DNA of 64,000 bases from Altererythrobacter sp. KTW20L (GTDB taxonomy: Bacteria; Pseudomonadota; Alphaproteobacteria; Sphingomonadales; Sphingomonadaceae). The position numbers and the translations under genes were made by a program. Below, in pieces: positions 1-64,000 of this stretch (within the stretch, counting starts at the first letter, position 1; each line of letters starts with the position of its first letter). The stretch lies in NCBI RefSeq assembly GCF_023501975.1, contig NZ_JAMFLH010000012.1:62001-126000 (forward strand), in the 5' to 3' direction. The notes below the pieces were generated by a model. That model was not told the DNA's origin. It did no database searches and was given only the letters and a program-made list of their open reading frames with translations.

Positions 1-2
1 AG

Positions 3-653
3 AGCATTGCGGTGGTCCCCACCATCCTGCGGCGCGGGGCGGGCTGGTTCAGCTCGTTTGGGCGCGAGGGCAACAAGGGCACCAAGCTGTTCCAGATCTC
101 GGGCCACGTGAACAAGCCCTGCGTAGTCGAGGAAGCCATGAGCATCCCGTTCAGCGAACTGATCGAGAAGCACTGCGGCGGCATTCGCGGCGGCAAGGAC
201 AACCTGCTGGCGGTGATCCCCGGCGGTTCCTCGGTTCCCCTCGTTCCGGCAGCGGAGATCTGGGATGCGCCGATGGATTTCGACGGCCTGAAGGCGTTGG
301 GAAGCGGCCTCGGCACGGCGGGCGTTATCGTGATGGACAAGTCCACCGACATCGTCCGTGCGATCAGCCGCCTGTCCTATTTCTACAAGCACGAGAGCTG
401 CGGCCAGTGCACCCCCTGCCGCGAAGGCACGGGCTGGATGTGGCGCGTGATGACCCGGCTCGAAACCGGCGATGCCAATGTCGAGGAAATTGACATGCTG
501 CACCAGGTGACCAAGCAGGTCGAAGGCCACACCATCTGCGCGCTGGGCGATGCCGCCGCATGGCCGATCCAGGGCCTGATCAAGCACTTCCGTCCGGAGA
601 TCGAGCGGCGGATTGCCGAGCGTGCCAGAGCCTTGCAGGTGGCAGCCGAATGA
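3..653 (+). CDS. nuoF: NADH-quinone oxidoreductase subunit F, C-terminal part (5' end outside window)
   Basis: Carries FMN and the N3 [4Fe-4S] cluster in the peripheral arm of complex I and takes electrons from NADH. The reading frame is already open at the window edge (codons from base 3), so the N-terminal NADH/FMN part is missing. Visible are the SLBB-type region and the cluster motif SCGQCTPC (Cys codons at 399, 408 and 417), with the fourth Cys in HTICALGD near 536. The C-terminus ends [10 protein letters not shown] plus a short tail, as is usual for NuoF. The stop codon overlaps the start of the next gene (ATGA at 650-653), so translation is probably coupled. Confidence 0.97.
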
Positions 654-1384
654 TCCGTTCGCTCTCCCTTGCCGCCCTGGCCGCCTTGGTCGTGAGTACC
701 GCGATTCCTGCTGAGGCGCAGAACACGCAGAACTCCTATCGGCCCACCGGCACGCGGATCATCTCGCAGCAGGAAGAGGCCGATCCGGACTATTCCCGGC
801 GCCTGCTCAAGGAGACCGCTGCCTGCGTCAACCGCTACGACTCCTCTGGTGTTGTGGGGCTGCTGCGCGGAGGGAACCAGGCTGCGCTTGATTACGCTGC
901 GGGTGGGATTCGCAACGAGGATCGGAACTCGCCGCTGAAAATCAGTGAATGCCTGCACGAAGCCTTGAACGGAGCGCAATTGGTTGTGCACATGCGCATT
1001 CCCCCTGCCGCCCTGCGCACCGTTCTGGCCGAGCAGGCTTACCTAAATCGGCACACTGCGCCGCTTACCATCGCCCCCGGCTCCCCGCAGGTGCTGGAAG
1101 GGCGAATCGTGATCGGCGGTGATACGGCGGAGGAATCGCAAGCGCGGGGCATTTTTGCCGATTGTTTGGTATTTAACGCTCCAGTCGAGGCCGACCGCCT
1201 GCTCCGTGGTCCGGTGGGCGGTGGTACCGAACTCGACAATGCCCGCGCGCTGATGCCCGCGATCTCGCAATGCTTGAACGACGGCCAGGCCGCCAACTTC
1301 TCGCCCAATGCCATCCGCGATTTTGTCGCCGATGGGCTGTGGGCGCGCAGCGAGGCCTTGGCGGGAGCGAGTGCCGCCCAATGA
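650..1384 (+). CDS. Secreted four-cysteine protein of unknown function, copy 1
   Basis: I do not recognise an assigned function. About 244 residues, starting at the ATG that overlaps the nuoF stop; a longer frame upstream would lie inside nuoF and lacks the signal peptide. Residues 1-24 form a Sec signal peptide ending AEAQ. The mature part carries YRPTGTRI near its start and four Cys, in the contexts ACVNRY, ECLHEA, DCLVFN and QCLNDG. Two halves of about 100 residues resemble each other: each begins with Cys, has LLRG about 12 residues later, then a CL motif and a helix ending in a (Y/W)xxR-like pattern. The next gene is a paralogue. The position between nuoF and nuoG suggests co-transcription with complex I, but a role in the complex is unproven. 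Confidence 0.85.
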
Positions 1385-2112
1385 TGGTACGCGCGCTTCC
1401 TGCTGGGCTTATGATTGCCTCTCTTGCGGCGGTCGCGATGCCGGCGATGGCGCAAGAGCGTCCCTATCGCCCCACCGGCACGCGCATCGCGCAGGCGCAG
1501 GAGAGTGTTGATCCTAACATGGCTCGTCGCCTGATGAAGGTCACGGCGCGGTGCGTCTATCGGCGCAACGAGGCGGCTGCCCTGGCGTTTCTACGGCAGA
1601 CGGATGCAGTGACGGCTGGGTACGAAGTGCTCGGCAGTTCTTCCGATGAAATCGAGGGAAGGCTCAACCTGGGCGCCTGCATGGGAGAAGCCATCGCGCT
1701 TGAAGGGACGCAAGCCCAGATGGGGCTTCCAGCACAAGTCTTGCGTGCTTCGCTGGCCGAGGAATCCTACCTCGCGCGACACGCAAGTCCGCTTGTGTTG
1801 GCAGCGAATGCCCCTGAAATTCTGACTAACAGGCCAATCGCTACTTCTACCGGTGAGGCACAAGCTCGAGGGCTAGCGGCTTTTGCCGATTGCGTGATCT
1901 ATCACGCCCCGGCAGAGGCCGATGCGCTGTTACGGACTGGTGTGGGTAGCGATGACGAGCGGGCCGGCGCCCGGGCGATGGTTCCGGCTATCTCGCAATG
2001 CCTTGCCGAAGGGCAGGAGGCGAACCTGACGTCTCGCGGCATCCGCGAAATGGTGGCCGATGGACTTTGGTCGCGCAGCGAATATGGCGCAGCAGCGCCC
2101 ACTGGGGAATAA
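1381..2112 (+). CDS. Secreted four-cysteine protein of unknown function, copy 2
   Basis: Paralogue of the preceding gene: about 243 residues, ATG at 1381 overlapping the previous stop. Signal peptide of about 23 residues ends AMAQ, followed by YRPTGTRI as in copy 1. Four Cys occur at matching places (RCVYRR, ACMGEA, DCVIYH, QCLAEG), and the C-terminal half shares MVPAISQCL and VADGLWSRSE with copy 1. The spacing fits two intramolecular disulphides in the periplasm, one per repeat, though this is inference. It ends 6 bases before nuoG. Function unknown; a periplasmic protein produced together with complex I is all the context supports. Confidence 0.85.
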   Translation: MMVRALPAGLMIASLAAVAMPAMAQERPYRPTGTRIAQAQESVDPNMARRLMKVTARCVYRRNEAAALAFLRQTDAVTAGYEVLGSSSDEIEGRLNLGACMGEAIALEGTQAQMGLPAQVLRASLAEESYLARHASPLVLAANAPEILTNRPIATSTGEAQARGLAAFADCVIYHAPAEADALLRTGVGSDDERAGARAMVPAISQCLAEGQEANLTSRGIREMVADGLWSRSEYGAAAPTGE

Positions 2113-2118
2113 CGAGTA

Positions 2119-4134
2119 ATGCCCAAAGTCACCGTAGACGGACAGGAAATCGAGGTTCCCGCCGGCGCCACCGTGCTGCAGGCGTGCGAGCTGGCGGGCA
2201 AGGAAATCCCGCGCTTCTGCTATCACGAGCGCCTCAGCATCGCGGGCAACTGCCGCATGTGCCTGGTCGAAGTGAAGCCCGGGCCGCCCAAGCCGCAGGC
2301 GAGCTGCGCGCTGCCAGCGACCGAAGGCCAGGAAATCTTCACCGCCACCGAGATGGTGAAGAAGGCCCGAGAGGGCGTGATGGAATTCCTGCTCATCAAC
2401 CACCCGCTCGATTGCCCGATCTGCGACCAGGGCGGCGAATGCGACCTGCAGGACCAGTCCATCGCCTATGGTCGCGGTGCCAGCCGCTATGACGAGAATA
2501 AGCGCGCGGTAACCGAGAAGTACATGGGGCCGCTCATCAAGACCACGATGACGCGCTGCATCCACTGCACCCGCTGCGTGCGGTTCTCCGAAGAAATCGC
2601 CGGGGTGGACGAAATCGGCGCGCTTTATCGCGGCGAGGACATGCAGATCACCACCTATCTGGAAAAGGCCGCCAGGCACGAGCTGTCGGCCAATGTGATC
2701 GACCTGTGCCCGGTCGGCGCGCTCACCAGCAATCCCTATGCCTTCGAGGCGCGTCCGTGGGAGCTGAAGAAAACCATCGGCATCGACGTGTCAGACGCGA
2801 TGGGCTCCAACATCCGCATCGATAGCCGGGGCCGCGAAGTGCTGCGCGTGCTGCCGCGCAACAACGATGACGTGAACGAGGAGTGGATCTCCGACAAGGC
2901 GCGCTACCAGGTCGATGGCCTGACGCGCCGCCGCCTGGACAAAGTGTGGATCAGGAAGAACGGCAAGCTGGCCGAGGCAAGCTGGGCCGATGCCTTTGCC
3001 AAGATCGCCAAGGCCAAGCCGGGGGCCAGCATCGCCGCCGTGGCGGGCGACCTGCTCGATTGCGAGACCATGTTTGCCGCCAAGGCGCTGCTCAAGGCCT
3101 GCGGTTCGTCGCTGGTCGAAAGCCGCCAGACCGGCATGGACTATGACGTGTCCAGCCTTGCCGCGATCAATTTCAACAGTGGTTTCAACGGGATAGAAAC
3201 CGCCGACGCCGTGCTGATCGTGGGCAGCCATGTCCGCTGGGAAGCGCCGCTGGTCAACGTGCGGCTGCGCAAGGCGGCCAAGCGCGGGGCCAAGGTGTTC
3301 GTGGTCGGGCCGGAATGGGAAACGACCTATCCGGCGACTTTCCTGGGCGAGGATGTCTCGGTGCTGGGCAAGCTGCCGACTGATGTGGCCGACGCATTCA
3401 AGAATGCGGAACGTCCGGCGATCATCCTTGGCGGGGCAGGCTTTGCCGCCGGTGCCCATGCTGCCGCGCTCAAGCTGGCGCAGCAGTTTGGCATGGTTAA
3501 AGACGGCTGGAACGGCTTCAACGCGCTGCACATGGCCGCTGCCCGGATGGGTGCGGTGATGCTCGGCTTCGCGCAAAAGGGCGGCATTGCCGAACTTGCC
3601 GCCGCCAAACCCAAGGTGCTGCTGGCGTTGGGGGCGGACGAGGTGGACTTTGCGAAGTTCCCGGACAGCCTGAAGGTCTATATCGGCCACCACGGTGACA
3701 AGGGCGCCCACGCGGCCGACATCGTGCTGCCCGCCAGCGCCTATACCGAAAAGCCCGGCACCTATGTGAACACGGAAGGCCGCGTTCAACGCAGCGACAA
3801 GGCTGTGTTTGCGCCGGGCGAGGCCCGCGAGGACTGGACCATCCTGCGCGCGCTGGCCGATGCGCTGGGCGTTTCGGTCGGCTTCGACAGCTTTCACGAG
3901 TTGCGCGCTGCGATGGTGGCCGAAGTGCCCGCGCTGGGTAACGAGGGCGAGATTGCCGATTACGGCGCGCTGCCCGCCAGCGTGTCGGGCAGCGACAAGC
4001 CTGAAGGCCGCATCGCCGCCTATCCGATCAAGGACTTCTACCTCACCAACCCGATCGCCCGCGCCAGCGCGGTGATGCAGCGCTGTTCGGACGAACTGCT
4101 CCACGGCGCGGACCTGGCGGAGGCTGCGGAATGA
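2119..4134 (+). CDS. nuoG: NADH-quinone oxidoreductase subunit G
   Basis: Large iron-sulphur subunit of the complex I peripheral arm, 671 residues, carrying electrons from NuoF/E towards NuoI. The N-terminal [2Fe-2S] domain has Cys34, 45, 48 and 63. A His/Cys cluster site follows in [14 protein letters not shown] (about residues 95-108), then the CIHCTRC motif near 150 and CPVGALT near 200. The rest is a shortened molybdopterin-oxidoreductase-like domain typical of alphaproteobacterial and mitochondrial-type NuoG. The N7-type extra cluster of enterobacterial NuoG is not evident. Its stop overlaps the nuoH start by 4 bases. Confidence 0.97.
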
Positions 4135-5177
4135 CCGCCTTTTTCCAAGACCTCGGCATGACCTACGAATGGGCGTGGTTCATCGCGACCATGTCCGGGA
4201 TCCTGCTGATCGCTCTCCCGCTGATGCTGGGCGTGGCGATGATCATCTACATGGACCGCAAGGTCTGGGCGGCGATCAACCTCAGGCGCGGCCCCAATGT
4301 GGTGGGTCCTTTCGGCCTGCTGCAGAGCTTTGCGGACGGGTTGAAGGTGTTCCTGCAGGAAACCATCATCCCCAGCGCGGCCAACAAGGGGCTGTTCATC
4401 CTCGCCCCTATCCTCACTTTCACGGTGGCGCTGCTGAGCTGGGCGGTGATCCCGTTCGGGCCGGATGCGGTGCTGGCCGATATCAACGTGGGCCTGCTCT
4501 ATATCTTCGCGGTCTCGTCGCTGGGCGTTTACGGGGTGGTGATCTCGGGCTGGGCATCCAATTCGAAGTACCCGTTCTTCTCGGCCATGCGTGCTTCGGC
4601 GCAGATGATTTCCTATGAAGTGTCTATCGGCTTCATCATCGTCTGCGTGGTGCTGTGGGCGGGCACGTTCAACCTGAACGACATCATCCTGGCCCAGAAG
4701 GGCCATGGCCTCGGCTTCATCAACGGCTTCTTCTTCAACCCGCTGCTGTTCCCGATCATGGTGATGTTCTTCATCTCGGCGCTCGCCGAAACCCAGCGCG
4801 TGCCGTTCGACCTGACCGAAGCCGAAAGCGAGCTCGTCGCCGGTTACCAGACCGAATATTCCTCGATGAGCTTCGCGCTGTTCTGGCTGGGCGAATATGC
4901 CAACATCCTGCTGATGTGCGCGCTCACCTCGATCCTGTTCTTCGGGGGCTGGCTGCCGCCGGTGGACTGGGCACCGCTGTACTACGTGCCGGGGATCGTG
5001 TGGCTGCTGGCCAAGATGCTGTTCTTCTTCTTCTGCTTCAGCTGGGTCATGGCGACCGTGCCGCGGTACCGGTATGACCAGCTGATGCGCCTGGGCTGGA
5101 AGGTATTCCTGCCGCTGAGCCTGTTCTTCGTGTTCGCGGTATCGCTCTGGCTGATGATCACGAGGTATTCCGCATGA
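4131..5177 (+). CDS. nuoH: NADH-quinone oxidoreductase subunit H
   Basis: Membrane subunit of complex I (ND1 homologue) that helps form the quinone-binding chamber and links the peripheral arm to the pump arm. 348 residues with about eight hydrophobic segments. Conserved loops are visible: MDRKVWA and [11 protein letters not shown] near the N-terminus, [13 protein letters not shown] near residue 160, and [20 protein letters not shown] near 220. It overlaps both nuoG and nuoI by 4 bases, as expected in this operon. Confidence 0.98.
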
Positions 5178-5662
5178 CCTCCGTCGCACACCTCATCAAG
5201 TCGTTCACCCTGTGGGAGTTCGTGAAGGCGCATGCCCTCACGCTGAAGTATTTTTTCAAGCCCAAGGTGACGATCAACTATCCGTTCGAGAAGAACCCGC
5301 TCAGCCCGCGCTTCCGCGGCGAGCATGCGCTGCGTCGCTATGCCAATGGTGAGGAGCGGTGCATTGCCTGCAAGCTGTGCGAGGCGGTGTGTCCGGCCCA
5401 GGCGATCACCATCGAGGCCGAACCGCGCGAGGACGGCAGCCGCCGCACCACACGCTATGACATCGACATGACCAAGTGCATCTACTGCGGTTTCTGCCAG
5501 GAAGCCTGTCCGGTGGATGCCGTGGTCGAAGGGCCGAACTTCGAATACGCGACCGAAACGCGCGAGGAACTGCTCTATGACAAGGCAAAACTGCTGGCGA
5601 ACGGGGACAAGTGGGAGCGGGCGATTGCCGCGAACCTTGAAGCCGATGCGCCCTATCGTTAA
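5174..5662 (+). CDS. nuoI: NADH-quinone oxidoreductase subunit I
   Basis: Ferredoxin-like subunit with clusters N6a and N6b, passing electrons to N2 in NuoB. 162 residues. Two [4Fe-4S] motifs are plain: [16 protein letters not shown] (about residues 60-75) and [16 protein letters not shown] (about 99-114). Length and order match alphaproteobacterial NuoI. A 26-base gap separates it from nuoJ. Confidence 0.98.
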
Positions 5663-5688
5663 GCGCGCGGGCAAGTGAACGGGGCATC

Positions 5689-6309
5689 ATGATTCAGGTA
5701 CTCGCCTTTTATCTCTTCGCCATCATGGTGATTGCCTCCGGCGCGCTGGTCGTGCTGGCGCGCAATCCCGTGCATTCGGTGCTGTGGCTCATCCTGGCCT
5801 TCTTCAACGCCGCGGGCCTGATGATCCTGGTGGGGGCGGAGTTCATCGCCATGTTGCTGGTGATCGTCTATGTCGGCGCGGTGGCGGTGCTGTTCCTGTT
5901 CGTCGTCATGATGCTCAACATCGATTTCGCCGAACTGCGCGCGGGCTTCGTCAAGAACGCTCCGCTGTCCGTGGCCGTGGCGGTGATCCTGCTGGCCGAG
6001 ATCGTGCTCGGCATCGGTGCCTATCGCGTGGGCCTGATCGAGCTCGGCACGCCCGATGGCACGGCCGCTCCGATCCTGGGCGAGAGCAATATCGAGAACA
6101 TCGGCATCCTGCTCTACAGCCGCTACCTGTTCCTGTTCGAAATGGCGGGCATCATCCTGCTGGTCGCCATGATTGGCGCGATCGTGCTGACCCACCGCGA
6201 GAGCCGCGCGGTCCGCGCGCACCAGGACATCACCAAGCAGAACATGCGCCGGCCGGAGGATGCGACCGAGATGAAGCGTCCCGAAGTCGGGCAGGGGGTT
6301 GAGCTGTGA
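5689..6309 (+). CDS. nuoJ: NADH-quinone oxidoreductase subunit J
   Basis: ND6-type membrane subunit of complex I, 206 residues with five hydrophobic segments. The conserved region around [19 protein letters not shown] near residues 58-76 is the third helix, which carries the pi-bulge in this family. The C-terminal 30 residues are polar and cytoplasmic. The stop overlaps nuoK by 4 bases. Confidence 0.97.
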
Positions 6310-6611
6310 TCGGCATCGAACATTATATCGTCGTCAGCTCGATCCTGTTCGTGCTGGGCGTGCTGGGCATCTTCCTCAACCGCAAGAACGTGATCGTGAT
6401 CCTGATGGCGATCGAGCTGATCCTGCTGTCGGTGAACATCAATCTGGTGGCCTTCAGCGCTTTCCTCGGCGATCTGACGGGTCAGGTCTTCGCCATGTTC
6501 GTGCTGACCGTTGCTGCGGCAGAGGCGGCCATCGGGCTTGCCATTCTCGTCACCTATTTCCGTCGCCGCGGCACGATTGCCGTCGATGACATCAACCGGA
6601 TGAAGGGCTGA
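6306..6611 (+). CDS. nuoK: NADH-quinone oxidoreductase subunit K
   Basis: ND4L-type membrane subunit, 101 residues with three transmembrane helices. The start is GTG or ATG around 6306, overlapping the nuoJ stop. The two conserved acidic residues of the proton path are present, in IELILL (helix 2) and in [10 protein letters not shown] (helix 3). It ends in the usual DDINRMKG-type tail. It is 4 bases upstream of nuoL. Confidence 0.97.
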
Positions 6612-6615
6612 GCCG

Positions 6616-8711
<2,096 letters not shown>

Positions 8712-8715
<4 letters not shown>

Positions 8716-10241
8716 GCGGTGTTCCCATTCTCTCGCTGATGCTGCTCGTCCCGCTGCTGGGCGCGGTTGCCTGCTTCTTCGCCGAGGCAAAGCTGGCGCG
8801 CACCATTGCGCTGGTCGCGACGCTGGTGAACCTGGCGCTTGGCATTGCCATGTGGGCGAGTTTCGACGTGGGCGGCGCGCAGTGGCAGTTTACCGAGCGG
8901 GCGGACCTGTTCGGCAGCTTCCAGTGGGCATTGGGCATCGATGGCATCGCCCTGATGCTGATCATGCTCAGCGTATTCCTCATGCCGATCTGCATCCTCG
9001 CGAGCGCCAGCATCGAAAAGCGCGTCGGCGAATACATGGCGGCCTTCCTGTTCATGGAAGTGCTGATGGTCGGCACCTTTGCCGCGCAGGACCTGTTCCT
9101 GTTCTACATCTTCTTCGAGGCCGGCCTGATCCCGATGTACCTGATCATCGGCATCTGGGGCGGCGCAGACCGGATCTACGCCAGCTACAAATTCTTCCTC
9201 TATACGCTGCTCGGCTCGGTGCTGATGTTCATCGCCATGCTGTGGATGGTGAATGTCGCAGGCACGAGCGACATCCCCACGCTGATGCAGTACGATTTCC
9301 CGGTTGATGCGCAGACATGGCTGTGGCTCGCCTTCTTCGCCAGCTTTGCGGTGAAGATGCCGATGTGGCCGGTCCACACCTGGCTGCCCGCTGCCCACGT
9401 GCAGGCGCCGACCGCCGGTTCGGTGATCCTGGCGGGCGTGCTGCTGAAGCTGGGCGGCTATGGCTTCATCCGTTTCAGCCTGCCGATGTTCCCCGAAGCG
9501 AGCGCGCAGCTGGCTTGGCTGGTGTTTGCGCTGTCGATGGTGGCCGTGGTCGTCACCAGCCTGATCGCGCTGGTCCAGCACGACATGAAGAAGCTGATCG
9601 CCTATAGCTCGGTCGCCCACATGGCGATCGTGACTGCGGGCCTGTTTGCCTTCAACGTGCAGGGCCTCGAAGGCGCGATGATCGTGATGCTGAGCCACGG
9701 ACTGGTATCGGGCGCGTTGTTCCTCTGCGTCGGGGTGATCTACGACCGGCTGCACACCCGCGAGATTGACCGCTATGGCGGCCTGTCGATCAACATGCCC
9801 AAATATGCGCTGTTCTTCCTGCTCTTCACCATGGCGAGCATCGGTCTGCCGGGCACCAGCGGCTTCGTTGGCGAGTTCCTCAGCCTTGCGGGTATCTACC
9901 AAGCGTCGAGCTGGGTCGCGTTTGTCTGCACCACCGGCATCATTCTTGGCGCGGCCTACATGCTCTACCTCTACCGCCGCGTGGCCTTTGGCGAACAGAA
10001 GAATGCCGATGCCGCCGCCATGCCCGACCTGTCGGTGCGCGAATGGGTCATGCTTGGCCCGATAGCCGCTGCCGTGCTGTGGATGGGCGTCTATCCGGAA
10101 AGCTTCATGGCCCCGATGCGTGCCGATATTGCTGCGCTCGACGCCCGCCTTGCCAGCGCCCGCCCCGAAGGCGACGCGCGGTTATGGATTGGCGAGCCGG
10201 CACCCGTAGTTGAAGAAGAAGCGCACGGGGGAGCGCACTGA
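8712..10241 (+). CDS. nuoM: NADH-quinone oxidoreductase subunit M
   Basis: ND4-type antiporter-like pump subunit of complex I, 509 residues with about 14 transmembrane helices. The key TM5 Glu is in [14 protein letters not shown] and the TM7 Lys in [33 protein letters not shown] is the usual TM8-9 loop. The C-terminal tail is charged and His-containing. The stop overlaps the nuoN start by one base (TGATG at 10239-10243). Confidence 0.97.
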
Positions 10242-11704
10242 TGGAACTCACCACCTCCCTCGGGCTGATCGTTCCCGAACTGGTCCTTGCCGTATCCGGC
10301 CTCATCATGCTGCTGTTCGCCGCATGGGGCGGCAACGAGGCGAGCAAGCCTGTGTCCATCGCCTGTTGCGTGGCGCTGGGCGGGGCTTTTGCCCTGGTCG
10401 CGCCGTCGGTCTGCGGCGGATATTCCGGGCCCGGCACCCTGGCGTTCTATGGCCAGCTCCGGATCGATGCCTTTGCCGGTTTCGCCAAGCTGATGATCTA
10501 TGCCTCGGCCGGTGCCGCCCTTGTCGTCGCGCCGCGCTATTTCGACCGCTTGAACGCCATGAAGCCGGAATTCGCCGTGCTGGTGATCTTTTCGGCTCTG
10601 GGCATGAGCATCATGGTTTCGGCAGCGGACCTGATCTCGCTTTATATCGGCCTCGAACTGACCAGCCTTGCCTCCTACGTGCTGGCATCCTTCCTGCGTG
10701 ATGATGACAAGTCGGCCGAAGCGGGCCTCAAGTACTTCGTGCTGGGCGCGCTTGCCTCCGGCATCCTGCTGTTCGGTTCCAGCCTGATCTACGGATTTAC
10801 CGGATCGACCAGCTTTGCCGGGATCAGCGCAGGCATGGCGGGCGGATTGTCGGGCGGCATGCTGTTCGGCCTGATCTTCGTGATGGCGGGCCTCGCCTTC
10901 AAGATCAGTGCCGTGCCGTTCCACATGTGGACGCCGGATGTCTATGAAGGCGCGCCGACGCCCGTCACCATGTTCTTCGCCAGCGCGCCCAAGGTGGCCG
11001 CCGTGGCCCTGCTTGCCCGGGTCTCGCTGGAGGCCTTCGGCAGCCAGCCCGACGCATGGCAGCAGATCGTCACCTTTGCCGCCATCGCCTCTATCGTAGT
11101 CGGCGCGCTTGGGGCGATCGGGCAGGAGAACCTCAAGCGACTTCTCGCATTCTCGTCGATCAACAACGTCGGCTTCATCCTGATCGGCCTCGCTACAGCG
11201 ACGGTCGCCGGTGCCAGCTCGATGCTGCTGTACCTCGTGTTCTACGTTGCCATGACTGTGGGCAGCTTCGTCGCCCTGCTGATGCTGACCGATGCCGAGG
11301 GCAAGCCGCTGGAGACTTTCGCCGACATCAAGGGCCTTTCCACCACGCGCCCGGCGCTCGCCTGGTGCCTGCTGCTGATCATGTTCAGCCTGGCCGGTAT
11401 CCCGCCGCTGATGGGCTTTTACGGCAAGCTGGTGGTGTTCCAGGCCGCAGTCGAAGCGGACCTGATCGCGCTGGCCGCCATCGGTATCGCCGCCAGCGTG
11501 ATCGGCGCGTTCTACTACCTCAAGTTCATCAAGGTGATGTTCTTCGACGAAGCGGTGGACCGTGTGCAGGGTAAGGCCGACAAGGCGCAGTGGGCGCTCC
11601 TGGCGCTCGCAACCTTGGCGATCTCCCCGTTCGCCTGGCTGCTGACGGGCTGGCTTGCATCGCTGGCTGACGGGGCCGCAGCCGCGCTGTTCTTCGCTGC
11701 CTGA
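10241..11704 (+). CDS. nuoN: NADH-quinone oxidoreductase subunit N
   Basis: ND2-type antiporter-like subunit, 487 residues, the last complex I gene of the operon. The TM5 Glu is retained (LYIGLELTSLASY) and the TM7 Lys is in LAFKISAVPFHMWTPDVYEG. IGQENLKRLLAFSSINNVG is the conserved TM8-9 loop. The biotin ligase gene starts only 2 bases after the stop, so birA-coaX-rnj may be read through from the nuo promoter. Confidence 0.97.
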   Translation: MELTTSLGLIVPELVLAVSGLIMLLFAAWGGNEASKPVSIACCVALGGAFALVAPSVCGGYSGPGTLAFYGQLRIDAFAGFAKLMIYASAGAALVVAPRYFDRLNAMKPEFAVLVIFSALGMSIMVSAADLISLYIGLELTSLASYVLASFLRDDDKSAEAGLKYFVLGALASGILLFGSSLIYGFTGSTSFAGISAGMAGGLSGGMLFGLIFVMAGLAFKISAVPFHMWTPDVYEGAPTPVTMFFASAPKVAAVALLARVSLEAFGSQPDAWQQIVTFAAIASIVVGALGAIGQENLKRLLAFSSINNVGFILIGLATATVAGASSMLLYLVFYVAMTVGSFVALLMLTDAEGKPLETFADIKGLSTTRPALAWCLLLIMFSLAGIPPLMGFYGKLVVFQAAVEADLIALAAIGIAASVIGAFYYLKFIKVMFFDEAVDRVQGKADKAQWALLALATLAISPFAWLLTGWLASLADGAAAALFFAA

Positions 11705-11705
11705 C

Positions 11706-12431
11706 TTGGCGGGCCGGATCGACACTGTCGCCGAGACCGGCTCGACCAATGCAGACCTGCTTGCCCGGCTTGCCGCAGGCGAGGTGATTGCCGAGGGATA
11801 CTGGCTGGTCGCGGACCGGCAGAACGCCGGGCGCGGGCGGCAGGGGCGCCAATGGCTCGACGGGCCGGGCAACTTCATGGGCTCCACCGTGGTCACTCTC
11901 GGCGCATCCGATCCGCCACCCGCCAGCTTGTCGTTCCTTACCGCACTGGCTGTCTATGGCGCTACCGCAGGCAGGATCGCGCAGCCTGCTGCCCTGCAGC
12001 TCAAATGGCCGAACGACGTGCTGCTGTCCGGTGCCAAGTTCTGCGGCATCCTGCTCGAACGCGAAGGCAGGCACGCGGTGATCGGGGTGGGCGTAAACCT
12101 GGCGGGCGCGCCGAAGCTGGCGGATCGCGAGACACTGGCCCTGGCAGACTTCGGCAGCGCGCCCGATCGCGACCTGTTCGCCGCCGATCTCGCGCAGTGC
12201 TTTGCCCAAGAACTGGAACGCTGGCGAATTTACGGTGTGGGTCCGATGTTCAGCCGCTGGCAGGCCGCAGCCCACCAACCCGGCGCGCTGCTCAGTGTCC
12301 ATAATGGATCTGGCGAGCGGCTAACCGGCACTTACACCGGCCTGGCCGATGATGGAGCGCTATCCTTGCGCTTGGATGACGGATCGACCCGTGTCATCCA
12401 TGCAGGCGATGTAATGCTGGAGGCAGGCTGA
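11706..12431 (+). CDS. birA: Biotin--[acetyl-CoA carboxylase] ligase
   Basis: Activates biotin with ATP and transfers it to the biotin carboxyl carrier protein. About 241 residues from a TTG at 11706, just after the nuoN stop; another TTG at 11655 would overlap nuoN by 50 bases, and no ATG or clear Shine-Dalgarno is present, so the start is uncertain. Motifs: [10 protein letters not shown], then [13 protein letters not shown] (biotinyl-AMP loop), [11 protein letters not shown] (catalytic Lys) and GVGVNL. A C-terminal SH3-like domain ends near GDVML. There is no N-terminal DNA-binding domain, so it is a monofunctional ligase. Confidence 0.93.
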
Positions 12432-13210
12432 TGCTGCTCGCGATCGATGTCGGCAATACCAACGTAGTCTTCGCCATGTTCGATGGTGAGAACATGCGCA
12501 CCCGCTGGCGCATCGCCACCGATCCGCGCCGCACGGGCGATGAATATGCCGTCTGGTTGATCCAGCTGATGCAGATCGAAGGGATCGAGCGGGCCGACGT
12601 GACTGCCATGATCGTCTCCAGCGTCGTCCCGCGCACGCGGCACAACCTGGAAGTGCTGGCGCAGAAGTATTTCGGCGTAACGCCGCTGTTCGCGGGCGAG
12701 GGAGCGGCGGCGTGGGATTTCGAGATCGATGTGGACGAACCACGCTCGCTCGGCGCGGACCGGGCGGTCAATGCACTGGCCGCCCATGCCAAGTATCCGG
12801 GCGACCTGATCGTTATCGATTTCGGCACGGCGACCACTTTTGACGTGGTGGATTCGGGCGGGGCCTATAAGGGAGGCATCATCGCGCCGGGCATCAACCT
12901 GTCGCTCGATGCGCTGGTCAACAATACGGCCAAACTCCCGCGTATCGCCATCGAGGCTCCGCGCAGTAACAGCGTGACAGGCCGCAATACCGAGGATCAG
13001 ATGTTGATAGGTGTGTTCTGGGGCTATGTCGCCATGATGGAAGGGCTGGTCGCCCGCCTCAAGGCCGAAATCGGCCGCCCCGCGCGGGTCATTGCTACAG
13101 GGGGCCTGGCCGTGCTGTTCGGTGCCCACAGCGACATTTTCGACGAAGTTGACGGTGACCTGACCCTTCAGGGCCTGGCCATGCTCGCCCGGCGGGCAGG
13201 AGCGGCATGA
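12431..13210 (+). CDS. coaX: Type III pantothenate kinase
   Basis: Phosphorylates pantothenate, the first step to coenzyme A. 259 residues of the ASKHA fold. The N-terminal phosphate-binding motif is AIDVGNTN, followed by the DRAVNALAA and [12 protein letters not shown] motifs and [11 protein letters not shown] in the middle. Its start overlaps the birA stop, and its own stop overlaps the ribonuclease J start, so birA-coaX-rnj form a tight unit. Confidence 0.96.
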
Positions 13211-14868
13211 AGAAGGATTTCACCCCCGAAGACGAATTGCTGTTCCTCGCGCTCGGAGGATCGGGCGAGATCGGAATGAACGTCAACCTCTACGGTTGCC
13301 AGGGCCAGTGGCTGATGGTGGACTTGGGGATGAGTTTCGGGGCGCAGGAATATCCCGGCACCGAGCTGATGTTCGCCGACCTGCAGTTCATCGAGGACCG
13401 CCGCGACGACCTGATCGGCATCGTGCTGACCCACGCGCACGAGGATCACATCGGCGCGATCCCCTATTTCGCCGCCGAGTTCGACGTGCCGCTCTATGCC
13501 ACGCCGTTCACCGCCGATCTCATCATGCGCAAGCTGCAAGAAGCGGGCATTACCGACCAGATCGAACTGATCGTGATCGAGGAGGATCACGGATCGATCC
13601 AGATCGGTCCGTTCGACATTACCTACCTTCCGCTCGCCCACTCGATTGCAGAGGGCAATGCGCTGCTCATCGAAACCCCGCACGGCCGCGTGTTCCACAC
13701 CGGTGACTGGAAGCTGGACGAGGAGCCGATCATCGGCGAGCCCACCACCGAGGAAGAACTGCGCGAGATCGGCGACGAAGGCGTGCTGGCACTGGTGTGC
13801 GATTCCACCAACGTGTTCAACGCCTCGGCCTCCGGTTCGGAAGGCGCGGTGTTCCGCGGGCTGCTGGAGGAAGTGCACAAGCACAAGGGCAAGCGGGTGC
13901 TGGTCACCACTTTTGCCTCCAACGTGGCGCGATTGCAGACGCTGGGCGAAGTGGCCGAGGAAACCGGGCGGCGCCTGTGCGTGGCGGGCCGCTCGCTCGA
14001 CCGCATTATCGAGGTTGCCAAGGATAGCGGCTATCTCGAACATTTCCCTGACACGGTGGATTTCGACACAGCCATGCAATTGCCGCGCGGGCAGGTGATG
14101 ATCATCGCCACCGGCGGGCAGGGTGAGCCGCGTGCTGCGCTGGCCCGCATTGCCGAGGACAACCACCCGCTGTCGCTGGTGGAAGGCGATGTGGTGCTGT
14201 TTTCCAGCCGGGTGATTCCCGGCAACGACCTTGCCATCGGCCGCATCCAGAACATCCTGGCCCATCGCGGCGTGGTGATGGTGAGCGACAAGCAGAGCTT
14301 CATCCACGTATCCGGGCACCCCGGCCGACCCGAGCTGGAAGCGCTCTATTCGTGGCTCCGGCCCGAGATCCTCGTGCCGGTTCACGGCGAGATACGTCAC
14401 ATGATGGAGCAGGGCAGGCTGGGAAAGGCCTGCGGCATTCCCAAAAGCGTGGTGCAGAAGAACGGCGATATCGTTCGCCTCGCGCCCGGCGCTCCCGGCA
14501 AGATCGCCGAAGTGACCAATGGCCGCCTGGTACTGGATGGGGACATCATCGTGCCTGCCGATGGCGAGGCCATTGTCATGCGCCGCCGCCTGGCGCGCGA
14601 TGGGCTGTTGCTGGTCGTGCTGGAAAAGGGCGGGGCGGTGCAGGTTGAAGGGATCGGCCTGCCGCTGGATGAGGATTATCCGGCATTCGTGGCCGAAGCG
14701 GTGGAGGATGTGAAGAAGGCGCTGTCGGCCCTGCGCGGCCCGGCAGCGCGTGACCGCGAGGCCATCACCGAAGCTGCCCGCCTCGCCGCCCGCCGCGCGG
14801 CGCAGCGCTGGTCGGGCAAGAAGCCACAGACCCGCGTGATTCTCCCACTGGAGCAGCCTGTCCGATGA
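13207..14868 (+). CDS. rnj: Ribonuclease J (metallo-beta-lactamase/beta-CASP RNase)
   Basis: Exo/endoribonuclease for mRNA decay and rRNA maturation, 553 residues. The zinc-binding motif [12 protein letters not shown] is at about residues 75-86, further ligands lie in HTGDWKLDE and CDSTN, and the beta-CASP motif region is around [13 protein letters not shown]. The late His motif is HVSGHPGR followed by VPVHGE. A C-terminal domain is present but short. It starts within the coaX stop and ends overlapping the DUF1467 gene. Confidence 0.95.
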
Positions 14869-15146
14869 AGATCACTTCCATCATCGCCATTTATGCCCTG
14901 TTCTGGGTGATTTCGGCTTTCCTGCTGCTGCCTTTCGGCGTGAAAACCCATGAGGAGGCAGGACTGGAGAAAGTCCCCGGCCAGGCTGACAGCGCGCCGG
15001 CCGATTTCCGCCCAGGCAGGCTGGCATTGCGCGCGACCGGTATCTCTGCCGTTCTGACCGCGCTCTATATCGCCAATTACTTCCAGGGCTGGATCACGGT
15101 GGACGACATCAACCTGTTCGGCACTCCGCCTGGATTTGAGGATTAG
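14865..15146 (+). CDS. DUF1467 family small membrane protein
   Basis: 93 residues, two predicted transmembrane segments (about residues 5-25 and 55-73) separated by a hydrophilic loop with KTHEEAG. This resembles the DUF1467 family, which often follows RNase J in alphaproteobacteria. Function unknown. Its start overlaps the rnj stop by 4 bases, so it is probably translated with it. A short inverted repeat lies just after it. Confidence 0.85.
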   Translation: MKITSIIAIYALFWVISAFLLLPFGVKTHEEAGLEKVPGQADSAPADFRPGRLALRATGISAVLTALYIANYFQGWITVDDINLFGTPPGFED

Positions 15147-15154
15147 GGGTTCGA

Positions 15155-15172
15155 GGACTAGAACCCTAGTCC
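15155..15172. repeat. Inverted repeat between convergent genes
   Basis: GGACTAG and CTAGTCC, 7 bases each and perfectly complementary, separated by AACC. It lies between the convergent DUF1467 gene and the minus-strand coiled-coil gene and includes the stop codon of the latter. No clear T tract follows on either strand, so terminator function is only possible. Confidence 0.4.
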
Positions 15173-17547
15173 CGCAGCCGCTCGATAGCCTGGGCCATGG
15201 CGACATAGAGCTTGCCGATATCCGACGACAGGATTGTCACCGCCAGGGCATTGCCGTCGCGGGTGGAAAGGATCGTACGCAGCATCGCCTCGAAGTCGTG
15301 GATGTAGCGGTTGATCGCCTCGCGCACTTCGGGATCCTGTTCGTACACCTCGCTCACTGCGCGCGCCTCGGCATTGTCGAGCAGCCGCACGGCGCGGCGG
15401 GTGAAGATGCCGCGGTCGCCGCGCAGGTAGCTGGCCCACGAGGTGTCGGTCACCTCGGCGTCGAGCGCGCGGGCGATATCGATCGAGCTGGAATTAAGGC
15501 TCTCGGTGATCAGTGCCATGCGACGGGTGAAATCGTTGTTGACCTGTTCTTCCGCCCTGGTGCGGGCCTGGGCCACCCGGCTTTCCAGGTTTCCGGCCAA
15601 CTGGTTCACCTTGGCCAGCTGGTCGCGCAACTGGGCCGCTGCGTCGCGTCCCCGCTCACCGGCATTGCGCGCGGCTTCTTCCAATTCGTCGATGGCTTCG
15701 CGGGTGTTGTCGCGCAGGGCCGCCTCGATAGTCTTGCTGGCATCGCTGCCGATTGACCGCGCGATATCGCCCACTGCCTCGGCCTGTTCGGCGCGCAGCT
15801 TGCCCACGGCTTCGGTCGAGGCCTGTTCGAGCAGGCCGAGAGCGGATTGAAGCTCCTCCTGCGCCTGCAGCGCAAGGGCGCTGGCCTGTTCCGCGATAGC
15901 CGCCAGTCGCGCTTCGAGCGAGGAAAGCGTTTCGAGCGAGGCGGCCGACTGGTCGGTCGCCTGGTTGACGTGTTCGGCCAGCATGCCGCCACGGCTTTCT
16001 GCCTCGGCGATCGTCTCGCGCAGGGCATTGGCGCGCGTTTCGAACTGCGCGAGGCGTGCCTCGGCCTTGCCGATGGAATCCGACAGTGCCCCTTCGGAAT
16101 GATCTGAACTGGCGCGGATGATTTCCAGCAGCCGCACGCTGTCATTGGTCAGCCGCGATACGAAGATGCCGCTTTCTTCCATGATCACGCGGCTTTGCGA
16201 GAGCTTCTCGGCCAGCATTTCGACCGTTTCGCCAAGGCGTTCGCCTTCTTCGCGGCCCTGACCCGCCAGCCTGCTCATGTCGGCATCGAAAGCGGCAATG
16301 CGCTGGGCCAGCTGGTCACCGCGCTCAGCGACTGCGGCAAGGTGGGCAAGGTGCGCTTCCTGCCGTTCGCGGGACTGTTCGTCGAATGCGGCAAGGCGGC
16401 TTTGCAGGGCGGCGAGGGCTTCCGCCTCCGCTTCGGCTGCTTGCTCCCGTCGACGGGCAACTTCGGCTTCGAAGGCGTTGGCGCTGTCGATGATCGACTG
16501 GTCAACCCGCGAGCCGGCTTCGTGCAGCGCATCCATCCGCTTGCGGGCATTGCCGATGGCGGCCTCGTCAAGCTGGCTGACGCGGGTGATGGCATCGGCC
16601 ATGTTCTGCTGGAAGCCCGCGATGGCTTCTTCCCACCGGTTGCGGGCATTGTCGTGCCCTTCGGACAGGCTCGCGGTAAGGCTATCGCCTTCATCGCGCA
16701 GGCGCGCCAGGTGGCTGTCGAAATCATCGAGAATGGCACCGACACGGACCCTCAGGGCTTCCACCTGCTTTTCGCTGACTTCGCCGAATTCGTTGAGCCG
16801 CTGGAATGCCGCAACCATCGCATCGAGCTGGCATTGCGCGGAATGACCCACGTTTCCGATCCTGTTGGCAAGGTCACGCGCGGAGTTGGAAATCACCGGC
16901 ATCTGGTCGCGCAGGCGATCCATGTTTGCCACTGCACTGTCACTGACCGAGCCAATGGTGCTGACCTGCGCACTGTTGTCGATGATGAGTTGCTGCAGTT
17001 CTGCCGCATTCTGCGACAGGCGTTCCGCCGCCAGGCGACCGAGCGATTCAAGGTCGCGGGATTGGTCGGCAATGAAGTCGCGCGCCAGGCTGAGCTCGCG
17101 GTTGACCACCGACAGCCGCTGTTCAAGGGCAATCGATTCGGCGGACAGCAGGCGCGCAGCATCGCCGAAACGCGCCGCTTCGCGGGCGGAGTTGCGCATG
17201 GCAAGCAGCCATAGGGCAACAACCAGGAGCACAGGCAGGGACCAGCTGCCGATCCACCCGATCCACTGTTGCGGAGTGCCGTCAGCCATGATCTCGCGCT
17301 GCATGGCCCAGCCGAAAAAGCCGGTCCAACCGACTATTGCCATGATGGCGATCGCAGGCAGGGCGAAAGCGGCGCGGTGGCGGGGCTGCTCTTCCTCGTC
17401 CTCCCAATCCTGGGCAAAGGCGTGCCCGGCTTCGCCCTGCGCCTCCACATGCGATTGTGTCTGGGTCACGTTCTGCGTGCCCTCCTCATGGTCGTGGCCT
17501 TCTCCCCCGGGAGAGCCCAGCGCCACCAAATTCTTCCGCCTGGTCAT
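15166..17547 (-). CDS. Large coiled-coil inner-membrane protein
   Basis: 793 residues, no assigned function that I can support. The N-terminal 55 residues are acidic and His-containing. Two hydrophobic segments follow (about 58-80 and 98-118), and the remaining 670 residues are Ala/Glu/Arg/Gln-rich heptad-like sequence typical of long coiled coils, ending in a more globular piece with SWASYLRGDRGIFTRRAVRLL. Homologues in sphingomonads are often labelled hypothetical or ATPase, but no Walker motif is visible. The architecture (two TM segments, long cytoplasmic or periplasmic coil) would suit a structural or scaffolding role. It is transcribed towards the DUF1467 gene and divergent from the HPt-like gene. 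Confidence 0.8.
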   Translation of the reverse strand: MTRRKNLVALGSPGGEGHDHEEGTQNVTQTQSHVEAQGEAGHAFAQDWEDEEEQPRHRAAFALPAIAIMAIVGWTGFFGWAMQREIMADGTPQQWIGWIGSWSLPVLLVVALWLLAMRNSAREAARFGDAARLLSAESIALEQRLSVVNRELSLARDFIADQSRDLESLGRLAAERLSQNAAELQQLIIDNSAQVSTIGSVSDSAVANMDRLRDQMPVISNSARDLANRIGNVGHSAQCQLDAMVAAFQRLNEFGEVSEKQVEALRVRVGAILDDFDSHLARLRDEGDSLTASLSEGHDNARNRWEEAIAGFQQNMADAITRVSQLDEAAIGNARKRMDALHEAGSRVDQSIIDSANAFEAEVARRREQAAEAEAEALAALQSRLAAFDEQSRERQEAHLAHLAAVAERGDQLAQRIAAFDADMSRLAGQGREEGERLGETVEMLAEKLSQSRVIMEESGIFVSRLTNDSVRLLEIIRASSDHSEGALSDSIGKAEARLAQFETRANALRETIAEAESRGGMLAEHVNQATDQSAASLETLSSLEARLAAIAEQASALALQAQEELQSALGLLEQASTEAVGKLRAEQAEAVGDIARSIGSDASKTIEAALRDNTREAIDELEEAARNAGERGRDAAAQLRDQLAKVNQLAGNLESRVAQARTRAEEQVNNDFTRRMALITESLNSSSIDIARALDAEVTDTSWASYLRGDRGIFTRRAVRLLDNAEARAVSEVYEQDPEVREAINRYIHDFEAMLRTILSTRDGNALAVTILSSDIGKLYVAMAQAIERLRD

Positions 17548-17628
17548 CCCCGCTGGATATCAGGACTGGGCTGGGGTTGAAAGCCGCGTTTAAAGCCACC
17601 TTAACCGCTTTAGTGGTAAGGGAGGCGG

Positions 17629-17946
17629 ATGATGCTGGACATGACACTCGACAAGGCGGATTTTGAAGCCAACCTGGCGGCTGCCGCGGGTCATGACATG
17701 TCCTTGCGCGCGGAACTCCTGGCGTGCTTCTGTGCCAGCCTTGAAACCCAGCGCGACTTGCTGGCCCGCGCCCGGTGCGACGGAAACTGGGAGGTCTCTG
17801 CGCTCAGGCTGCGCGGCCTCGGGGCCAGTTTCCATTCGCGGCAACTGGTCGATCTGGCGCAGGAAGCGCTCGATACCGCCCCGGGTGATCCGGTCGTCCT
17901 GCGCAAACTTGCGCAGTTTGCCGACGAGGTCGCCCGACAGGGCTGA
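17629..17946 (+). CDS. HPt-domain-like protein lacking the phospho-acceptor histidine
   Basis: 105 residues from the first of three nearby ATGs (17629, 17632, 17641); GGGAGG precedes them, and its spacing fits 17632 slightly better. The sequence aligns without gaps to histidine phosphotransfer domains: helix pattern, NW before the active helix, then ALRLRGLGASF where the family has aHxLKGxA. The phospho-accepting His is replaced by Leu (SALRLRG). It is therefore HPt-like in fold but unlikely to relay phosphate, and could instead bind a kinase or regulator. It starts a four-gene plus-strand cluster that ends with a kinase-like protein also lacking its His. Confidence 0.75.
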   Translation: MMLDMTLDKADFEANLAAAAGHDMSLRAELLACFCASLETQRDLLARARCDGNWEVSALRLRGLGASFHSRQLVDLAQEALDTAPGDPVVLRKLAQFADEVARQG

Positions 17947-17998
17947 TCTGTCACCAAGCGCGCTTGGCACAAGGTCGCGCCCGCCCTAGAAGCGCGGC

Positions 17999-19183
17999 GT
18001 GATTGCATCCCACCCCCTTGCCACCGGCGTCCTCGTCACCATCCCCGCCTGGACCGCATCGGGGCCGCGCGTGCTCGGCCGAACCGCGCCCGAACGGCAG
18101 GTGGAATTTGCCGCCGCCTGCGGCTGTTCGGAGGTTATCGCCTTGGGCGGCGGTGGCGGGGCCCAGGCCGTTGCCCTGCGTCACCTGGCCGAGAGCCTGG
18201 GCATGAAATTCCGCGAAGTGTCGGGCCCCCATGCGCTGGCCCGGTCCGGCCAGCCGGGCGAGCGGCTGCTGGTGCTGGAGCCGGGACTGCTGCCCGATCC
18301 ATCGGCCTGGCCGCGCGGTGCCGACAGCGAACGTGGCATCGTGCTGACCCTGCCGTCGAGCGTGGGCGTGGAGGCCGGGTTCGAGCGGATCGACCTGACG
18401 CGGGCCTGGGCCGGCGCACTGGTTCTGCCGGGCGCGCTGTTGCCGCGCCTGCTGGCTCTGCCGGAGGATATCGAGGCGCCATCGGCCCTGCTGCGTATTG
18501 CCCTGCAAGCAAGCCTGCCCGAAGCCGATCTCGATCCTGCCGCGCTGGCCGATGCGACATGGACATTGCCGCACGGGGTCGAGGATGCGCGCCTCGCCGA
18601 AGACAAGTGGTTGGCGCGACAGGTCGGCGGCGAGCCGGGGGAACCGCTATCGCAGCGCCTTGCAGGGGCAGTCCTGCGGCGCGGAGGCGGCAAATTGCTC
18701 GAGCGGCGCGAAGCGCGGCCTCTGGTGCTGGGGCTGGCGCTGTTGCTTGCAATCGGCGCAATCGCATTGTGCCGGGCAGATTTTGACGCTGCGGGGTTCC
18801 TGGCCCTGGCGATTGCCGCGCCAATGCTCGAACTGGGTTTGGGGCTAGGACGGTTGCAGCGCGCACGCAGTGGCGCGTTCAAAGTTCGTGAGAAGCTCGC
18901 ACCTCTGCGTTGGCTGATCGATCTGGCGATACTTGTCTGCGGAGTGCTGGCAATCGACGGCGCCTGGAGCGAACGCCTGTTCGCCCCACTGGTTCTGCTC
19001 GCCGCCCTTTACGCCGGGTCTTTCGCCGAGAAAGCACGCTGGGCGACCTTGCGCGACCGCGGGCTGGTGGCAGCGATCATTGCCGCGGGAGCCTTGGCCC
19101 ATTCCGCTCAGGTGGGGGTAATGGTGGCGGCGCTGGGACTTTTGCTGCTGAATATCGCGCAATCACGCAAGGGTGGCGGATAA
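17999..19183 (+). CDS. Uncharacterised membrane protein with nucleotidyltransferase-like N-terminus
   Basis: 394 residues, GTG start at 17999. The N-terminal 150 residues have an alternating strand/helix pattern with GRTAPERQVEFAAACGC and LLVLEPGLL, loosely reminiscent of sugar-phosphate nucleotidyltransferases, but the glycine-rich nucleotide loop is absent. The C-terminal half has about five to six hydrophobic segments (from about residue 245). No catalytic motif is evident. One possibility is a decayed relative of bifunctional cytidylyltransferase/CDP-alcohol transferases; that is inference. It overlaps the next frame's long version but not its likely start (19218). Confidence 0.65.
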   Translation: MIASHPLATGVLVTIPAWTASGPRVLGRTAPERQVEFAAACGCSEVIALGGGGGAQAVALRHLAESLGMKFREVSGPHALARSGQPGERLLVLEPGLLPDPSAWPRGADSERGIVLTLPSSVGVEAGFERIDLTRAWAGALVLPGALLPRLLALPEDIEAPSALLRIALQASLPEADLDPAALADATWTLPHGVEDARLAEDKWLARQVGGEPGEPLSQRLAGAVLRRGGGKLLERREARPLVLGLALLLAIGAIALCRADFDAAGFLALAIAAPMLELGLGLGRLQRARSGAFKVREKLAPLRWLIDLAILVCGVLAIDGAWSERLFAPLVLLAALYAGSFAEKARWATLRDRGLVAAIIAAGALAHSAQVGVMVAALGLLLLNIAQSRKGGG

Positions 19184-19217
19184 CGCGGGCTTAACCACAA
19201 GTGGCTATGGCAGGCCT

Positions 19218-20162
19218 ATGAGCGACGAGATCAAGACGGCTTTCCGCCCGCAGGCGGTCGAACAGGTGCTGCGCGAGAGACTGGCGGGTGGCGACATGGT
19301 ACTGGCCTCGACCCGCACGATCCTGTGTCACCTGCTCGCCAACCGCGACCAGGCGCTGTTCAGTGATGAAGTGATTGCGCGGGTGCGGGGGATGAATGTC
19401 CACGTCGCCCGACAGTTGCTGTTCGCCCGCGCCGAGGCAGATGGCCTGGCCAACCCCGCCGCCTTTGCCGACCGGCAACAGGATGCGCTGGCGGCGCTGC
19501 TGATCGACGATGCGGCCTTCCTTGCCCATGCCCATGTGCTCACGCTGGAAGCTCAACTGGCGGCGCAGTTGCAGCGCCGCAGCGGGTTTGACGGCGTCCT
19601 GTCCCCACTGCTGCAGGAACTGACCGCCTCGGCAGACGGAGAACTGGCCGCTGCCGCAATGCGCGTGATCGCGGTGCAGGCGCGCTTCCTCCAGGCGCAG
19701 CGGCGGATGGAGCTGCCGCTGGCAGAACTGCCAGCGGATCTGTTCCACAAGGCCCTGCTGGCCATGCGCCGCCACGCCGATGACAACCCCGGGGCGCAAA
19801 AGGCCGAAGCCCGCTTGCGCTCGCAGTTCGATGAAAGCCAGGGCCGTCTTGGCCAGATGACCCGCCTGGTCATGGCCATGGGCCGCAAGGCACCGCGCGC
19901 GCTGGCGATTGACCATGCGGGCCTTGCCCTGTTTGCCACGGCACTGGCCATGGCCGCCGGGCAGGATCGCGACACGACGGTGCTCTCTTTCGGCGAAAAC
20001 CAGCTCGCTCGACTGGCGCTGTCCTTGCGGGCAGCGGGCCTTGCCCAGGATGCGGTCGAGGAACAGTTCGTCTATCTCCATCCCGATGCAGTGCTGCCCG
20101 AAGGGTTCGATCGCGTGACGGCCGACCGCGCTTCCGCCCTGTTGGCTGGTCAGGCGAACTGA
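19218..20162 (+). CDS. Conserved helical protein, possibly DUF2336-like
   Basis: About 314 residues from the ATG at 19218 (MSDEIKTAF). A longer frame to 19173 adds residues that overlap the upstream gene and look non-native. The protein is almost entirely alpha-helical by composition, rich in Ala, Leu and Arg, with no signal peptide or membrane segment and no Cys motif. It resembles the helical-repeat proteins annotated as DUF2336 in alphaproteobacteria; this is a weak recognition. It ends 3 bases before the kinase-like gene, so the two are probably co-translated and may act together. Confidence 0.6.
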   Translation: MSDEIKTAFRPQAVEQVLRERLAGGDMVLASTRTILCHLLANRDQALFSDEVIARVRGMNVHVARQLLFARAEADGLANPAAFADRQQDALAALLIDDAAFLAHAHVLTLEAQLAAQLQRRSGFDGVLSPLLQELTASADGELAAAAMRVIAVQARFLQAQRRMELPLAELPADLFHKALLAMRRHADDNPGAQKAEARLRSQFDESQGRLGQMTRLVMAMGRKAPRALAIDHAGLALFATALAMAAGQDRDTTVLSFGENQLARLALSLRAAGLAQDAVEEQFVYLHPDAVLPEGFDRVTADRASALLAGQAN

Positions 20163-20165
20163 CCG

Positions 20166-21554
20166 ATGGCCGGGGGCGCTCCTCTCAAGGCCCTGGCGCG
20201 AACGGACGCCCGCGACTGGCTGGTCGAGGCCGACGAGCCGATCGTGGGCCTGCAGATGCGCAACGGCGGCGAGATGCCGGGCGCGATTGTCACCCCGGCG
20301 CTGCTGGAACTGGTGCGCAAGGCGCGCGCCTATCGGTTCAAGGTGGCCCGCGCGATCGAGGCGCGCGACGAGGGGGACAGGGTGACAGCCTGGGTCGAAG
20401 TCGTCCCCGACGAGGACGGCGAGGGCTGCCGTGTCGCCATGTCCGACTGGCTTGTCGAGACAGCAGGCGATCCCGGCCCGCAGGCAGAGCGTGATCGTCA
20501 GGTCGCCATGGCCCGCCAGCTTGCCGAACTGACCGCCCGCCTCGGTCCGAAACAGGAATTGCTCAGTGCGGATAGTGATTGCCCCGAATTGCAGGGCGTG
20601 GTTGCCACAATGCGTGCAGGGGTCGGCAAGCCGTGGATCGATTTTGTAACGCTGGACGGTACACAACATCACCAGCCGGTCCATTGGCGCCTGCTCGATG
20701 GAGCGCGGCTGAAGCTGGCGGGATCTTCGCGCACATGGCGAGCTGCTCTGGTTCCACAAGGTCGCGAACCGGTGGGCAACAGCGGCTTCGAACTGCTGCT
20801 ATGTGCCGAACAGCCGATGCCCGACAGTGATGAGCGGGTTATCCCCGAGGCTCATCCCCCTCGCCAGCGAGGTCCGGGCATCGGACTGGAGATCGCTCCG
20901 GTCCTGCGCCAGCCGGTCTCGCGCATCATCGCCAATGCCGAGACTATCCGCACGCAGATGGCAGGGCCGCTGGCCGACGAATATGCCACCTATGCCGCCG
21001 ATATCGCCAGCGCGGGCGAGCACCTGCTGGCGCTGATTGACGATCTGACCACGCTGGAAATGGTCGAAGATGAGGAATTCAGCCCCGCGCCAGACAAGAT
21101 CGACCTGGCTGACCTTGCGCGCCGCGCTGCCGGAATCCTGGGTGTGCGGGCACGCGAACGGGGCATCGTGGTCGATGCACCCAAGGACGGCGAGAGCGCT
21201 CCGGCCATCGGCGAGTTCCGCCGGGTACTGCAGGTGCTGCTCAACCTGCTGGGTAATGCCATCCGCTATTCACCCGAAGGTTCAAGTGTGTGGCTGCGAG
21301 TGGAGCATGACGGCGCGCGGGCGCGAGTGATCGTGGCCGACCAGGGCGAAGGGCTCGACCAGGCGCAGCAGGAGCGCGTGTTCGGCAAGTTCGAACGGCT
21401 CGGCCGCAGCGGCGATGGGGGCTCAGGCCTTGGTCTATATATAAGCCGCCGCCTAGCCGAAGCCATGCAGGGCAGCTTGACGGTGGAAAGCGCACGCGGC
21501 CATGGCGCGCGGTTCATTCTCGAACTGCCGGCGGACAGCGGGGCGAACGAGTAA
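20166..21554 (+). CDS. Histidine-kinase-like protein with intact HATPase but no H-box His
   Basis: 462 residues, soluble. An N-terminal sensor region of about 230 residues without recognised domain is followed by a dimerisation region (about 250-300) and a complete HATPase_c domain: N box LLGNAIRYSPE, G1 DQGEGLD, G2 GSGLGLYIS. The H-box reads APVLRQPVSR where the family has SHELRTPL, so Pro stands in the place of the phospho-accepting His. No receiver domain. It may bind ATP without autophosphorylating on His, or act on a partner. It is the last gene of the cluster beginning with the His-less HPt-like protein. Confidence 0.8.
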   Translation: MAGGAPLKALARTDARDWLVEADEPIVGLQMRNGGEMPGAIVTPALLELVRKARAYRFKVARAIEARDEGDRVTAWVEVVPDEDGEGCRVAMSDWLVETAGDPGPQAERDRQVAMARQLAELTARLGPKQELLSADSDCPELQGVVATMRAGVGKPWIDFVTLDGTQHHQPVHWRLLDGARLKLAGSSRTWRAALVPQGREPVGNSGFELLLCAEQPMPDSDERVIPEAHPPRQRGPGIGLEIAPVLRQPVSRIIANAETIRTQMAGPLADEYATYAADIASAGEHLLALIDDLTTLEMVEDEEFSPAPDKIDLADLARRAAGILGVRARERGIVVDAPKDGESAPAIGEFRRVLQVLLNLLGNAIRYSPEGSSVWLRVEHDGARARVIVADQGEGLDQAQQERVFGKFERLGRSGDGGSGLGLYISRRLAEAMQGSLTVESARGHGARFILELPADSGANE

Positions 21555-21580
21555 CTCTTCATCTCTCACCCTGGGCCATT

Positions 21581-21635
21581 CGTGTCGAGCGAAGTCGAGA
21601 CACCCTTGAGTGGCATCTCGACTTCGCTCGATGCG
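21581..21635. repeat. REP-like inverted repeat between convergent genes
   Basis: Two perfectly complementary 16-base arms (21585-21600, TCGAGCGAAGTCGAGA; 21616-21631, its reverse complement) with a 15-base loop; G-T and C-G pairs extend the stem at both ends. It lies between the convergent kinase-like gene and gltA. This kind of CGAGCGAAGTCGAG repeat resembles dispersed repetitive extragenic palindromes of sphingomonads. It may also end transcription of both genes. Confidence 0.65.
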
Positions 21636-21657
21636 AACGGAGACAGGCGGTGAGCGC

Positions 21658-22944
21658 CTAGCGCTTGCCCACGGGCAAGTAATCGCGCTGGGTCGGCCCG
21701 GTGTAGAGCTGGCGCGGGCGGCCGATCTTCTGGCCGGGATCCGAGATCATCTCGTTCCACTGTGCCACCCAACCCACCGTGCGCGCCAGGGCGAACAGGG
21801 CGGTGAACATGGTGGTCGGGAAGCCGATGGCCGACAGGATGATGCCTGAATAGAAATCGACGTTGGGGAACAGCTTCTTCTCGGCGAAATAGTCGTCCGA
21901 CAGGGCCAGTTCCTCCAGCCGCAGCGCGGTCTCGAACACCGGATCGCTGACCTTCAGCGCGTCGAACACTTCGCGCACGGTCTTCTGCATCACCGTGGCC
22001 CGCGGATCGTAGTTCTTGTACACGCGGTGGCCGAAACCCATCAGGCGGAACGGGTCATTCTTGTCCTTGGCGCGCTCGATATAGTGCGGGATGCGGTCGG
22101 GCGTGCCGATCTCCTGCAGCATGTTTAGCGCCGCTTCGTTGGCGCCACCGTGGGCCGGACCCCACAGGCAGGCAATGCCCGCCGCGATGCAGGCAAACGG
22201 ATTTGCACCCGAGGACCCTGCAAGACGCACGGTGCTGGTCGAGGCATTCTGTTCGTGGTCGGCGTGGAGGATGAAAATCCGGTCCATCGCCTTTTCCACT
22301 GCCGGGATCACCTCGTAAGGCTCGGCCGGGACGCCGAAGGTCATCTTGAGGAAATTGCCGGTGTAGCTCAGCGAGTTATCGGGATAGATGAAGGGCTGGC
22401 CGACCGAATACTTATAGGCCATGGCCGCGATCGTCGGCATCTTGGCGATCAACCTGTGGCTGGCGATCTTGCGCTGGACCGGATCGGAAATGTCGGTGCT
22501 GTCATGGTAGAAGGCCGACAGCGCGCCAACCACGCCGCACATGATCGCCATCGGGTGCGCATCGCGCCGGAAACCGCGATAGAACTGGGCCAGCTGCTCG
22601 TGCAGCATGGTATGGCGGGTGATCGTGGTCTCGAAATTCTCGAGCGTGGCGGCATCGGGCAGTTCGCCGTTCAGCAGCAGGTAGGCTGTTTCCATAAAGC
22701 TGGAATGCTCGGCCAGCTGGCCGATGGGATAGCCACGGTGCAGCAGCACGCCTTCCTCGCCATCGATGAAGGTAAGCGCGCTCTCGCAGCTGGCAGTGGA
22801 AGTGAAGCCCGGATCATAGGTGAACATGCCCGTCTGGGCATAGAGCTTGCGGATATCCACCACGTCAGGCCCGGTGGTTCCCGCCATGACGGGGAATCCG
22901 TGATCCTGGCCGCCGACGGTCAGCTGCGCTTTCTTGTCCGTCAA
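21658..22944 (-). CDS. gltA: Citrate synthase
   Basis: Condenses oxaloacetate and acetyl-CoA at the entry to the TCA cycle. 428 residues, the size of the hexameric type II enzyme. Conserved regions: [20 protein letters not shown] early, [20 protein letters not shown] (first catalytic His region), [13 protein letters not shown], and [15 protein letters not shown] with the second catalytic His. The C-terminal motif around RPRQLYTGP is present. The start is the minus-strand ATG at 22944; gltX ends upstream on the same strand. Confidence 0.98.
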
Positions 22945-22989
22945 ATCCTGTCTCCTAAATAAGCAATCGTGCGCGAAATCCTGTTCCGG

Positions 22990-24423
22990 TCAGTCCGCTG
23001 CCTGCGCGTCGATACGCGCCAGGCTTTCCACGCGGCCGAGAAGGGCCAGAACATCGAAAATCCCCGGTGAGGTGGTCTGCCCCGTCAATGCTGCGCGAAG
23101 CGGCTGTGCCAGCTTCCCCAAGCCGAGCCCGAGCCCCTCTGCATAGGCTTTCAGATTGGCCTCCAGCGCGGGGATTGTCCAGTCCGATTCATCCCGCAGG
23201 CGGGCGCTAATGGTTGCCAGACGGGCCCGTGCATCGCCATCGAGCAGGGCGGCGGCTTCGGGGGTCAGATCGAGCGGGCGCTGGCGGAACAGGAAGGTGG
23301 CGCCATCGGCCAGCTCGTTCATGTCACGCGCACGGGTCTTGAGTACGGGCATGGCCTGGGTCAGCAGGGCAACGTCCGCGCTTGGACCGATGCGCCGGGC
23401 GGCAATTTCCGCCAACCGCGCATCGTCCGCCGCGCGGATGTAGTGGCCGTTCATGTTGAGCAGCTTCTTCATGTCGAAGCGGCTTGGCCCCTTGTTGACA
23501 TTGGCGATGTCGAACAGTGCGACCGCCTCGTCCCGGGTGAATTCTTCCTTGTCGCCGTGGCCCCAGCCAAGGCGCAGCAGGTAGTTGAACAGGGCTTCGG
23601 GCAGGATGCCCAGCTCGTCCCGATAGGCGTCCACGCCCAGCGCGCCGTGCCGCTTCGACAGCTTGGCGCCATCGTTGCCGTGGATCAGCGGGACGTGGGC
23701 ATAGACCGGCTCCGGCCAGCCCATGCCGCGAATGATGACGAGCTGGCGGAAGGCGTTGTTGAGGTGGTCGTCGCCGCGGATCACATGGGTTACGCCCATG
23801 TCGTAATCGTCCACCACCACGGCCAGCATGTAGGTCGGCGTGCCGTCGGACCGCAGCAGGATGAAATCGTCGAGTTCGGCATTGCTGACTGTGACATCGC
23901 CCTGCACCTGGTCGGCGATCATGGTCTGGCCGGCCTTGGGGGACTTGATCCGCACGACATAGGGCTGGTCGGCGGGCCAGGTATCCGGTCCGGCATCGCG
24001 CCATTCGCTGTCGATGCGGAAGGGCTTGCGCTCGGCCTGGGCCTTTTCGCGGCGGGCGGCGAGTTCTTCCTGCGTTAGGTAGCAGCGGTAGGCGTGGCCG
24101 CTTTCCAGCAGGGCATAGGCCACTTCGGCATGGCGTGGGGTGCGCGCGGCCTGGAATACGGGCTCCTCGTCGCCGCCCAGGCCCAGCCAGTCGAGCCCGT
24201 CGAAGATCGCGGCAATGGCTGGTTCGGTGGAGCGGGCGCGGTCGGTATCTTCGATGCGGAGCAGGTACTTGCCGCCATTGTGGCGGGCATAGAGCCAGTT
24301 GAACAGCGCTGTGCGCGCGCCGCCAATGTGCAGGTAGCCGGTCGGCGACGGGGCGAAGCGCGTGACGACCTGACCGGCGCTCGGGCCTGCAATGCCAGGT
24401 GCTGATCCGCTGCGGCTTGCCAT
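22990..24423 (-). CDS. gltX: Glutamate--tRNA ligase
   Basis: Charges tRNA-Glu. 477 residues when started at the ATG at 24423 ([10 protein letters not shown]), which places the class I signature [16 protein letters not shown] near residue 20. The frame stays open further upstream (to 24819), but that stretch overlaps comEC on the other strand and does not look like GltX. The KMSKS-type motif is KLSKRHGA. The discriminating-type tRNA-binding C-terminal domain is present. Likely co-transcribed with gltA, with 45 bases between them. Confidence 0.96.
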
Positions 24424-24451
24424 GGGTCTGAAATTCCTGTCCTGTCCACTT

Positions 24452-26632
24452 ATGGCAACACGCCTGACGCCATTGGTCCCGCTGGGGGAGGAGACCGGTG
24501 ATGCTGCACTGCGGCAATCGCCTTGGCGAAAGCGCGCCTCTTTGTCCAGCATGGCGGACGCGGCAGAACGATTTCTCGAGCAGGCCGGGTTTGATCGCGG
24601 ACCATGGCTGGTGGTGGCGCTGGTTGCAGGAATTGCAGCATGGTTCGTGCTCGCCGATCCGATCTGGTGGGTAACAGCACTGGCAGGCGCACTGTTCGTG
24701 GGCCTGGGTGCGGTGGCGCTGTGGAAAGGGCGGGATGATCGCGGGCGGTTGATGGTCGCTTGCCTGTCACTGGCATTCGTCTTTGCCGCCGGGGTGGGCG
24801 TGATCTGGGCGAGATCCACCCTCGTGGGTGTGCCAGGGATCGAACGTCCATTTTACGGAGAGTTCGACGCGCGAATACTGGACCGCATCGAACAGCCAGC
24901 CGAAGCTCGAACCCGCCTGGTGCTGGCGATGCGCCACCCAGAAACGGGAGAGGCGATGCGGGTGCGTGTCAACCTGCCGATTGAGTCGGATGACCAGGAG
25001 TTCTCCACCGGAGCGGTGATCCGCCTGTCCGCCCGATTGATGCCCCCTGCGCCGCCCATGCTGCCGGGCAGCTACAACTTCGCCCGCACGGCCTGGTTCA
25101 ACGGGCTGGCTGCAACAGGATCGGTGACAGACCAACCGGTCCTTATCCAGCCGAGTGAGGGCGAGCCGTTGCTGGCAGAGGCCCAGCGGCGGCTTTCGGC
25201 CCATGTGCGCAGCCAGGTTCAAGGGGCGGGCGGCTCGATCGCGGCAACACTGGCCAGCGGCGATCGCGGCGCAATCAGCGCAGCGGACGAGGACGCGATG
25301 CGTGATTCGGGATTGACCCACCTGCTGTCGATCAGCGGACTGCATGTCAGCGCGCTGATCGGCGCGACTTACCTGCTGACCTTGCGCCTGCTGGCTTTTT
25401 GGCCCTGGCTAGTCCTGCGGGTCCGCCTGCCGTTGCTCGCGGCGGTGATGGGTGCGGCGGCCGGGATCGGCTACACACTTTTGACGGGGGCCGAGGTGCC
25501 CACCGTACGTAGTTGTCTGGCCGCCCTGCTGGTGCTGGGCGCATTGGCCATGGGACGCGAGCCGCTGTCCCTGCGGATGGTGGCAGTGGCAGCCGTAGCA
25601 GTCTTGCTCCTGTGGCCCGAATCGCTGGCCGGGCCGAGCTTCCAGATGAGCTTTTCAGCAGTCATTGCCATCATCGCCCTGAGCGGGGCCGAACCTGTCC
25701 GACGGTTCCTTGCTCCGCGCGAGGAGAGCTTGCTGCACCGCTACGGGCGGCGCACTCTGGTGCTATTGCTGACAGGCTTCGTGATCGAAATGGCCCTGAT
25801 GCCAACCGTGTTGTACCATTTCCATCGCGGCGGGTTCTATGGCGCCCTGGCCAATGTCGTGGGAATTCCACTGGTTACATTCATATCGATGCCGCTGATC
25901 GCGATCAGCCTGTTTCTCGACATCGTGGGCCTTGGGGGGCCAACCTGGTGGCTGGCCGGCAAGTCACTCGACCTGTTGCTCTGGATCGCCCACTTCACCG
26001 CCAGCCAGCCGGGCGCGGTGAAGCTCATGCCGCAGATGGGGCAGGGGACCTATGCGCTGTTCCTGTTCGGCGGACTCTGGCTGGCGTTGTGGAAGGGGCG
26101 CTCGCGGCTACTGGGTTTCGTCCCGGTTGCGCTGGGTTGTTTCCTGCTTGCCGCAACACCAGTGCCCGACATCCTAATTTCGAGCGACGGCCGCCATGTT
26201 GGCGTAACCGGGGAGGCCCCAGGCTTGCTGGTCCTGCGCGAGAGCCGCAGCAGTTATGTGACCGACAATCTGATGGAACTGGCCGGGGTGACAGGAGAGC
26301 AAGTCTCGCTGCAAAACTGGCCGGGTGCCGTCTGCAACCCCGATTTCTGCGTGCTGACACTCTACCGTGGAGGGCGTGACTGGCACGTGTTGATGAGCAG
26401 GAGCCGCGCCCTGGTGGCCGAGCGCGATCTGGCTGCCGCCTGCGAGCGGGTCGATATCGTGGTGTCCGAACGCTGGCTGCCGCAATCATGCCGACCCCGC
26501 TGGCTGAAGGCTGACCGGCGATACCTGGAGGAAAGCGGGGGTTTGGCTATCGTGCTGGATGGCCAAAGAATCGACAGCGTGGCCCATGAGCAGGGTAAAC
26601 ATGGCTGGTGGCGCGGGCGGGCGGGAGACTGA
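24452..26632 (+). CDS. comEC: ComEC/Rec2-family DNA uptake channel
   Basis: Inner-membrane protein that forms the channel for single-stranded DNA during natural transformation. About 726 residues from the ATG at 24452; ATG at 24551 would remove 33 residues and is the alternative. Transmembrane segments begin near [14 protein letters not shown]. The competence domain signature is visible ([45 protein letters not shown]). The C-terminal 180 residues end in a short soluble domain that lacks metallo-beta-lactamase metal motifs. Divergent from gltX and convergent with lexA. Whether the organism is competent cannot be told from this gene alone. Confidence 0.9.
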
Positions 26633-26655
26633 TCCACCCGCCCGCGCAAACCGGA

Positions 26656-27342
26656 TCAGTGGTAGCGGCGCAGCAGCCCGGCAAGCTTGCCTTGCACCAC
26701 GACATCGCTTTCATCGTAGATCTGCGGATCATAAGCGCCGTTGGCCGGATCGAGGCGGATCTTGCCGTGTTCGTGCCGCAGGTACTTCAGAGTCGCTTCC
26801 TCGTTGCGGATCAGGGCGACCACGATCTCGCCGTCTCGGGCGGTATCGGTCTTCTTCACCAGGGCATAGTCGCCATCGAGGATACCGGCCTCGAGCATCG
26901 AATCGCCTGAAACTTCCAGCGCATAATGTTCGCCCGAGCCGAGCAGTGCGGCAGGAACGGGCATGGACTGGTGGCCTTCGAAAGCCTCGATCGGGGCACC
27001 GGCGGCAATGCGGCCGTGAAGCGGCACGTCGATTATGTCATTCGCAGGAGCAGGCACGGCGCGGGGCGGGGTGACCACGCCGCCGACCGCGTCATTGGCC
27101 GGGGCCGCCGCGCGTGATGCCGAAACGTCGTCAGGCTGTTTGAGCACTTCGAGGGCGCGGGCGCGATTGGCCAGGCGGCGGATGAAGCCGCGTTCTTCCA
27201 GCGCGGAAATCAGCCGGTGGACACCGGACTTGGACTTGAGATCAAGCGCATCCTTCATCTCCTCGAACGAGGGCGAGATGCCGCTTTCTTCCAGCCGACG
27301 ATCGATGAACACCAGCAATTCGCGCTGTTTGGCGGTAAGCAT
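26656..27342 (-). CDS. lexA: LexA repressor
   Basis: SOS-response repressor, 228 residues. The N-terminal winged helix ([17 protein letters not shown]) is followed by a linker of about 55 residues, longer than in E. coli, and the S24 peptidase domain. The self-cleavage site is Ala-Gly in [12 protein letters not shown]; the catalytic Ser is in SGDSMLEAG and the Lys in KKTDTA...EEATLK. The gene has a consensus alphaproteobacterial SOS box 37 bases upstream of its start, implying autoregulation. Confidence 0.96.
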
Positions 27343-27379
27343 GGGTATGTTCCCCTAATTGTCTTCCGTTCCAATACGG

Positions 27380-27394
27380 GAACGAACAAAGAAC
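27380..27394 (-). promoter_or_regulatory. Alphaproteobacterial SOS box (LexA operator)
   Basis: GAAC, seven bases, GAAC on the plus strand, which on the minus strand reads GTTC-N7-GTTC, the known LexA-binding site of alphaproteobacteria. It sits 37 bases upstream of the lexA start and downstream of moeA, consistent with lexA autoregulation. Confidence 0.9.
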
Positions 27395-27418
27395 AATTAT
27401 GAAACAGATTCGTTTAAG

Positions 27419-28624
27419 TCAAGCGATACCGCCATTTCGGAGCAGATAGACCGGCAGGAGGTCGCCCTTCCTGGCAGCCGGGGCACCGATCTCGCGGCGG
27501 ATCAGTGCGTCGGCACCCGACAAGGCGACCTGTGCGCTGGAATCCTGCTGGCTGACCGGGCGTGCACCGTCATCTGCCAGCACCGCGCGGACGAATTCCG
27601 TGCGACCGCCGACTTCGGGCAATTCGCCCGCCAGTGGCAGGGTGATCGCGCGGGGCAGGGGGCGGGCCGCACCTGCCAGCGCACGCAGCAGCGGCAGGGC
27701 AAAGAGGAAAGCGGTGACGTGGCTCGACACCGGATTGCCGGGCAGGCCGAGCACGGTCGTCGCGCCCTTGCGCGCCACCATCAGCGGCTTGCCGGGCTTC
27801 ATGGCGATGCGCCAGAAATCAAGGTCCGCGCCCCATGCCTCCAGCGCCGGGCGCATCAGGTCGTGGTCGCCGACCGATGCCCCGCCGCTGGTGATGATGA
27901 CATCGGCATCGGAGAGCGATTCGAAGGCGGCGACCAACGCCTCCAGCTCGTCCCCAATCGGACCGGCCCGGCGCACATCTGCGGCAAAAGGTACGGCCAT
28001 TGCGGCGAGCATTGCGCCGTTGCTGGCGGGAATCTGGTGGGGCAGGACATTTACCGGGTCTGCCGCCAGTTCATCGCCGCTGTCGATCACGCCTACCCGG
28101 GGCATCCGCCCGAACAGGGCAGAGCCGTGCCCCCCGGATATGGCCAGCGCGATACGTGCCGGGTCCATCGCCACGCCCTTTGCCAGCAGGATGTCTCCGC
28201 TCGAGAAATCGAACCCGGCACGGCGGATATGGCGGGGGGTGGGGCCGTCATCGCGGGCCATTTCCAGCCGGTTGCCTTCGCGCCTCACATTCTCTTGTAG
28301 GAGGACTGTGCAGGATTCCGGCGGCATGTGCGCGCCGGTGGAAATGCGGATGGCCTGGCCCGGCGCAAGGTTACCGGTAAAGGGATGGCCCGCCGCGCTC
28401 TCACCAACAACTTGCCACGGCCCAACACTATCGTCGGCCAGCATGGCATAACCATCCATCGCCGAAAGATCGGCGGCAGGCTGGGTGCGGCGGGCGGCAA
28501 GGTCCTGCGCCAGATAGCGCCTGCTGGCCGTGGCGACCGGCAGTTCCTCGGGCGGGAGCGGCACGACACCGGACAGCAGCCGCGCCTGGGCCTCGTCGAG
28601 CGGGATTGGCTGCGGCAGGCTCAT
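27419..28624 (-). CDS. moeA: Molybdopterin molybdotransferase
   Basis: Inserts molybdate into molybdopterin, 401 residues. The N-terminal SVDGYAM-type motif reads SAMDGYAM ([11 protein letters not shown]), then TGAHMP, the substrate-binding region GVIDSGDEL, and [11 protein letters not shown], followed by the catalytic MKPGKPLM and GLPGNPVSS. The C-terminal SH3-like domain is intact. It overlaps the moaC stop by 4 bases. It is the most distal gene of the block from ppiD before lexA. Confidence 0.96.
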
Positions 28625-29091
28625 TCCGCGCGCCAGTCCCCGCTCTTGCCGCCGGTCTTTTCGAGCAGGCGGACCTGTTCGATGACCATGCCCTTTTCCA
28701 GCGCCTTGGCCATGTCATAGACGGTGAGCAGCGCCATCGAGGCAGCGACAAGGGCTTCCATTTCCACCCCGGTCTTGCCCGATAGGGCGGCGCGGGCGGT
28801 CACGGCTATGCCATGGTCCTCGAATGCAAAGTCCACGCTCACCGTGTCGAGCGCCAGCGGATGGCACAGCGGGATGAGGTCGCCGGTTTTCTTGGCGGCC
28901 ATGATCCCGGCGATGCGGGCGGCGGCCAGGACATCGCCCTTGGGGCCGGAACCGTCGCGCACGGCGGCAAGTGTGTCAGGTGCCATGCGGATGAAGCCTG
29001 CGGCCGTGGCGCTGCGCCGGGTGGCGTTCTTGCCGCCGACATCGACCATGCGGGCGGCGCCGTGTTCATCGAGATGTGTCAGTTTGCTCAT
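28621..29091 (-). CDS. moaC: Cyclic pyranopterin monophosphate synthase
   Basis: Second step of molybdenum cofactor synthesis (with MoaA). 156 residues from the ATG at 29091. Conserved motifs [23 protein letters not shown]-type ([12 protein letters not shown]) and [11 protein letters not shown] are present, with the catalytic Lys/His. A longer frame to 29178 overlaps the trpC 3' end and is not needed. moaA is not in this window. Confidence 0.96.
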
Positions 29092-29140
29092 GCCCCGCCC
29101 ATGCCAGAACGGCGGGCGATTGGACAGACTGTGCGGGCGA

Positions 29141-29929
29141 TCAGCCCTGGAGAAGCTTCCGCGTGGCCTCGGCGACATCGTCCTGCCGCATCAGGCTTTC
29201 GCCCACCAGGAAGGTGCGCACGCCTGCTTCCGCCAGCACGAGGCAGTCGGTATGGCTGTTGATCCCGCTTTCGCCCACCAGCAGGGTGCCTTCGGGCGCG
29301 AGCGGGGCGAGGCGGGTGGTCGTGCCCAGGTCGGTGACGAATGTGCGCAGGTCGCGGTTGTTGACCCCGATGAGGCGGGACTTGAGGCGCGCCGCGCGCT
29401 CCATCTCGGCCTCGTCGTGGACTTCGACCAGCACGTCCATCCCGCGCTCCAGCGCTGCCGCCTCGATCTCGGCCATTTCGCTGTCCTGCAGCGCGGCGAC
29501 AATGATGAGGATGGCATCGGCCCCGATGGCGCGAGCTTCGGCCACCTGCCATGGATCGACCATGAAATCCTTGCGCAGAACCGGCAGGTCGCAGGCGGCG
29601 CGGGCATCCATCAGGTAGTCCTCGTGTCCCTGGAAATAGGGCGCATCGGTGAGGACCGACAGGCAGGCGGCGCCGCCTTGCTGGTATGCCAGGGCATGTT
29701 CGGCGGGGCGGAAATCCGGGCGGATCAGGCCCTTGGAAGGACTGGCCTTCTTGATTTCGGCGATGAGGGCAAATCCGCTGGCTGCCCTGGCACGCAGGGC
29801 CGCCTCGAACCCGCGCGGGGCGGTTTGCGTGGCGGCGGCGCGATCGAGATCGTCCAGCGTGGCAAGGGCCTTGCGGTCCGCCACTTCGAGGCGCTTGGTG
29901 GCGCAGATTTCGATCAGCTTGTTGCTCAT
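29141..29929 (-). CDS. trpC: Indole-3-glycerol-phosphate synthase
   Basis: Forms the indole ring in tryptophan synthesis, 262 residues in a beta/alpha barrel. The first catalytic Lys is in [11 protein letters not shown], the second in [19 protein letters not shown] and [11 protein letters not shown] are the later motifs. The start is the ATG at 29929, overlapping the trpD stop by 4 bases. moaC starts about 50 bases after its stop on the same strand. Confidence 0.97.
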
Positions 29930-30891
29930 TTCGTGGCTGTCACCCAGCAATCGAGCAGGGCTTTGGCCAGGCCCTTGTCGATCGCTTCGGCCGCTTCCTC
30001 GGCACCTTCGGCCCAGTTGGTCGCCTCGCCCGCCACGATCAGCGCGCCTGCTGCATTGAGCAGCACGGCATCGCGATAGGCACCGCGCTCACCATCGAGC
30101 AGGCGGCGGAGCGCTGCGGCGTTGAAAGCGGGATCGCCGCCGCGGATCGCTTCCAGCGGATGGCGTTGCAGGCCGGCATCCTCGGGCGAAACCTCCTCGC
30201 CGATACCGTCGAGCCCGATGGTCGCCACCCGCGACGGACCGGCGATGGACAGCTCGTCCAGCCCTTCCATGCCCGCCACGATCATCACCCGCTCCATGCC
30301 CAGCAGCTTCATCGCATCGCGGTAGATCGGCACATAGTCCGGGCTGGCGATGCCGATGAGTTGGCGGTTCACCCCGGCGGGGTTTGCAATGGGGCCCAGC
30401 AGGTTGAAGATCGTGCGGCGACCGATGGCCCGGCGGATCGGCATGACCCATTTGAGTGCGGGATGATGCGCCTGGGCAAACAGGAAGGCGATGCCGAGGT
30501 CGGGCAGGGTCTGTTCGGCCAGCTCTCCCGCCTTCACCAGGTCGAGGCCGAGTGCTTCGAGCGTATCGGCCGCACCGGCCTTGGAACTCGCAGCGCGGTT
30601 GCCGTGCTTGGCCACAGGCACCCCGCAGGCCGCCACGACCAGCGCCACGGCGGTGGAGATGTTGAGGCTGTGCTGCCCGTCTCCGCCAGTGCCGCAGACG
30701 TCGATGGCATTGGGAGGCGCGGCAATGCGGATCATCCGTTCGCGCATGGCCTTGGCCGCCCCGGCGATTTCCTGCGCGGTCTCGCCGCGTTCCGTCAGCG
30801 TAATCAACAGGTCGCGGATTTCGTCTTCCGCCATGCCGCCATCCAGCATGCGAGCGAACAGCGCCTCGGCTTCGGAAAACGACAGGCTCAT
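29926..30891 (-). CDS. trpD: Anthranilate phosphoribosyltransferase
   Basis: Transfers phosphoribosyl to anthranilate, 321 residues from the ATG at 30891. Motifs: [46 protein letters not shown] and [14 protein letters not shown]. The frame extends to 31341 but that part lies inside trpG. The start overlaps the trpG stop by 4 bases. Confidence 0.97.
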
Positions 30892-31514
30892 GCCACAGCC
30901 CTTTCGGGCACCTTCGTCTCGATCCCGCAGATCTTGAGGAAGTTCGCCAGCAGGGCGTGGCCGTGTTCGGTGGCGATGCTTTCCGGATGGAACTGCACGC
31001 CGTGGATAGGCAGGTCGCGGTGGCGGAAGCCCATCACGGCGGTGCCATCGAGGCCCGGTGTCTCGCTGCTGGCGTTGACCACCAGGCAATAGGGAATCTG
31101 TTCCACGATCAGTGAGTGATAGCGGGTTGCGGTATAGGGCGAGGGCAGGCCGGCAAACACGCCGGTGCCATCGTGATCGACCGGTGAAGTCTTGCCGTGC
31201 ATCAGTCCGCCGCGCACGACCTTGCCGCCGAAATGCTGGCCGATCGACTGGTGGCCTAGGCACACGCCGAGCAAGGGCATTTTCGCTTCCGCGCAGGCGG
31301 CCACCAGATCGAGGCAGATGCCCGCATCGTTGGGCGTGCAAGGTCCGGGCGAAAGCAACACGCCCGCAGGCTGCATGGCCATTGCCTCGGCCACGGTGAG
31401 GGCATCGTTGCGCACCACTTTCACCTCGGCCCCCAGTTCCATCACGTAATGGACCAGGTTGAAAGTGAAGCTGTCATAGTTGTCGATGACAAGGATGAAG
31501 GGTTGGGCGATCAT
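30888..31514 (-). CDS. trpG: Anthranilate synthase component II (glutamine amidotransferase)
   Basis: Glutaminase subunit that supplies ammonia to TrpE. The N-terminus is [26 protein letters not shown], the catalytic Cys in [11 protein letters not shown], and the His/Glu pair near [14 protein letters not shown] are all in place. Two starts are possible: ATG at 31514, or GTG at 31526, which overlaps the trpE stop. About 208 residues. Confidence 0.96.
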
Positions 31515-31522
31515 GGCGCTGC

Positions 31523-33067
31523 TCACTGGCCGAAACCGGCTTCACCCGCAACCCGCGCGGCTTCGCGGGCGGCGGCGACCAGGGCGCTGGCCTTGTGGCG
31601 GCATTCGGCCGCTTCGTATTCCGGCACGGAATCAGCCACGATCCCGGCACCTGCCTGGACGTGCATGACCCCGTCCTTGACGACGGCGGTGCGCAAAACG
31701 ATGCAGCTATCAACCGAGCCATCGGGCGCGAAATAGCCGACGCCGCCGGCGTAAGGCCCGCGCGTTTCCGGTTCGAGTTCGGCAATCACTTCGCAGGCCC
31801 GCACCTTGGGCGCCCCGCTGACCGTGCCGGCCGGGAAGCCGGCGAACAGCGCGTCAATCGCATCCTTGCCGGCCGCCAGCTTGCCCACGACGTTACTGAC
31901 GATGTGCATCACGTGGCTGTAGCGTTCCACCGTGAAGCTGGCAGTGACGTTGACCGATCCGGCAGACGCCACGCGGCCGACATCGTTGCGGCCAAGGTCC
32001 AGCAGCATCAGGTGTTCTGCGCATTCCTTCGGATCATCGAGCAGGCTGCGCTCGTTCTCGCGGTCCTCTTCGTCCGTTTTGCCGCGAGGGCGGGTACCGG
32101 CGATGGGCCGGATCGTCACCTCGCGCTCCCCTTTGCCATCGGGACGGACGCGGACGAGAATCTCGGGGCTGGACCCCACCACGGCAAAGCCCGGAAGGTC
32201 GAGGAAATAGAGGAACGGCGAGGGGTTTACCCGCCGCAGCGCGCGGTAAAGATCGAACGGCGGTAGCGGGAAGGGGCAGGTGAAGCGCTGGGCCAGCACC
32301 ACCTGGAAAATGTCGCCTGCGGTTATGTAGTCTTTCGCCTTAAGCACCATGGCCTCGTAATCCGCCGGGTCCATCACGGCGTTGAGGTCCATTTCCGGCA
32401 AGTCGTTGGCGCGCTGCTGTGGCGGGACTGCATGGCCCAGCTTGCGCAAGGCCTCGTCGATCCGCTCGCCCGCGCGCTCGATCGCACGGTCGGCATCGCT
32501 GCCATCCGCCCACAGAGGCGCGATACAGAACAGGCTGTCAGTCAGGTTGTCGAACACCAGCACCAGGGTGGGGCGGGCGAACAGCATGTCGGGCAGGGCG
32601 AGTTCGCTCTGCGGGGCGCGCGGCAGCCTCTCGACAAGGCCGATGGTCTCATAACCGAAATAGCCGACCAGGCAGGCCAGAGCTGATGGCAGGGCCTTGG
32701 GCACGTCAATCCTGCAGGCTTCGGCCAGGTTGCGCAACTCTTCCAGGCTGTTGCCCGCCAGCGGCTCGAACGCATCGCGATCGTGCTGCCACTTGCGGTT
32801 GACCTCGCACGTAGCGCCGGTGGCGCGGAACATCAGGTCGGGATCGATCCCGAGCAGCGAATGGCGCCCGCGAACTTCGCCGCCTTCCACTGATTCGAGC
32901 AGGAAATCACCGCGTCCAGGCTCGATCAGCTTGAGTGCCGCACCGACCGGCGTTTCTGTGTCAGCCACCAGCTTGCGCCAGACAAGCGCGTGCCTGCCCG
33001 CGGCCAGGCTGGCGCGGGCTTCGGCGGCGTTCTCGGGCGCGGAAGCAAGGATTGCGACGACGGTCAG
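31523..33067 (-). CDS. trpE: Anthranilate synthase component I, probable CTG start
   Basis: Makes anthranilate from chorismate using ammonia from TrpG. The first ordinary start, GTG at 32968, would omit the conserved N-terminal segment [19 protein letters not shown] that matches other alphaproteobacterial TrpE. The frame is open upstream to about 33094 without ATG, GTG or TTG. A CTG at 33067 is preceded by AGGA with 8-base spacing (33079-33076), giving about 514 residues. Later motifs include [50 protein letters not shown] and ISNVVGKL. The gene starts beside the ppiD stop. Confidence 0.93.
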
Positions 33068-33077
33068 CGGACTGTTC

Positions 33078-35009
33078 CTAGCGGGTCCGCCCGGTCAGCT
33101 GGGCCGCTACAGCGTCCACCGCCACCTGGTTGATGTCGATGTCCACTTCGCTGCGCACTGCCGAGACGAATTGCGCGGTGTATTCCTCGGGGACGAACGG
33201 CAGGAGCTGGCTCGCCGTGGTGGCAACCAGGGGGTCGTCGGCTTCCACTTCTGGCGCGGTCACCTCGTTCAGGGCCAACAGGTACCAGGCCTCCGACTCG
33301 GGCGTTTCCAGCGTCTTGGTCGTGCCCGAAGCCATCGAGAAGAACAGGGCAACCGGGCGGGTGATCTGCCCGGTGCGCTCCACTTCGGCGCGGTTGAGGA
33401 CAAGCGCGGCCGGTGCGGGCAGGGAAACCTGCTCGGCGGCTACGGCCTGGGCCAGGGTTGACCCGGCGTCGATCCGGGCCAGGATCCGCTCGGCTGCTGC
33501 ACCGGCTGCCTTCATGCCTTCATCGCGGCGCCATGCCGTCACCACCTGGTCGCGGATTTCGGCCAGCGGCGCCACGGCAGAAGCGGTGATATCGGCTACG
33601 TCGAACACGATGAAGCTTTCGCCCGCCACAGCCTCGGCCAGCTGTGGTTCGCCCTCGTCCATTTCGAAGGCCACGGCTAGCACCGGGGCTATGGCTTCCG
33701 GGGCCGGCTCCGGCGTTCCGTAAACCTGTCCTGCGGCCGTGATCGGCCGGGTGGACAAAAGTTCCACGCCCAGCTCGCCCGCTACATCGGCAAGGCTGCG
33801 CCCTTCGGCGAACTGGTCCTCGATAGAGCCGATTGCCTCGCTCAGCGCTGCGCGGCGCAATTCGGCCCCGAGGGCCTCGGTAATCTCCGGGGTTGCCTGT
33901 GCCAGGGTGCGGGCAGGCTGGCGGTCAATGTTATCGACCCGCAACACATACCAGCCAAGGCCGCCCTGTGCGGGGGCGGTCACGGCGCCTTCATTGGCAG
34001 CGAAGGCAGCAGTGGCCACGGCCGCGCTCGCCTGGCGGCCAAGGTCGGCCTCGGTCGTTGCGGGAATATTGGTGGTAACCAGACCCTTGCTGCGGGCAGA
34101 GGCTTCCATGGTCATGCCGCCGCGCACTTCTTCCACGATAGCCTGTGCAGCCGCCTGGGTGGGGGCGACAAGCTGGGTAAAGCTGCGGCTTTCGCGCGCG
34201 GCATAAAGCTCGGCATCACGCTCGTACCGCTCGGCGATCTGGTCCGGCGTGGGGGTTGACCGGGCACCGAAGGCATCTTCACCGAACACGGCATAGCGCA
34301 CAACGCGGCGTTCAGGGCGGATATAGTCGTCGCGGTTGGCGTCGAAATAGGCCTGCAGCTGCGCGTTGCTTGGCGCGCCAGTTGGGGCAAACCTGCTGGC
34401 GAGCAGTTCCGCCACTTCACCCCGGCGGGTTTCGAGGCGCAGCCGGGTATAGCGTGCGGCAACCGACTGCGGCATGCGAGGGACAAGTTGCACAGGGCCA
34501 GCCATCTGGCGCGCAAACAGGCCCATGGCCAGATCGTCGCGGAACATGTCCTCACTGATACCCTGCTGGCGCAGGACGGCGCGGAACGCCTCGGTATCGA
34601 ATTCCCCGGTGATCGTCCGCATATTGGCCATGCCAACGATCTCGCTGTCCACCAGCCGGCTGCCCGCGCGCAGGCCGAAACGTTGGCCCAGGTCGGCCAG
34701 GGCAGTGCGGCTGATCATCTCCTCCAGCACATCGGCCAGACCGCCGTTGGCGATGAAGGCTTCCATCGTCAGCGTGGGATTCTGCTGGCGGACATTGTTA
34801 AGGACATCGCTGGTGCGGGACGACAGGTCGATCGCGTCGATCCGCGTATCCCCAACCACCGCTACCCGGTCGCCCCCGGCCACACCGCCGAAAGTACCGG
34901 TGTTGGCCACATCCGAGCTGGCAAAGGCGAAGGCGATCAGGCCAAGGAATGCCAGCGTGATGGCGACACCAACCTTCGACTGGAAGAATCTGCGGAAGAA
35001 CTGGATCAT
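33078..35009 (-). CDS. ppiD: PpiD/SurA-like peptidylprolyl isomerase
   Basis: Periplasmic folding protein anchored by one N-terminal transmembrane segment (KVGVAITLAFLGLIAFAF). 643 residues. After the anchor comes a SurA-type chaperone region (GTFGGVAG onwards) and a parvulin domain in the middle (about residues 260-370, with TNIPATTEADLGRQ). A second SurA/parvulin-like part follows. Its stop is 10 bases from the trpE CTG, and there is no trpE promoter evident, so trpE is likely expressed from the ppiD promoter. Sphingomonads often have this gene upstream of trp genes. Confidence 0.88.
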   Translation of the reverse strand: MIQFFRRFFQSKVGVAITLAFLGLIAFAFASSDVANTGTFGGVAGGDRVAVVGDTRIDAIDLSSRTSDVLNNVRQQNPTLTMEAFIANGGLADVLEEMISRTALADLGQRFGLRAGSRLVDSEIVGMANMRTITGEFDTEAFRAVLRQQGISEDMFRDDLAMGLFARQMAGPVQLVPRMPQSVAARYTRLRLETRRGEVAELLASRFAPTGAPSNAQLQAYFDANRDDYIRPERRVVRYAVFGEDAFGARSTPTPDQIAERYERDAELYAARESRSFTQLVAPTQAAAQAIVEEVRGGMTMEASARSKGLVTTNIPATTEADLGRQASAAVATAAFAANEGAVTAPAQGGLGWYVLRVDNIDRQPARTLAQATPEITEALGAELRRAALSEAIGSIEDQFAEGRSLADVAGELGVELLSTRPITAAGQVYGTPEPAPEAIAPVLAVAFEMDEGEPQLAEAVAGESFIVFDVADITASAVAPLAEIRDQVVTAWRRDEGMKAAGAAAERILARIDAGSTLAQAVAAEQVSLPAPAALVLNRAEVERTGQITRPVALFFSMASGTTKTLETPESEAWYLLALNEVTAPEVEADDPLVATTASQLLPFVPEEYTAQFVSAVRSEVDIDINQVAVDAVAAQLTGRTR

Positions 35010-35270
35010 GGTGAAGCGGGTTCTCGAAATAGGGGTGTGCCACTATGCCCGAAGAGGGCGCAGCCGCGGTTCAGGATGGCGTCAGCGACCGCGCTTTATC
35101 GCCCCTGCGGCGCGCCCGCAACAGGTGATGGCTGATTGTCGCTTCACCGGGGACCGGCGGCAAAAGCGGCTTTGACAAGCGGGACAGGGCGCTTTAGCGG
35201 GCAAGGACATTTCCGCGCTGCGCGGGATATCCCCCTCGCAATTCGTTTTTATTGGATGTTGTCAGGTAAC

Positions 35271-36035
35271 ATGATGGCCGTGCGCCCCTACATTGTCGGT
35301 AACTGGAAGATGCACGGAACCCGTGCGATGCTGTCGGAGGCGCGGGCGATCGACCGTGCGGCCGAACGGCTGATGAAGGTGGAAGTGGCCCTGGCGCCGC
35401 CCTTCACCCTGATCCACGCCACCCGCAAGGAAGCCGGCCTGATCGGCGTCGGCTCGCAGGATTGCCATGCTGCCGAAGGTGGCGCGCATACCGGTGATAT
35501 CTCTGCCGCGATGCTCAAGGATTCGGGCGCCGGTTTCGTGATTGTCGGCCACTCGGAACGCCGCGCCGACCACGGCGAGAAGGATGCCGATGTCAGGGCC
35601 AAGGCCGAATCGGTCCTGGCTGTCGGCATGAGCGTGATCGTCTGCGTGGGCGAGACCGAGGAACAGCGCGATGCGGGCAAGGCTGAAAGCGTTGTCGCCC
35701 GCCAGCTCAAGGGCTCGCTGCCTGCTGGTGACGGCGCTGCCGAAAAGCTGACCGTAGCTTACGAGCCGGTCTGGGCCATCGGCACCGGCCGCACCCCCAC
35801 GGTGGACGATGTCAGTGCGATGCACCGTTCGATCCGCCAGGTGCTGGTGGACCTGTTCGGCGACGAAGCCGGTGCCAAAGTGCGCATCCTCTATGGCGGT
35901 TCGGTCAAGGCCGAAAACGCTGCCGAGCTGCTCGCGGCCGACGATGTGGGCGGGGCGCTGGTAGGCGGAGCGAGTCTTACCGCTGAAGCCTTCCTCGGCA
36001 TCATCGCCGTGGCAGCGGAGATGCAGGAAAACTGA
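35271..36035 (+). CDS. tpiA: Triosephosphate isomerase
   Basis: Glycolysis and gluconeogenesis, 254 residues. The catalytic Lys is in VGNWKMHG, the His in VGHSERR, the Glu in AYEPVWAIGTG and the phosphate loop in LYGGSVKAEN. ATG at 35271 or 35274 (AACATGATGGCC). The longer frame to 35136 runs into non-homologous residues. Divergent from ppiD over about 260 bases that hold both promoters, though none is clear by eye. Confidence 0.97.
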   Translation: MMAVRPYIVGNWKMHGTRAMLSEARAIDRAAERLMKVEVALAPPFTLIHATRKEAGLIGVGSQDCHAAEGGAHTGDISAAMLKDSGAGFVIVGHSERRADHGEKDADVRAKAESVLAVGMSVIVCVGETEEQRDAGKAESVVARQLKGSLPAGDGAAEKLTVAYEPVWAIGTGRTPTVDDVSAMHRSIRQVLVDLFGDEAGAKVRILYGGSVKAENAAELLAADDVGGALVGGASLTAEAFLGIIAVAAEMQEN

Positions 36036-36119
36036 TCGGCCTTGCGCAAACCCGGGGCAACCTTGCCTCGGGCGCGCGCAGTCCCTAGATAGTCGCTTCA
36101 ATTTGCCGGATAATACCAC

Positions 36120-36488
36120 ATGAGCCTTTTCCTCTTCCTGACCGTCGTCCAGGCCATCGTCGCTTTTGCGCTGGTGGTCGTCGTGCTGATGCAGCGCTCG
36201 GAAGGTGGCGGACTGGGAATTGGTGGTGGCGGCAGCCCTGGCGGCCTGATGTCCGCACGCGGCGCGGCGGATTTCTTGACCCGCACCACAAAGTGGCTCG
36301 CCGTCCTGTTCGTCGGCCTGTCGATTGCCCTGGCCGCCGTGGCAATCGGGGCAACGTCCGGCCGGTCGATCGATGACAGCCTCGATCGCACGGTCGTTCC
36401 GGCATCGCAGCCGGTCGAAGGTGTCGGCGCTGCTCCGGCAGAACAGGCCCCGGCCGATGATGGCGCGCTGAGCGGCGTAGCCGAGTAA
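36120..36488 (+). CDS. secG: Preprotein translocase subunit SecG
   Basis: Small subunit of the SecYEG export channel, 122 residues. The first transmembrane segment is near the start; MQRSEGGGLGIGGGG is the characteristic Gly-rich loop, followed by GGLMSARGAADFLTRTT and a second hydrophobic segment. The tail (VEGVGAAPAEQAP) is Ala/Pro-rich and typical of alphaproteobacteria. Located between tpiA and pyrG, a usual arrangement. Confidence 0.95.
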   Translation: MSLFLFLTVVQAIVAFALVVVVLMQRSEGGGLGIGGGGSPGGLMSARGAADFLTRTTKWLAVLFVGLSIALAAVAIGATSGRSIDDSLDRTVVPASQPVEGVGAAPAEQAPADDGALSGVAE

Positions 36489-36507
36489 CTCCACCCATAA
36501 ATTCCGC

Positions 36508-36532
36508 AGTCCGATCCTGCCGCGATGCGGGA
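36508..36532 (+). repeat. Hairpin after secG
   Basis: The region around 36510-36531 can form a stem of GATCCTGC with GCGGGATC (one T-G wobble), loop about 6 bases. It lies 20 to 40 bases after the secG stop and may terminate transcription, although no T tract follows. Confidence 0.4.
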
Positions 36533-36559
36533 TCGGTGGATCAATCGTGAATATCGGCA

Positions 36560-36579
36560 ATTCGTGGCTTGCCACGAAT
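36560..36579 (+). promoter_or_regulatory. Perfect palindrome in the pyrG leader
   Basis: ATTCGTGGC and GCCACGAAT, 9 bases each, separated by TT, ending 28 bases upstream of the pyrG start. The near-zero spacing makes an operator or a compact hairpin in the leader both possible. Function unknown. Confidence 0.5.
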
Positions 36580-36607
36580 CCGGTTTGGACCCTACGGCTC
36601 TAATCCC

Positions 36608-38248
36608 ATGGCGCGGTACATATTCATCACCGGCGGCGTGGTCTCATCGCTTGGCAAGGGACTGATGGCAGCGAGCCTCGCTGCCCTCCTCCAGGCGCGT
36701 GGCTACAAAGTCCGCATCCGGAAGTTCGATCCCTATCTCAATGTCGATCCCGGCACGATGAGTCCGTACCAGCACGGCGAGGTCTATGTGACCGACGACG
36801 GTGCCGAGACCGACCTCGACCTGGGCCATTACGAACGCTTCACCGGCGTATCCGCGCGGCAGAGCGACAACATCACCTCGGGCCGGGTTTATCGCGACAT
36901 CATCACGCGTGAGCGCCGCGGGGATTACCTCGGCGCCACGGTCCAGGTGATCCCGCACGTGACCGATGCAATCAAGCAGTTCGCGCTGGACGACCAGGGC
37001 GACCACGATTTCATCCTGTGCGAGATAGGCGGAACGGTCGGCGATATCGAGAGCTTGCCGTTCATCGAAGCGATCCGCCAGTTGCGCAACGACTTGCCGG
37101 CCGACCACTCCTGCCTGATCCACGTCACGCTAGTGCCCTACATTAGCGCAGCGGGTGAGCTGAAGACCAAGCCCACGCAGCACTCGGTGCGCGAACTGAC
37201 CAGCCTTGGCGTGCAGCCCAACCTGCTCTTGTGTCGCTGCGAACATCCCTTGCCCGAGACCGAGCGCGCCAAGATCGCGCTGTTCTGCAACGTGCGCAAG
37301 GAAGCGGTGATCCAGGCGCTTGATGCCTCCAGCATCTATGCCGTACCGCTGCAATATCACGGCGAGGGTCTCGATGCCGAGGTGCTGCGCCATTTCGGCA
37401 TGCTCGACCAGTCGCGCGCGCCCGACCTGTCGGTATGGGACGACATCACCGATCGCTACGAGAACCCCGAGGGCGAAGTGACAATCGGTGTTGTCGGCAA
37501 ATATGTCGGCCTGCTCGACGCCTACAAGAGCCTGAACGAGGCGCTGGTCCACGGCGGCATGGCCAACCGGGTCAAGGTGCGGATCCGCTGGATCGACGCC
37601 GAGATATTCGAGTTGCCGGATAACGACATCGCCGCCCATCTAGAACCGATGCACGGGATACTGGTGCCTGGCGGCTTCGGCACGCGCGGATCGGAAGGCA
37701 AGATCGCCAGTGTCCGGTTCGCGCGGGAACGCGGGGTACCGTTCTTCGGCATTTGCCTCGGTATGCAGATGGCCTGCATCGAAGGGGCGCGCAACACGGC
37801 AGGCATTGCCGACGCCTCCTCGACCGAATTTGGCGCGACGAACGAGCCGGTGGTTGGCATCATCACCGAATGGATGAGCGCTGAAGGCTTGCAGCAGCGG
37901 TCGGCCGATACCGACCTTGGAGGCACGATGCGGCTCGGCGCCTACGACGCGGTGCTGTCGGGCAACAGCCATGTCTCGCAGATCTACGGCGGGGCGACGC
38001 TGATTTCCGAACGTCACCGCCATCGCTACGAGGTCAATTCGGCCTACAAGGAGCCGCTCGAACAGGGCGGCCTGGTATTCTCCGGGATGTCACCCGATGG
38101 TCTGCTGCCCGAGATTGTCGAGCGGCCTGATCATCCCTGGTTCGTCGGTGTGCAGTTCCATCCGGAATTGAAGAGCAAGCCGTTCGATCCGCATCCGCTA
38201 TTCGCCGGTTTCATCGCTGCTGCCGTGAAGCAGTCACGCCTCGTCTGA
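36608..38248 (+). CDS. pyrG: CTP synthase
   Basis: Converts UTP to CTP with glutamine. 546 residues from the ATG at 36608. The N-terminal synthetase domain shows [16 protein letters not shown] and the C-terminal glutamine amidotransferase domain has the catalytic Cys in [12 protein letters not shown] and the His/Glu pair in VQFHPELKS. The frame's upstream 39 bases run into the palindrome and are not needed. Follows secG, transcribed in the same direction. Confidence 0.98.
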
Positions 38249-38454
38249 CTGGTTTGGGTGCGGCTCGTACCGTTGGTTAATATGGGCCCTAAAGCGTAGG
38301 AAAAATCCCTTGCTTTCCCGACGGCGCTCCGACTAACGATGATGTAAGTTAAGGTGCGGCGACGCTGTCATTCCACCCAGGACTTGTCGGGACTGGTAGC
38401 CCTTCTCTGCGACCCGAAGGGCCGTCATCCAGGCTTGTCGGCGCTCTGCGTCGA

Positions 38455-38484
38455 GGGGACGGCACCGGCAACGGTGCCGTCCCC
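38455..38484. terminator. Strong hairpin between pyrG and hsp20
   Basis: GGGGACGGCACC and its perfect complement GGTGCCGTCCCC, 12 base pairs, loop GGCAAC. It lies 25 bases past the hsp20 stop (minus strand) and about 200 bases past pyrG. There is no clear T tract on either side, so it is a probable terminator or RNA-stabilising element. Confidence 0.55.
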
Positions 38485-38509
38485 ATTAACGCCCGTGCCT
38501 GGTGCAGGC

Positions 38510-38986
38510 TCAAGCCGCGTCGGCCGATTTCTCGTCAGCCTCGTCCTTCACCACTTCCAGCTTGGTCTGGCCGCCAATGGCAATCTTGCGCGGCTTCATG
38601 GCTTCGGGCACTTCGCGCACCAGGTCGATCACAAGCAGGCCATCGGCAAGGTCTGCGTTCTGTACGCGAACATAGTCGGCCAGTTCGAAGCGCCGTTCGA
38701 AGCCGCGGTTGGCGATGCCCACGTGGAGCAGCTCGCCATCGGCTTCCTCGTCGCGCTTGCGGCCCTGGACGACCAGCATGTTGGCCTGGGCGGTGATATC
38801 GAGATCGCCTGCGCGGAACCCCGCCACGGCCAGCGTGATGCGGTATTCGTCGGCGCTGCGTCGCTCGATATTGAAGGGGGGGTAGTTGTCGCCGGCCTGG
38901 CCGCGGGCCTGCTTTTCCAGCAGGTCGAACAACCGGTCAAAGCCCACGGTGGAGCGGCGATAAGGGGTAAGGTCAACTCGGTTCAT
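38510..38986 (-). CDS. Small heat-shock protein (Hsp20/alpha-crystallin)
   Basis: 158 residues. The alpha-crystallin domain runs about 40-130, with TPYRRSTVGFDRLFDLLE at the N-terminus and the ITAQANMLVVQGRK and GELLHVGIANRGFERRFELADYV strands, and a short acidic C-terminal tail (EVVKDEADEKSADAA). Holdase chaperone. The upstream region carries a promoter-like element and a ROSE-like hairpin that covers the Shine-Dalgarno, so translation is probably temperature controlled. Confidence 0.94.
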   Translation of the reverse strand: MNRVDLTPYRRSTVGFDRLFDLLEKQARGQAGDNYPPFNIERRSADEYRITLAVAGFRAGDLDITAQANMLVVQGRKRDEEADGELLHVGIANRGFERRFELADYVRVQNADLADGLLVIDLVREVPEAMKPRKIAIGGQTKLEVVKDEADEKSADAA

Positions 38987-38992
38987 GTCTCA

Positions 38993-39015
38993 CAAATCCT
39001 CATTTGAGCAATTTG
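38993..39015 (-). promoter_or_regulatory. ROSE-like RNA thermometer hairpin over hsp20 Shine-Dalgarno
   Basis: Read on the minus strand, CAAATUGCUC pairs with GAGGAUUUG across loop AAAU. The 5' arm contains the UUGCU pattern of ROSE elements, with the central G unpaired (bulged) opposite the AGGA Shine-Dalgarno (39000-38997), 10 bases before the ATG. A G bulge in a U-Y-GCU strand facing AGGA is diagnostic of ROSE elements described in alphaproteobacterial small heat-shock genes. Pairing was worked out by hand; the additional upstream hairpins expected in a full ROSE element are only partly clear. Confidence 0.7.
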
Positions 39016-39057
39016 ACACCTGGCCGGGCCCAATTCTGGCGCCCCGCCGTTGACCTG

Positions 39058-39081
39058 TTGCACCTCGTGCAGCAGGTGCAA
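39058..39081. repeat. Dyad in the hsp20-grxC intergenic region
   Basis: TTGCACCT and AGGTGCAA, 8 bases each, perfect, separated by CGTGCAGC. It begins next to the probable hsp20 transcription start and could be the first hairpin of the leader or an operator serving either divergent gene. Confidence 0.45.
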
Positions 39082-39083
39082 TT

Positions 39084-39112
39084 CAGATAGGTTGTCGGCT
39101 TGCCCTGTCAAG
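39084..39112 (-). promoter_or_regulatory. Probable heat-shock promoter of hsp20
   Basis: On the minus strand CTTGAC (39112-39107) and CCTATCTG (39091-39084); with CTTG as the -35 core the spacing is 17 bases, matching the RpoH pattern CTTG-N17-CCTATnT-like. The same region could also be read as TTGACA-N16-TATCTG for the vegetative sigma factor. Start of transcription would be near 39077. Confidence 0.6.
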
Positions 39113-39159
39113 GTTTGGCAATTTGGCTACAAGTCATTAAAAAAGAAGGATTTCTACAC

Positions 39160-39423
39160 GTGAGCACTGCGAAAGTCGAAATCTACACCAAGATGTTCTG
39201 CGGCTATTGCACCCGCGCCAAGAGCCTGTTGGACGCAAAGGGCGTGGATTATACCGAATTCGACATCACCATGGGGGGGCCGGACAAGCGCGAGATGCTT
39301 GAACGCAAGCCCGATGCGCGCACCGTGCCGCAGATCTTCATCAACGACCAGGCGATAGGCGGGTCGGACGATCTTGCCCGGCTCGAGCGCGAAGGCAAAC
39401 TCGACGCTTTGCTCGGCCTCTAG
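39160..39423 (+). CDS. grxC: Glutaredoxin 3
   Basis: Glutathione-dependent thiol-disulphide oxidoreductase, 87 residues. Active site CGYC (MFCGYCTRAK), then TVPQIFIND and IGGSDDLARLE. GTG start at 39160 with AGAAGGA upstream at good spacing; the frame's ATG at 39100 would add residues unlike the family. Its stop overlaps the GTG of the next gene. Confidence 0.95.
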   Translation: MSTAKVEIYTKMFCGYCTRAKSLLDAKGVDYTEFDITMGGPDKREMLERKPDARTVPQIFINDQAIGGSDDLARLEREGKLDALLGL

Positions 39424-40259
39424 TGGCAACAATGCGCATCGCCGTTCTTCAGATGACCAGCGGGATCGATCCCGCCGCCAATGCCGCGACCATCGTGGAT
39501 GCCGTGGCGCGGGCGGGGGAGGGCGGGGCGCAGGTGCTGTTCACACCCGAGACGAGCGGCTTGCTCGATCGCGACCGGACGCGCGGGGCCAGGCATATCG
39601 TTCTGCCCGAGGATAGTCCCGTGCTCGCCGCCACGCGCGAGGCGGCGGCGCGTCATGGCGTGGCCGTGGCGCTCGGGTCGCTGGCCGTGGCGCGGGAGGA
39701 CGGGCGATGGGCCAACCGCAGCTTAATGATCGGGACAGATGGCTCAGTGCTGGCTACCTACGACAAGATCCACATGTTCGACGTTGCACTGGAGAATGGA
39801 GAGAGCTGGCGCGAAAGCGCGGCCTATGCTCCTGGTGACCAGGTGGTGGCTGTGGACCTCCCGGGGTTCGGCAGGCTGGGACTTGCCATCTGCTACGACA
39901 TCCGTTTTCCAGCTCTTTTTGAGGAGCTTGGCCGCCTTTCCTGCGATGTTATCGCTATTCCCGCCGCCTTCACGCGACCGACCGGAGCAGCCCATTGGCA
40001 CCTGTTGCAGCGCGCCCGCGCGGTAGAGGCCAGCGCCTATGTCGTGGCCGCGGCGCAGGTCGGGCGGCACGAGGACGGACGCGAGACCTATGGCCACTCA
40101 CTGGTAGTCGATCCCTGGGGTGAAGTGCTGCTCGACATGGGCGGCGACGAGCCGGGGCTGGGCTTTGCCGAACTCGAAATGGAGCGCATTGCGGCCGTTC
40201 GCCGCCAGTTGCCCAGCCTTGCCAACCGCCGCGAAGTGCCTAAGTCGGCGCGATCATGA
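39423..40259 (+). CDS. Nitrilase/carbon-nitrogen hydrolase family protein
   Basis: 278 residues. The catalytic Glu is in FTPETSG (nitrilase pattern), the Lys in YDKIHMFDV and the Cys in GLAICYDIRFP, giving the Glu-Lys-Cys triad. It resembles the Nit2-like omega-amidase/deaminated-glutathione amidase branch, often beside glutaredoxin in alphaproteobacteria, but the substrate is not shown by the sequence. GTG start at 39423 overlapping the grxC stop; the ATG at 39432 is an alternative. Confidence 0.9.
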   Translation: MATMRIAVLQMTSGIDPAANAATIVDAVARAGEGGAQVLFTPETSGLLDRDRTRGARHIVLPEDSPVLAATREAAARHGVAVALGSLAVAREDGRWANRSLMIGTDGSVLATYDKIHMFDVALENGESWRESAAYAPGDQVVAVDLPGFGRLGLAICYDIRFPALFEELGRLSCDVIAIPAAFTRPTGAAHWHLLQRARAVEASAYVVAAAQVGRHEDGRETYGHSLVVDPWGEVLLDMGGDEPGLGFAELEMERIAAVRRQLPSLANRREVPKSARS

Positions 40260-40735
40260 TTGTGTTCGATCTCGCCTGCGCCAATGGACACCGCTTCGAA
40301 GGCTGGTTTGCCTCGTCGGAGGACTTTGCGCAGCAGAAGGATCGCGACCTCGTCGCCTGTCCGCAGTGCGATTGCATCGATGTGGAAAAGGCGCCCATGG
40401 CACCGGCCGTGCCACGCAAGGGTAACCGTTCGGTCGAACGCCCCTTGGCTGCCCGGCAAGCACCGCCGGTCCAGGGTGTCAGCAATGCCCCGATGCCACC
40501 CGAAGTTGCCCAGGCCCTGGCCAAGCTTGCCGAGGTCCAGGCCCGCGCCCTGAAGGACAGCACCTGGGTCGGCAAGAAATTCGCCGACGATGCGCGGGCC
40601 ATGCATTACGGCGAGCAGGATGCCGCTCCGATCCACGGCGAAGCGACACCAGCCGAGGCCCAGCGCCTGCTCGACGAAGGCATCGAGATCGCCCCGCTGC
40701 CGTTCCCCGTCGCCCCGCCCAAGGCGCTCAACTGA
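40256..40735 (+). CDS. DUF1178 family protein
   Basis: 159 residues. The N-terminus IVFDLACANGHRFEGWFAS and ACPQCDC form a zinc-ribbon-like pair of Cys motifs; the middle is Pro/Ala-rich and the C-terminus contains KKFADDARAMHYGE, as in DUF1178 proteins. Function unknown. It overlaps the preceding hydrolase by 4 bases, so grxC, hydrolase and this gene form a unit. Confidence 0.88.
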   Translation: MIVFDLACANGHRFEGWFASSEDFAQQKDRDLVACPQCDCIDVEKAPMAPAVPRKGNRSVERPLAARQAPPVQGVSNAPMPPEVAQALAKLAEVQARALKDSTWVGKKFADDARAMHYGEQDAAPIHGEATPAEAQRLLDEGIEIAPLPFPVAPPKALN

Positions 40736-40787
40736 TCGCCGCGAGGCAGTTGCGCCCGCCAAGCCGTCCGACTAAAGCCACCGGCGC

Positions 40788-40864
40788 GCACCCGTAGCTC
40801 AGCAGGATAGAGCATCGGATTCCTAATCCGGGGGCCACAGGTTCGAATCCTGTCGGGTGCACCA
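40788..40864 (+). tRNA. tRNA-Arg (CCU)
   Basis: A 77-base tRNA with CCA encoded. Acceptor arms GCACCCG and CGGGTGC pair fully. The anticodon loop reads TTCCTAA, so the anticodon is CCT, decoding AGG (Arg). The T loop is GGTTCGAATCC. It is a candidate integration target; see the recombinase remnant that follows. Confidence 0.95.
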
Positions 40865-40978
40865 CTGCCGAACAGATGCGAGAACTGCAGGTGATGCGTC
40901 GCTGGGCCTATCGACGGCGCTCCCTGACAGATGGCTTTCGATCGGCTGACACTCTTCATCATCTTCCCTTACGGCCAC

Positions 40979-41236
40979 CTAAGTGAGCAGGAGCCGTGCG
41001 TAGAACTGAGGCAGGTCAGGTGAGCCATTCTGGAGTCGATCACGCAGCACAACAGCGAGCAGTTCCACCTTCAACGTGGTGATGACCGACTGGCGCTGGC
41101 TGAGGACAGAAGTTTCAGCGCCCAATTCGTCGCGACGAAACCTCAGACTGACCATGCGCTTGCGAAGGTTGGCGTCGGTGGTATCCATCAGGCCCTCGAG
41201 AATTGCGCGCTTCTGCCGCAATCTGTCCCTACTCAA
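40979..41236 (-). pseudogene. Serine recombinase C-terminal remnant
   Basis: An 85-residue open stretch whose spacing and content match the end of large serine recombinases: ILEGLMDTTDANLRKRM, then SLRFRRDELGAE and, near the end, RDRLQNGSPDLPQFYARLLL. The catalytic N-terminal resolvase domain is missing. In the reading direction the frame continues from the stop of the neighbouring antiporter gene, so it has no start of its own. I read it as a decayed recombinase end left at a tRNA-linked insertion site. Confidence 0.65.
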
Positions 41237-41257
41237 CCCCGATGTAGAACAGTTGCT

Positions 41258-42964
41258 TCAAGGGACAGAAACGGCCGCGACAAGCAGGATGAAGGTGAGG
41301 AAGGCCAGACCGCTTATCTGTCCACGCAAAAATCCACCTTCCATTGCGCCAGTTTCCTGGGCCAGCCATCTCGAGCCTTTATGGACTGTCGCCACGATCT
41401 GGTCAGCCGCCAGACTTCGGGTCCTGGCCAGATGCTTGGGGACGGCGCGGAGCGGGCTGAGTTGGCGTGCCAACCAGCGTGCAACGGGCAGGGGGTCTGC
41501 TTCGTCGAGCGTTCCGACCGGCCAGCGGTTCGCAGCCATGACTCCGATCAGGCCCATGCCTAGCACAACCGGCCACAGCGCGGACCAGACTGCCGCCAGT
41601 CGAAGCGGGTAGTCGGGCGCGAGGGTGCTCCATTCGCTCCACAGCCACCAGGGCATGACCAAGGCTGCCAGGGCCAGCCCCACGGTCGGCAGTACCACGA
41701 GCATCGTCGGACGACCGCCCCCGGAAGCCTTGGCTTTCCCGGCGCTGGCGGAAAGACGGTGCACAAACCAGCCGAGCAGCAATGTCGTCGTGGCGGCAGA
41801 GATGGTCAACGCGAATTCCGCCAATGACCCGAGACCGCTCTTTGCCATCGCCTTGGCCAGTCCGCCTCCTGTCAGCGGCCCACCCGCGACCGAAAGTGCG
41901 ACCAACACAACCAGCACCAGGGCCGCGTTCCGCCAGCGCCCGGTCGAGAGCGCGACGAGCGCGACGCTCAGGAACAGCGCGCCTTTGGCCAGGCCGTGGT
42001 GGAATGCGTAAAATGCGGCGGGCGCCATGTCCGAGCCATCTGCCTGGGTTGCCGCACCGACCAGCGCGATCACCAGCCCCATCTGACTGATGGTCGAATA
42101 GGCGAGGATGGCCTTGGGAGCGCGCACTCGCAGCCCCGTCAATGCTGCGACAAATGCGGTGCCAAGGCCGATCACCAGCAACACCGATCCCGCCATGGTG
42201 GCGAGCGGCACGAACATCATCATTCCGATGATCCCCGCCTTGACGATAGCGCCGGACAACACGGCCGAGGCAGGAGTCGGGGCGGCAGGATGGGCCAGCG
42301 GCAACCACAGGTGCAGCGGCATCAACCCTGCCTTGATCCCGAACCCTGCGATCAGCAGCACCGTTGCCACTCCGCCGAGCGGGGCGGACAGGAGCGCCGC
42401 GCGAATGTCTGAAATCAGCAGCCCGTTGGCAGAAGCCGCGCCGATCACGAAGGCGGCCAGGAGACAGACTTCGCCGACAATCGCCAGCGCGGCATAGACC
42501 CGCCCCGCACGCAGCGCTGCCGGCGTTCCCTCGTGGACGACAAGGAAATAGGCCGATAGCGAGACGGCAGCAAAGGCGACGTAGAAGGTCACCACGTCCT
42601 GCGCCAGAAACACTCCGAGATTGCCCGCCAGCGTCAGGCACCAGAACCCGCTGAACACCGCCGGTTTGCGCGTCCCGGCCATCGAGCCCTGAGCATGAAG
42701 CGCCGCCGCGAACCACAAGGCTGCAGTCATCCCCAGCAGCAGTGCAGCGGGCCGCCCGGCGGCCAGCATCACGCCGAGCAGCAAATTGGGCGCCAGCGTC
42801 AGGCCCTCCACTCCGGTAAGGGCAAGCCACAGGGCGGGCAGCGGCGCGAGCGGCAGCAGCCGCAAGGCGTGCGGACGGATCGCAGGCAGCGATGCCAACA
42901 CCCCCAACAGCAGGGGCCAGATCAGTGCCACCAGCGGCAGCAGCGGGCCGCTCGCCCAGATCAT
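41258..42964 (-). CDS. NuoL/M/N-like antiporter subunit, MrpD-type, third copy
   Basis: 568 residues, about 14 to 16 hydrophobic segments, from the ATG at 42964. The TM7 Lys is present (GIKAGLMPLHLWLP) and another Lys is in GAIVKAGIIG. At the TM5 position, where relatives read FFELL or YVALELL, it has YVAFAAVSL, so the conserved Glu appears to be Ala. The C-terminal 90 residues are long and polar-hydrophobic (ARWLARQLSPLRAV), possibly a lateral helix. The start overlaps the previous subunit's stop by 4 bases. Likely part of one membrane complex, perhaps a structural or altered pump subunit. Confidence 0.85.
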   Translation of the reverse strand: MIWASGPLLPLVALIWPLLLGVLASLPAIRPHALRLLPLAPLPALWLALTGVEGLTLAPNLLLGVMLAAGRPAALLLGMTAALWFAAALHAQGSMAGTRKPAVFSGFWCLTLAGNLGVFLAQDVVTFYVAFAAVSLSAYFLVVHEGTPAALRAGRVYAALAIVGEVCLLAAFVIGAASANGLLISDIRAALLSAPLGGVATVLLIAGFGIKAGLMPLHLWLPLAHPAAPTPASAVLSGAIVKAGIIGMMMFVPLATMAGSVLLVIGLGTAFVAALTGLRVRAPKAILAYSTISQMGLVIALVGAATQADGSDMAPAAFYAFHHGLAKGALFLSVALVALSTGRWRNAALVLVVLVALSVAGGPLTGGGLAKAMAKSGLGSLAEFALTISAATTTLLLGWFVHRLSASAGKAKASGGGRPTMLVVLPTVGLALAALVMPWWLWSEWSTLAPDYPLRLAAVWSALWPVVLGMGLIGVMAANRWPVGTLDEADPLPVARWLARQLSPLRAVPKHLARTRSLAADQIVATVHKGSRWLAQETGAMEGGFLRGQISGLAFLTFILLVAAVSVP

Positions 42965-44436
42965 CGCAGATATTCCCGTTCGGCGATCAGCGTCGCCCAA
43001 CCCAGCGGGCTGAATGTCGCCGCCGCCAGCAGGCCAACCGCCACCGATGCGAAGGCGGTGATCACCGCAGGCGCAATCAGGCCCAGCGGGCGTTCTGTCG
43101 GAGCATCTCCAGCCGTGATCGCTGCTCCTGGTTCGAGAAACCAGATGCGATAGACCAGCGGCAGGAAATAGGCGGCGTTGAGCAAGGTCGAGGCGGCAAG
43201 CACCGCGATCACCCACGGTGCCCCGGCCTGCACCGCCCCGATGCCGAGATAGATCTTGGTTATGAACCCGGCCGTGGGCGGCAGGCCGACCATCCCGATC
43301 GCGCCCAGCGAGAAGCACACCGATGCCCAGGGCATACGCGCGCCGATGCCATCCAGTTGATCGACCCGGGTAATGCCCGCCCGCTCGTCAAAGATTCCGG
43401 CGCAGAAGAACAGGGTGATCTTCATCAACCCCTGGTGGACCAGATGCGCCAGCCCGCCGATCACTGCAAAGGGTGATGCCAGCGCGATCCCAAGCACGAT
43501 ATACGACACCTGGCTGACGGTGGAGAAGGCCAGCCGCTTCTTGATTTCGGTCTGTTGCAAGGCGCGCGCCGAACCCCACAGGATGGTGACCGATGCAAGC
43601 AGCGCCAAAGGCAAGGCAAGCCCAAGCTCGGCCATCAGATCAAGCCCGAATACGTCGAGCACAATCCGCATCACCCCGAAGGCCCCCGCCTTGACCACTG
43701 CCACGGCATGGAGCAGCGCGCTGACCGGTGCGGGCGCGGCCATTGCGGCGGGTAGCCAGCCGTGCAGCGGCACCAGCGCAGCCTTGGCCCCCAGTCCGGC
43801 GATGAACAGCGCAAAGATGATCCTCAGGCTGGTATCGTCGAGTTGCCGCAGATCGGCTGGCATGGCGAATTCGACCGGGCCCACCGTGCTTTCCAGCCAT
43901 ACTATGGCGATCAGCAGCAGCGCGCTGGCGGGCAGGGCATAGGTCAGATAGCTGCGGCCTGCCGCGATCGACTTGGCGTCCTGTTTGTGGACCACCAGCG
44001 GCCAGGTCGAGAGCGTCAGCAATTCAAAGAAGATGAAGAACGAGATCAGCGTGCCCGACAGCGCGATCCCTGTCGTGGCCGCCACGCACAGGCTGAAGAA
44101 GCCGAAAAAGCGCGACAGGTCGGGTTTGTTGCCAAGATAGGCGATGGCGTAGATCGTGGTCAGCAGCCACAGGAACGCCGACAGCGAAACGAACAGCAGC
44201 GACAGTGCATCGACACGCAGCAACAGGTATAGCCCCGGAGCAAACTCCAGACGCGTTTCGTAGATCGTGCCTTGCACCACTTGGATGAGCATGAACGCGA
44301 TCAACCCCAACTTGAGCACTGCCCCGCCCAGATTGAGCAGGTTGCGCAAGCGATGGCTTTCTTGTGGCAGGAAGAAGGTAGCGGTCGCTGCAACCAGCGA
44401 GGTCAGCAGGAGCAGGACTGGCAGCGCGGCGTTCAT
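42961..44436 (-). CDS. MrpD-type proton antiporter subunit, second copy
   Basis: 491 residues of the NuoL/M/N-MrpA/D family with about 14 transmembrane helices. The TM5 Glu is in FFIFFELLTLSTW; the TM7 Lys is in GLGAKAALVPLHGWLP and a further Lys in AVAVVKAGAFG; QQTEIKKRLAFSTVSQVSY is the TM8-9 loop. It overlaps both neighbours by 4 bases. Confidence 0.92.
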   Translation of the reverse strand: MNAALPVLLLLTSLVAATATFFLPQESHRLRNLLNLGGAVLKLGLIAFMLIQVVQGTIYETRLEFAPGLYLLLRVDALSLLFVSLSAFLWLLTTIYAIAYLGNKPDLSRFFGFFSLCVAATTGIALSGTLISFFIFFELLTLSTWPLVVHKQDAKSIAAGRSYLTYALPASALLLIAIVWLESTVGPVEFAMPADLRQLDDTSLRIIFALFIAGLGAKAALVPLHGWLPAAMAAPAPVSALLHAVAVVKAGAFGVMRIVLDVFGLDLMAELGLALPLALLASVTILWGSARALQQTEIKKRLAFSTVSQVSYIVLGIALASPFAVIGGLAHLVHQGLMKITLFFCAGIFDERAGITRVDQLDGIGARMPWASVCFSLGAIGMVGLPPTAGFITKIYLGIGAVQAGAPWVIAVLAASTLLNAAYFLPLVYRIWFLEPGAAITAGDAPTERPLGLIAPAVITAFASVAVGLLAAATFSPLGWATLIAEREYLR

Positions 44437-45941
44437 TCCAGGCCCTCGACCGCGCTCGCCGGGCGCCCGATCTGGATCAGGCTGAACGGAGTCTGCGATG
44501 CCAGGCCGAGCGTGATCGCGGCGAGCGCAAGCAGCAGCGGAACCAACTGCAGCCGGCGCGAAACCGGGGCGAAAGTCGGCGTGTCAGCTTTGGCAAAGGC
44601 CAGCGCGAGCGGTCGGTAGAGATAGGCTGCCGACAGCAGTCCCCCGACAACCAGCACCGCCCCCCAAACCACCTGCCCCGAGGCAAAAGCGGAGGTCAGC
44701 ATCAGGTATTTCGCGGTAAAGCCACCCGAAGGTGGTAGCCCGACCAGCGATACGGCGGCCAATGCAAAGGCAAACGCGGTCATCGGCGTGGCTGTCGCCA
44801 GCCCGCGCATGCCATCCAGTCGATCGTGCCCCACCGCGATGATCCACACCCCTGCGCACAGGAACATCGCTGCCTTGGCCAGTCCGTGGCTGAGCGCCTG
44901 GAACACGGCCCCGGTCCACGCACCTGCCGCCCAGGGCTGCGCGAATGAATCGCCCCCTGCCAGCGGAAACACCAGGAAAAGATAGCCGATCTGCGCCACG
45001 GTCGAATAGGCGACAATCAGCTTGAGCCGGCTTTGGCGCAGCGCCAGAACGGATCCGAACAGCACCGCAGCGGCACCTAGCGCGCCGAGCAGCGTCAGCA
45101 AAACGGGCGAGGCCAGTTCGGGCAGGGCTTCGAACCACAACCGGATGAGGATCAGGAACGAAGCCTTGGGCACCAGCGCCGAAAGCATCGCCGAAGCCGG
45201 GGCAGGCGCACCCGAATGGGCGGGCGGGAGCCAGGCGTGAAAGGGGAACAGCGCCGTCTTCACTGCCAGCCCGGCAGTTATCAGGCCCGCCGCGATCAGA
45301 TCCGCCGCAGCGGTTCCGCCAGAACGCCCGGAGCCGATCCCCTGGGCTGCCAGCAGCGTCAGGTCGAGCGTTCCGTGCCCGGCATAGAGCAGCGCGACCC
45401 CGAGCAGGTAAGCGAGCGATCCTGCCAGCGCGAACATCATGTAGCGCAGCCCCGCCGCAAGCGAGCCGGCCTTGCCCTCGATCGCCACCAGGGCCACCGC
45501 CGCGACGGTAAGCAGTTCGAGCGCGACGTAGAGATTGAACAGATCGCGCGACAGGAAGGCCACGTTCAGCGCGCTCCACAAGAGCAGGGCGAGAGGCCAG
45601 AAGGCCCATTGGCTGCGCGTCTCCCCGGAACCGGCCCGAGCGGCAAATTGCGGCCGCGCGCTGACCAGCACCGCCGCCATCACTGTCGCCACCATGGACA
45701 GGAAGGCCAGTCCAAGCCCGTCGAGGCGCAAGGTGATCCCCAGCGGGGCATTCCAGCCGCCAATGCTCAGGGAGAGCACGCCTTGCCGGACCAGGGCGGG
45801 CACCAGCACCACCAGCGCGGTAGCGATCCCTGCCACACCCAGCAGCGCGATCAGCGCCCCGCGCCGGGGCACCACCACCGCGAGCAGTGCCGCAAGCAGC
45901 GGCACTGCTACCAGTGCGACAAGGGCGAGCGAGAGGATCAT
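44433..45941 (-). CDS. mrpD: MrpD-type proton antiporter subunit, first copy
   Basis: 502 residues, about 14 hydrophobic segments. The TM5 Glu is in YVALELLTVAAVAL; the TM7 Lys in AVKTALFPFHAWLPPAH; ALRQSRLKLIVAYSTVAQIGY is the usual loop, and GLPPSGGFTAKYLML a late helix. Of the three D-type genes this, next to mrpC, is the one in the usual mrpD position. Overlaps mrpC and the next subunit by 4 bases. Confidence 0.9.
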   Translation of the reverse strand: MILSLALVALVAVPLLAALLAVVVPRRGALIALLGVAGIATALVVLVPALVRQGVLSLSIGGWNAPLGITLRLDGLGLAFLSMVATVMAAVLVSARPQFAARAGSGETRSQWAFWPLALLLWSALNVAFLSRDLFNLYVALELLTVAAVALVAIEGKAGSLAAGLRYMMFALAGSLAYLLGVALLYAGHGTLDLTLLAAQGIGSGRSGGTAAADLIAAGLITAGLAVKTALFPFHAWLPPAHSGAPAPASAMLSALVPKASFLILIRLWFEALPELASPVLLTLLGALGAAAVLFGSVLALRQSRLKLIVAYSTVAQIGYLFLVFPLAGGDSFAQPWAAGAWTGAVFQALSHGLAKAAMFLCAGVWIIAVGHDRLDGMRGLATATPMTAFAFALAAVSLVGLPPSGGFTAKYLMLTSAFASGQVVWGAVLVVGGLLSAAYLYRPLALAFAKADTPTFAPVSRRLQLVPLLLALAAITLGLASQTPFSLIQIGRPASAVEGLE

Positions 45942-46294
45942 TCGGGCGGGTCTTCGTGTGATGACGGGTGCGGACCCCCATCAATCGTATCGGCGTCTTC
46001 AGGAAGGCAGGCCTTTCCGCTGATCCGCACATAGGCCAGCACCAGACCGACGCCGAGCGCGGTAGCCGCCAGCGCGACCACGATGCCGGTGATGATCAGC
46101 GCCTGCGGCACCGGGTCGGTGGCCCCTGTTGGCGTACGCGCGGCAGTCGCTCCGAACAGCAGGAAAATGCCCGATCCGATGACATTGAACGCCAGCAGGC
46201 GGCGCAGCAGGTGCACCTGCGTGACGAAGCCGTAGAGCCCCAGGCCGATCAGCGCCGCGCCGCATAGCCCGAATATCGTTGCAGAGGTGATCAT
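45938..46294 (-). CDS. mrpC: Na+/H+ antiporter subunit MrpC (NuoK-like)
   Basis: 118 residues with three transmembrane segments, related to NuoK. Motifs: GFVTQVHLLRRLLAFNVIGSGIFLL and DPVPQALIITGIVVALAATALG, as in MrpC. A polar tail of about 25 residues ends with SSHEDPPE. It lies between the MrpB-type protein and mrpD, the standard place. Confidence 0.92.
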   Translation of the reverse strand: MITSATIFGLCGAALIGLGLYGFVTQVHLLRRLLAFNVIGSGIFLLFGATAARTPTGATDPVPQALIITGIVVALAATALGVGLVLAYVRISGKACLPEDADTIDGGPHPSSHEDPPE

Positions 46295-46304
46295 AACGGG
46301 GCGA

Positions 46305-47264
46305 TCATGGCGAAGGATCCGGAGTACCGAGCACCAGCAGCGCCAGCGTGGCAGCGATCGACAGGGTCAATGCAGCTTCGATGGTAAGGATCAGCGGCTT
46401 GGCATAGGTGGGCGGCAAGCCGAGAAATGTGCCCGCCATCGCGCCGGCGATTCCGATGCCGAGGAACACCAGCGGCCCGGCGACCAACACTGCCCGCAGT
46501 CCAACCGAAACCATGCGCGGGACGGGCATCAGCCCGGCCATCATGATCAGCAGCCAGACCGCCGCAAGCACGGTTCCGCCCTGGAAGGCACCGCCCGGAT
46601 AGGAGGAGCCGGCCCAGACCAGATAGACCCCAAGCAGCAGTCCGAAGGGTGGCAAAAGCCGTCCGAAAGTGGCCATCACCCCGCCTGGGCGCGCATGTTG
46701 GCGCAACCCTGCGCGGCGGCCCCAGTCACGATCGCGCGCCAGTGACCACAGCCCGACCAATGCCGCCAACAGCACCACACTTTCGAGCAACGTGTCCCAG
46801 CCGCGGAAATTGATCAGCACCGCGGTCACCGGGTTGGCGGATCCCGATACAGCCAGGTTATCCGCCACCGCATCACGCAGGCCGGTGGAGTCCGGCAGCG
46901 ACAGAAAGGCCCAGCCAAGCACGCCGCTGATTGAGCCTGCCACGACCATGCTCGCAAGCCGGGCGCCTGCGGGCGGTCTGCGCATTTCGTCGCTTGTGTT
47001 GTTCCCGGCAGGCGTAGTGACCCTTGAGAGCCGGGCAACGGCCCCGATCAGCAGAACTCCGGTCAGTCCGGCGCCGAGCGCGGCCTCGGTCAGTGCCACA
47101 TCGATCGCCCCCAGCCGCAACCATGCGATGGCGACGAACACGCCATAGACAATGAAGAACACCACCGCCCCGAACAGATCGCGCACGGTGATCGCGAACA
47201 GTCCGGCCCCCAGGATCAGGGCGGCCAGGATCAGGTCGAAGCCGAGGGCTGATATTCCGGTCAA
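46305..47264 (-). CDS. DUF4040 plus MrpB fusion subunit
   Basis: 319 residues. The N-terminal 85 residues (FFIVYGVFVAIAWLRLGAIDVALTEAALGAG) are a DUF4040 domain, equivalent to the last helices of MrpA. The C-terminal half contains RGWDTLLESVVLL (MrpA/MbhE-like tail) followed by an MnhB domain with PGGAFQGGTVLAAVW. A TTG start at 47264 overlaps the mrpG stop. The long MrpA pump domain is absent here, so this is the archaeal or cyanobacterial-like split arrangement rather than the alphaproteobacterial pha type. Confidence 0.85.
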   Translation of the reverse strand: MTGISALGFDLILAALILGAGLFAITVRDLFGAVVFFIVYGVFVAIAWLRLGAIDVALTEAALGAGLTGVLLIGAVARLSRVTTPAGNNTSDEMRRPPAGARLASMVVAGSISGVLGWAFLSLPDSTGLRDAVADNLAVSGSANPVTAVLINFRGWDTLLESVVLLAALVGLWSLARDRDWGRRAGLRQHARPGGVMATFGRLLPPFGLLLGVYLVWAGSSYPGGAFQGGTVLAAVWLLIMMAGLMPVPRMVSVGLRAVLVAGPLVFLGIGIAGAMAGTFLGLPPTYAKPLILTIEAALTLSIAATLALLVLGTPDPSP

Positions 47265-47620
47265 GGGTCACCCCGCAGAGTGCTTTCCGCCGGGTCATGT
47301 GCATCGGCCGAACGTTCTGCGGATTGCTCGCCGCTTTGCCAGGCAGAGCGGGCGACAAGCTGCGCGGTTGTGCCCGCAGCCACAAGCGCCAGGGCCCAGA
47401 CAAGCGCCAGTTTGCCAAGTGTCAGCAAGTCGGGTGCCTGGAACGCCAGCCCCAGGATCAGCAGGCCAAGCCCGACATTGTCTGCCTTGGTCAGCGCGTG
47501 CAACCGGCTGAGCGTGTCGGGAAAGCGGATGATCCCCGCAGTCCCGGCAAAAAAGAACAGCATTCCTGTGCCCGTAAGCACTATCGTCAGCGCGTCAGCC
47601 AGCATCGGCTGCTCGTACAC
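47261..47620 (-). CDS. mrpG: Na+/H+ antiporter subunit MrpG
   Basis: 119 residues with three hydrophobic segments. The conserved loop is FPDTLSRLHALTKADNVG, a signature of MrpG. The start is GTG at 47620 or ATG at 47605; both overlap mrpF. Tail is polar and charged. Confidence 0.9.
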   Translation of the reverse strand: MYEQPMLADALTIVLTGTGMLFFFAGTAGIIRFPDTLSRLHALTKADNVGLGLLILGLAFQAPDLLTLGKLALVWALALVAAGTTAQLVARSAWQSGEQSAERSADAHDPAESTLRGDP

Positions 47621-47939
47621 TCGGGCGCCGCGCGCCGTCAGACAAGCCGGCTACCTCTTCCTCGGGCCCTTCCTCGGGATCCCCGCTGCCGTCGCTGCTC
47701 TGTGCCTTCACAAAAGCAATTGCAGCGAAGGCGGCGAGCAGCGCCAGAACCAGCGCCACATCAACCATCGCCCAGTCGGTTGCCGCCGCCAGCAGCAGAA
47801 CCGTGCCGACGCCTCCCGTGCCGACCAGTTGCGCCGCCATCATCCGGTCGGCTGCCTGTGGCCCGCGCCAGATGCGCCACATCGCGCCCGCGAGGCTGAG
47901 CAGGAGCAAAGCTCCCAGCGCGAGCAGCCAGGCAGTCAT
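47595..47939 (-). CDS. mrpF: Cation/proton antiporter subunit MrpF
   Basis: 114 residues with three hydrophobic segments. The motif RIWRGPQAADRMMAAQLVGT is the MrpF signature (RGP..ADR). The C-terminal tail is acidic and Ser-rich (SGDPEEGPEEEV). It overlaps mrpE by 4 bases and mrpG by 26 to 11 bases. Confidence 0.92.
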   Translation of the reverse strand: MTAWLLALGALLLLSLAGAMWRIWRGPQAADRMMAAQLVGTGGVGTVLLLAAATDWAMVDVALVLALLAAFAAIAFVKAQSSDGSGDPEEGPEEEVAGLSDGARRPSVRAADAG

Positions 47940-48448
47940 GTAACGCCTCCGCTGGTCCTTGCCCGGTTGATCGTTCCCCGGACGCGGCGCTCCTCCTCCC
48001 GCACGGCAGCTTCGATATCATGATCGAGATCGAGCACATGGACCAGCAGGTGATCACCGTCGCATCCCGCAGCAAGCGTCCCGGGCATCAGCGACAATTC
48101 ACCGCCAAGCGCCACCCGGCCGCCCTCGGGAAGAGCGACGGCGATCCGGAGTCTGCCCGGCCGGATCGGGAGCTGCGGGTGGAAGGCACGCCGTGCGACG
48201 TCGATCCCGCCGATGAGCGATTGCCAGACAAATCGCGGGAACAAGGCGGCAAGGGGGCCAAACCGCAGCGGCACACCACCCGGCAACAGGAAGAGGCTGA
48301 GCCAGGTTGCGAGTGGTACGATGATCGCGCCGACAACCAGCGCCTCTCCGCCACCCCCCGCGAGCACGAGCCAGATCACCGCGAGGGGAACGCCGCGTCG
48401 CGCGGCCCGTCCTATCCGCGAGCTGTCAAATGTCAGTCCACCGCTCAT
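47936..48448 (-). CDS. mrpE: Cation/proton antiporter subunit MrpE
   Basis: 170 residues. Two hydrophobic segments at the N-terminal half, then the MrpE pattern with IGGIDVARRAFHP, a region of LSLMPGTLAAG and a polar, charged C-terminus (HVLDLDHDIEAAVREEERR). It is the first gene of the operon; upstream is about 300 bases without a gene. Confidence 0.88.
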   Translation of the reverse strand: MSGGLTFDSSRIGRAARRGVPLAVIWLVLAGGGGEALVVGAIIVPLATWLSLFLLPGGVPLRFGPLAALFPRFVWQSLIGGIDVARRAFHPQLPIRPGRLRIAVALPEGGRVALGGELSLMPGTLAAGCDGDHLLVHVLDLDHDIEAAVREEERRVRGTINRARTSGGVT

Positions 48449-48752
48449 GCCATTGTATGCTTAGCGGCCCCATCGCTTCTTGCCACCCGCAAACGGCCCT
48501 TAGTGAGGGGCAGATTCGCTCACGTTACTGTCGAAGCCTACCAGCTGCCAAGGCCAGGCATTGCGCCCATTCAAGCAGTATCCACGTTTTGTCCGGATTC
48601 GGGAGGTCGACTGATCAGCTCGCAGAACCGCAATGAGGGTGAAAAGCCGCCATCATGCCGGCCCAGGCGAGACAATCACCCAGTTCTCATCTTCATGCCG
48701 TCGGGTGCGCCAATTCTGTGCGCTGCTTTCACCGGTTGCTTGAGTGCATGCG
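48449..48752. other. 304-base gene-free stretch upstream of the Mrp operon
   Basis: No plausible coding region in either strand. It must hold the mrpE promoter, but no convincing -35/-10 pair was found. At 48700-48712 there is a near copy of the tRNA-Arg 3' end, listed separately. Confidence 0.6.
48700..48712 (+). repeat. Near copy of the tRNA-Arg 3' end
   Basis: Reads GTCGGGTGCGCCA, matching tRNA bases 40852-40864 (GTCGGGTGCACCA) at 12 of 13 positions. Being on the far side of the Mrp operon from the tRNA and the recombinase remnant, it could be one end of an old insertion. The match is short and may be chance. Confidence 0.35.
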
Positions 48753-50393
48753 TCAAATCTCGTTTGCCGCGGCGAACCGGTTGATGTGCTCGGCAGCGCG
48801 GAAGGCAAGGGCTTCGATGGTGTGGGTTGGCTGGCCGCGTGTGGAAGTCGGCAGGCTGGAACCGTCGCACAGGAACAGGTTCGTCACATCGTGCGTGCGA
48901 TGGTACTTGTCGATTACCGAGGTCGTCGGGTCGTCGCCCATGCGGCATGTGCCCAGCAGGTGGACACCGCCATTGGCCGGGCCAACCTCGCTTGGCACGA
49001 TCTGGACTGCGCCGGCGGCATCCATGATCTCGACCGCCCGATCGACCATGAACTGAGCGTGCTTCATGTCGTCCGGATGGTCCTTGTAGGTCACCCGCAT
49101 GGCCGAAACACCCCAGTCGTCCTTCAGGTCGGGGTCGATGTCGATCCGGTTGGTCGGCTGCGCCAGCGACGTGCCGTGGCCCGCGCAATTCATCCAGTGG
49201 GTGTAGCTTTCGAGATAGTCCTTGAACTCCGGCCCCCAGGTCGGCGTGCCTTCCGGAACGTTCTGGCCCCAGGTCAGCGGGCCGCCGGATCGCGCCGTAA
49301 AGCCGCCACCGCCATAGAAGCCGCGCGCCGGATCGGAATTGTAGAAATCGTGCAGCATCATGGTGACGTTGGCACCCTTGTACTCGTTCAATGGCTCCTC
49401 GAACCGCGCCTGTGCGCCGCCGCCCTTGTTGAGCATCAGGTTGCGGCCCACCATGTCGCTGGAATTGGCAAGGCCCGTGGGTTGCGCGTTGGTGGCGGAA
49501 TTGAGTAGCAGTTTGGGCGTTTCGGAGCCATTGGCGCAGACCACCACGGCGCGGGCGTGCTGGAACTGCTCCACCCGATCACCATCGAAATAGTGTACGC
49601 CGGTGGCGCGGCCGGCATCATTCATGCCGATCTGGAACACATAGCTGTTGGAGCGGACCTCGCAATTGCCGCTTTCTTCCGCTTCCGGGATGACGGTCCA
49701 GACCGACGAATTTTTGGCCTTCACCTCGCAGGCAAAGCCGCCGCACAGCCCGCATTGCACGCAGGCCGGGCGACCCCGGTAAACGGTCGAATTGATTGCC
49801 ATCGGCGAAGGGAAGGGGTGCAGCCCCAGCGCCCGCGCACCGCGTTCGAACAGCACGCCGGACGATTTGATCGGCAGGTGCGGCATCGGGTAGGGCCTAG
49901 AGTGGAACGAGGCGAAGGGGCTGGCGCCCGCCAGGCCCGATACGCCGACTTCCCATTCCACCTTGCAGTAATAGGGTTCCAGCTCGGCATATGTGATCGG
50001 CCAGTCCACCAGGTCCGCGCCCTCGATCGGGCCGAGGACGCTGCGTTCGATGAAGTCGATCTCGTGGAGCCGCCAGAAGTTGGCATTGAAGTGTGAACTG
50101 CTCCCACCCACGACGCGGGCATAGGTCATCGAATTGCGCCGCACCGCCACCTCGCTTTCGTCGCGGCGGAAGGTCTGCGGATTGGTGGCCGGGTTGTTCG
50201 TGATGCCCGAGAGGTGGCGGTATTTCAGTTCGTCGTGCTCGAACTCCCAGGCATCGAGCCGCGGCCCCTGCTCCATGATGACCACGCTGTGGCCGGCCAG
50301 GGCCAGCTCCCGCGCCACGATGCCGCCTGCCGATCCGGACCCGACCACGATGAAATCGACCGTCTCGCTGGTCGGAAATGTCTTGCGTTCCAT
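48753..50393 (-). CDS. GMC-family flavoprotein dehydrogenase
   Basis: 546 residues, related to the large subunit of gluconate/sorbitol/glucose FAD dehydrogenases. The FAD fingerprint is VVGSGSAGGIVARELA near residue 16; a Cys-rich piece, RPACVQCGLCGGFAC, may hold an iron-sulphur cluster as in FAD-glucose dehydrogenase. The substrate-site His is in HLLGTCRMG, and the C-terminal GQPTHTIEALAFRAA is typical. It lies 12 bases after the gene for its partner subunit. The substrate is not deducible. No cytochrome subunit gene follows. Confidence 0.9.
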   Translation of the reverse strand: MERKTFPTSETVDFIVVGSGSAGGIVARELALAGHSVVIMEQGPRLDAWEFEHDELKYRHLSGITNNPATNPQTFRRDESEVAVRRNSMTYARVVGGSSSHFNANFWRLHEIDFIERSVLGPIEGADLVDWPITYAELEPYYCKVEWEVGVSGLAGASPFASFHSRPYPMPHLPIKSSGVLFERGARALGLHPFPSPMAINSTVYRGRPACVQCGLCGGFACEVKAKNSSVWTVIPEAEESGNCEVRSNSYVFQIGMNDAGRATGVHYFDGDRVEQFQHARAVVVCANGSETPKLLLNSATNAQPTGLANSSDMVGRNLMLNKGGGAQARFEEPLNEYKGANVTMMLHDFYNSDPARGFYGGGGFTARSGGPLTWGQNVPEGTPTWGPEFKDYLESYTHWMNCAGHGTSLAQPTNRIDIDPDLKDDWGVSAMRVTYKDHPDDMKHAQFMVDRAVEIMDAAGAVQIVPSEVGPANGGVHLLGTCRMGDDPTTSVIDKYHRTHDVTNLFLCDGSSLPTSTRGQPTHTIEALAFRAAEHINRFAAANEI

Positions 50394-50405
50394 GATCGCG
50401 CTCCG

Positions 50406-51020
50406 TCAGGCGGTGAAGGGCTGGGTGCCGGGGTAGGGGACAAACCCGGGGTAATCCCGGTCGTAGAATCCGAAGGGCGAGGTCCAGAAGTGGCGGTTCT
50501 CCACGCCGATCAGGTCCCATCCCTTGTATTCGTGGTTGCCGCCATATTTGGGCAGGGCAATCAGACCGAGGACGGTGAGGCGGCGGATAGCCAGGAAGAA
50601 CGGAGTCTCATCCACCTCGTGCAGCCATTCGACCTGCTGCGCTTCGGGTGCGGCGGAAAACGGCGTTGCCGAGCCCGTGTGCGCTGCGAAAGCGCTCTGG
50701 AATTCGGCCAGGCCCAGCTCGAATTCGGGCCACTGGGCGGCGAAGAAGCTGCCCAGGGCATTGTCGATGAAGTAGAGCACCTGCGCATCACGCGCCCCGG
50801 GCTTGGCGCCCCCGGGCACGATCAGGTTCATGATGGCGTCCACCTCGGCGGCCTGCGGCACAGTGAGCCGTGTCAGGCTGGCATGTCCGGCGCCATCCCC
50901 GTGATGCCCATGTTCGGCGGCGCTGGCAATCTGCGGCCAGTTGACGGCGATCCAGCTCGCGCTGGCGAGGTTGCCGACTGCTATCAGGAATTGGCGACGC
51001 GAGGGGCTTGGTTGTTCCAT
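50406..51020 (-). CDS. Gluconate 2-dehydrogenase subunit 3 family protein (Tat-exported)
   Basis: 204 residues. The N-terminus SRRQFLIAVGNLASA is a twin-arginine signal, and a His/Gly-rich stretch (EHGHHGDGAGH) follows. The motif AIMNLIVPGGAKPGARDAQV is typical of the gamma (subunit 3) protein that carries the GMC catalytic subunit to the periplasm. The two genes are 12 bases apart and form an operon, with this one upstream. Confidence 0.9.
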   Translation of the reverse strand: MEQPSPSRRQFLIAVGNLASASWIAVNWPQIASAAEHGHHGDGAGHASLTRLTVPQAAEVDAIMNLIVPGGAKPGARDAQVLYFIDNALGSFFAAQWPEFELGLAEFQSAFAAHTGSATPFSAAPEAQQVEWLHEVDETPFFLAIRRLTVLGLIALPKYGGNHEYKGWDLIGVENRHFWTSPFGFYDRDYPGFVPYPGTQPFTA

Positions 51021-51185
51021 GAGGTACTCCGCTCCAGCCGGAAGGCCCCCGGAAACAGCGCCTCAACGGGCGCGGAGGGAATACGTCAAACAGCGCATTG
51101 GCCGCGCAGCGTCGGCCTGAGGCAGAGGTAGCAAAGTGGATCGCGTGGCCCTAAGCGGGAGGCACACACCGAAAGGGCAGGGCGC

Positions 51186-51527
51186 ATGGCCAGGAAGCAT
51201 TCGAAAAGCGGTCGCGGCGAAGACCTTTACCCCGAGAGCGATGAAACGCCGACCGAACCGGTCACTTGCTGGCTGTGCGGACGGCCGACCGGCAAGACGA
51301 TTGTCTGGCACCACCCGGTCCCCAAAAGCCGGGGCGGGCGCGATGTCGTGCCGATGCATCCGATCTGCCAGCAGACGGTGATCGCCAATTTCACCAATTC
51401 CGAATTGCAGCGCCACGGCACCGACGTGGCGGCGCTGCTGGACAATCCCAACGTGCGCAAGTTCGTGGACTGGGTAGCGAAGAAGGATCCCGATTTTACC
51501 GCCACGATCACCAAGAAGCAGCGCTGA
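51186..51527 (+). CDS. HNH endonuclease family protein
   Basis: 113 residues. A CWLCGRPTG zinc-binding pair and an HNH core (TIVWHHPVPKSRGGRD, then VVPMHPICQQTVIANF) are present, with no other recognisable domain. Possible roles include DNA repair or element maintenance; nothing in the context decides. Start ATG at 51186. Followed by a small Cys-containing gene. Confidence 0.82.
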   Translation: MARKHSKSGRGEDLYPESDETPTEPVTCWLCGRPTGKTIVWHHPVPKSRGGRDVVPMHPICQQTVIANFTNSELQRHGTDVAALLDNPNVRKFVDWVAKKDPDFTATITKKQR

Positions 51528-51534
51528 GCGGTTC

Positions 51535-51729
51535 GTGCGTACACGGCTGAGCATCTGCGTGAAAAAGGCACGCTATGCCGCACAGGACGAAGCGGCGGCG
51601 GCGATCGAGCTATCGGGTTGGGAGCTGCGGACCTACCGCTGTGACCGGTGCGGGCGGTTCCACCTGACCAGCCGCACCAAGGGCAAGCGCGTGCCCCGGC
51701 CTGCTGCGCCTGCGATTGACACGACTTAG
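51535..51729 (+). CDS. Small Cys-containing protein next to HNH gene
   Basis: 64 residues from GTG at 51535. The C-terminal half reads RCDRCGRFHLTSRTKGKR, which looks like a small zinc-finger or RNA-binding motif with paired Cys and a basic tail. Similar short proteins exist in sphingomonads. It lies 7 bases after the HNH gene, in the same direction, so the two are probably co-expressed. Confidence 0.65.
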   Translation: MRTRLSICVKKARYAAQDEAAAAIELSGWELRTYRCDRCGRFHLTSRTKGKRVPRPAAPAIDTT

Positions 51730-51730
51730 A

Positions 51731-52720
51731 TCAGAACCGCACGACGACCTTGCCGATCTGCTGGTTCGATTCGAGATAGGCGTTCGCTTCCGGCAGGGAT
51801 TCCAGACCGTTGAAGACCTTTGCTATTACCGGATCGAGCTTGCCCAGGGCGAGGCCGGCCAGTACCTTCTCGCGCGCGGCGGCGAAGCGGTGGGGGTGGT
51901 TCCATATCTCACTGGCCACCCAACCGCGCATCGACGCGCCCTTGAATGCCATCGGCCAGTGCGGATAGGGCGTGGGCTGGCCGCTGAGGCCGCCATAGAC
52001 GAACAGGATGCCGCGCGGGGCGAGGGCCTGGGCCAGGGTGTCAACATAGGAGCCGCCGACCGGATCGAACGCGCAGCGCGCGCCTTTTCCGCCGGTGATC
52101 TCCATCACCCGTTCGACCAGGTCCTCCTCCTCGGTGGCGATAACGTGGGCCGCGCCATGGTCCTTCAGCGCGCCAGCCTTGGTGCTGGTTCGGGTGGCGG
52201 CGATGGGGATGGCGCCCGCCCAGTTGCACAGCTGGATCGCGGCGAGGCCCACGCTGGATGAGGCGGCGGGAATGATCACCGCATCGTTCGGACCAACTTC
52301 GGCCACTTCATAGACGGCATAGGCGGTCATGTACTGCATCCAGATGGCTGCGGCGGTTACGGGGTCCATGTGATCGGGCGCGGGTTGTAGTATGCGAGTG
52401 GGAACAATGGCTTCGTCGGCCCAGATCCCGTAATCGCCCTGTGAAATCATCGGTAGGACGCAGACTCGCTGGCCCACGGCGTAGTCACTCACCCCGTCGC
52501 CCAGTGCCACGATGGTTCCGGCCCCTTCATAACCGATGAGGCTGGGGAACTGGGGCCGGGTGGGATAGTGGCCTGCGCGGTACATCGCCTCGGCGCGGTT
52601 GAGACCGACGGCTTCCACCTTGATGCGGACATGGCCGGGGCCGGGCGGGCCGATGTCCAGTTCCTCGATCACCAGCTTCTCGAGGCCGCCGGTCTCGTGG
52701 AATCGTATTACCCTGGTCAT
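51731..52720 (-). CDS. Zinc-independent alcohol dehydrogenase/quinone oxidoreductase family protein
   Basis: 329 residues from the ATG at 52720 of the medium-chain reductase family. The N-terminal GroES-like domain shows GLNRAEAMYRAGHYP and GYEGAGTIVALGD; the NADPH-binding domain shows PAASSSVGLAAIQL and FDPVGGSYVD. There are no structural zinc Cys, as in QOR-type enzymes. The frame to 52831 adds residues in front without homology. Substrate unknown. Confidence 0.88.
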   Translation of the reverse strand: MTRVIRFHETGGLEKLVIEELDIGPPGPGHVRIKVEAVGLNRAEAMYRAGHYPTRPQFPSLIGYEGAGTIVALGDGVSDYAVGQRVCVLPMISQGDYGIWADEAIVPTRILQPAPDHMDPVTAAAIWMQYMTAYAVYEVAEVGPNDAVIIPAASSSVGLAAIQLCNWAGAIPIAATRTSTKAGALKDHGAAHVIATEEEDLVERVMEITGGKGARCAFDPVGGSYVDTLAQALAPRGILFVYGGLSGQPTPYPHWPMAFKGASMRGWVASEIWNHPHRFAAAREKVLAGLALGKLDPVIAKVFNGLESLPEANAYLESNQQIGKVVVRF

Positions 52721-52783
52721 CGCAAGTCTCCCTTTTGCCACGCATTCCTGCGCGCGCGGGGCCTCGCTGTCCAGCGTGCCAGA

Positions 52784-52820
52784 GACAAAAGAAAGGGGCC
52801 GCTCCCGAAGGAACGGCCCC
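52784..52820 (-). terminator. Terminator downstream of the TonB-dependent receptor
   Basis: Read on the minus strand, GGGGCCG pairs with CGGCCCC, extended by further pairs across a C-A mismatch to a CGAA-type tetraloop. It is followed on the minus strand by a T-rich stretch (CTTTCTTTTGTCTC). This is a good Rho-independent terminator for the receptor gene, 23 bases beyond its stop. Confidence 0.8.
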
Positions 52821-52842
52821 GATCTTGTCATACGTAGCGCGA

Positions 52843-55800
52843 TCAGAACTGCATGTTCGCGCCAATGTAGGCCCGGCGACCAACGATGTCGTAGTTGGAA
52901 GCGTTATAGCCACCGCCAGTCAGCTGGAATGCAGCCGCGTTGGCAAGCGGGTTGGTGTTGCCGAACGGGGGAGCCTTGTTGAACAGGTTGTCCACACCGA
53001 AGCGGAAAGTGACGCTATCCGTTGCCGCGAACGAGCTGTTCAGGTTGAACAGGTTGTACGAACCGTAACCAGTGTTGGTCGTTCCCGACCTGATGCTGGG
53101 CAAGTGTTGCCACTGAAGACCAAGGCGGAACTGGTCAAGCGAGTAGCTGACATTGGTCAGCGCCTTGTACCGGAAGGCACCATTGGCATTCAAGCCAGCG
53201 TCCGGAGCAGCAAACGTGCCCGCAAAATCGCGGAACGGCGTCTGCGAAGCTTCCGGCACGTTCGAGAAGAACGGCGACGACTTCAGGTTCAACAGGTAGT
53301 TGAAGGTCGAGTTCAGACCAAGCGTGCCCGGACCCACTTCCATCCGCCAATCCAGCTGGGCGTCAATGCCCGAGGTACGGAAGGCACCGGTGTTGGTGTA
53401 GGCAAGCTGCACCGCTCCGATACCGCCGCCCGTTCCGCGCTGGAAGTTGTTACAGAAGAAGCTGTTCGGATCGAAAGTCGGGTTGAACGCCGAACCCAGG
53501 CAGAGCTGCTGTAGTGTCTGACCCGACTGGAGACCAATCGCGTCGTTCACCTTGATGCTGTAGTAATCGATCGCCAGCCGCATGTTGCTGAAAATGCCGC
53601 TTTCGATTGGCGAGTCGATGACTGCACCTGCCGTGATCGTCTTCGCCGTTTCCGTGGTCAGGTTCGGGTTACCCACGAAATAGGGGAACGCGAAGCCCGG
53701 AGCCGTGGACGTGCTGGTCGAAGCAGCCGACGGAGCGATGTAGTTCGGATCCGAAGGAGCAAGACCGTTGCCGTAGTACGATACAGAGTTGAGCGGCTGA
53801 CCCGGGATCTGGGTCTTGTCCATCAACTGAACGCACAGTGCACGCACATTGGCACCGTTGGCATTGGCCGGGTTGGCCGAATACGAGAACGGATTACCCA
53901 ACGAGCAACCATCGCCACCCGTCAGCAGGCCGAAGTTCTGCGTGAGCGAGTAGAGCTCACCGATGTTCGGCGCACGTTCGGCGCGGTTATAGCCGCCACG
54001 CAGACGCAGCCAGTCGGCAACTTCCCAGCTGCCTTCCACCTTCCAGGTGGTGCTGCCGCCGGTCTGGCTGGAGTCCGAATAACGGACGCCGGCGATCAGG
54101 TCGAGCTGTTGGATGAGCGGAAGGTCTTGCAGCAGCGGAATGAAAATTTCGCCGTACACTTCCTTGCTGCTCAGCTTTTCGTCGATGCTCTGCGCAGGAT
54201 AGATGCCCAGTGCCTGGTCGAGGAAACCGGAGTTGCGTTCCTTGAGGGTATCCTCGAGGAAAACATAGCCGTTCGAACGAGACGTGGCACCCAGCGCGGT
54301 GCGAACCTCGCCCGCAGGCAGATCGAACAGCGACCCTTCCAGGTTGGCTTCCCAGACGGTCTGCCGCATGGTTGCAGTTTCCTTCAGGTCGGCCGTGATT
54401 GCCGCGATACAATCCTGCGACACCGGAGCGTTCGTGAACGGATTCAGCCCGCTGGTGCAGCTCGCCGAATTGGCACCGAAGCCACCGCCAACGGCATTGC
54501 CGGTGCGCACGAAGCCGGCACCGAAGTTCGGAGCAGACATCACCGTGCGCAGACGTTCCAGCGAAGCCACGCCGGTGGTCAGGAAGTTGGTGACCGATTC
54601 ACCACGCTGCCAGGTTACATCCCAGCTCCAGTCCGTATCGGGAATGGAACCTTCAAGCCCGAACAGCATGTTGTAGGTGTAGTTGTCGGTGATCGTTTCG
54701 CGGTTGCCGAGACCCGGTACGTAGCCGGTGGGCGACCATGAACACGAAGCGCCAGAAACGAAGTTCTCGGCATCCGGGGTGCCCTCGCCGCAGCCAACTG
54801 CCGCAACGCGATTGTTGTACGCAGAGATGCGTGCTTCGTAGGCTTGATCGCTCTCGTCGGCTCCTTGGGGGCCCACCGGTTCAACGACTGCGCCACGAGC
54901 GTTCAGTAGAGAAGTCAGGGCCTCCGGCAGATAAGTCGAGTCATTACCGTAACGCGGGATCACCACGTTCCAGCCGCCGACGATCGGGCCGGGCTGCTGT
55001 ACGGTTTCGGTGTGCGAGGTGTTGAAATACCCCTGCGCAACGGCCGCAACCCAATCGTTGATCTCGTACGATCCACGCGTGTAGAAGTTGTAGCGGGTCA
55101 TCGGCAGGTTCAGGTAATCTTCCTGGAAGTTCTGCGAGATGCCGCCAAGCGACGAACGTACGGTTTCCTGGCCATCAATCATGCTGACCGGGAAGTTGGA
55201 CACGCCCGAAACGCCAGCGGCCGAGTTGCCGAAGGTGAACGGAGTGCCATCCGGCAGGAAATACAGCGAACCAGTGGCCGAAACGTTGGTAGCCGGATCC
55301 CGGTTGGGGAAATAGCTGTTGAGAACGGCCTGGTAGTTGGCGTTGCTGCCCGTCTGCGAGATACCCGAGAAAGTCGGGAAGAAGTAGTTTCCGCCCACGT
55401 CCGGGTTAGCCCACAGATCCTGAAACCACGAACGGTCACGACGGAAGGAGGGCCGACGGTCCGAAGTCGAGACTGCCAGGCTGATATTGCCGCGGCCGTC
55501 TGCAAAGTTTGTGCCCATCATTGCGCTGAGGCTGTATTCCGCCCCGTCGCCTTCCTGGGTGATGCCGTACTGGCTGTTGATCTCGATCCCTTCGAAGTTC
55601 TTCTTGAGGATGAAGTTCACAACGCCGCCCACGGCGTCTGCGCCGTAGGTCGAGGACGCACCACCCGAGATGATTTCGACGCGCTCGATAGCGGCCGAAG
55701 GCAGGGTGTTGATGTCAACGGCCATCGAGGCGTTGCTCGGGGTCGCACGGCGACCGTCGATCAGCACGAGGTTACGGTTGGAACCGATGCCGCGCAGCGA

Positions 55801-56130
55801 GACCGTGGCCGAGCCGGGGGTGTTCGATGGTGATGCCTGGATGTCGCCGCCCTGGGTCGGGTTCTTTTCGGGAACGAACTGCGGCAGACGGTTCAGATTG
55901 ACTTCGACAGACGACGTGCTCGAATTTTCGAGCAGATCTGCGCCCACTGTCACGATCGGGCTGTTGCCCTCGAAATCCTGACGCGTAATGCGCGAGCCGG
56001 TGACCACGATGCGGTCTTCCTGCGCCGCTCCGGCTTGCTGTGCCACAGCCGGAACGGCAATGGTAAAGGTGCTGGCGCCACCGGCCAGCAGCAGGGCCTT
56101 CACGACCTGCTTGTTGCTAAAATTCCTCAC
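52843..56130 (-). CDS. TonB-dependent outer-membrane receptor
   Basis: 1095 residues, typical of the large receptor families of sphingomonads. The signal peptide ends near AVPAVAQQ. The TonB-box/plug domain follows (DRIVVTGSRITRQDFEGNSP, ATVSLRGIGSNRNLVLIDGRR, ISGGASSTYGADAVGGVVNFI) and then a beta-barrel ending in Phe (YIGANMQF). The receptor family's substrates include siderophores, vitamin B12, saccharides and others; none is indicated here. A terminator follows, and a regulator with two MarR-like domains is divergent upstream, so the regulator may control it. Confidence 0.93.
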   Translation of the reverse strand: MRNFSNKQVVKALLLAGGASTFTIAVPAVAQQAGAAQEDRIVVTGSRITRQDFEGNSPIVTVGADLLENSSTSSVEVNLNRLPQFVPEKNPTQGGDIQASPSNTPGSATVSLRGIGSNRNLVLIDGRRATPSNASMAVDINTLPSAAIERVEIISGGASSTYGADAVGGVVNFILKKNFEGIEINSQYGITQEGDGAEYSLSAMMGTNFADGRGNISLAVSTSDRRPSFRRDRSWFQDLWANPDVGGNYFFPTFSGISQTGSNANYQAVLNSYFPNRDPATNVSATGSLYFLPDGTPFTFGNSAAGVSGVSNFPVSMIDGQETVRSSLGGISQNFQEDYLNLPMTRYNFYTRGSYEINDWVAAVAQGYFNTSHTETVQQPGPIVGGWNVVIPRYGNDSTYLPEALTSLLNARGAVVEPVGPQGADESDQAYEARISAYNNRVAAVGCGEGTPDAENFVSGASCSWSPTGYVPGLGNRETITDNYTYNMLFGLEGSIPDTDWSWDVTWQRGESVTNFLTTGVASLERLRTVMSAPNFGAGFVRTGNAVGGGFGANSASCTSGLNPFTNAPVSQDCIAAITADLKETATMRQTVWEANLEGSLFDLPAGEVRTALGATSRSNGYVFLEDTLKERNSGFLDQALGIYPAQSIDEKLSSKEVYGEIFIPLLQDLPLIQQLDLIAGVRYSDSSQTGGSTTWKVEGSWEVADWLRLRGGYNRAERAPNIGELYSLTQNFGLLTGGDGCSLGNPFSYSANPANANGANVRALCVQLMDKTQIPGQPLNSVSYYGNGLAPSDPNYIAPSAASTSTSTAPGFAFPYFVGNPNLTTETAKTITAGAVIDSPIESGIFSNMRLAIDYYSIKVNDAIGLQSGQTLQQLCLGSAFNPTFDPNSFFCNNFQRGTGGGIGAVQLAYTNTGAFRTSGIDAQLDWRMEVGPGTLGLNSTFNYLLNLKSSPFFSNVPEASQTPFRDFAGTFAAPDAGLNANGAFRYKALTNVSYSLDQFRLGLQWQHLPSIRSGTTNTGYGSYNLFNLNSSFAATDSVTFRFGVDNLFNKAPPFGNTNPLANAAAFQLTGGGYNASNYDIVGRRAYIGANMQF

Positions 56131-56732
56131 TTGGTGCTCCCTTCACAGTGAACGCGCACAGCTTCCGGCTGCCCGCGATTTCAAATATCCTGCCACCGTG
56201 CTCCGGACCGGCATCGTGCCATGACCGTTGCCTGAAGACCCGAAGGTCCGGCGACTGAATTACCGGAGTTGAAAATCTGGAACGCCGGATGGTCCGGCTT
56301 CAGCGTGGCCCTCATGACCGAACTGTTCTAGGCTCTCTCCCCCTGCAGTAGCCCCCTTCTGAATCGGGAGGAAACCGCACGAATCCTTGCATATTGCCTG
56401 CCGTTGACAGTGTCTAGTGCGCTTGCCGGAGCAATTGCGGGAAACTTCGTTGCGTCACGTCCCGCGCAAGGGATTGGGGTATCGCAAGGACTGCCAGGAT
56501 AGGTTGCGACGGAAACTTGGTCCACGATTATGGTAATAATTTCAATGCCTAAGGCTCCGGCGTGACCCGACGTGGCGGACCAGTGTTGCCAACCTGCATC
56601 GCTCGCCCAACTTCCGCCCCGAAAAATCTTGTGGTTGACTTGGTCCGTCGTTGCGCCAAGCCTCGGAAACGTGATCATGGCGCAAAGGCAATGCGCCGCC
56701 GGAAGCAGGCAAAAGGGGGAGGCCGAAGCCTG
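56131..56732. other. 600-base divergent regulatory region
   Basis: Lies between the receptor and the double-MarR regulator. Contains several CCGGA/TCCGG words, including a palindrome GCCGGA-TGG-TCCGGC at 56284-56298 and a nested dyad at 56232-56303. No clear sigma-factor consensus can be fixed by eye. A plus-strand open frame from 56562 and a minus-strand frame from 57392 extend in here but do not look coding. Confidence 0.6.
56232..56303. promoter_or_regulatory. Nested dyad upstream of TonB-dependent receptor
   Basis: Outer arms CTGAAG (56232-56237) and CTTCAG (56298-56303); inner arms TCCGGCG (56247-56253) and CGCCGGA (56283-56289). The second inner arm also forms a tight palindrome, GCCGGA-TGG-TCCGGC, with bases up to 56298. 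It may be an operator for the adjacent regulator or a structured receptor leader. Confidence 0.45.
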
Positions 56733-58079
56733 ATGACAGAGACGAAAAAGCCCGGGGTGCAGGGTGTTACGCCCGGCAGTCCGGCTCCGTGGCGGCGCCT
56801 GATGGTCGAACATGCCGTGGCCCTGCGCCTGTCGATCCTGGGCGGCGATCGCGACCCCAAGGGCACGATCTGCGTCGATCCCGCAGCCCGCGCGATGGTC
56901 ACCAAGGCGCTCGGGCCGATGGCGCTGGAGGCCGTGCGTATCGTGGAGGCCTATACGATCGGGTCCGCCACGACCGAGGCCGGCGAATACCCGGTTATCG
57001 CGCCGGGGCTCGGCCAGCGCGAACAGCCACCCGAATTCGTGTCGCGCCTTCATATCATCCTCAATGCGCTGGAGCCCGAGGCTGACGGGACGGCAGACGG
57101 CCAGGCCCGCTCGCCCTCGGTAATCCAGAGCGACCTGTGGCAATTGCTCTACAAGGTGCGCGAGAGCGCCGAGATGGCCTATGCGCGGGAACTCGACCTC
57201 ATCGAGCTCGACAGGCGCATCCTGTTCCTGCTGCACAATGTCGGCCCGCTGGTGCCGGCCGATATTTCCAGCGCGGTCGGCGTGGACAAGGCCCAGGTCA
57301 GTCGGTCGGTCAAGCGCCTGCTCGAAATCAAGATGGTCGAGCGCGAGCAGTTGCGTTCGCCGCTGCGGCTCACCCGCAAGGGGCAGTCGCATTCCGAACG
57401 GCTGCTTCGTCTGGCCGACCTGCGCAACCGCGAACTGACCTTCGACATCGGGGACGAAGAGCTGGAGGCCTTCTTCGCGGTGATCGAGAAGCTGCTCGAC
57501 CAGGCGGTGCTGCTCTATGACCAGGAGCGGCGGAACGGCCAGCAGCCGGAAGCGGCCGAATTTCCCCGTCCCGGCGCTGCGGTCGAAAGCGAAAGCCGGT
57601 CGGGCGAGCGGATCGTGCTCGACCGGTCGCGGATCATTTCACCGCTGATGACGCTGAGCTCCTACTTCAGCCGCAGCGGCTCGCTGATGTTCAAGCGGCT
57701 GACCGGGCTGTCGAACTTTGAAGCATGGGTCCTCAACGAAATAGGCATGGCTCCTCCCATCGAATGGAATGACCTGGTGGACCGGCTTGACCGCGATCAC
57801 AGCCAGGCTGGGCGCACTGTCAATGCGCTGGTCCAACGCGGGCTGGTGCTGCGCGAGGGCAAGCCGGGCCGGCGCAACGGGTGTTTTGCGCCGACCGAAG
57901 CGGGGGAGGAACTGTACCAGGTCATTCAGGATGCCAGCCGCCAGCGCAGCGCTTTCCTGCTGTCACCGCTATCGCAAGCCGAACGCGACAGCTTCCTCGC
58001 CACGTTCGACAAGATCAGGCGTAATGCTGTGGTCCAACTCGAACGCGAGCGGGCGTTCGAGGAACTGGGCCAAGCTTGA
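56733..58079 (+). CDS. Transcriptional regulator with two MarR-like winged-helix domains
   Basis: About 448 residues from the ATG at 56733, which has GGGGGAGG upstream. The frame is open further upstream, but that stretch is poorly structured. The first winged helix covers about residues 145-225 (RRILFLLHNVGPLVPADIS, VDKAQVSRSVKRLLEIKMVERE, LRLTRKGQ). The second covers about 325-420 (FEAWVLNEIGMAPPIEWND, SQAGRTVNALVQRGLVLRE). Each matches the MarR pattern of helix-turn-helix and wing. A single chain with two such domains can act like a pre-formed dimer. Divergent from the TonB-dependent receptor, suggesting control of it; ligand unknown. Confidence 0.85.
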   Translation: MTETKKPGVQGVTPGSPAPWRRLMVEHAVALRLSILGGDRDPKGTICVDPAARAMVTKALGPMALEAVRIVEAYTIGSATTEAGEYPVIAPGLGQREQPPEFVSRLHIILNALEPEADGTADGQARSPSVIQSDLWQLLYKVRESAEMAYARELDLIELDRRILFLLHNVGPLVPADISSAVGVDKAQVSRSVKRLLEIKMVEREQLRSPLRLTRKGQSHSERLLRLADLRNRELTFDIGDEELEAFFAVIEKLLDQAVLLYDQERRNGQQPEAAEFPRPGAAVESESRSGERIVLDRSRIISPLMTLSSYFSRSGSLMFKRLTGLSNFEAWVLNEIGMAPPIEWNDLVDRLDRDHSQAGRTVNALVQRGLVLREGKPGRRNGCFAPTEAGEELYQVIQDASRQRSAFLLSPLSQAERDSFLATFDKIRRNAVVQLERERAFEELGQA

Positions 58080-58116
58080 GCGGGGCCGAGCCTGATCGGC
58101 GGGTCGCGCGCGTGTC

Positions 58117-58731
58117 TTAACGCACGCGGCGGACGCGCACCGGTGGCTGGTTATTGAACCGCAGCATGAAGCTTCCGAGCGCAGCGCGGCGGATTTCGAC
58201 GGTCGAACCACTGCGAGGAGGGGTGTAGGTCGAACTGACGCTGCTGGTGAATTGCCATTGCGCGCCGCTGTCCAGCGTGATCAAATAAATACCGGGCTCA
58301 CGCTGCGAAACCTCGGTGACGCGGGCGGTGATTTCCTGAGTTTCGCCGGGGGGCGTCGAGTTGAAGCGTTCCGGAGTGCGAATGTCCTCGCCGCCAAAGT
58401 CGGCCACGCCGTCACCTGCACGCGGTGCCGCCGCGCTTTGGTTGCCGCGAACATCCTCTGCCCCGAAGTCGGCCACGCTGCCGCCGCGCGGATTGAGCAC
58501 CGCCCCGCCGCCTTGCGCGCGGACCTCCCCCGGGATCGTGTTTCGGGCAGGGCCGGCGTTGCGGATATTGTTGTCAAAGCAGCCGAGACGGGCCGTCGGA
58601 TCGTCGATCCGGGCGCACTCGCGCAGGATGTTGAGCACTACGTCGTCGGCAATTTGCGCCTGGGCGGGCAGGGCCAGCGCGCCAAGCGAGGCTGCTGCGG
58701 ACAGGACTAGGGCGGCGCGATACGCGATCAT
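58117..58731 (-). CDS. Secreted protein of unknown function with internal repeat
   Basis: About 204 residues from the ATG at 58731. Signal peptide of about 28 residues (ALVLSAAASLGALALPAQAQ). The mature part has ILRECARIDDPTARLGCFDN, a pattern seen in uncharacterised proteins where a Cys pair may bond, then a duplicated motif SVADFGAED and GVADFGGED. The C-terminal 80 residues look beta-rich (REPGIYLITLDSGAQWQF, STVEIRRAALGSFML). The frame extends to 58893 without homology. Convergent with the regulator. Confidence 0.78.
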   Translation of the reverse strand: MIAYRAALVLSAAASLGALALPAQAQIADDVVLNILRECARIDDPTARLGCFDNNIRNAGPARNTIPGEVRAQGGGAVLNPRGGSVADFGAEDVRGNQSAAAPRAGDGVADFGGEDIRTPERFNSTPPGETQEITARVTEVSQREPGIYLITLDSGAQWQFTSSVSSTYTPPRSGSTVEIRRAALGSFMLRFNNQPPVRVRRVR

Positions 58732-58933
58732 GACTGGTAGAAACTCCCTCTCGACGCAGCCACAGTGGCCCCGCAGGGCCATGTGCGCAAGAGGGTTGCC
58801 ATGGGCTGAACGCAAGTTTTGCGCTGCATCCGGGCTCATTGGCCGCGATAAGACGGGGCGCGCCCTGTGGATTAATCTCCGCTCCCCCGCCAAAGTGCTT
58901 GAATCGCGGACCCAAGTGTGATTCTGTCAGGTT

Positions 58934-59242
58934 ATGAACGCACCATCAGGCAAGCGCGAAAAACGGATCCAGTTGCTGGCCCTGGGCTGTCTCTTGGTGC
59001 TGGGCGGTCTTGCGCTGGTCGGGCCCTATGGCCTGTTGTCGTGGGGCGAACAAAGTGCGCTTCTCGATGCGCGGCAGGAACAGTTGGCTGTCCTGCAGGA
59101 CGAGCGAGCAGTGCTGGAAAACCGCAACGACCTGCTCGACCCGGATCATGTCGACCCCGATTTCGCCAGCGAACTGGTGAGGCAGAATCTCAACGTCGTC
59201 CATCGCGACGAATATGTGATCGATCTCGAAACCCAACCCTGA
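58934..59242 (+). CDS. ftsB: FtsB/DivIC family septum protein
   Basis: 102 residues. One transmembrane helix near residues 13-33 (LLALGCLLVLGGLALVGPYG) followed by a coiled coil (LDARQEQLAVLQDERAVLENRNDLL) and a short tail, the FtsB/DivIC architecture. In alphaproteobacteria it usually lies just upstream of pdhA, as here. Acts at division with FtsL and FtsQ. The tail DPDFASELVRQNLNVV is conserved in the family. Confidence 0.88.
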   Translation: MNAPSGKREKRIQLLALGCLLVLGGLALVGPYGLLSWGEQSALLDARQEQLAVLQDERAVLENRNDLLDPDHVDPDFASELVRQNLNVVHRDEYVIDLETQP

Positions 59243-59391
59243 TTGCGGCAGTTTTGGCACCTGCTATGAACCATTATAACCATATCGGTTCAATGGTGAC
59301 GTGGGGCGTTGCCAGCGCTTGTCCGATTTGCCTATAGGCAGGATTGCAAGCGCCGCCGCCCCCCATTCGGCGCACAAAGGGACAGGTTGTT

Positions 59392-60510
59392 TTGGCCAGA
59401 AATTCAACATCTTCCGCCGGTAAGGCCGTGCGGATATCCGCTCCCAAGGCGGAATCGAAGAACGCTTCGGCAAGTGCCAGTGCAGACGACGGTTTCGAAC
59501 TGCGCAGCCTGCAGGACGCCTTTGACAAGGATCGCCGCTACAAGGCGAGCGAGGAAGAGCTACTTGGCTTTTACCAGACCATGCTGCTCATCCGTCGTTT
59601 CGAGGAACGGGCCGGCCAGCTTTATGGCCTGGGACTGATCGGCGGTTTCTGCCACCTCTACATCGGCCAGGAAGCCGTTGCTGTCGGCCTGCAAAGCGCG
59701 CTGGAAGAAGGCAAGGACAGCGTAATCACCGGCTATCGCGACCATGGCCACATGCTGGCCTATGGCATCGATCCGCGCCTGATCATGGCCGAACTGACCG
59801 GGCGCGAAGCCGGGATCAGTCGCGGCAAGGGTGGCTCCATGCACATGTTTTCCACCGAGCACGCGTTCTACGGTGGCCACGGCATCGTCGGGGCGCAGGT
59901 CTCGCTCGGCGGCGGGCTGGCCTTTGCCCACAAGTATCGTGAGGATGGCGGGCTGTGCATGGCCTATTTTGGCGATGGCGCGGCGAACCAGGGCCAGGTC
60001 TACGAGACGATGAACATGGCCTCGCTGTGGAATCTGCCGATCATTTTCGTGGTGGAAAACAACCAGTACGCCATGGGCACCAGCGTCAAGCGGTCGAGTG
60101 CCGAGACGGAATTCTACCGCCGTGGCACGGCTTTCCGCATTCCCGGCATGGAAGTGAACGGGATGGACGTGCTGGAAGTGCACCAGGCCGCCCGCATCGC
60201 GATTGACCATGTGCGCGGCGGAAATGGCCCCGTGCTGATGGAATTGAACACCTACCGCTATCGCGGCCACTCGATGTCCGACCCGGCCAAGTACCGCACC
60301 CGCGAGGAAGTGCAGGGCGTGCGCGAGAAGAGCGATCCGATCGAGATGGCCAAGGCCGAACTGCTCGCCATGGGAGTGGACGAGGACAAGCTTAAGGACA
60401 TCGAGAAAGCCATCCGCGCCACCGTGACCGAAGCGGCGGAATTCGCCGAGAAATCGCCCGAACCCGAAGTGGGCGAGCTTTATACCGACGTGCTGGTGGG
60501 GAAATACTGA
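59392..60510 (+). CDS. pdhA: Pyruvate dehydrogenase E1 component alpha
   Basis: Thiamine diphosphate subunit of the pyruvate dehydrogenase complex, about 372 residues. Start is a TTG at 59392 (LARNSTSS) or another TTG at 59344; there is no ATG nearby. Features: [53 protein letters not shown] with the ThDP motif GDG...NN (about residues 200-230), and [16 protein letters not shown] with the phosphorylation-loop-like region. Followed by pdhB after 1 base. Confidence 0.95.
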
Positions 60511-60511
60511 G

Positions 60512-61882
60512 ATGGCGATCGAACTGAAGATGCCCGCGCTCTCCCCTACGATGGAGGAAGGCACGCTGGCCAAGTGGCTGGTCAAGGAAGGTGACAGCGT
60601 GTCCGCAGGTGACGTGCTGGCCGAGATCGAGACCGACAAGGCGACGATGGAATTCGAATCCATCGACGAAGGCACCGTGGGCAAGATCCTGGTGCCCGAA
60701 GGCTCCGAGAACGTGAAGGTCGGCACAGTCATTGCAGTGCTGAACGGCGAGGGCGAGGAAGCCGCTCCGTCCGCCGAGGCAGCCGCTCCGGCAGCAGCAG
60801 AACCTGAAGCCAAAACAGAGACTTCTGCCGCATCCGCCCCCGAGCGCCCGAAATCTGCCGAGCGCGCTGCGGACCCGGAAGTGCCCGCCGGCACCAACAT
60901 GCACAAGCTGTCCGTGCGCGAAGCCCTGCGCGATGCCATGGCCGAGGAAATGAGCCGCGACGACCGGGTCTTTGTGATCGGCGAGGAAGTGGCCGAATAC
61001 CAGGGTGCCTATAAGGTGACCCAGGGCCTGCTGGAGGAATTCGGCCCCAAGCGCGTGATCGACACGCCGATTACCGAATACGGCTTTGCCGGTATCGGCA
61101 CCGGCGCGGCGATGGGCGGGCTGAGGCCGATCGTCGAATTCATGACTTTCAACTTCGCCATGCAGGCCATCGACCACATCATCAATTCGGCAGCCAAGAC
61201 CAATTACATGTCGGGCGGCCAGATGCGCTGTCCGGTGGTGTTCCGCGGGCCGAACGGAGCCGCAAGCCGGGTGGGCGCGCAGCACAGCCAGAACTATGGC
61301 CCGTGGTACGCCAGCGTTCCGGGCCTGATCGTTATCGCGCCCTATGACGCGTCCGATGCCAAGGGCCTGCTGAAAGCGGCGATCCGCAGCGACGATCCGG
61401 TGGTCTTTCTGGAAAACGAGCTGGTCTATGGCAACAGCTTCGATGTGGCCCAGCTGGACGATCACGTGCTGCCCATCGGCAAGGCACGGATCATGCGCGA
61501 AGGCGCCGATGTTACCATCGTATCTTACAGCATCGGTGTGAAATTCGCGCTCGAAGCTGCTGAAAAGCTGGCGGAAGAAGGCATTGATGCCGAAGTGATC
61601 GACCTGCGCACCCTGCGCCCGCTGGATACCCAGACTGTGCTCGAAAGCCTCGCCAAGACCAACCGCCTGGTGGTGGCCGAAGAAGGCTGGCCTGCCTGCT
61701 CGATTGCGTCCGAAGTGATTGCGGTTTGCATGGAACAGGGCTTCGACCTGCTCGATGCCCCGGTCATGCGGGTGTGCAACGAGGACGTGCCGCTACCTTA
61801 TGCCGCCAACCTCGAGAAGCTGGCATTGATCGATGCCGCGCGCATCGTCAGCGCGGCCCGCAAGGTCTGTTACAAGGACTGA
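60512..61882 (+). CDS. pdhB: Pyruvate dehydrogenase E1 component beta with N-terminal lipoyl domain
   Basis: 456 residues. The first 80 residues are a biotinyl/lipoyl domain with the lipoylation Lys in [11 protein letters not shown]. An Ala/Pro-rich linker (about 85-125) follows and then the E1 beta catalytic part, with [43 protein letters not shown]-like [15 protein letters not shown] and the C-terminal transketolase domain ending KVCYKD. A lipoyl domain on E1 beta is typical of alphaproteobacteria. pdhC is not next to it in this window. Confidence 0.96.
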
Positions 61883-61900
61883 TTGGACCTTTGGCGTGCC

Positions 61901-62602
61901 CTACGGGGCAGCGCTGTATGCAGTGGTGCCGAAGGTGCCGCAATGGGCTACCGATTCGGGATCGTCGGCATCGCGCTGGTATATCTGCGTCAGGTCGCGA
62001 TCATCGCGCACGGTGAAGCTGGCCGTGGTGCGGATCTCGCCCGGAATACCATAGGGATTGCCGATCAGCGGATCGTAATCGTAGGCGATCTCGACGAACA
62101 TCACCGCTTCGTTGGCAAAGGCGATCACTTCCTCGCCAGGAGGGCCCATGCCGGGAAAGGCGCTGTCCAGGCCATCACCCTCGATGCCATAGGTGGACAC
62201 GTGGTCCTTTGCTCCCATGCAGCGCTGCCAGTGGATATATTGTTCGTCTTCGGTGCCGGGCACCACTTCGAGGCTGCTGATGATGATTCGTCCGCGGCCA
62301 TAGAGATCGAGGCGGCTGCCGGCCTGGATCTCGGCGCCATAGAACAGGTCCTGGATATCGCCTTCGAAGATCTGGCGGTTTTCCAGCTGGGACTGTTCAC
62401 CGATGCGCGAGGCGTTGTCGGCGATGTGGACTGCCAGCTGGTTGATCTGCATCTGCACAATGGCCCGGTTCGCCAGTTCCAGGCCCATCAACCCCAGGCC
62501 GAGCAACACCGGCGCCACCAGGGCGAATTCGGTCGCGGCGAGGCCGGTGTTATCTGGTGCAAGCCGACGCAGGCGGTTACGGATGGAGCGCAGCATTAGC
62601 AT
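61901..62602 (-). CDS. TadE/TadG-like pseudopilin-type protein
   Basis: 233 residues. Near the N-terminus a basic stretch precedes TGLAATEFALVAPVLLGLGLM, the hydrophobic segment with an internal Glu that characterises TadE-like proteins. The rest is extracytoplasmic. Belongs to the Tad (Flp pilus) secretion/assembly group. Its 5' end overlaps the next gene, which is the same family; the two are probably translationally coupled. Confidence 0.82.
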   Translation of the reverse strand: MLMLRSIRNRLRRLAPDNTGLAATEFALVAPVLLGLGLMGLELANRAIVQMQINQLAVHIADNASRIGEQSQLENRQIFEGDIQDLFYGAEIQAGSRLDLYGRGRIIISSLEVVPGTEDEQYIHWQRCMGAKDHVSTYGIEGDGLDSAFPGMGPPGEEVIAFANEAVMFVEIAYDYDPLIGNPYGIPGEIRTTASFTVRDDRDLTQIYQRDADDPESVAHCGTFGTTAYSAAP

Positions 62603-63195
62603 TGCCCCACCGTCACTTCGGTGTTCTGCATCCGGAAGGGCTGGTTGCGCAGCACCGTACGCGCGACCGAGGAAACCTCGCTCGGCACGCCGATGAACTT
62701 GTGCAGGGGGAACTGCCGGTCATAGGTGACCGTGACTACGTAGAGCACGGCATCGCGCGCGCCGCCCATGCCGTCTTTGCCGCGGTCTTCGTCCCACATC
62801 CCGTTGCCGTTCACGTCCTCGAACGGCTCGCCATCGTTGCAAACGCCATCGCCGTTGGAATCGGTGAAGTCTTCGGGCCGGGCGACATCGGCGAAATTGG
62901 TATAGGCCTTACGCTCGAACTCGACCGTACCACTTGGCACGATGTTATGGACAACTTCGGTGACCCGCGCATCGATCTGGGCCTCGGACAGGTCGGCGCC
63001 CTCGATCGTGGAATCGCGGGCTGCCTTCTGGATTGCGCCTTCGAGAAGGGAAGCAGTGTAGATGTTGTACGACAGGTCGAACAGGCCGATCAGCGCCAGG
63101 ATGAAGACGGGCGCGACCAGGGCGAATTCGACCAGTGCCGCGCCGCGCCTGTCGCGCATGACCTTGCGCAGAAAGATGGAGCGGAGCCCGGCCAT
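62596..63195 (-). CDS. TadE-like protein with calcium-binding-type loops
   Basis: 199 residues. The N-terminal segment RRGAALVEFALVAPVFILALIG is a typical TadE anchor with Glu. In the middle (about residues 107-140) lie two stretches resembling EF-hand-like or dockerin-like calcium loops: DSNGDGVCNDGE and DVNGNGMWDEDRGKDG. Such Asp/Asn-rich loops probably bind calcium, but this was judged by eye. The gene overlaps the upstream TadG-like gene by one base. Confidence 0.82.
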   Translation of the reverse strand: MAGLRSIFLRKVMRDRRGAALVEFALVAPVFILALIGLFDLSYNIYTASLLEGAIQKAARDSTIEGADLSEAQIDARVTEVVHNIVPSGTVEFERKAYTNFADVARPEDFTDSNGDGVCNDGEPFEDVNGNGMWDEDRGKDGMGGARDAVLYVVTVTYDRQFPLHKFIGVPSEVSSVARTVLRNQPFRMQNTEVTVGQC

Positions 63196-64000
63196 CAGCG
63201 CACGATCCGCAATTCGCCCATGCGCCGGGCGATTGTGCTGAACGTTGCCTCAAGCGAAGCAGCGTCATCGGCCACGAAATAGCGTTCCTGGCCCGCGCAG
63301 GTCTGCATGACCGGGTTGGCACCTGTGCCAAAGCTGATAACCCAGACCTGGATGTTGCGCTTCTTCACTTCGGCGCAGGCAAAGCTGAAGCGGTTTTCTA
63401 CCGTCTGGGTCAGGGACATGATCGAAGTGGGCGACCAGCGCCGCTGGTCCAGCGGTTCGATGCCGTAAGAGCCATAGGACACATCAAGCGGCGCGGTCTC
63501 GCCGTCGGTCAGGTAGATCATGTGGCGGGTGGTCACCCGGCCTGGCTGGTCGGCATTCTGCGCGGCGAACAGGCCGGTCGGCGATAGCAGGCGGCCGCCC
63601 CAGATCATGCCGATATCGTGATAGGTGCTGCCCTGGACGACCATGCCATCGACATAGGTGGCCACCTGTTCGGCAGTCATTTCGGCCAGTTGATGGGCGG
63701 GGGAAGGGCAGGCGCTGTAACCCCAGCTGTTGGCGTTGACGAACTCGGTCCCGGTGATGATCTGCGGGCGGCTGAAACCGCCCCAGCCGTTGGTCCGGAT
63801 CTCGCGGACATAGCTCAGCTCGTTGAGCATCGGGCGCCACTGGGTGGCCGGATCGTTCGGGTTGGGTACCCGGTCGAGATCGAGGTCTAGCGCACGCGAA
63901 AGATCGACGTTGCCATAGTCGGTGATCTCGTAGGTGTCGCGTTCCTCCACACAGCCGCGGTATCTGGCGGTGACATTGGTGGGAGCAGAGGGTGAGCCAC
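63195..64000 (-). CDS. TadG-like von Willebrand factor A protein (partial)
   Basis: The frame runs to the window's end (the reading frame continues through TARYRGCVEERDTYEI with no start in view). The visible 268 residues end the protein; the first ATG-like start in the frame would be at 63950, but homologous-looking sequence continues before it. MIYLTDGETAPLDVS and SFGTGANPVMQTCAG belong to a VWA domain of TadG-type pilus proteins. Its stop overlaps the TadE-like start. The 5' part lies outside the window. Confidence 0.85.
   Translation of the reverse strand, partial: GSPSAPTNVTARYRGCVEERDTYEITDYGNVDLSRALDLDLDRVPNPNDPATQWRPMLNELSYVREIRTNGWGGFSRPQIITGTEFVNANSWGYSACPSPAHQLAEMTAEQVATYVDGMVVQGSTYHDIGMIWGGRLLSPTGLFAAQNADQPGRVTTRHMIYLTDGETAPLDVSYGSYGIEPLDQRRWSPTSIMSLTQTVENRFSFACAEVKKRNIQVWVISFGTGANPVMQTCAGQERYFVADDAASLEATFSTIARRMGELRIVR

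Follow-up and report, generated by a model that had tools for sequence, protein, structure and literature searches.

Mrp antiporters of group 3 are defined by the absence of mrpA and the presence of mrpD-type genes only, sometimes in several copies (PMC8415708). Two members are functional: that of P. furiosus serves pH homeostasis and uses Na+ as its coupling ion, and that of A. halophytica exchanges Na+ for H+ in E. coli (PMC8415708, PMC5703873; cyanobacterial group 3 facts are taken from a review). In the group 3 operon of Ca. Nitrospira alkalitolerans, mrpD is followed by NuoM- and NuoL-like genes (PMC7784846). Effects of operon structure among the Mrp groups "have not been well studied" (PMC8415708), and a literature search retrieved no transport, assembly or expression results for any member with three D-type subunits. 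The matter bears on why Mrp systems, complex I and hydrogenases differ in the number of their antiporter-like subunits, and on the role of each.

The analysed window, a 64,000-nucleotide stretch of the Altererythrobacter sp. KTW20L genome, contains an operon of this known but little-studied class rather than a new kind of system. A preliminary description regarded its make-up as an unexplained departure from Mrp organization; group 3 is defined by exactly such a make-up, and the Nitrospira genes appear to be a published instance.

Gene Content and Subunit Identities

Eight genes occupy positions 41258–48448 of the minus strand in the order mrpE-F-G-(MbhD/MbhE+MnhB)-C-D1-D2-D3, at the positions and in the order originally proposed. 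Adjacent genes overlap by 4 bases each, or by 26 at F/G, and the sole gap measures 10 bases (fusion to C), so they constitute one operon, a single overlapping row encoding MrpB-, C-, E-, F- and G-type subunits together with the D-type subunits. A promoter and terminator scan returned nothing above chance.

Subunit identities are based on a Pfam profile search with family cut-offs, which all eight genes pass, except for one weak segment described below. They encode MrpE (47936–48448, 170 aa; PF01899 (MNHE), 78.7 bits, 4.9e-22), MrpF (47595–47939, 114 aa; PF04066 (MrpF_PhaF), 27.3 bits, 5.1e-06, above the cut-off, with MbsB/MrpF chains among the solved-structure matches of its profile), MrpG (47261–47620, 119 aa; PF03334 (PhaG_MnhG), 77.3 bits, 1.1e-21) and a NuoK-like MrpC (45938–46294, 118 aa; PF00420 (Oxidored_q2), 55.9 bits, 3.6e-15), whose profile matches MbsG, MbhG and MrpC chains. 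As first described, three NuoL/M/N-like proteins follow, all matching PF00361 (Proton_antipo_M): D1 (44433–45941, 502 aa; 181.8 bits, 2.3e-53), an MrpD-type subunit with MrpD chain 7qru_D as its best match among solved structures; D2 (42961–44436, 491 aa; 184 bits, 4.7e-54); and D3 (41258–42964, 568 aa; 115.5 bits, 3.4e-33), predicted to be NuoL/MrpA-N-shaped.

The gene between mrpG and mrpC (46305–47264, 319 aa, TTG start) matches PF13244 and PF04039, uniting MbhD (60.6 bits) and MnhB (42.3 bits) on a single chain, plus a weak MbhE segment (PF20501, 24.9 bits against a cut-off of 27). The proposed DUF4040+MrpB fusion is thus present, and is refined by the MbhE segment and by matches of its profile to the C-terminal regions of MrpA chains 7d3u_A, 7qru_A and 6z16_A, which indicate that the operon carries the C-terminal half of MrpA. 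The profile also matches MbsD, MbsE, MbhD and MbhF, in line with the suggested likeness to Mbh/Mbs membrane modules, and in alignment the RGWDTLLE motif (R154, E161) of the fusion corresponds to the R773/E780 region of MrpA. The operon encodes no full-length MrpA and contains no mrpA gene, as had been noted. Judging by these matches, however, MrpA has not just disappeared: the MbhD/MbhE part of the fusion corresponds to its C-terminal half, here joined to MrpB. The full MrpA of groups 1 and 2 is therefore not found here, as the C half is fused to MnhB and the N half is absent as such.

Phylogeny of the D-Type Subunits

In a tree without cyanobacterial group 3 proteins, D1, D2 and D3 are each monophyletic at 100/100, and each clade spans phyla. 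D1 groups with MrpD, NuoN and MbhH, while D2 is the sister of MrpD1 of rhizobial green complex I (100/100). Clades uniting D3 with MrpA (AU p 0.004) or D2 with MrpA (p 0.018) are rejected, which places both proteins outside the MrpA clade, as expected of group 3. The idea that phylogeny might reveal a simple known group thus holds for D2 and fails for D3. According to the tree, D3 is neither the MrpD2 of green complex I nor DabB, which groups with NuoL (98/84). Since D3 lies on a long branch, its deep position is uncertain. Identity to the nearest match in the tree is 61% for D3, 65% for D1 and 71% for D2.

A recent, ordinary duplication of mrpD inside a Pha operon could also yield several D genes, and a single D1+D2+D3 clade is neither established nor rejected (AU p 0.165). 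However, recent duplicates would resemble each other more than their orthologues from other phyla, and here the three subunits form separate cross-phylum clades, D2 is related to a complex I subunit, and D3 is set apart by a C-terminal extension and a residue signature of its own, making this origin barely credible.

Distribution and Genomic Context

Among 80 loci collected by D3 similarity, 55, from about ten phyla, carry the full eight-gene set on one strand, and most of the others are cut by contig ends; this gene order is conserved far beyond chance. The hosts include haloalkaliphiles, soda-lake MAGs and marine bacteria (Thioalkalivibrio, Ectothiorhodospira, Halomonas, Marinobacter), as well as Actinomycetota, Bacteroidales, Chloroflexi and others. 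The operon also occurs on three plasmids of rhizobia, including a mobilizable one of 39 kb. Natural versions comprise D1-D3 only (L040, L042, L047, L105), D1-D2-D3, and D1-D2-D3-D3 with two D3 copies (L082), i.e., two, three and four units on the same core. Acetobacteraceae provide an example of the two-unit form and Thiobacillus one of the four-unit form. D2 and D3 are fused into one protein in L054, L061 and L068, implying that the two subunits are adjacent. The conserved D1-D2-D3 order, the fusions and the variation in unit number agree with the earlier proposal of a complex with more pump units.

In Altererythrobacter, the operon sits within an insertion of ~10.9 kb at tRNA-Arg(CCT) (40788–40864, plus strand; ARAGORN). 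This tRNA adjoins the ADH gene (51731–52831 in the window) in four of five congeners examined, and D3 is present in 1 of 31 congeners. The insertion also contains a GMC oxidoreductase, Gluconate_2-dh3 and small ORFs. At 40979–41236 a recombinase remnant was suspected by eye; this segment matched no plasmid and, even with the E-value limit relaxed to 10, no Pfam family, and it is left unassigned.

Six PF00361 proteins do lie in the window, as initially pointed out, three of them belonging to complex I. Because the operon arrived in the tRNA-Arg insertion and is absent from congeners, its closeness to complex I is accidental, and a functional link based on proximity is ruled out. The genome encodes eight PF00361 proteins in all; the remaining two, mrpA' (in which A and B are fused) and mrpD, belong to a separate, complete canonical mrpA'CDEFG operon on another contig. 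As this mrpA has a full operon of its own, nothing is missing from the eight-gene operon; an mrpA elsewhere that completes it, or another missing partner, is thereby dismissed.

The D proteins could instead belong to a redox complex resembling a hydrogenase, Mbs or complex I, with the operon as its membrane module, a reading favored by the kinship of D2 with a green complex I subunit and by a gene order resembling Mbh/Mbs modules. However, no hydrogenase, Nuo (including the NuoA-I modules) or quinone-binding NuoH-like genes were seen in the insertion, and neither the operon nor the island encodes hydrogenase-like large or small subunits. No neighbor family recurs beside the operon (at most 9 of the 80 loci share one), and the genome's complex I already has three such subunits of its own. 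We therefore consider a redox role very unlikely.

Fold and Key Residues of D3

The AlphaFold2 model of D3 (pLDDT 88.8) is topped by NuoL (Z 42.8) and MrpA (Z 41.0) among the structure matches listed, absence from which excludes no family. A polar lateral helix (mean Kyte-Doolittle −0.15) is predicted at residues 503–546 (44 residues; 41327–41458, minus strand), followed by the last TM helix at 551–566. The model thus suggests a NuoL/MrpA-type fold, confidently overall, with the lateral helix itself at low confidence (pLDDT about 54–62). The earlier statement that the MrpA pump domain is missing is accordingly too strong as regards shape, and correct in that D3 is phylogenetically not MrpA.

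The TM5 Glu/TM7 Lys pair regarded as essential is retained in both D1 and D2, while D3 keeps only the lysine. In the alignment, the TM5 glutamate position (NuoL E144, MrpD E137) holds Ala132 in D3 (42569–42571, minus strand) and A/S/T/G/V in 81/81 D3 proteins, whereas every aligned D1, D2 or reference subunit has Glu there. In TM6, Glu165 (42470–42472, minus strand) occupies the column of E. coli NuoL Asp178; it is found in 81/81 D3 proteins and five further copies, versus 0/184 other subunits, so that loss of the TM5 Glu and presence of the TM6 Glu coincide in 86/86 D3. This invariant signature is new here. Lys211 of TM7 (42332–42334, minus strand; NuoL K229, MrpD K219) is conserved in 81/81, alongside TM8 Lys (78/81), TM11 His/Lys (80/81) and TM12 Lys (80/81).

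In Bacillus Mrp, MrpA-E140A and MrpD-E137A abolish antiport while the complex is kept (PMC5703873), meaning that D3, which lacks this glutamate, could be inactive. It might then serve as a non-pumping structural cap clamping the row with its lateral helix, with D1 and D2 performing transport, and it is also the most divergent of the three. However, the lysines and the His/Lys of TM7, TM8, TM11 and TM12 are kept over many phyla, TM6 has acquired an invariant glutamate, and operons with D1 and D3 only occur. On balance, a purely structural D3 appears unlikely.

The absence of the TM5 Glu from both D3 and DabB also raises the possibility of a proton-driven inorganic carbon system like DAB, as DabB shows the same residue pattern. 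Such a function is highly improbable: no match to PF10070 (DabA) was found in the genome, DabB lies apart from D3 in the tree, and a complete set of Mrp small subunits is present.

Proposed Mechanism

We propose that the operon probably encodes a horizontally acquired, stand-alone group 3 Mrp-type monovalent cation/proton antiporter with a three-unit row on a shared core, gained through the tRNA-Arg insertion. Most likely it exchanges Na+(K+) for H+, and the number of its pump units is modular. The subunits would assemble into one complex. Its cation-handling core would consist of E, F, G, C and the fusion and correspond to MrpB, C, E, F, G and MrpA-C. D1 would act as the MrpD-type proton unit beside this core, D2 as an inserted extra unit, and D3 as the distal unit, whose lateral helix may bind the row, as those of NuoL and MrpA-N do. 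Na+ or K+ would move out and H+ in, and with more units more H+ may be used per cation exported, easing extrusion against a steep gradient.

Within D3, the TM7 Lys may pair with the TM6 Glu, by analogy with the 3.3 Å pair K229-D178 of NuoL (PMC13324432). As loss of the TM5 Glu would remove the regulated gate, protons could enter through a D3 that is open most of the time, a role also put forward for DabB2, which has Ile at this position and in which I151E halves growth (PMC13144422); by this analogy we find the idea plausible, at slightly less than even confidence. More tentatively, D3 might represent an undescribed class of antiporter-like subunits with an ungated distal inlet, whose coupling carboxylate shifted from TM5 to TM6 in convergence with DabB. 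If so, these operons would form a natural series of two-, three- and four-unit antiporters in which D2-type units were inserted to change the H+/cation ratio. The acidic residue shifted to the next membrane helix may show how such machines gain pump units. D3 is a natural experiment on a supposedly essential glutamate, and together with the unit-number series it allows stoichiometry and the contribution of the TM5/TM6 ion pairs to be tested directly in a single system.

Comparison with Known Systems

DabB resembles D3 in its replaced TM5 Glu (A/I/L/V/T) and, in most cases, a TM6 acid. However, the D3 pattern arose separately, D3 keeps the TM12 Lys, and DabA is not present. In rhizobial green complex I, two MrpD-like subunits replace NuoL, one of them the sister of D2; the other, MrpD2, retains the TM5 Glu, has Asn for the TM7 Lys and is unrelated to D3. 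Green complex I also possesses NADH/quinone modules, unlike the operon described here.

Canonical Mrp/Pha systems (groups 1 and 2) share C, E, F, G, MrpB and the MrpA C-terminal domains with our operon, and its D1 is MrpD-like. In contrast to them, MrpA is split, and its N-terminal pump role would be taken by D2/D3.

The stand-alone mrpEFGBB'CD operon of P. furiosus likewise lacks canonical mrpA and has the same order E F G B B' C D, with B and B' separate rather than fused. Aphanothece halophytica (mrpCD1D2EFGAB) and Microbacterium sp. TS-1 (mrpFGBCDDAE) provide group 3 relatives with multiple D genes. Compared by gene order, our operon differs from all three in its three D-type subunits; the replaced TM5 Glu and the TM6 Glu of D3 may be a further difference. 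Judged by its published gene layout, the Ca. Nitrospira alkalitolerans locus apparently has the same three-D arrangement (PMC7784846).

Operon Composition and Genomic Context

The Mrp operon occupies 48448 to 41258 on the minus strand, exactly as delimited in the preliminary description, and encodes, in order, mrpE, mrpF and mrpG, a protein in which MbhD, a weak MbhE and MnhB are fused, mrpC and three Proton_antipo_M proteins, D1, D2 and D3. Adjacent genes share 4 bases (26 for F/G), the sole non-overlapping neighbours being the fusion and C genes, separated by a 10-base gap. MrpA had been reported missing; this holds for its NuoL-like half, absent from the same polypeptide, but not for the rest, as the MbhD/MbhE part of the fusion is the C-terminal half of MrpA.

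Eight PF00361 genes are present in the 3.09 Mb genome (35 contigs; 99.99% complete). Three belong to complex I (C4:69015-73506) and three are those discussed here; the other two lie on contig C11 in a canonical operon with all its genes, mrpA'(fused A-B)-C-D-E-F-G. The idea that a full mrpA elsewhere might complete the window operon fails, since this second mrpA has its own complete operon and could supply no missing piece.

A tRNA-Arg(CCT) gene (40788-40864) lies 0.4 kb from the operon end. Four congeners (G657, G661, G014 and G679) share the order Hsp20–glutaredoxin–nitrilase–DUF1178–tRNA-Arg–ADH, followed by a TonB receptor wherever the contig is long enough; their tRNA-to-ADH distance is ~30 bases to 1.5 kb, versus ~10.9 kb in the window. 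A fifth (G673) has the same left flank and tRNA, with ADH absent within the stretch seen. Counting the window's genome each time, D3 is present in one of 31 congeners; of 99 genomes in the family, 2 give a strong match, and 10 of 299 in the phylum match at E ≤ 1e-60. The Mrp operon is carried on a horizontally acquired island, and its closeness to complex I (~30 kb), noted earlier, is therefore due to chance. Directly upstream of the operon (48753-51020), the island also encodes a GMC oxidoreductase and a Gluconate_2-dh3 subunit. An 85-aa ORF between tRNA-Arg and the operon (40979-41236) gave neither a Pfam nor a plasmid match.

Distribution and Number of Antiporter-like Subunits

Scanning a genome collection with a D3 profile yielded at least 80 loci; chosen by D3 similarity, they are the basis of our counts, which do not show how frequent three-D operons are across Mrp loci in general. 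Among the matches listed, 55 of 80 loci carry the eight-gene set on a single strand (D2-D3 fused in two, D3 broken in one), and most loci without a visible set stop at contig edges. Among the hosts are Rhodobacteraceae, Marinobacter, Halomonas, Ectothiorhodospira, Thioalkalivibrio, Nitrotoga, soda-lake MAGs and Desulfobulbaceae, as well as Bacteroidales, Chloroflexi, Planctomycetes, Verrucomicrobia and Actinomycetota, in which the genes run G F BB C D D D ... E. The operon, its order unchanged, also occurs on the mobilizable 39 kb plasmid p4 of Rhizobium rosettiformans and on pMET1 of Aminobacter, where the D proteins are annotated merely as "proton-conducting transporter membrane subunit" or "complex I subunit 5 family protein". 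In Sinorhizobium sojae, operon parts lie on a 2 Mb replicon.

D1-D2-D3 is the layout of most loci in this D3-selected set. D1 is directly followed by D3, with no D2, in three Acetobacteraceae loci and a Gemmatimonadetes MAG whose contig begins inside the operon. A Thiobacillus MAG (L082:8839-12150) encodes four antiporter-like subunits, D1-D2-D3-D3, with a tandem D3 pair, and in three gammaproteobacterial MAGs (L054, L061, L068) D2 and D3 form a single open frame of 1078-1088 aa. Thus, within the D3-selected set, D1 is always accompanied by D3, and D2 is an optional insert. The same arrangements suggest that D2 and D3 are very probably neighbours within the complex.

Phylogeny of the D Subunits

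Trees included NuoL/M/N, MrpA, MrpD, Mbh/Mbs, Hyf/Hyc, DabB and rhizobial green complex I (containing MrpD1 and MrpD2) as references, PDB entries being represented by aligned stretches instead of whole chains. D1, D2 and D3 form separate clades (100/100 each). D1 is placed with MrpD, NuoN and MbhH; MrpD1 of green complex I (S. meliloti pSymA, Pararhizobium) is sister to D2 (100/100); D3 is isolated on a long branch. Topology comparison did not reject a single origin of all three (p 0.165). Grouping with MrpA was rejected for D3 (p 0.004) and, less strongly, for D2 (p 0.018). MrpD2 of green complex I (L150:15612-17387, L151:10573-12387) keeps the TM5 Glu, but its TM7 Lys is replaced by Asn.

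Residue Pattern and Predicted Fold of D3

The alignment placed E. coli NuoL E144, D178, K229 and K399 and NuoM E144, K234, K265 and E407 in the right columns, confirming that it is sound. At the TM5 position (NuoL E144; Ala132 in D3), 81 D3 sequences have A (64), S (6), T (6), G (3) or V (2), and all 81 have Glu in TM6 (NuoL D178; Glu165); five additional copies follow the same pattern. The 184 D1, D2 and reference sequences have Glu in TM5 wherever aligned, and none has the TM6 Glu; DabB, added afterwards, is an exception sharing the D3 pattern. Lys in TM7 (NuoL K229; Lys211) is found in 81/81 D3, TM8 Lys in 78/81, TM11 His/Lys in 80/81 and TM12 Lys in 80/81. Such conservation across phyla argues against decay of D3.

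In NuoL, K229 and D178 form an ion pair at 3.3 Å, and E144 pairs via R175 (PMC13324432). DabB2 keeps a pair of the K229-D178 type, has Ile at the E144 position and is thought to be held in an "open" state; its I151E substitution halved growth (PMC13144422). By analogy with DabB2, we hypothesize that D3 may serve as an ungated proton inlet. DabB groups with NuoL (98/84), and its TM5 Glu was lost separately. In the DabA-adjacent DabB of one locus (L152), neither the TM6 acid nor the TM7 Lys, kept in most other DabB, is present.

The AlphaFold2 model of D3 (70 rows; pLDDT 88.8, pTM 0.88) predicts a 14-helix core, an extra TM (456-478), helices 492-501 and 503-546 and a final TM (551-566), with pLDDT of ~54-73 beyond residue 480. 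In structural comparison the model matches NuoL (Z 42.8) and MrpA (Z 41.0) best, and the core–TM15–lateral helix–TM16 arrangement is that of NuoL and MrpA-N (PMC9568556).

Comparison with Known Systems

In the literature searched, with most subscription papers outside the search, we found no description of the D3 TM5/TM6 signature, of the D1-D3, D1-D2-D3 and D1-D2-D3-D3 series, or of the link between D2 and green complex I. The defining feature of group 3 Mrp operons is the absence of mrpA, with mrpD sometimes multicopy, and the stand-alone P. furiosus mrp has the order EFGBB'CD (PMC8415708). Listed members include mrpFGBCDDAE of Microbacterium TS-1 and mrpCD1D2EFGAB of A. halophytica, the latter a functional Na+/H+ antiporter (PMC5703873). 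An apparent three-D layout is also present in Ca. N. alkalitolerans (PMC7784846). Given these published operons, the window operon belongs to the already known group 3 Mrp kind.
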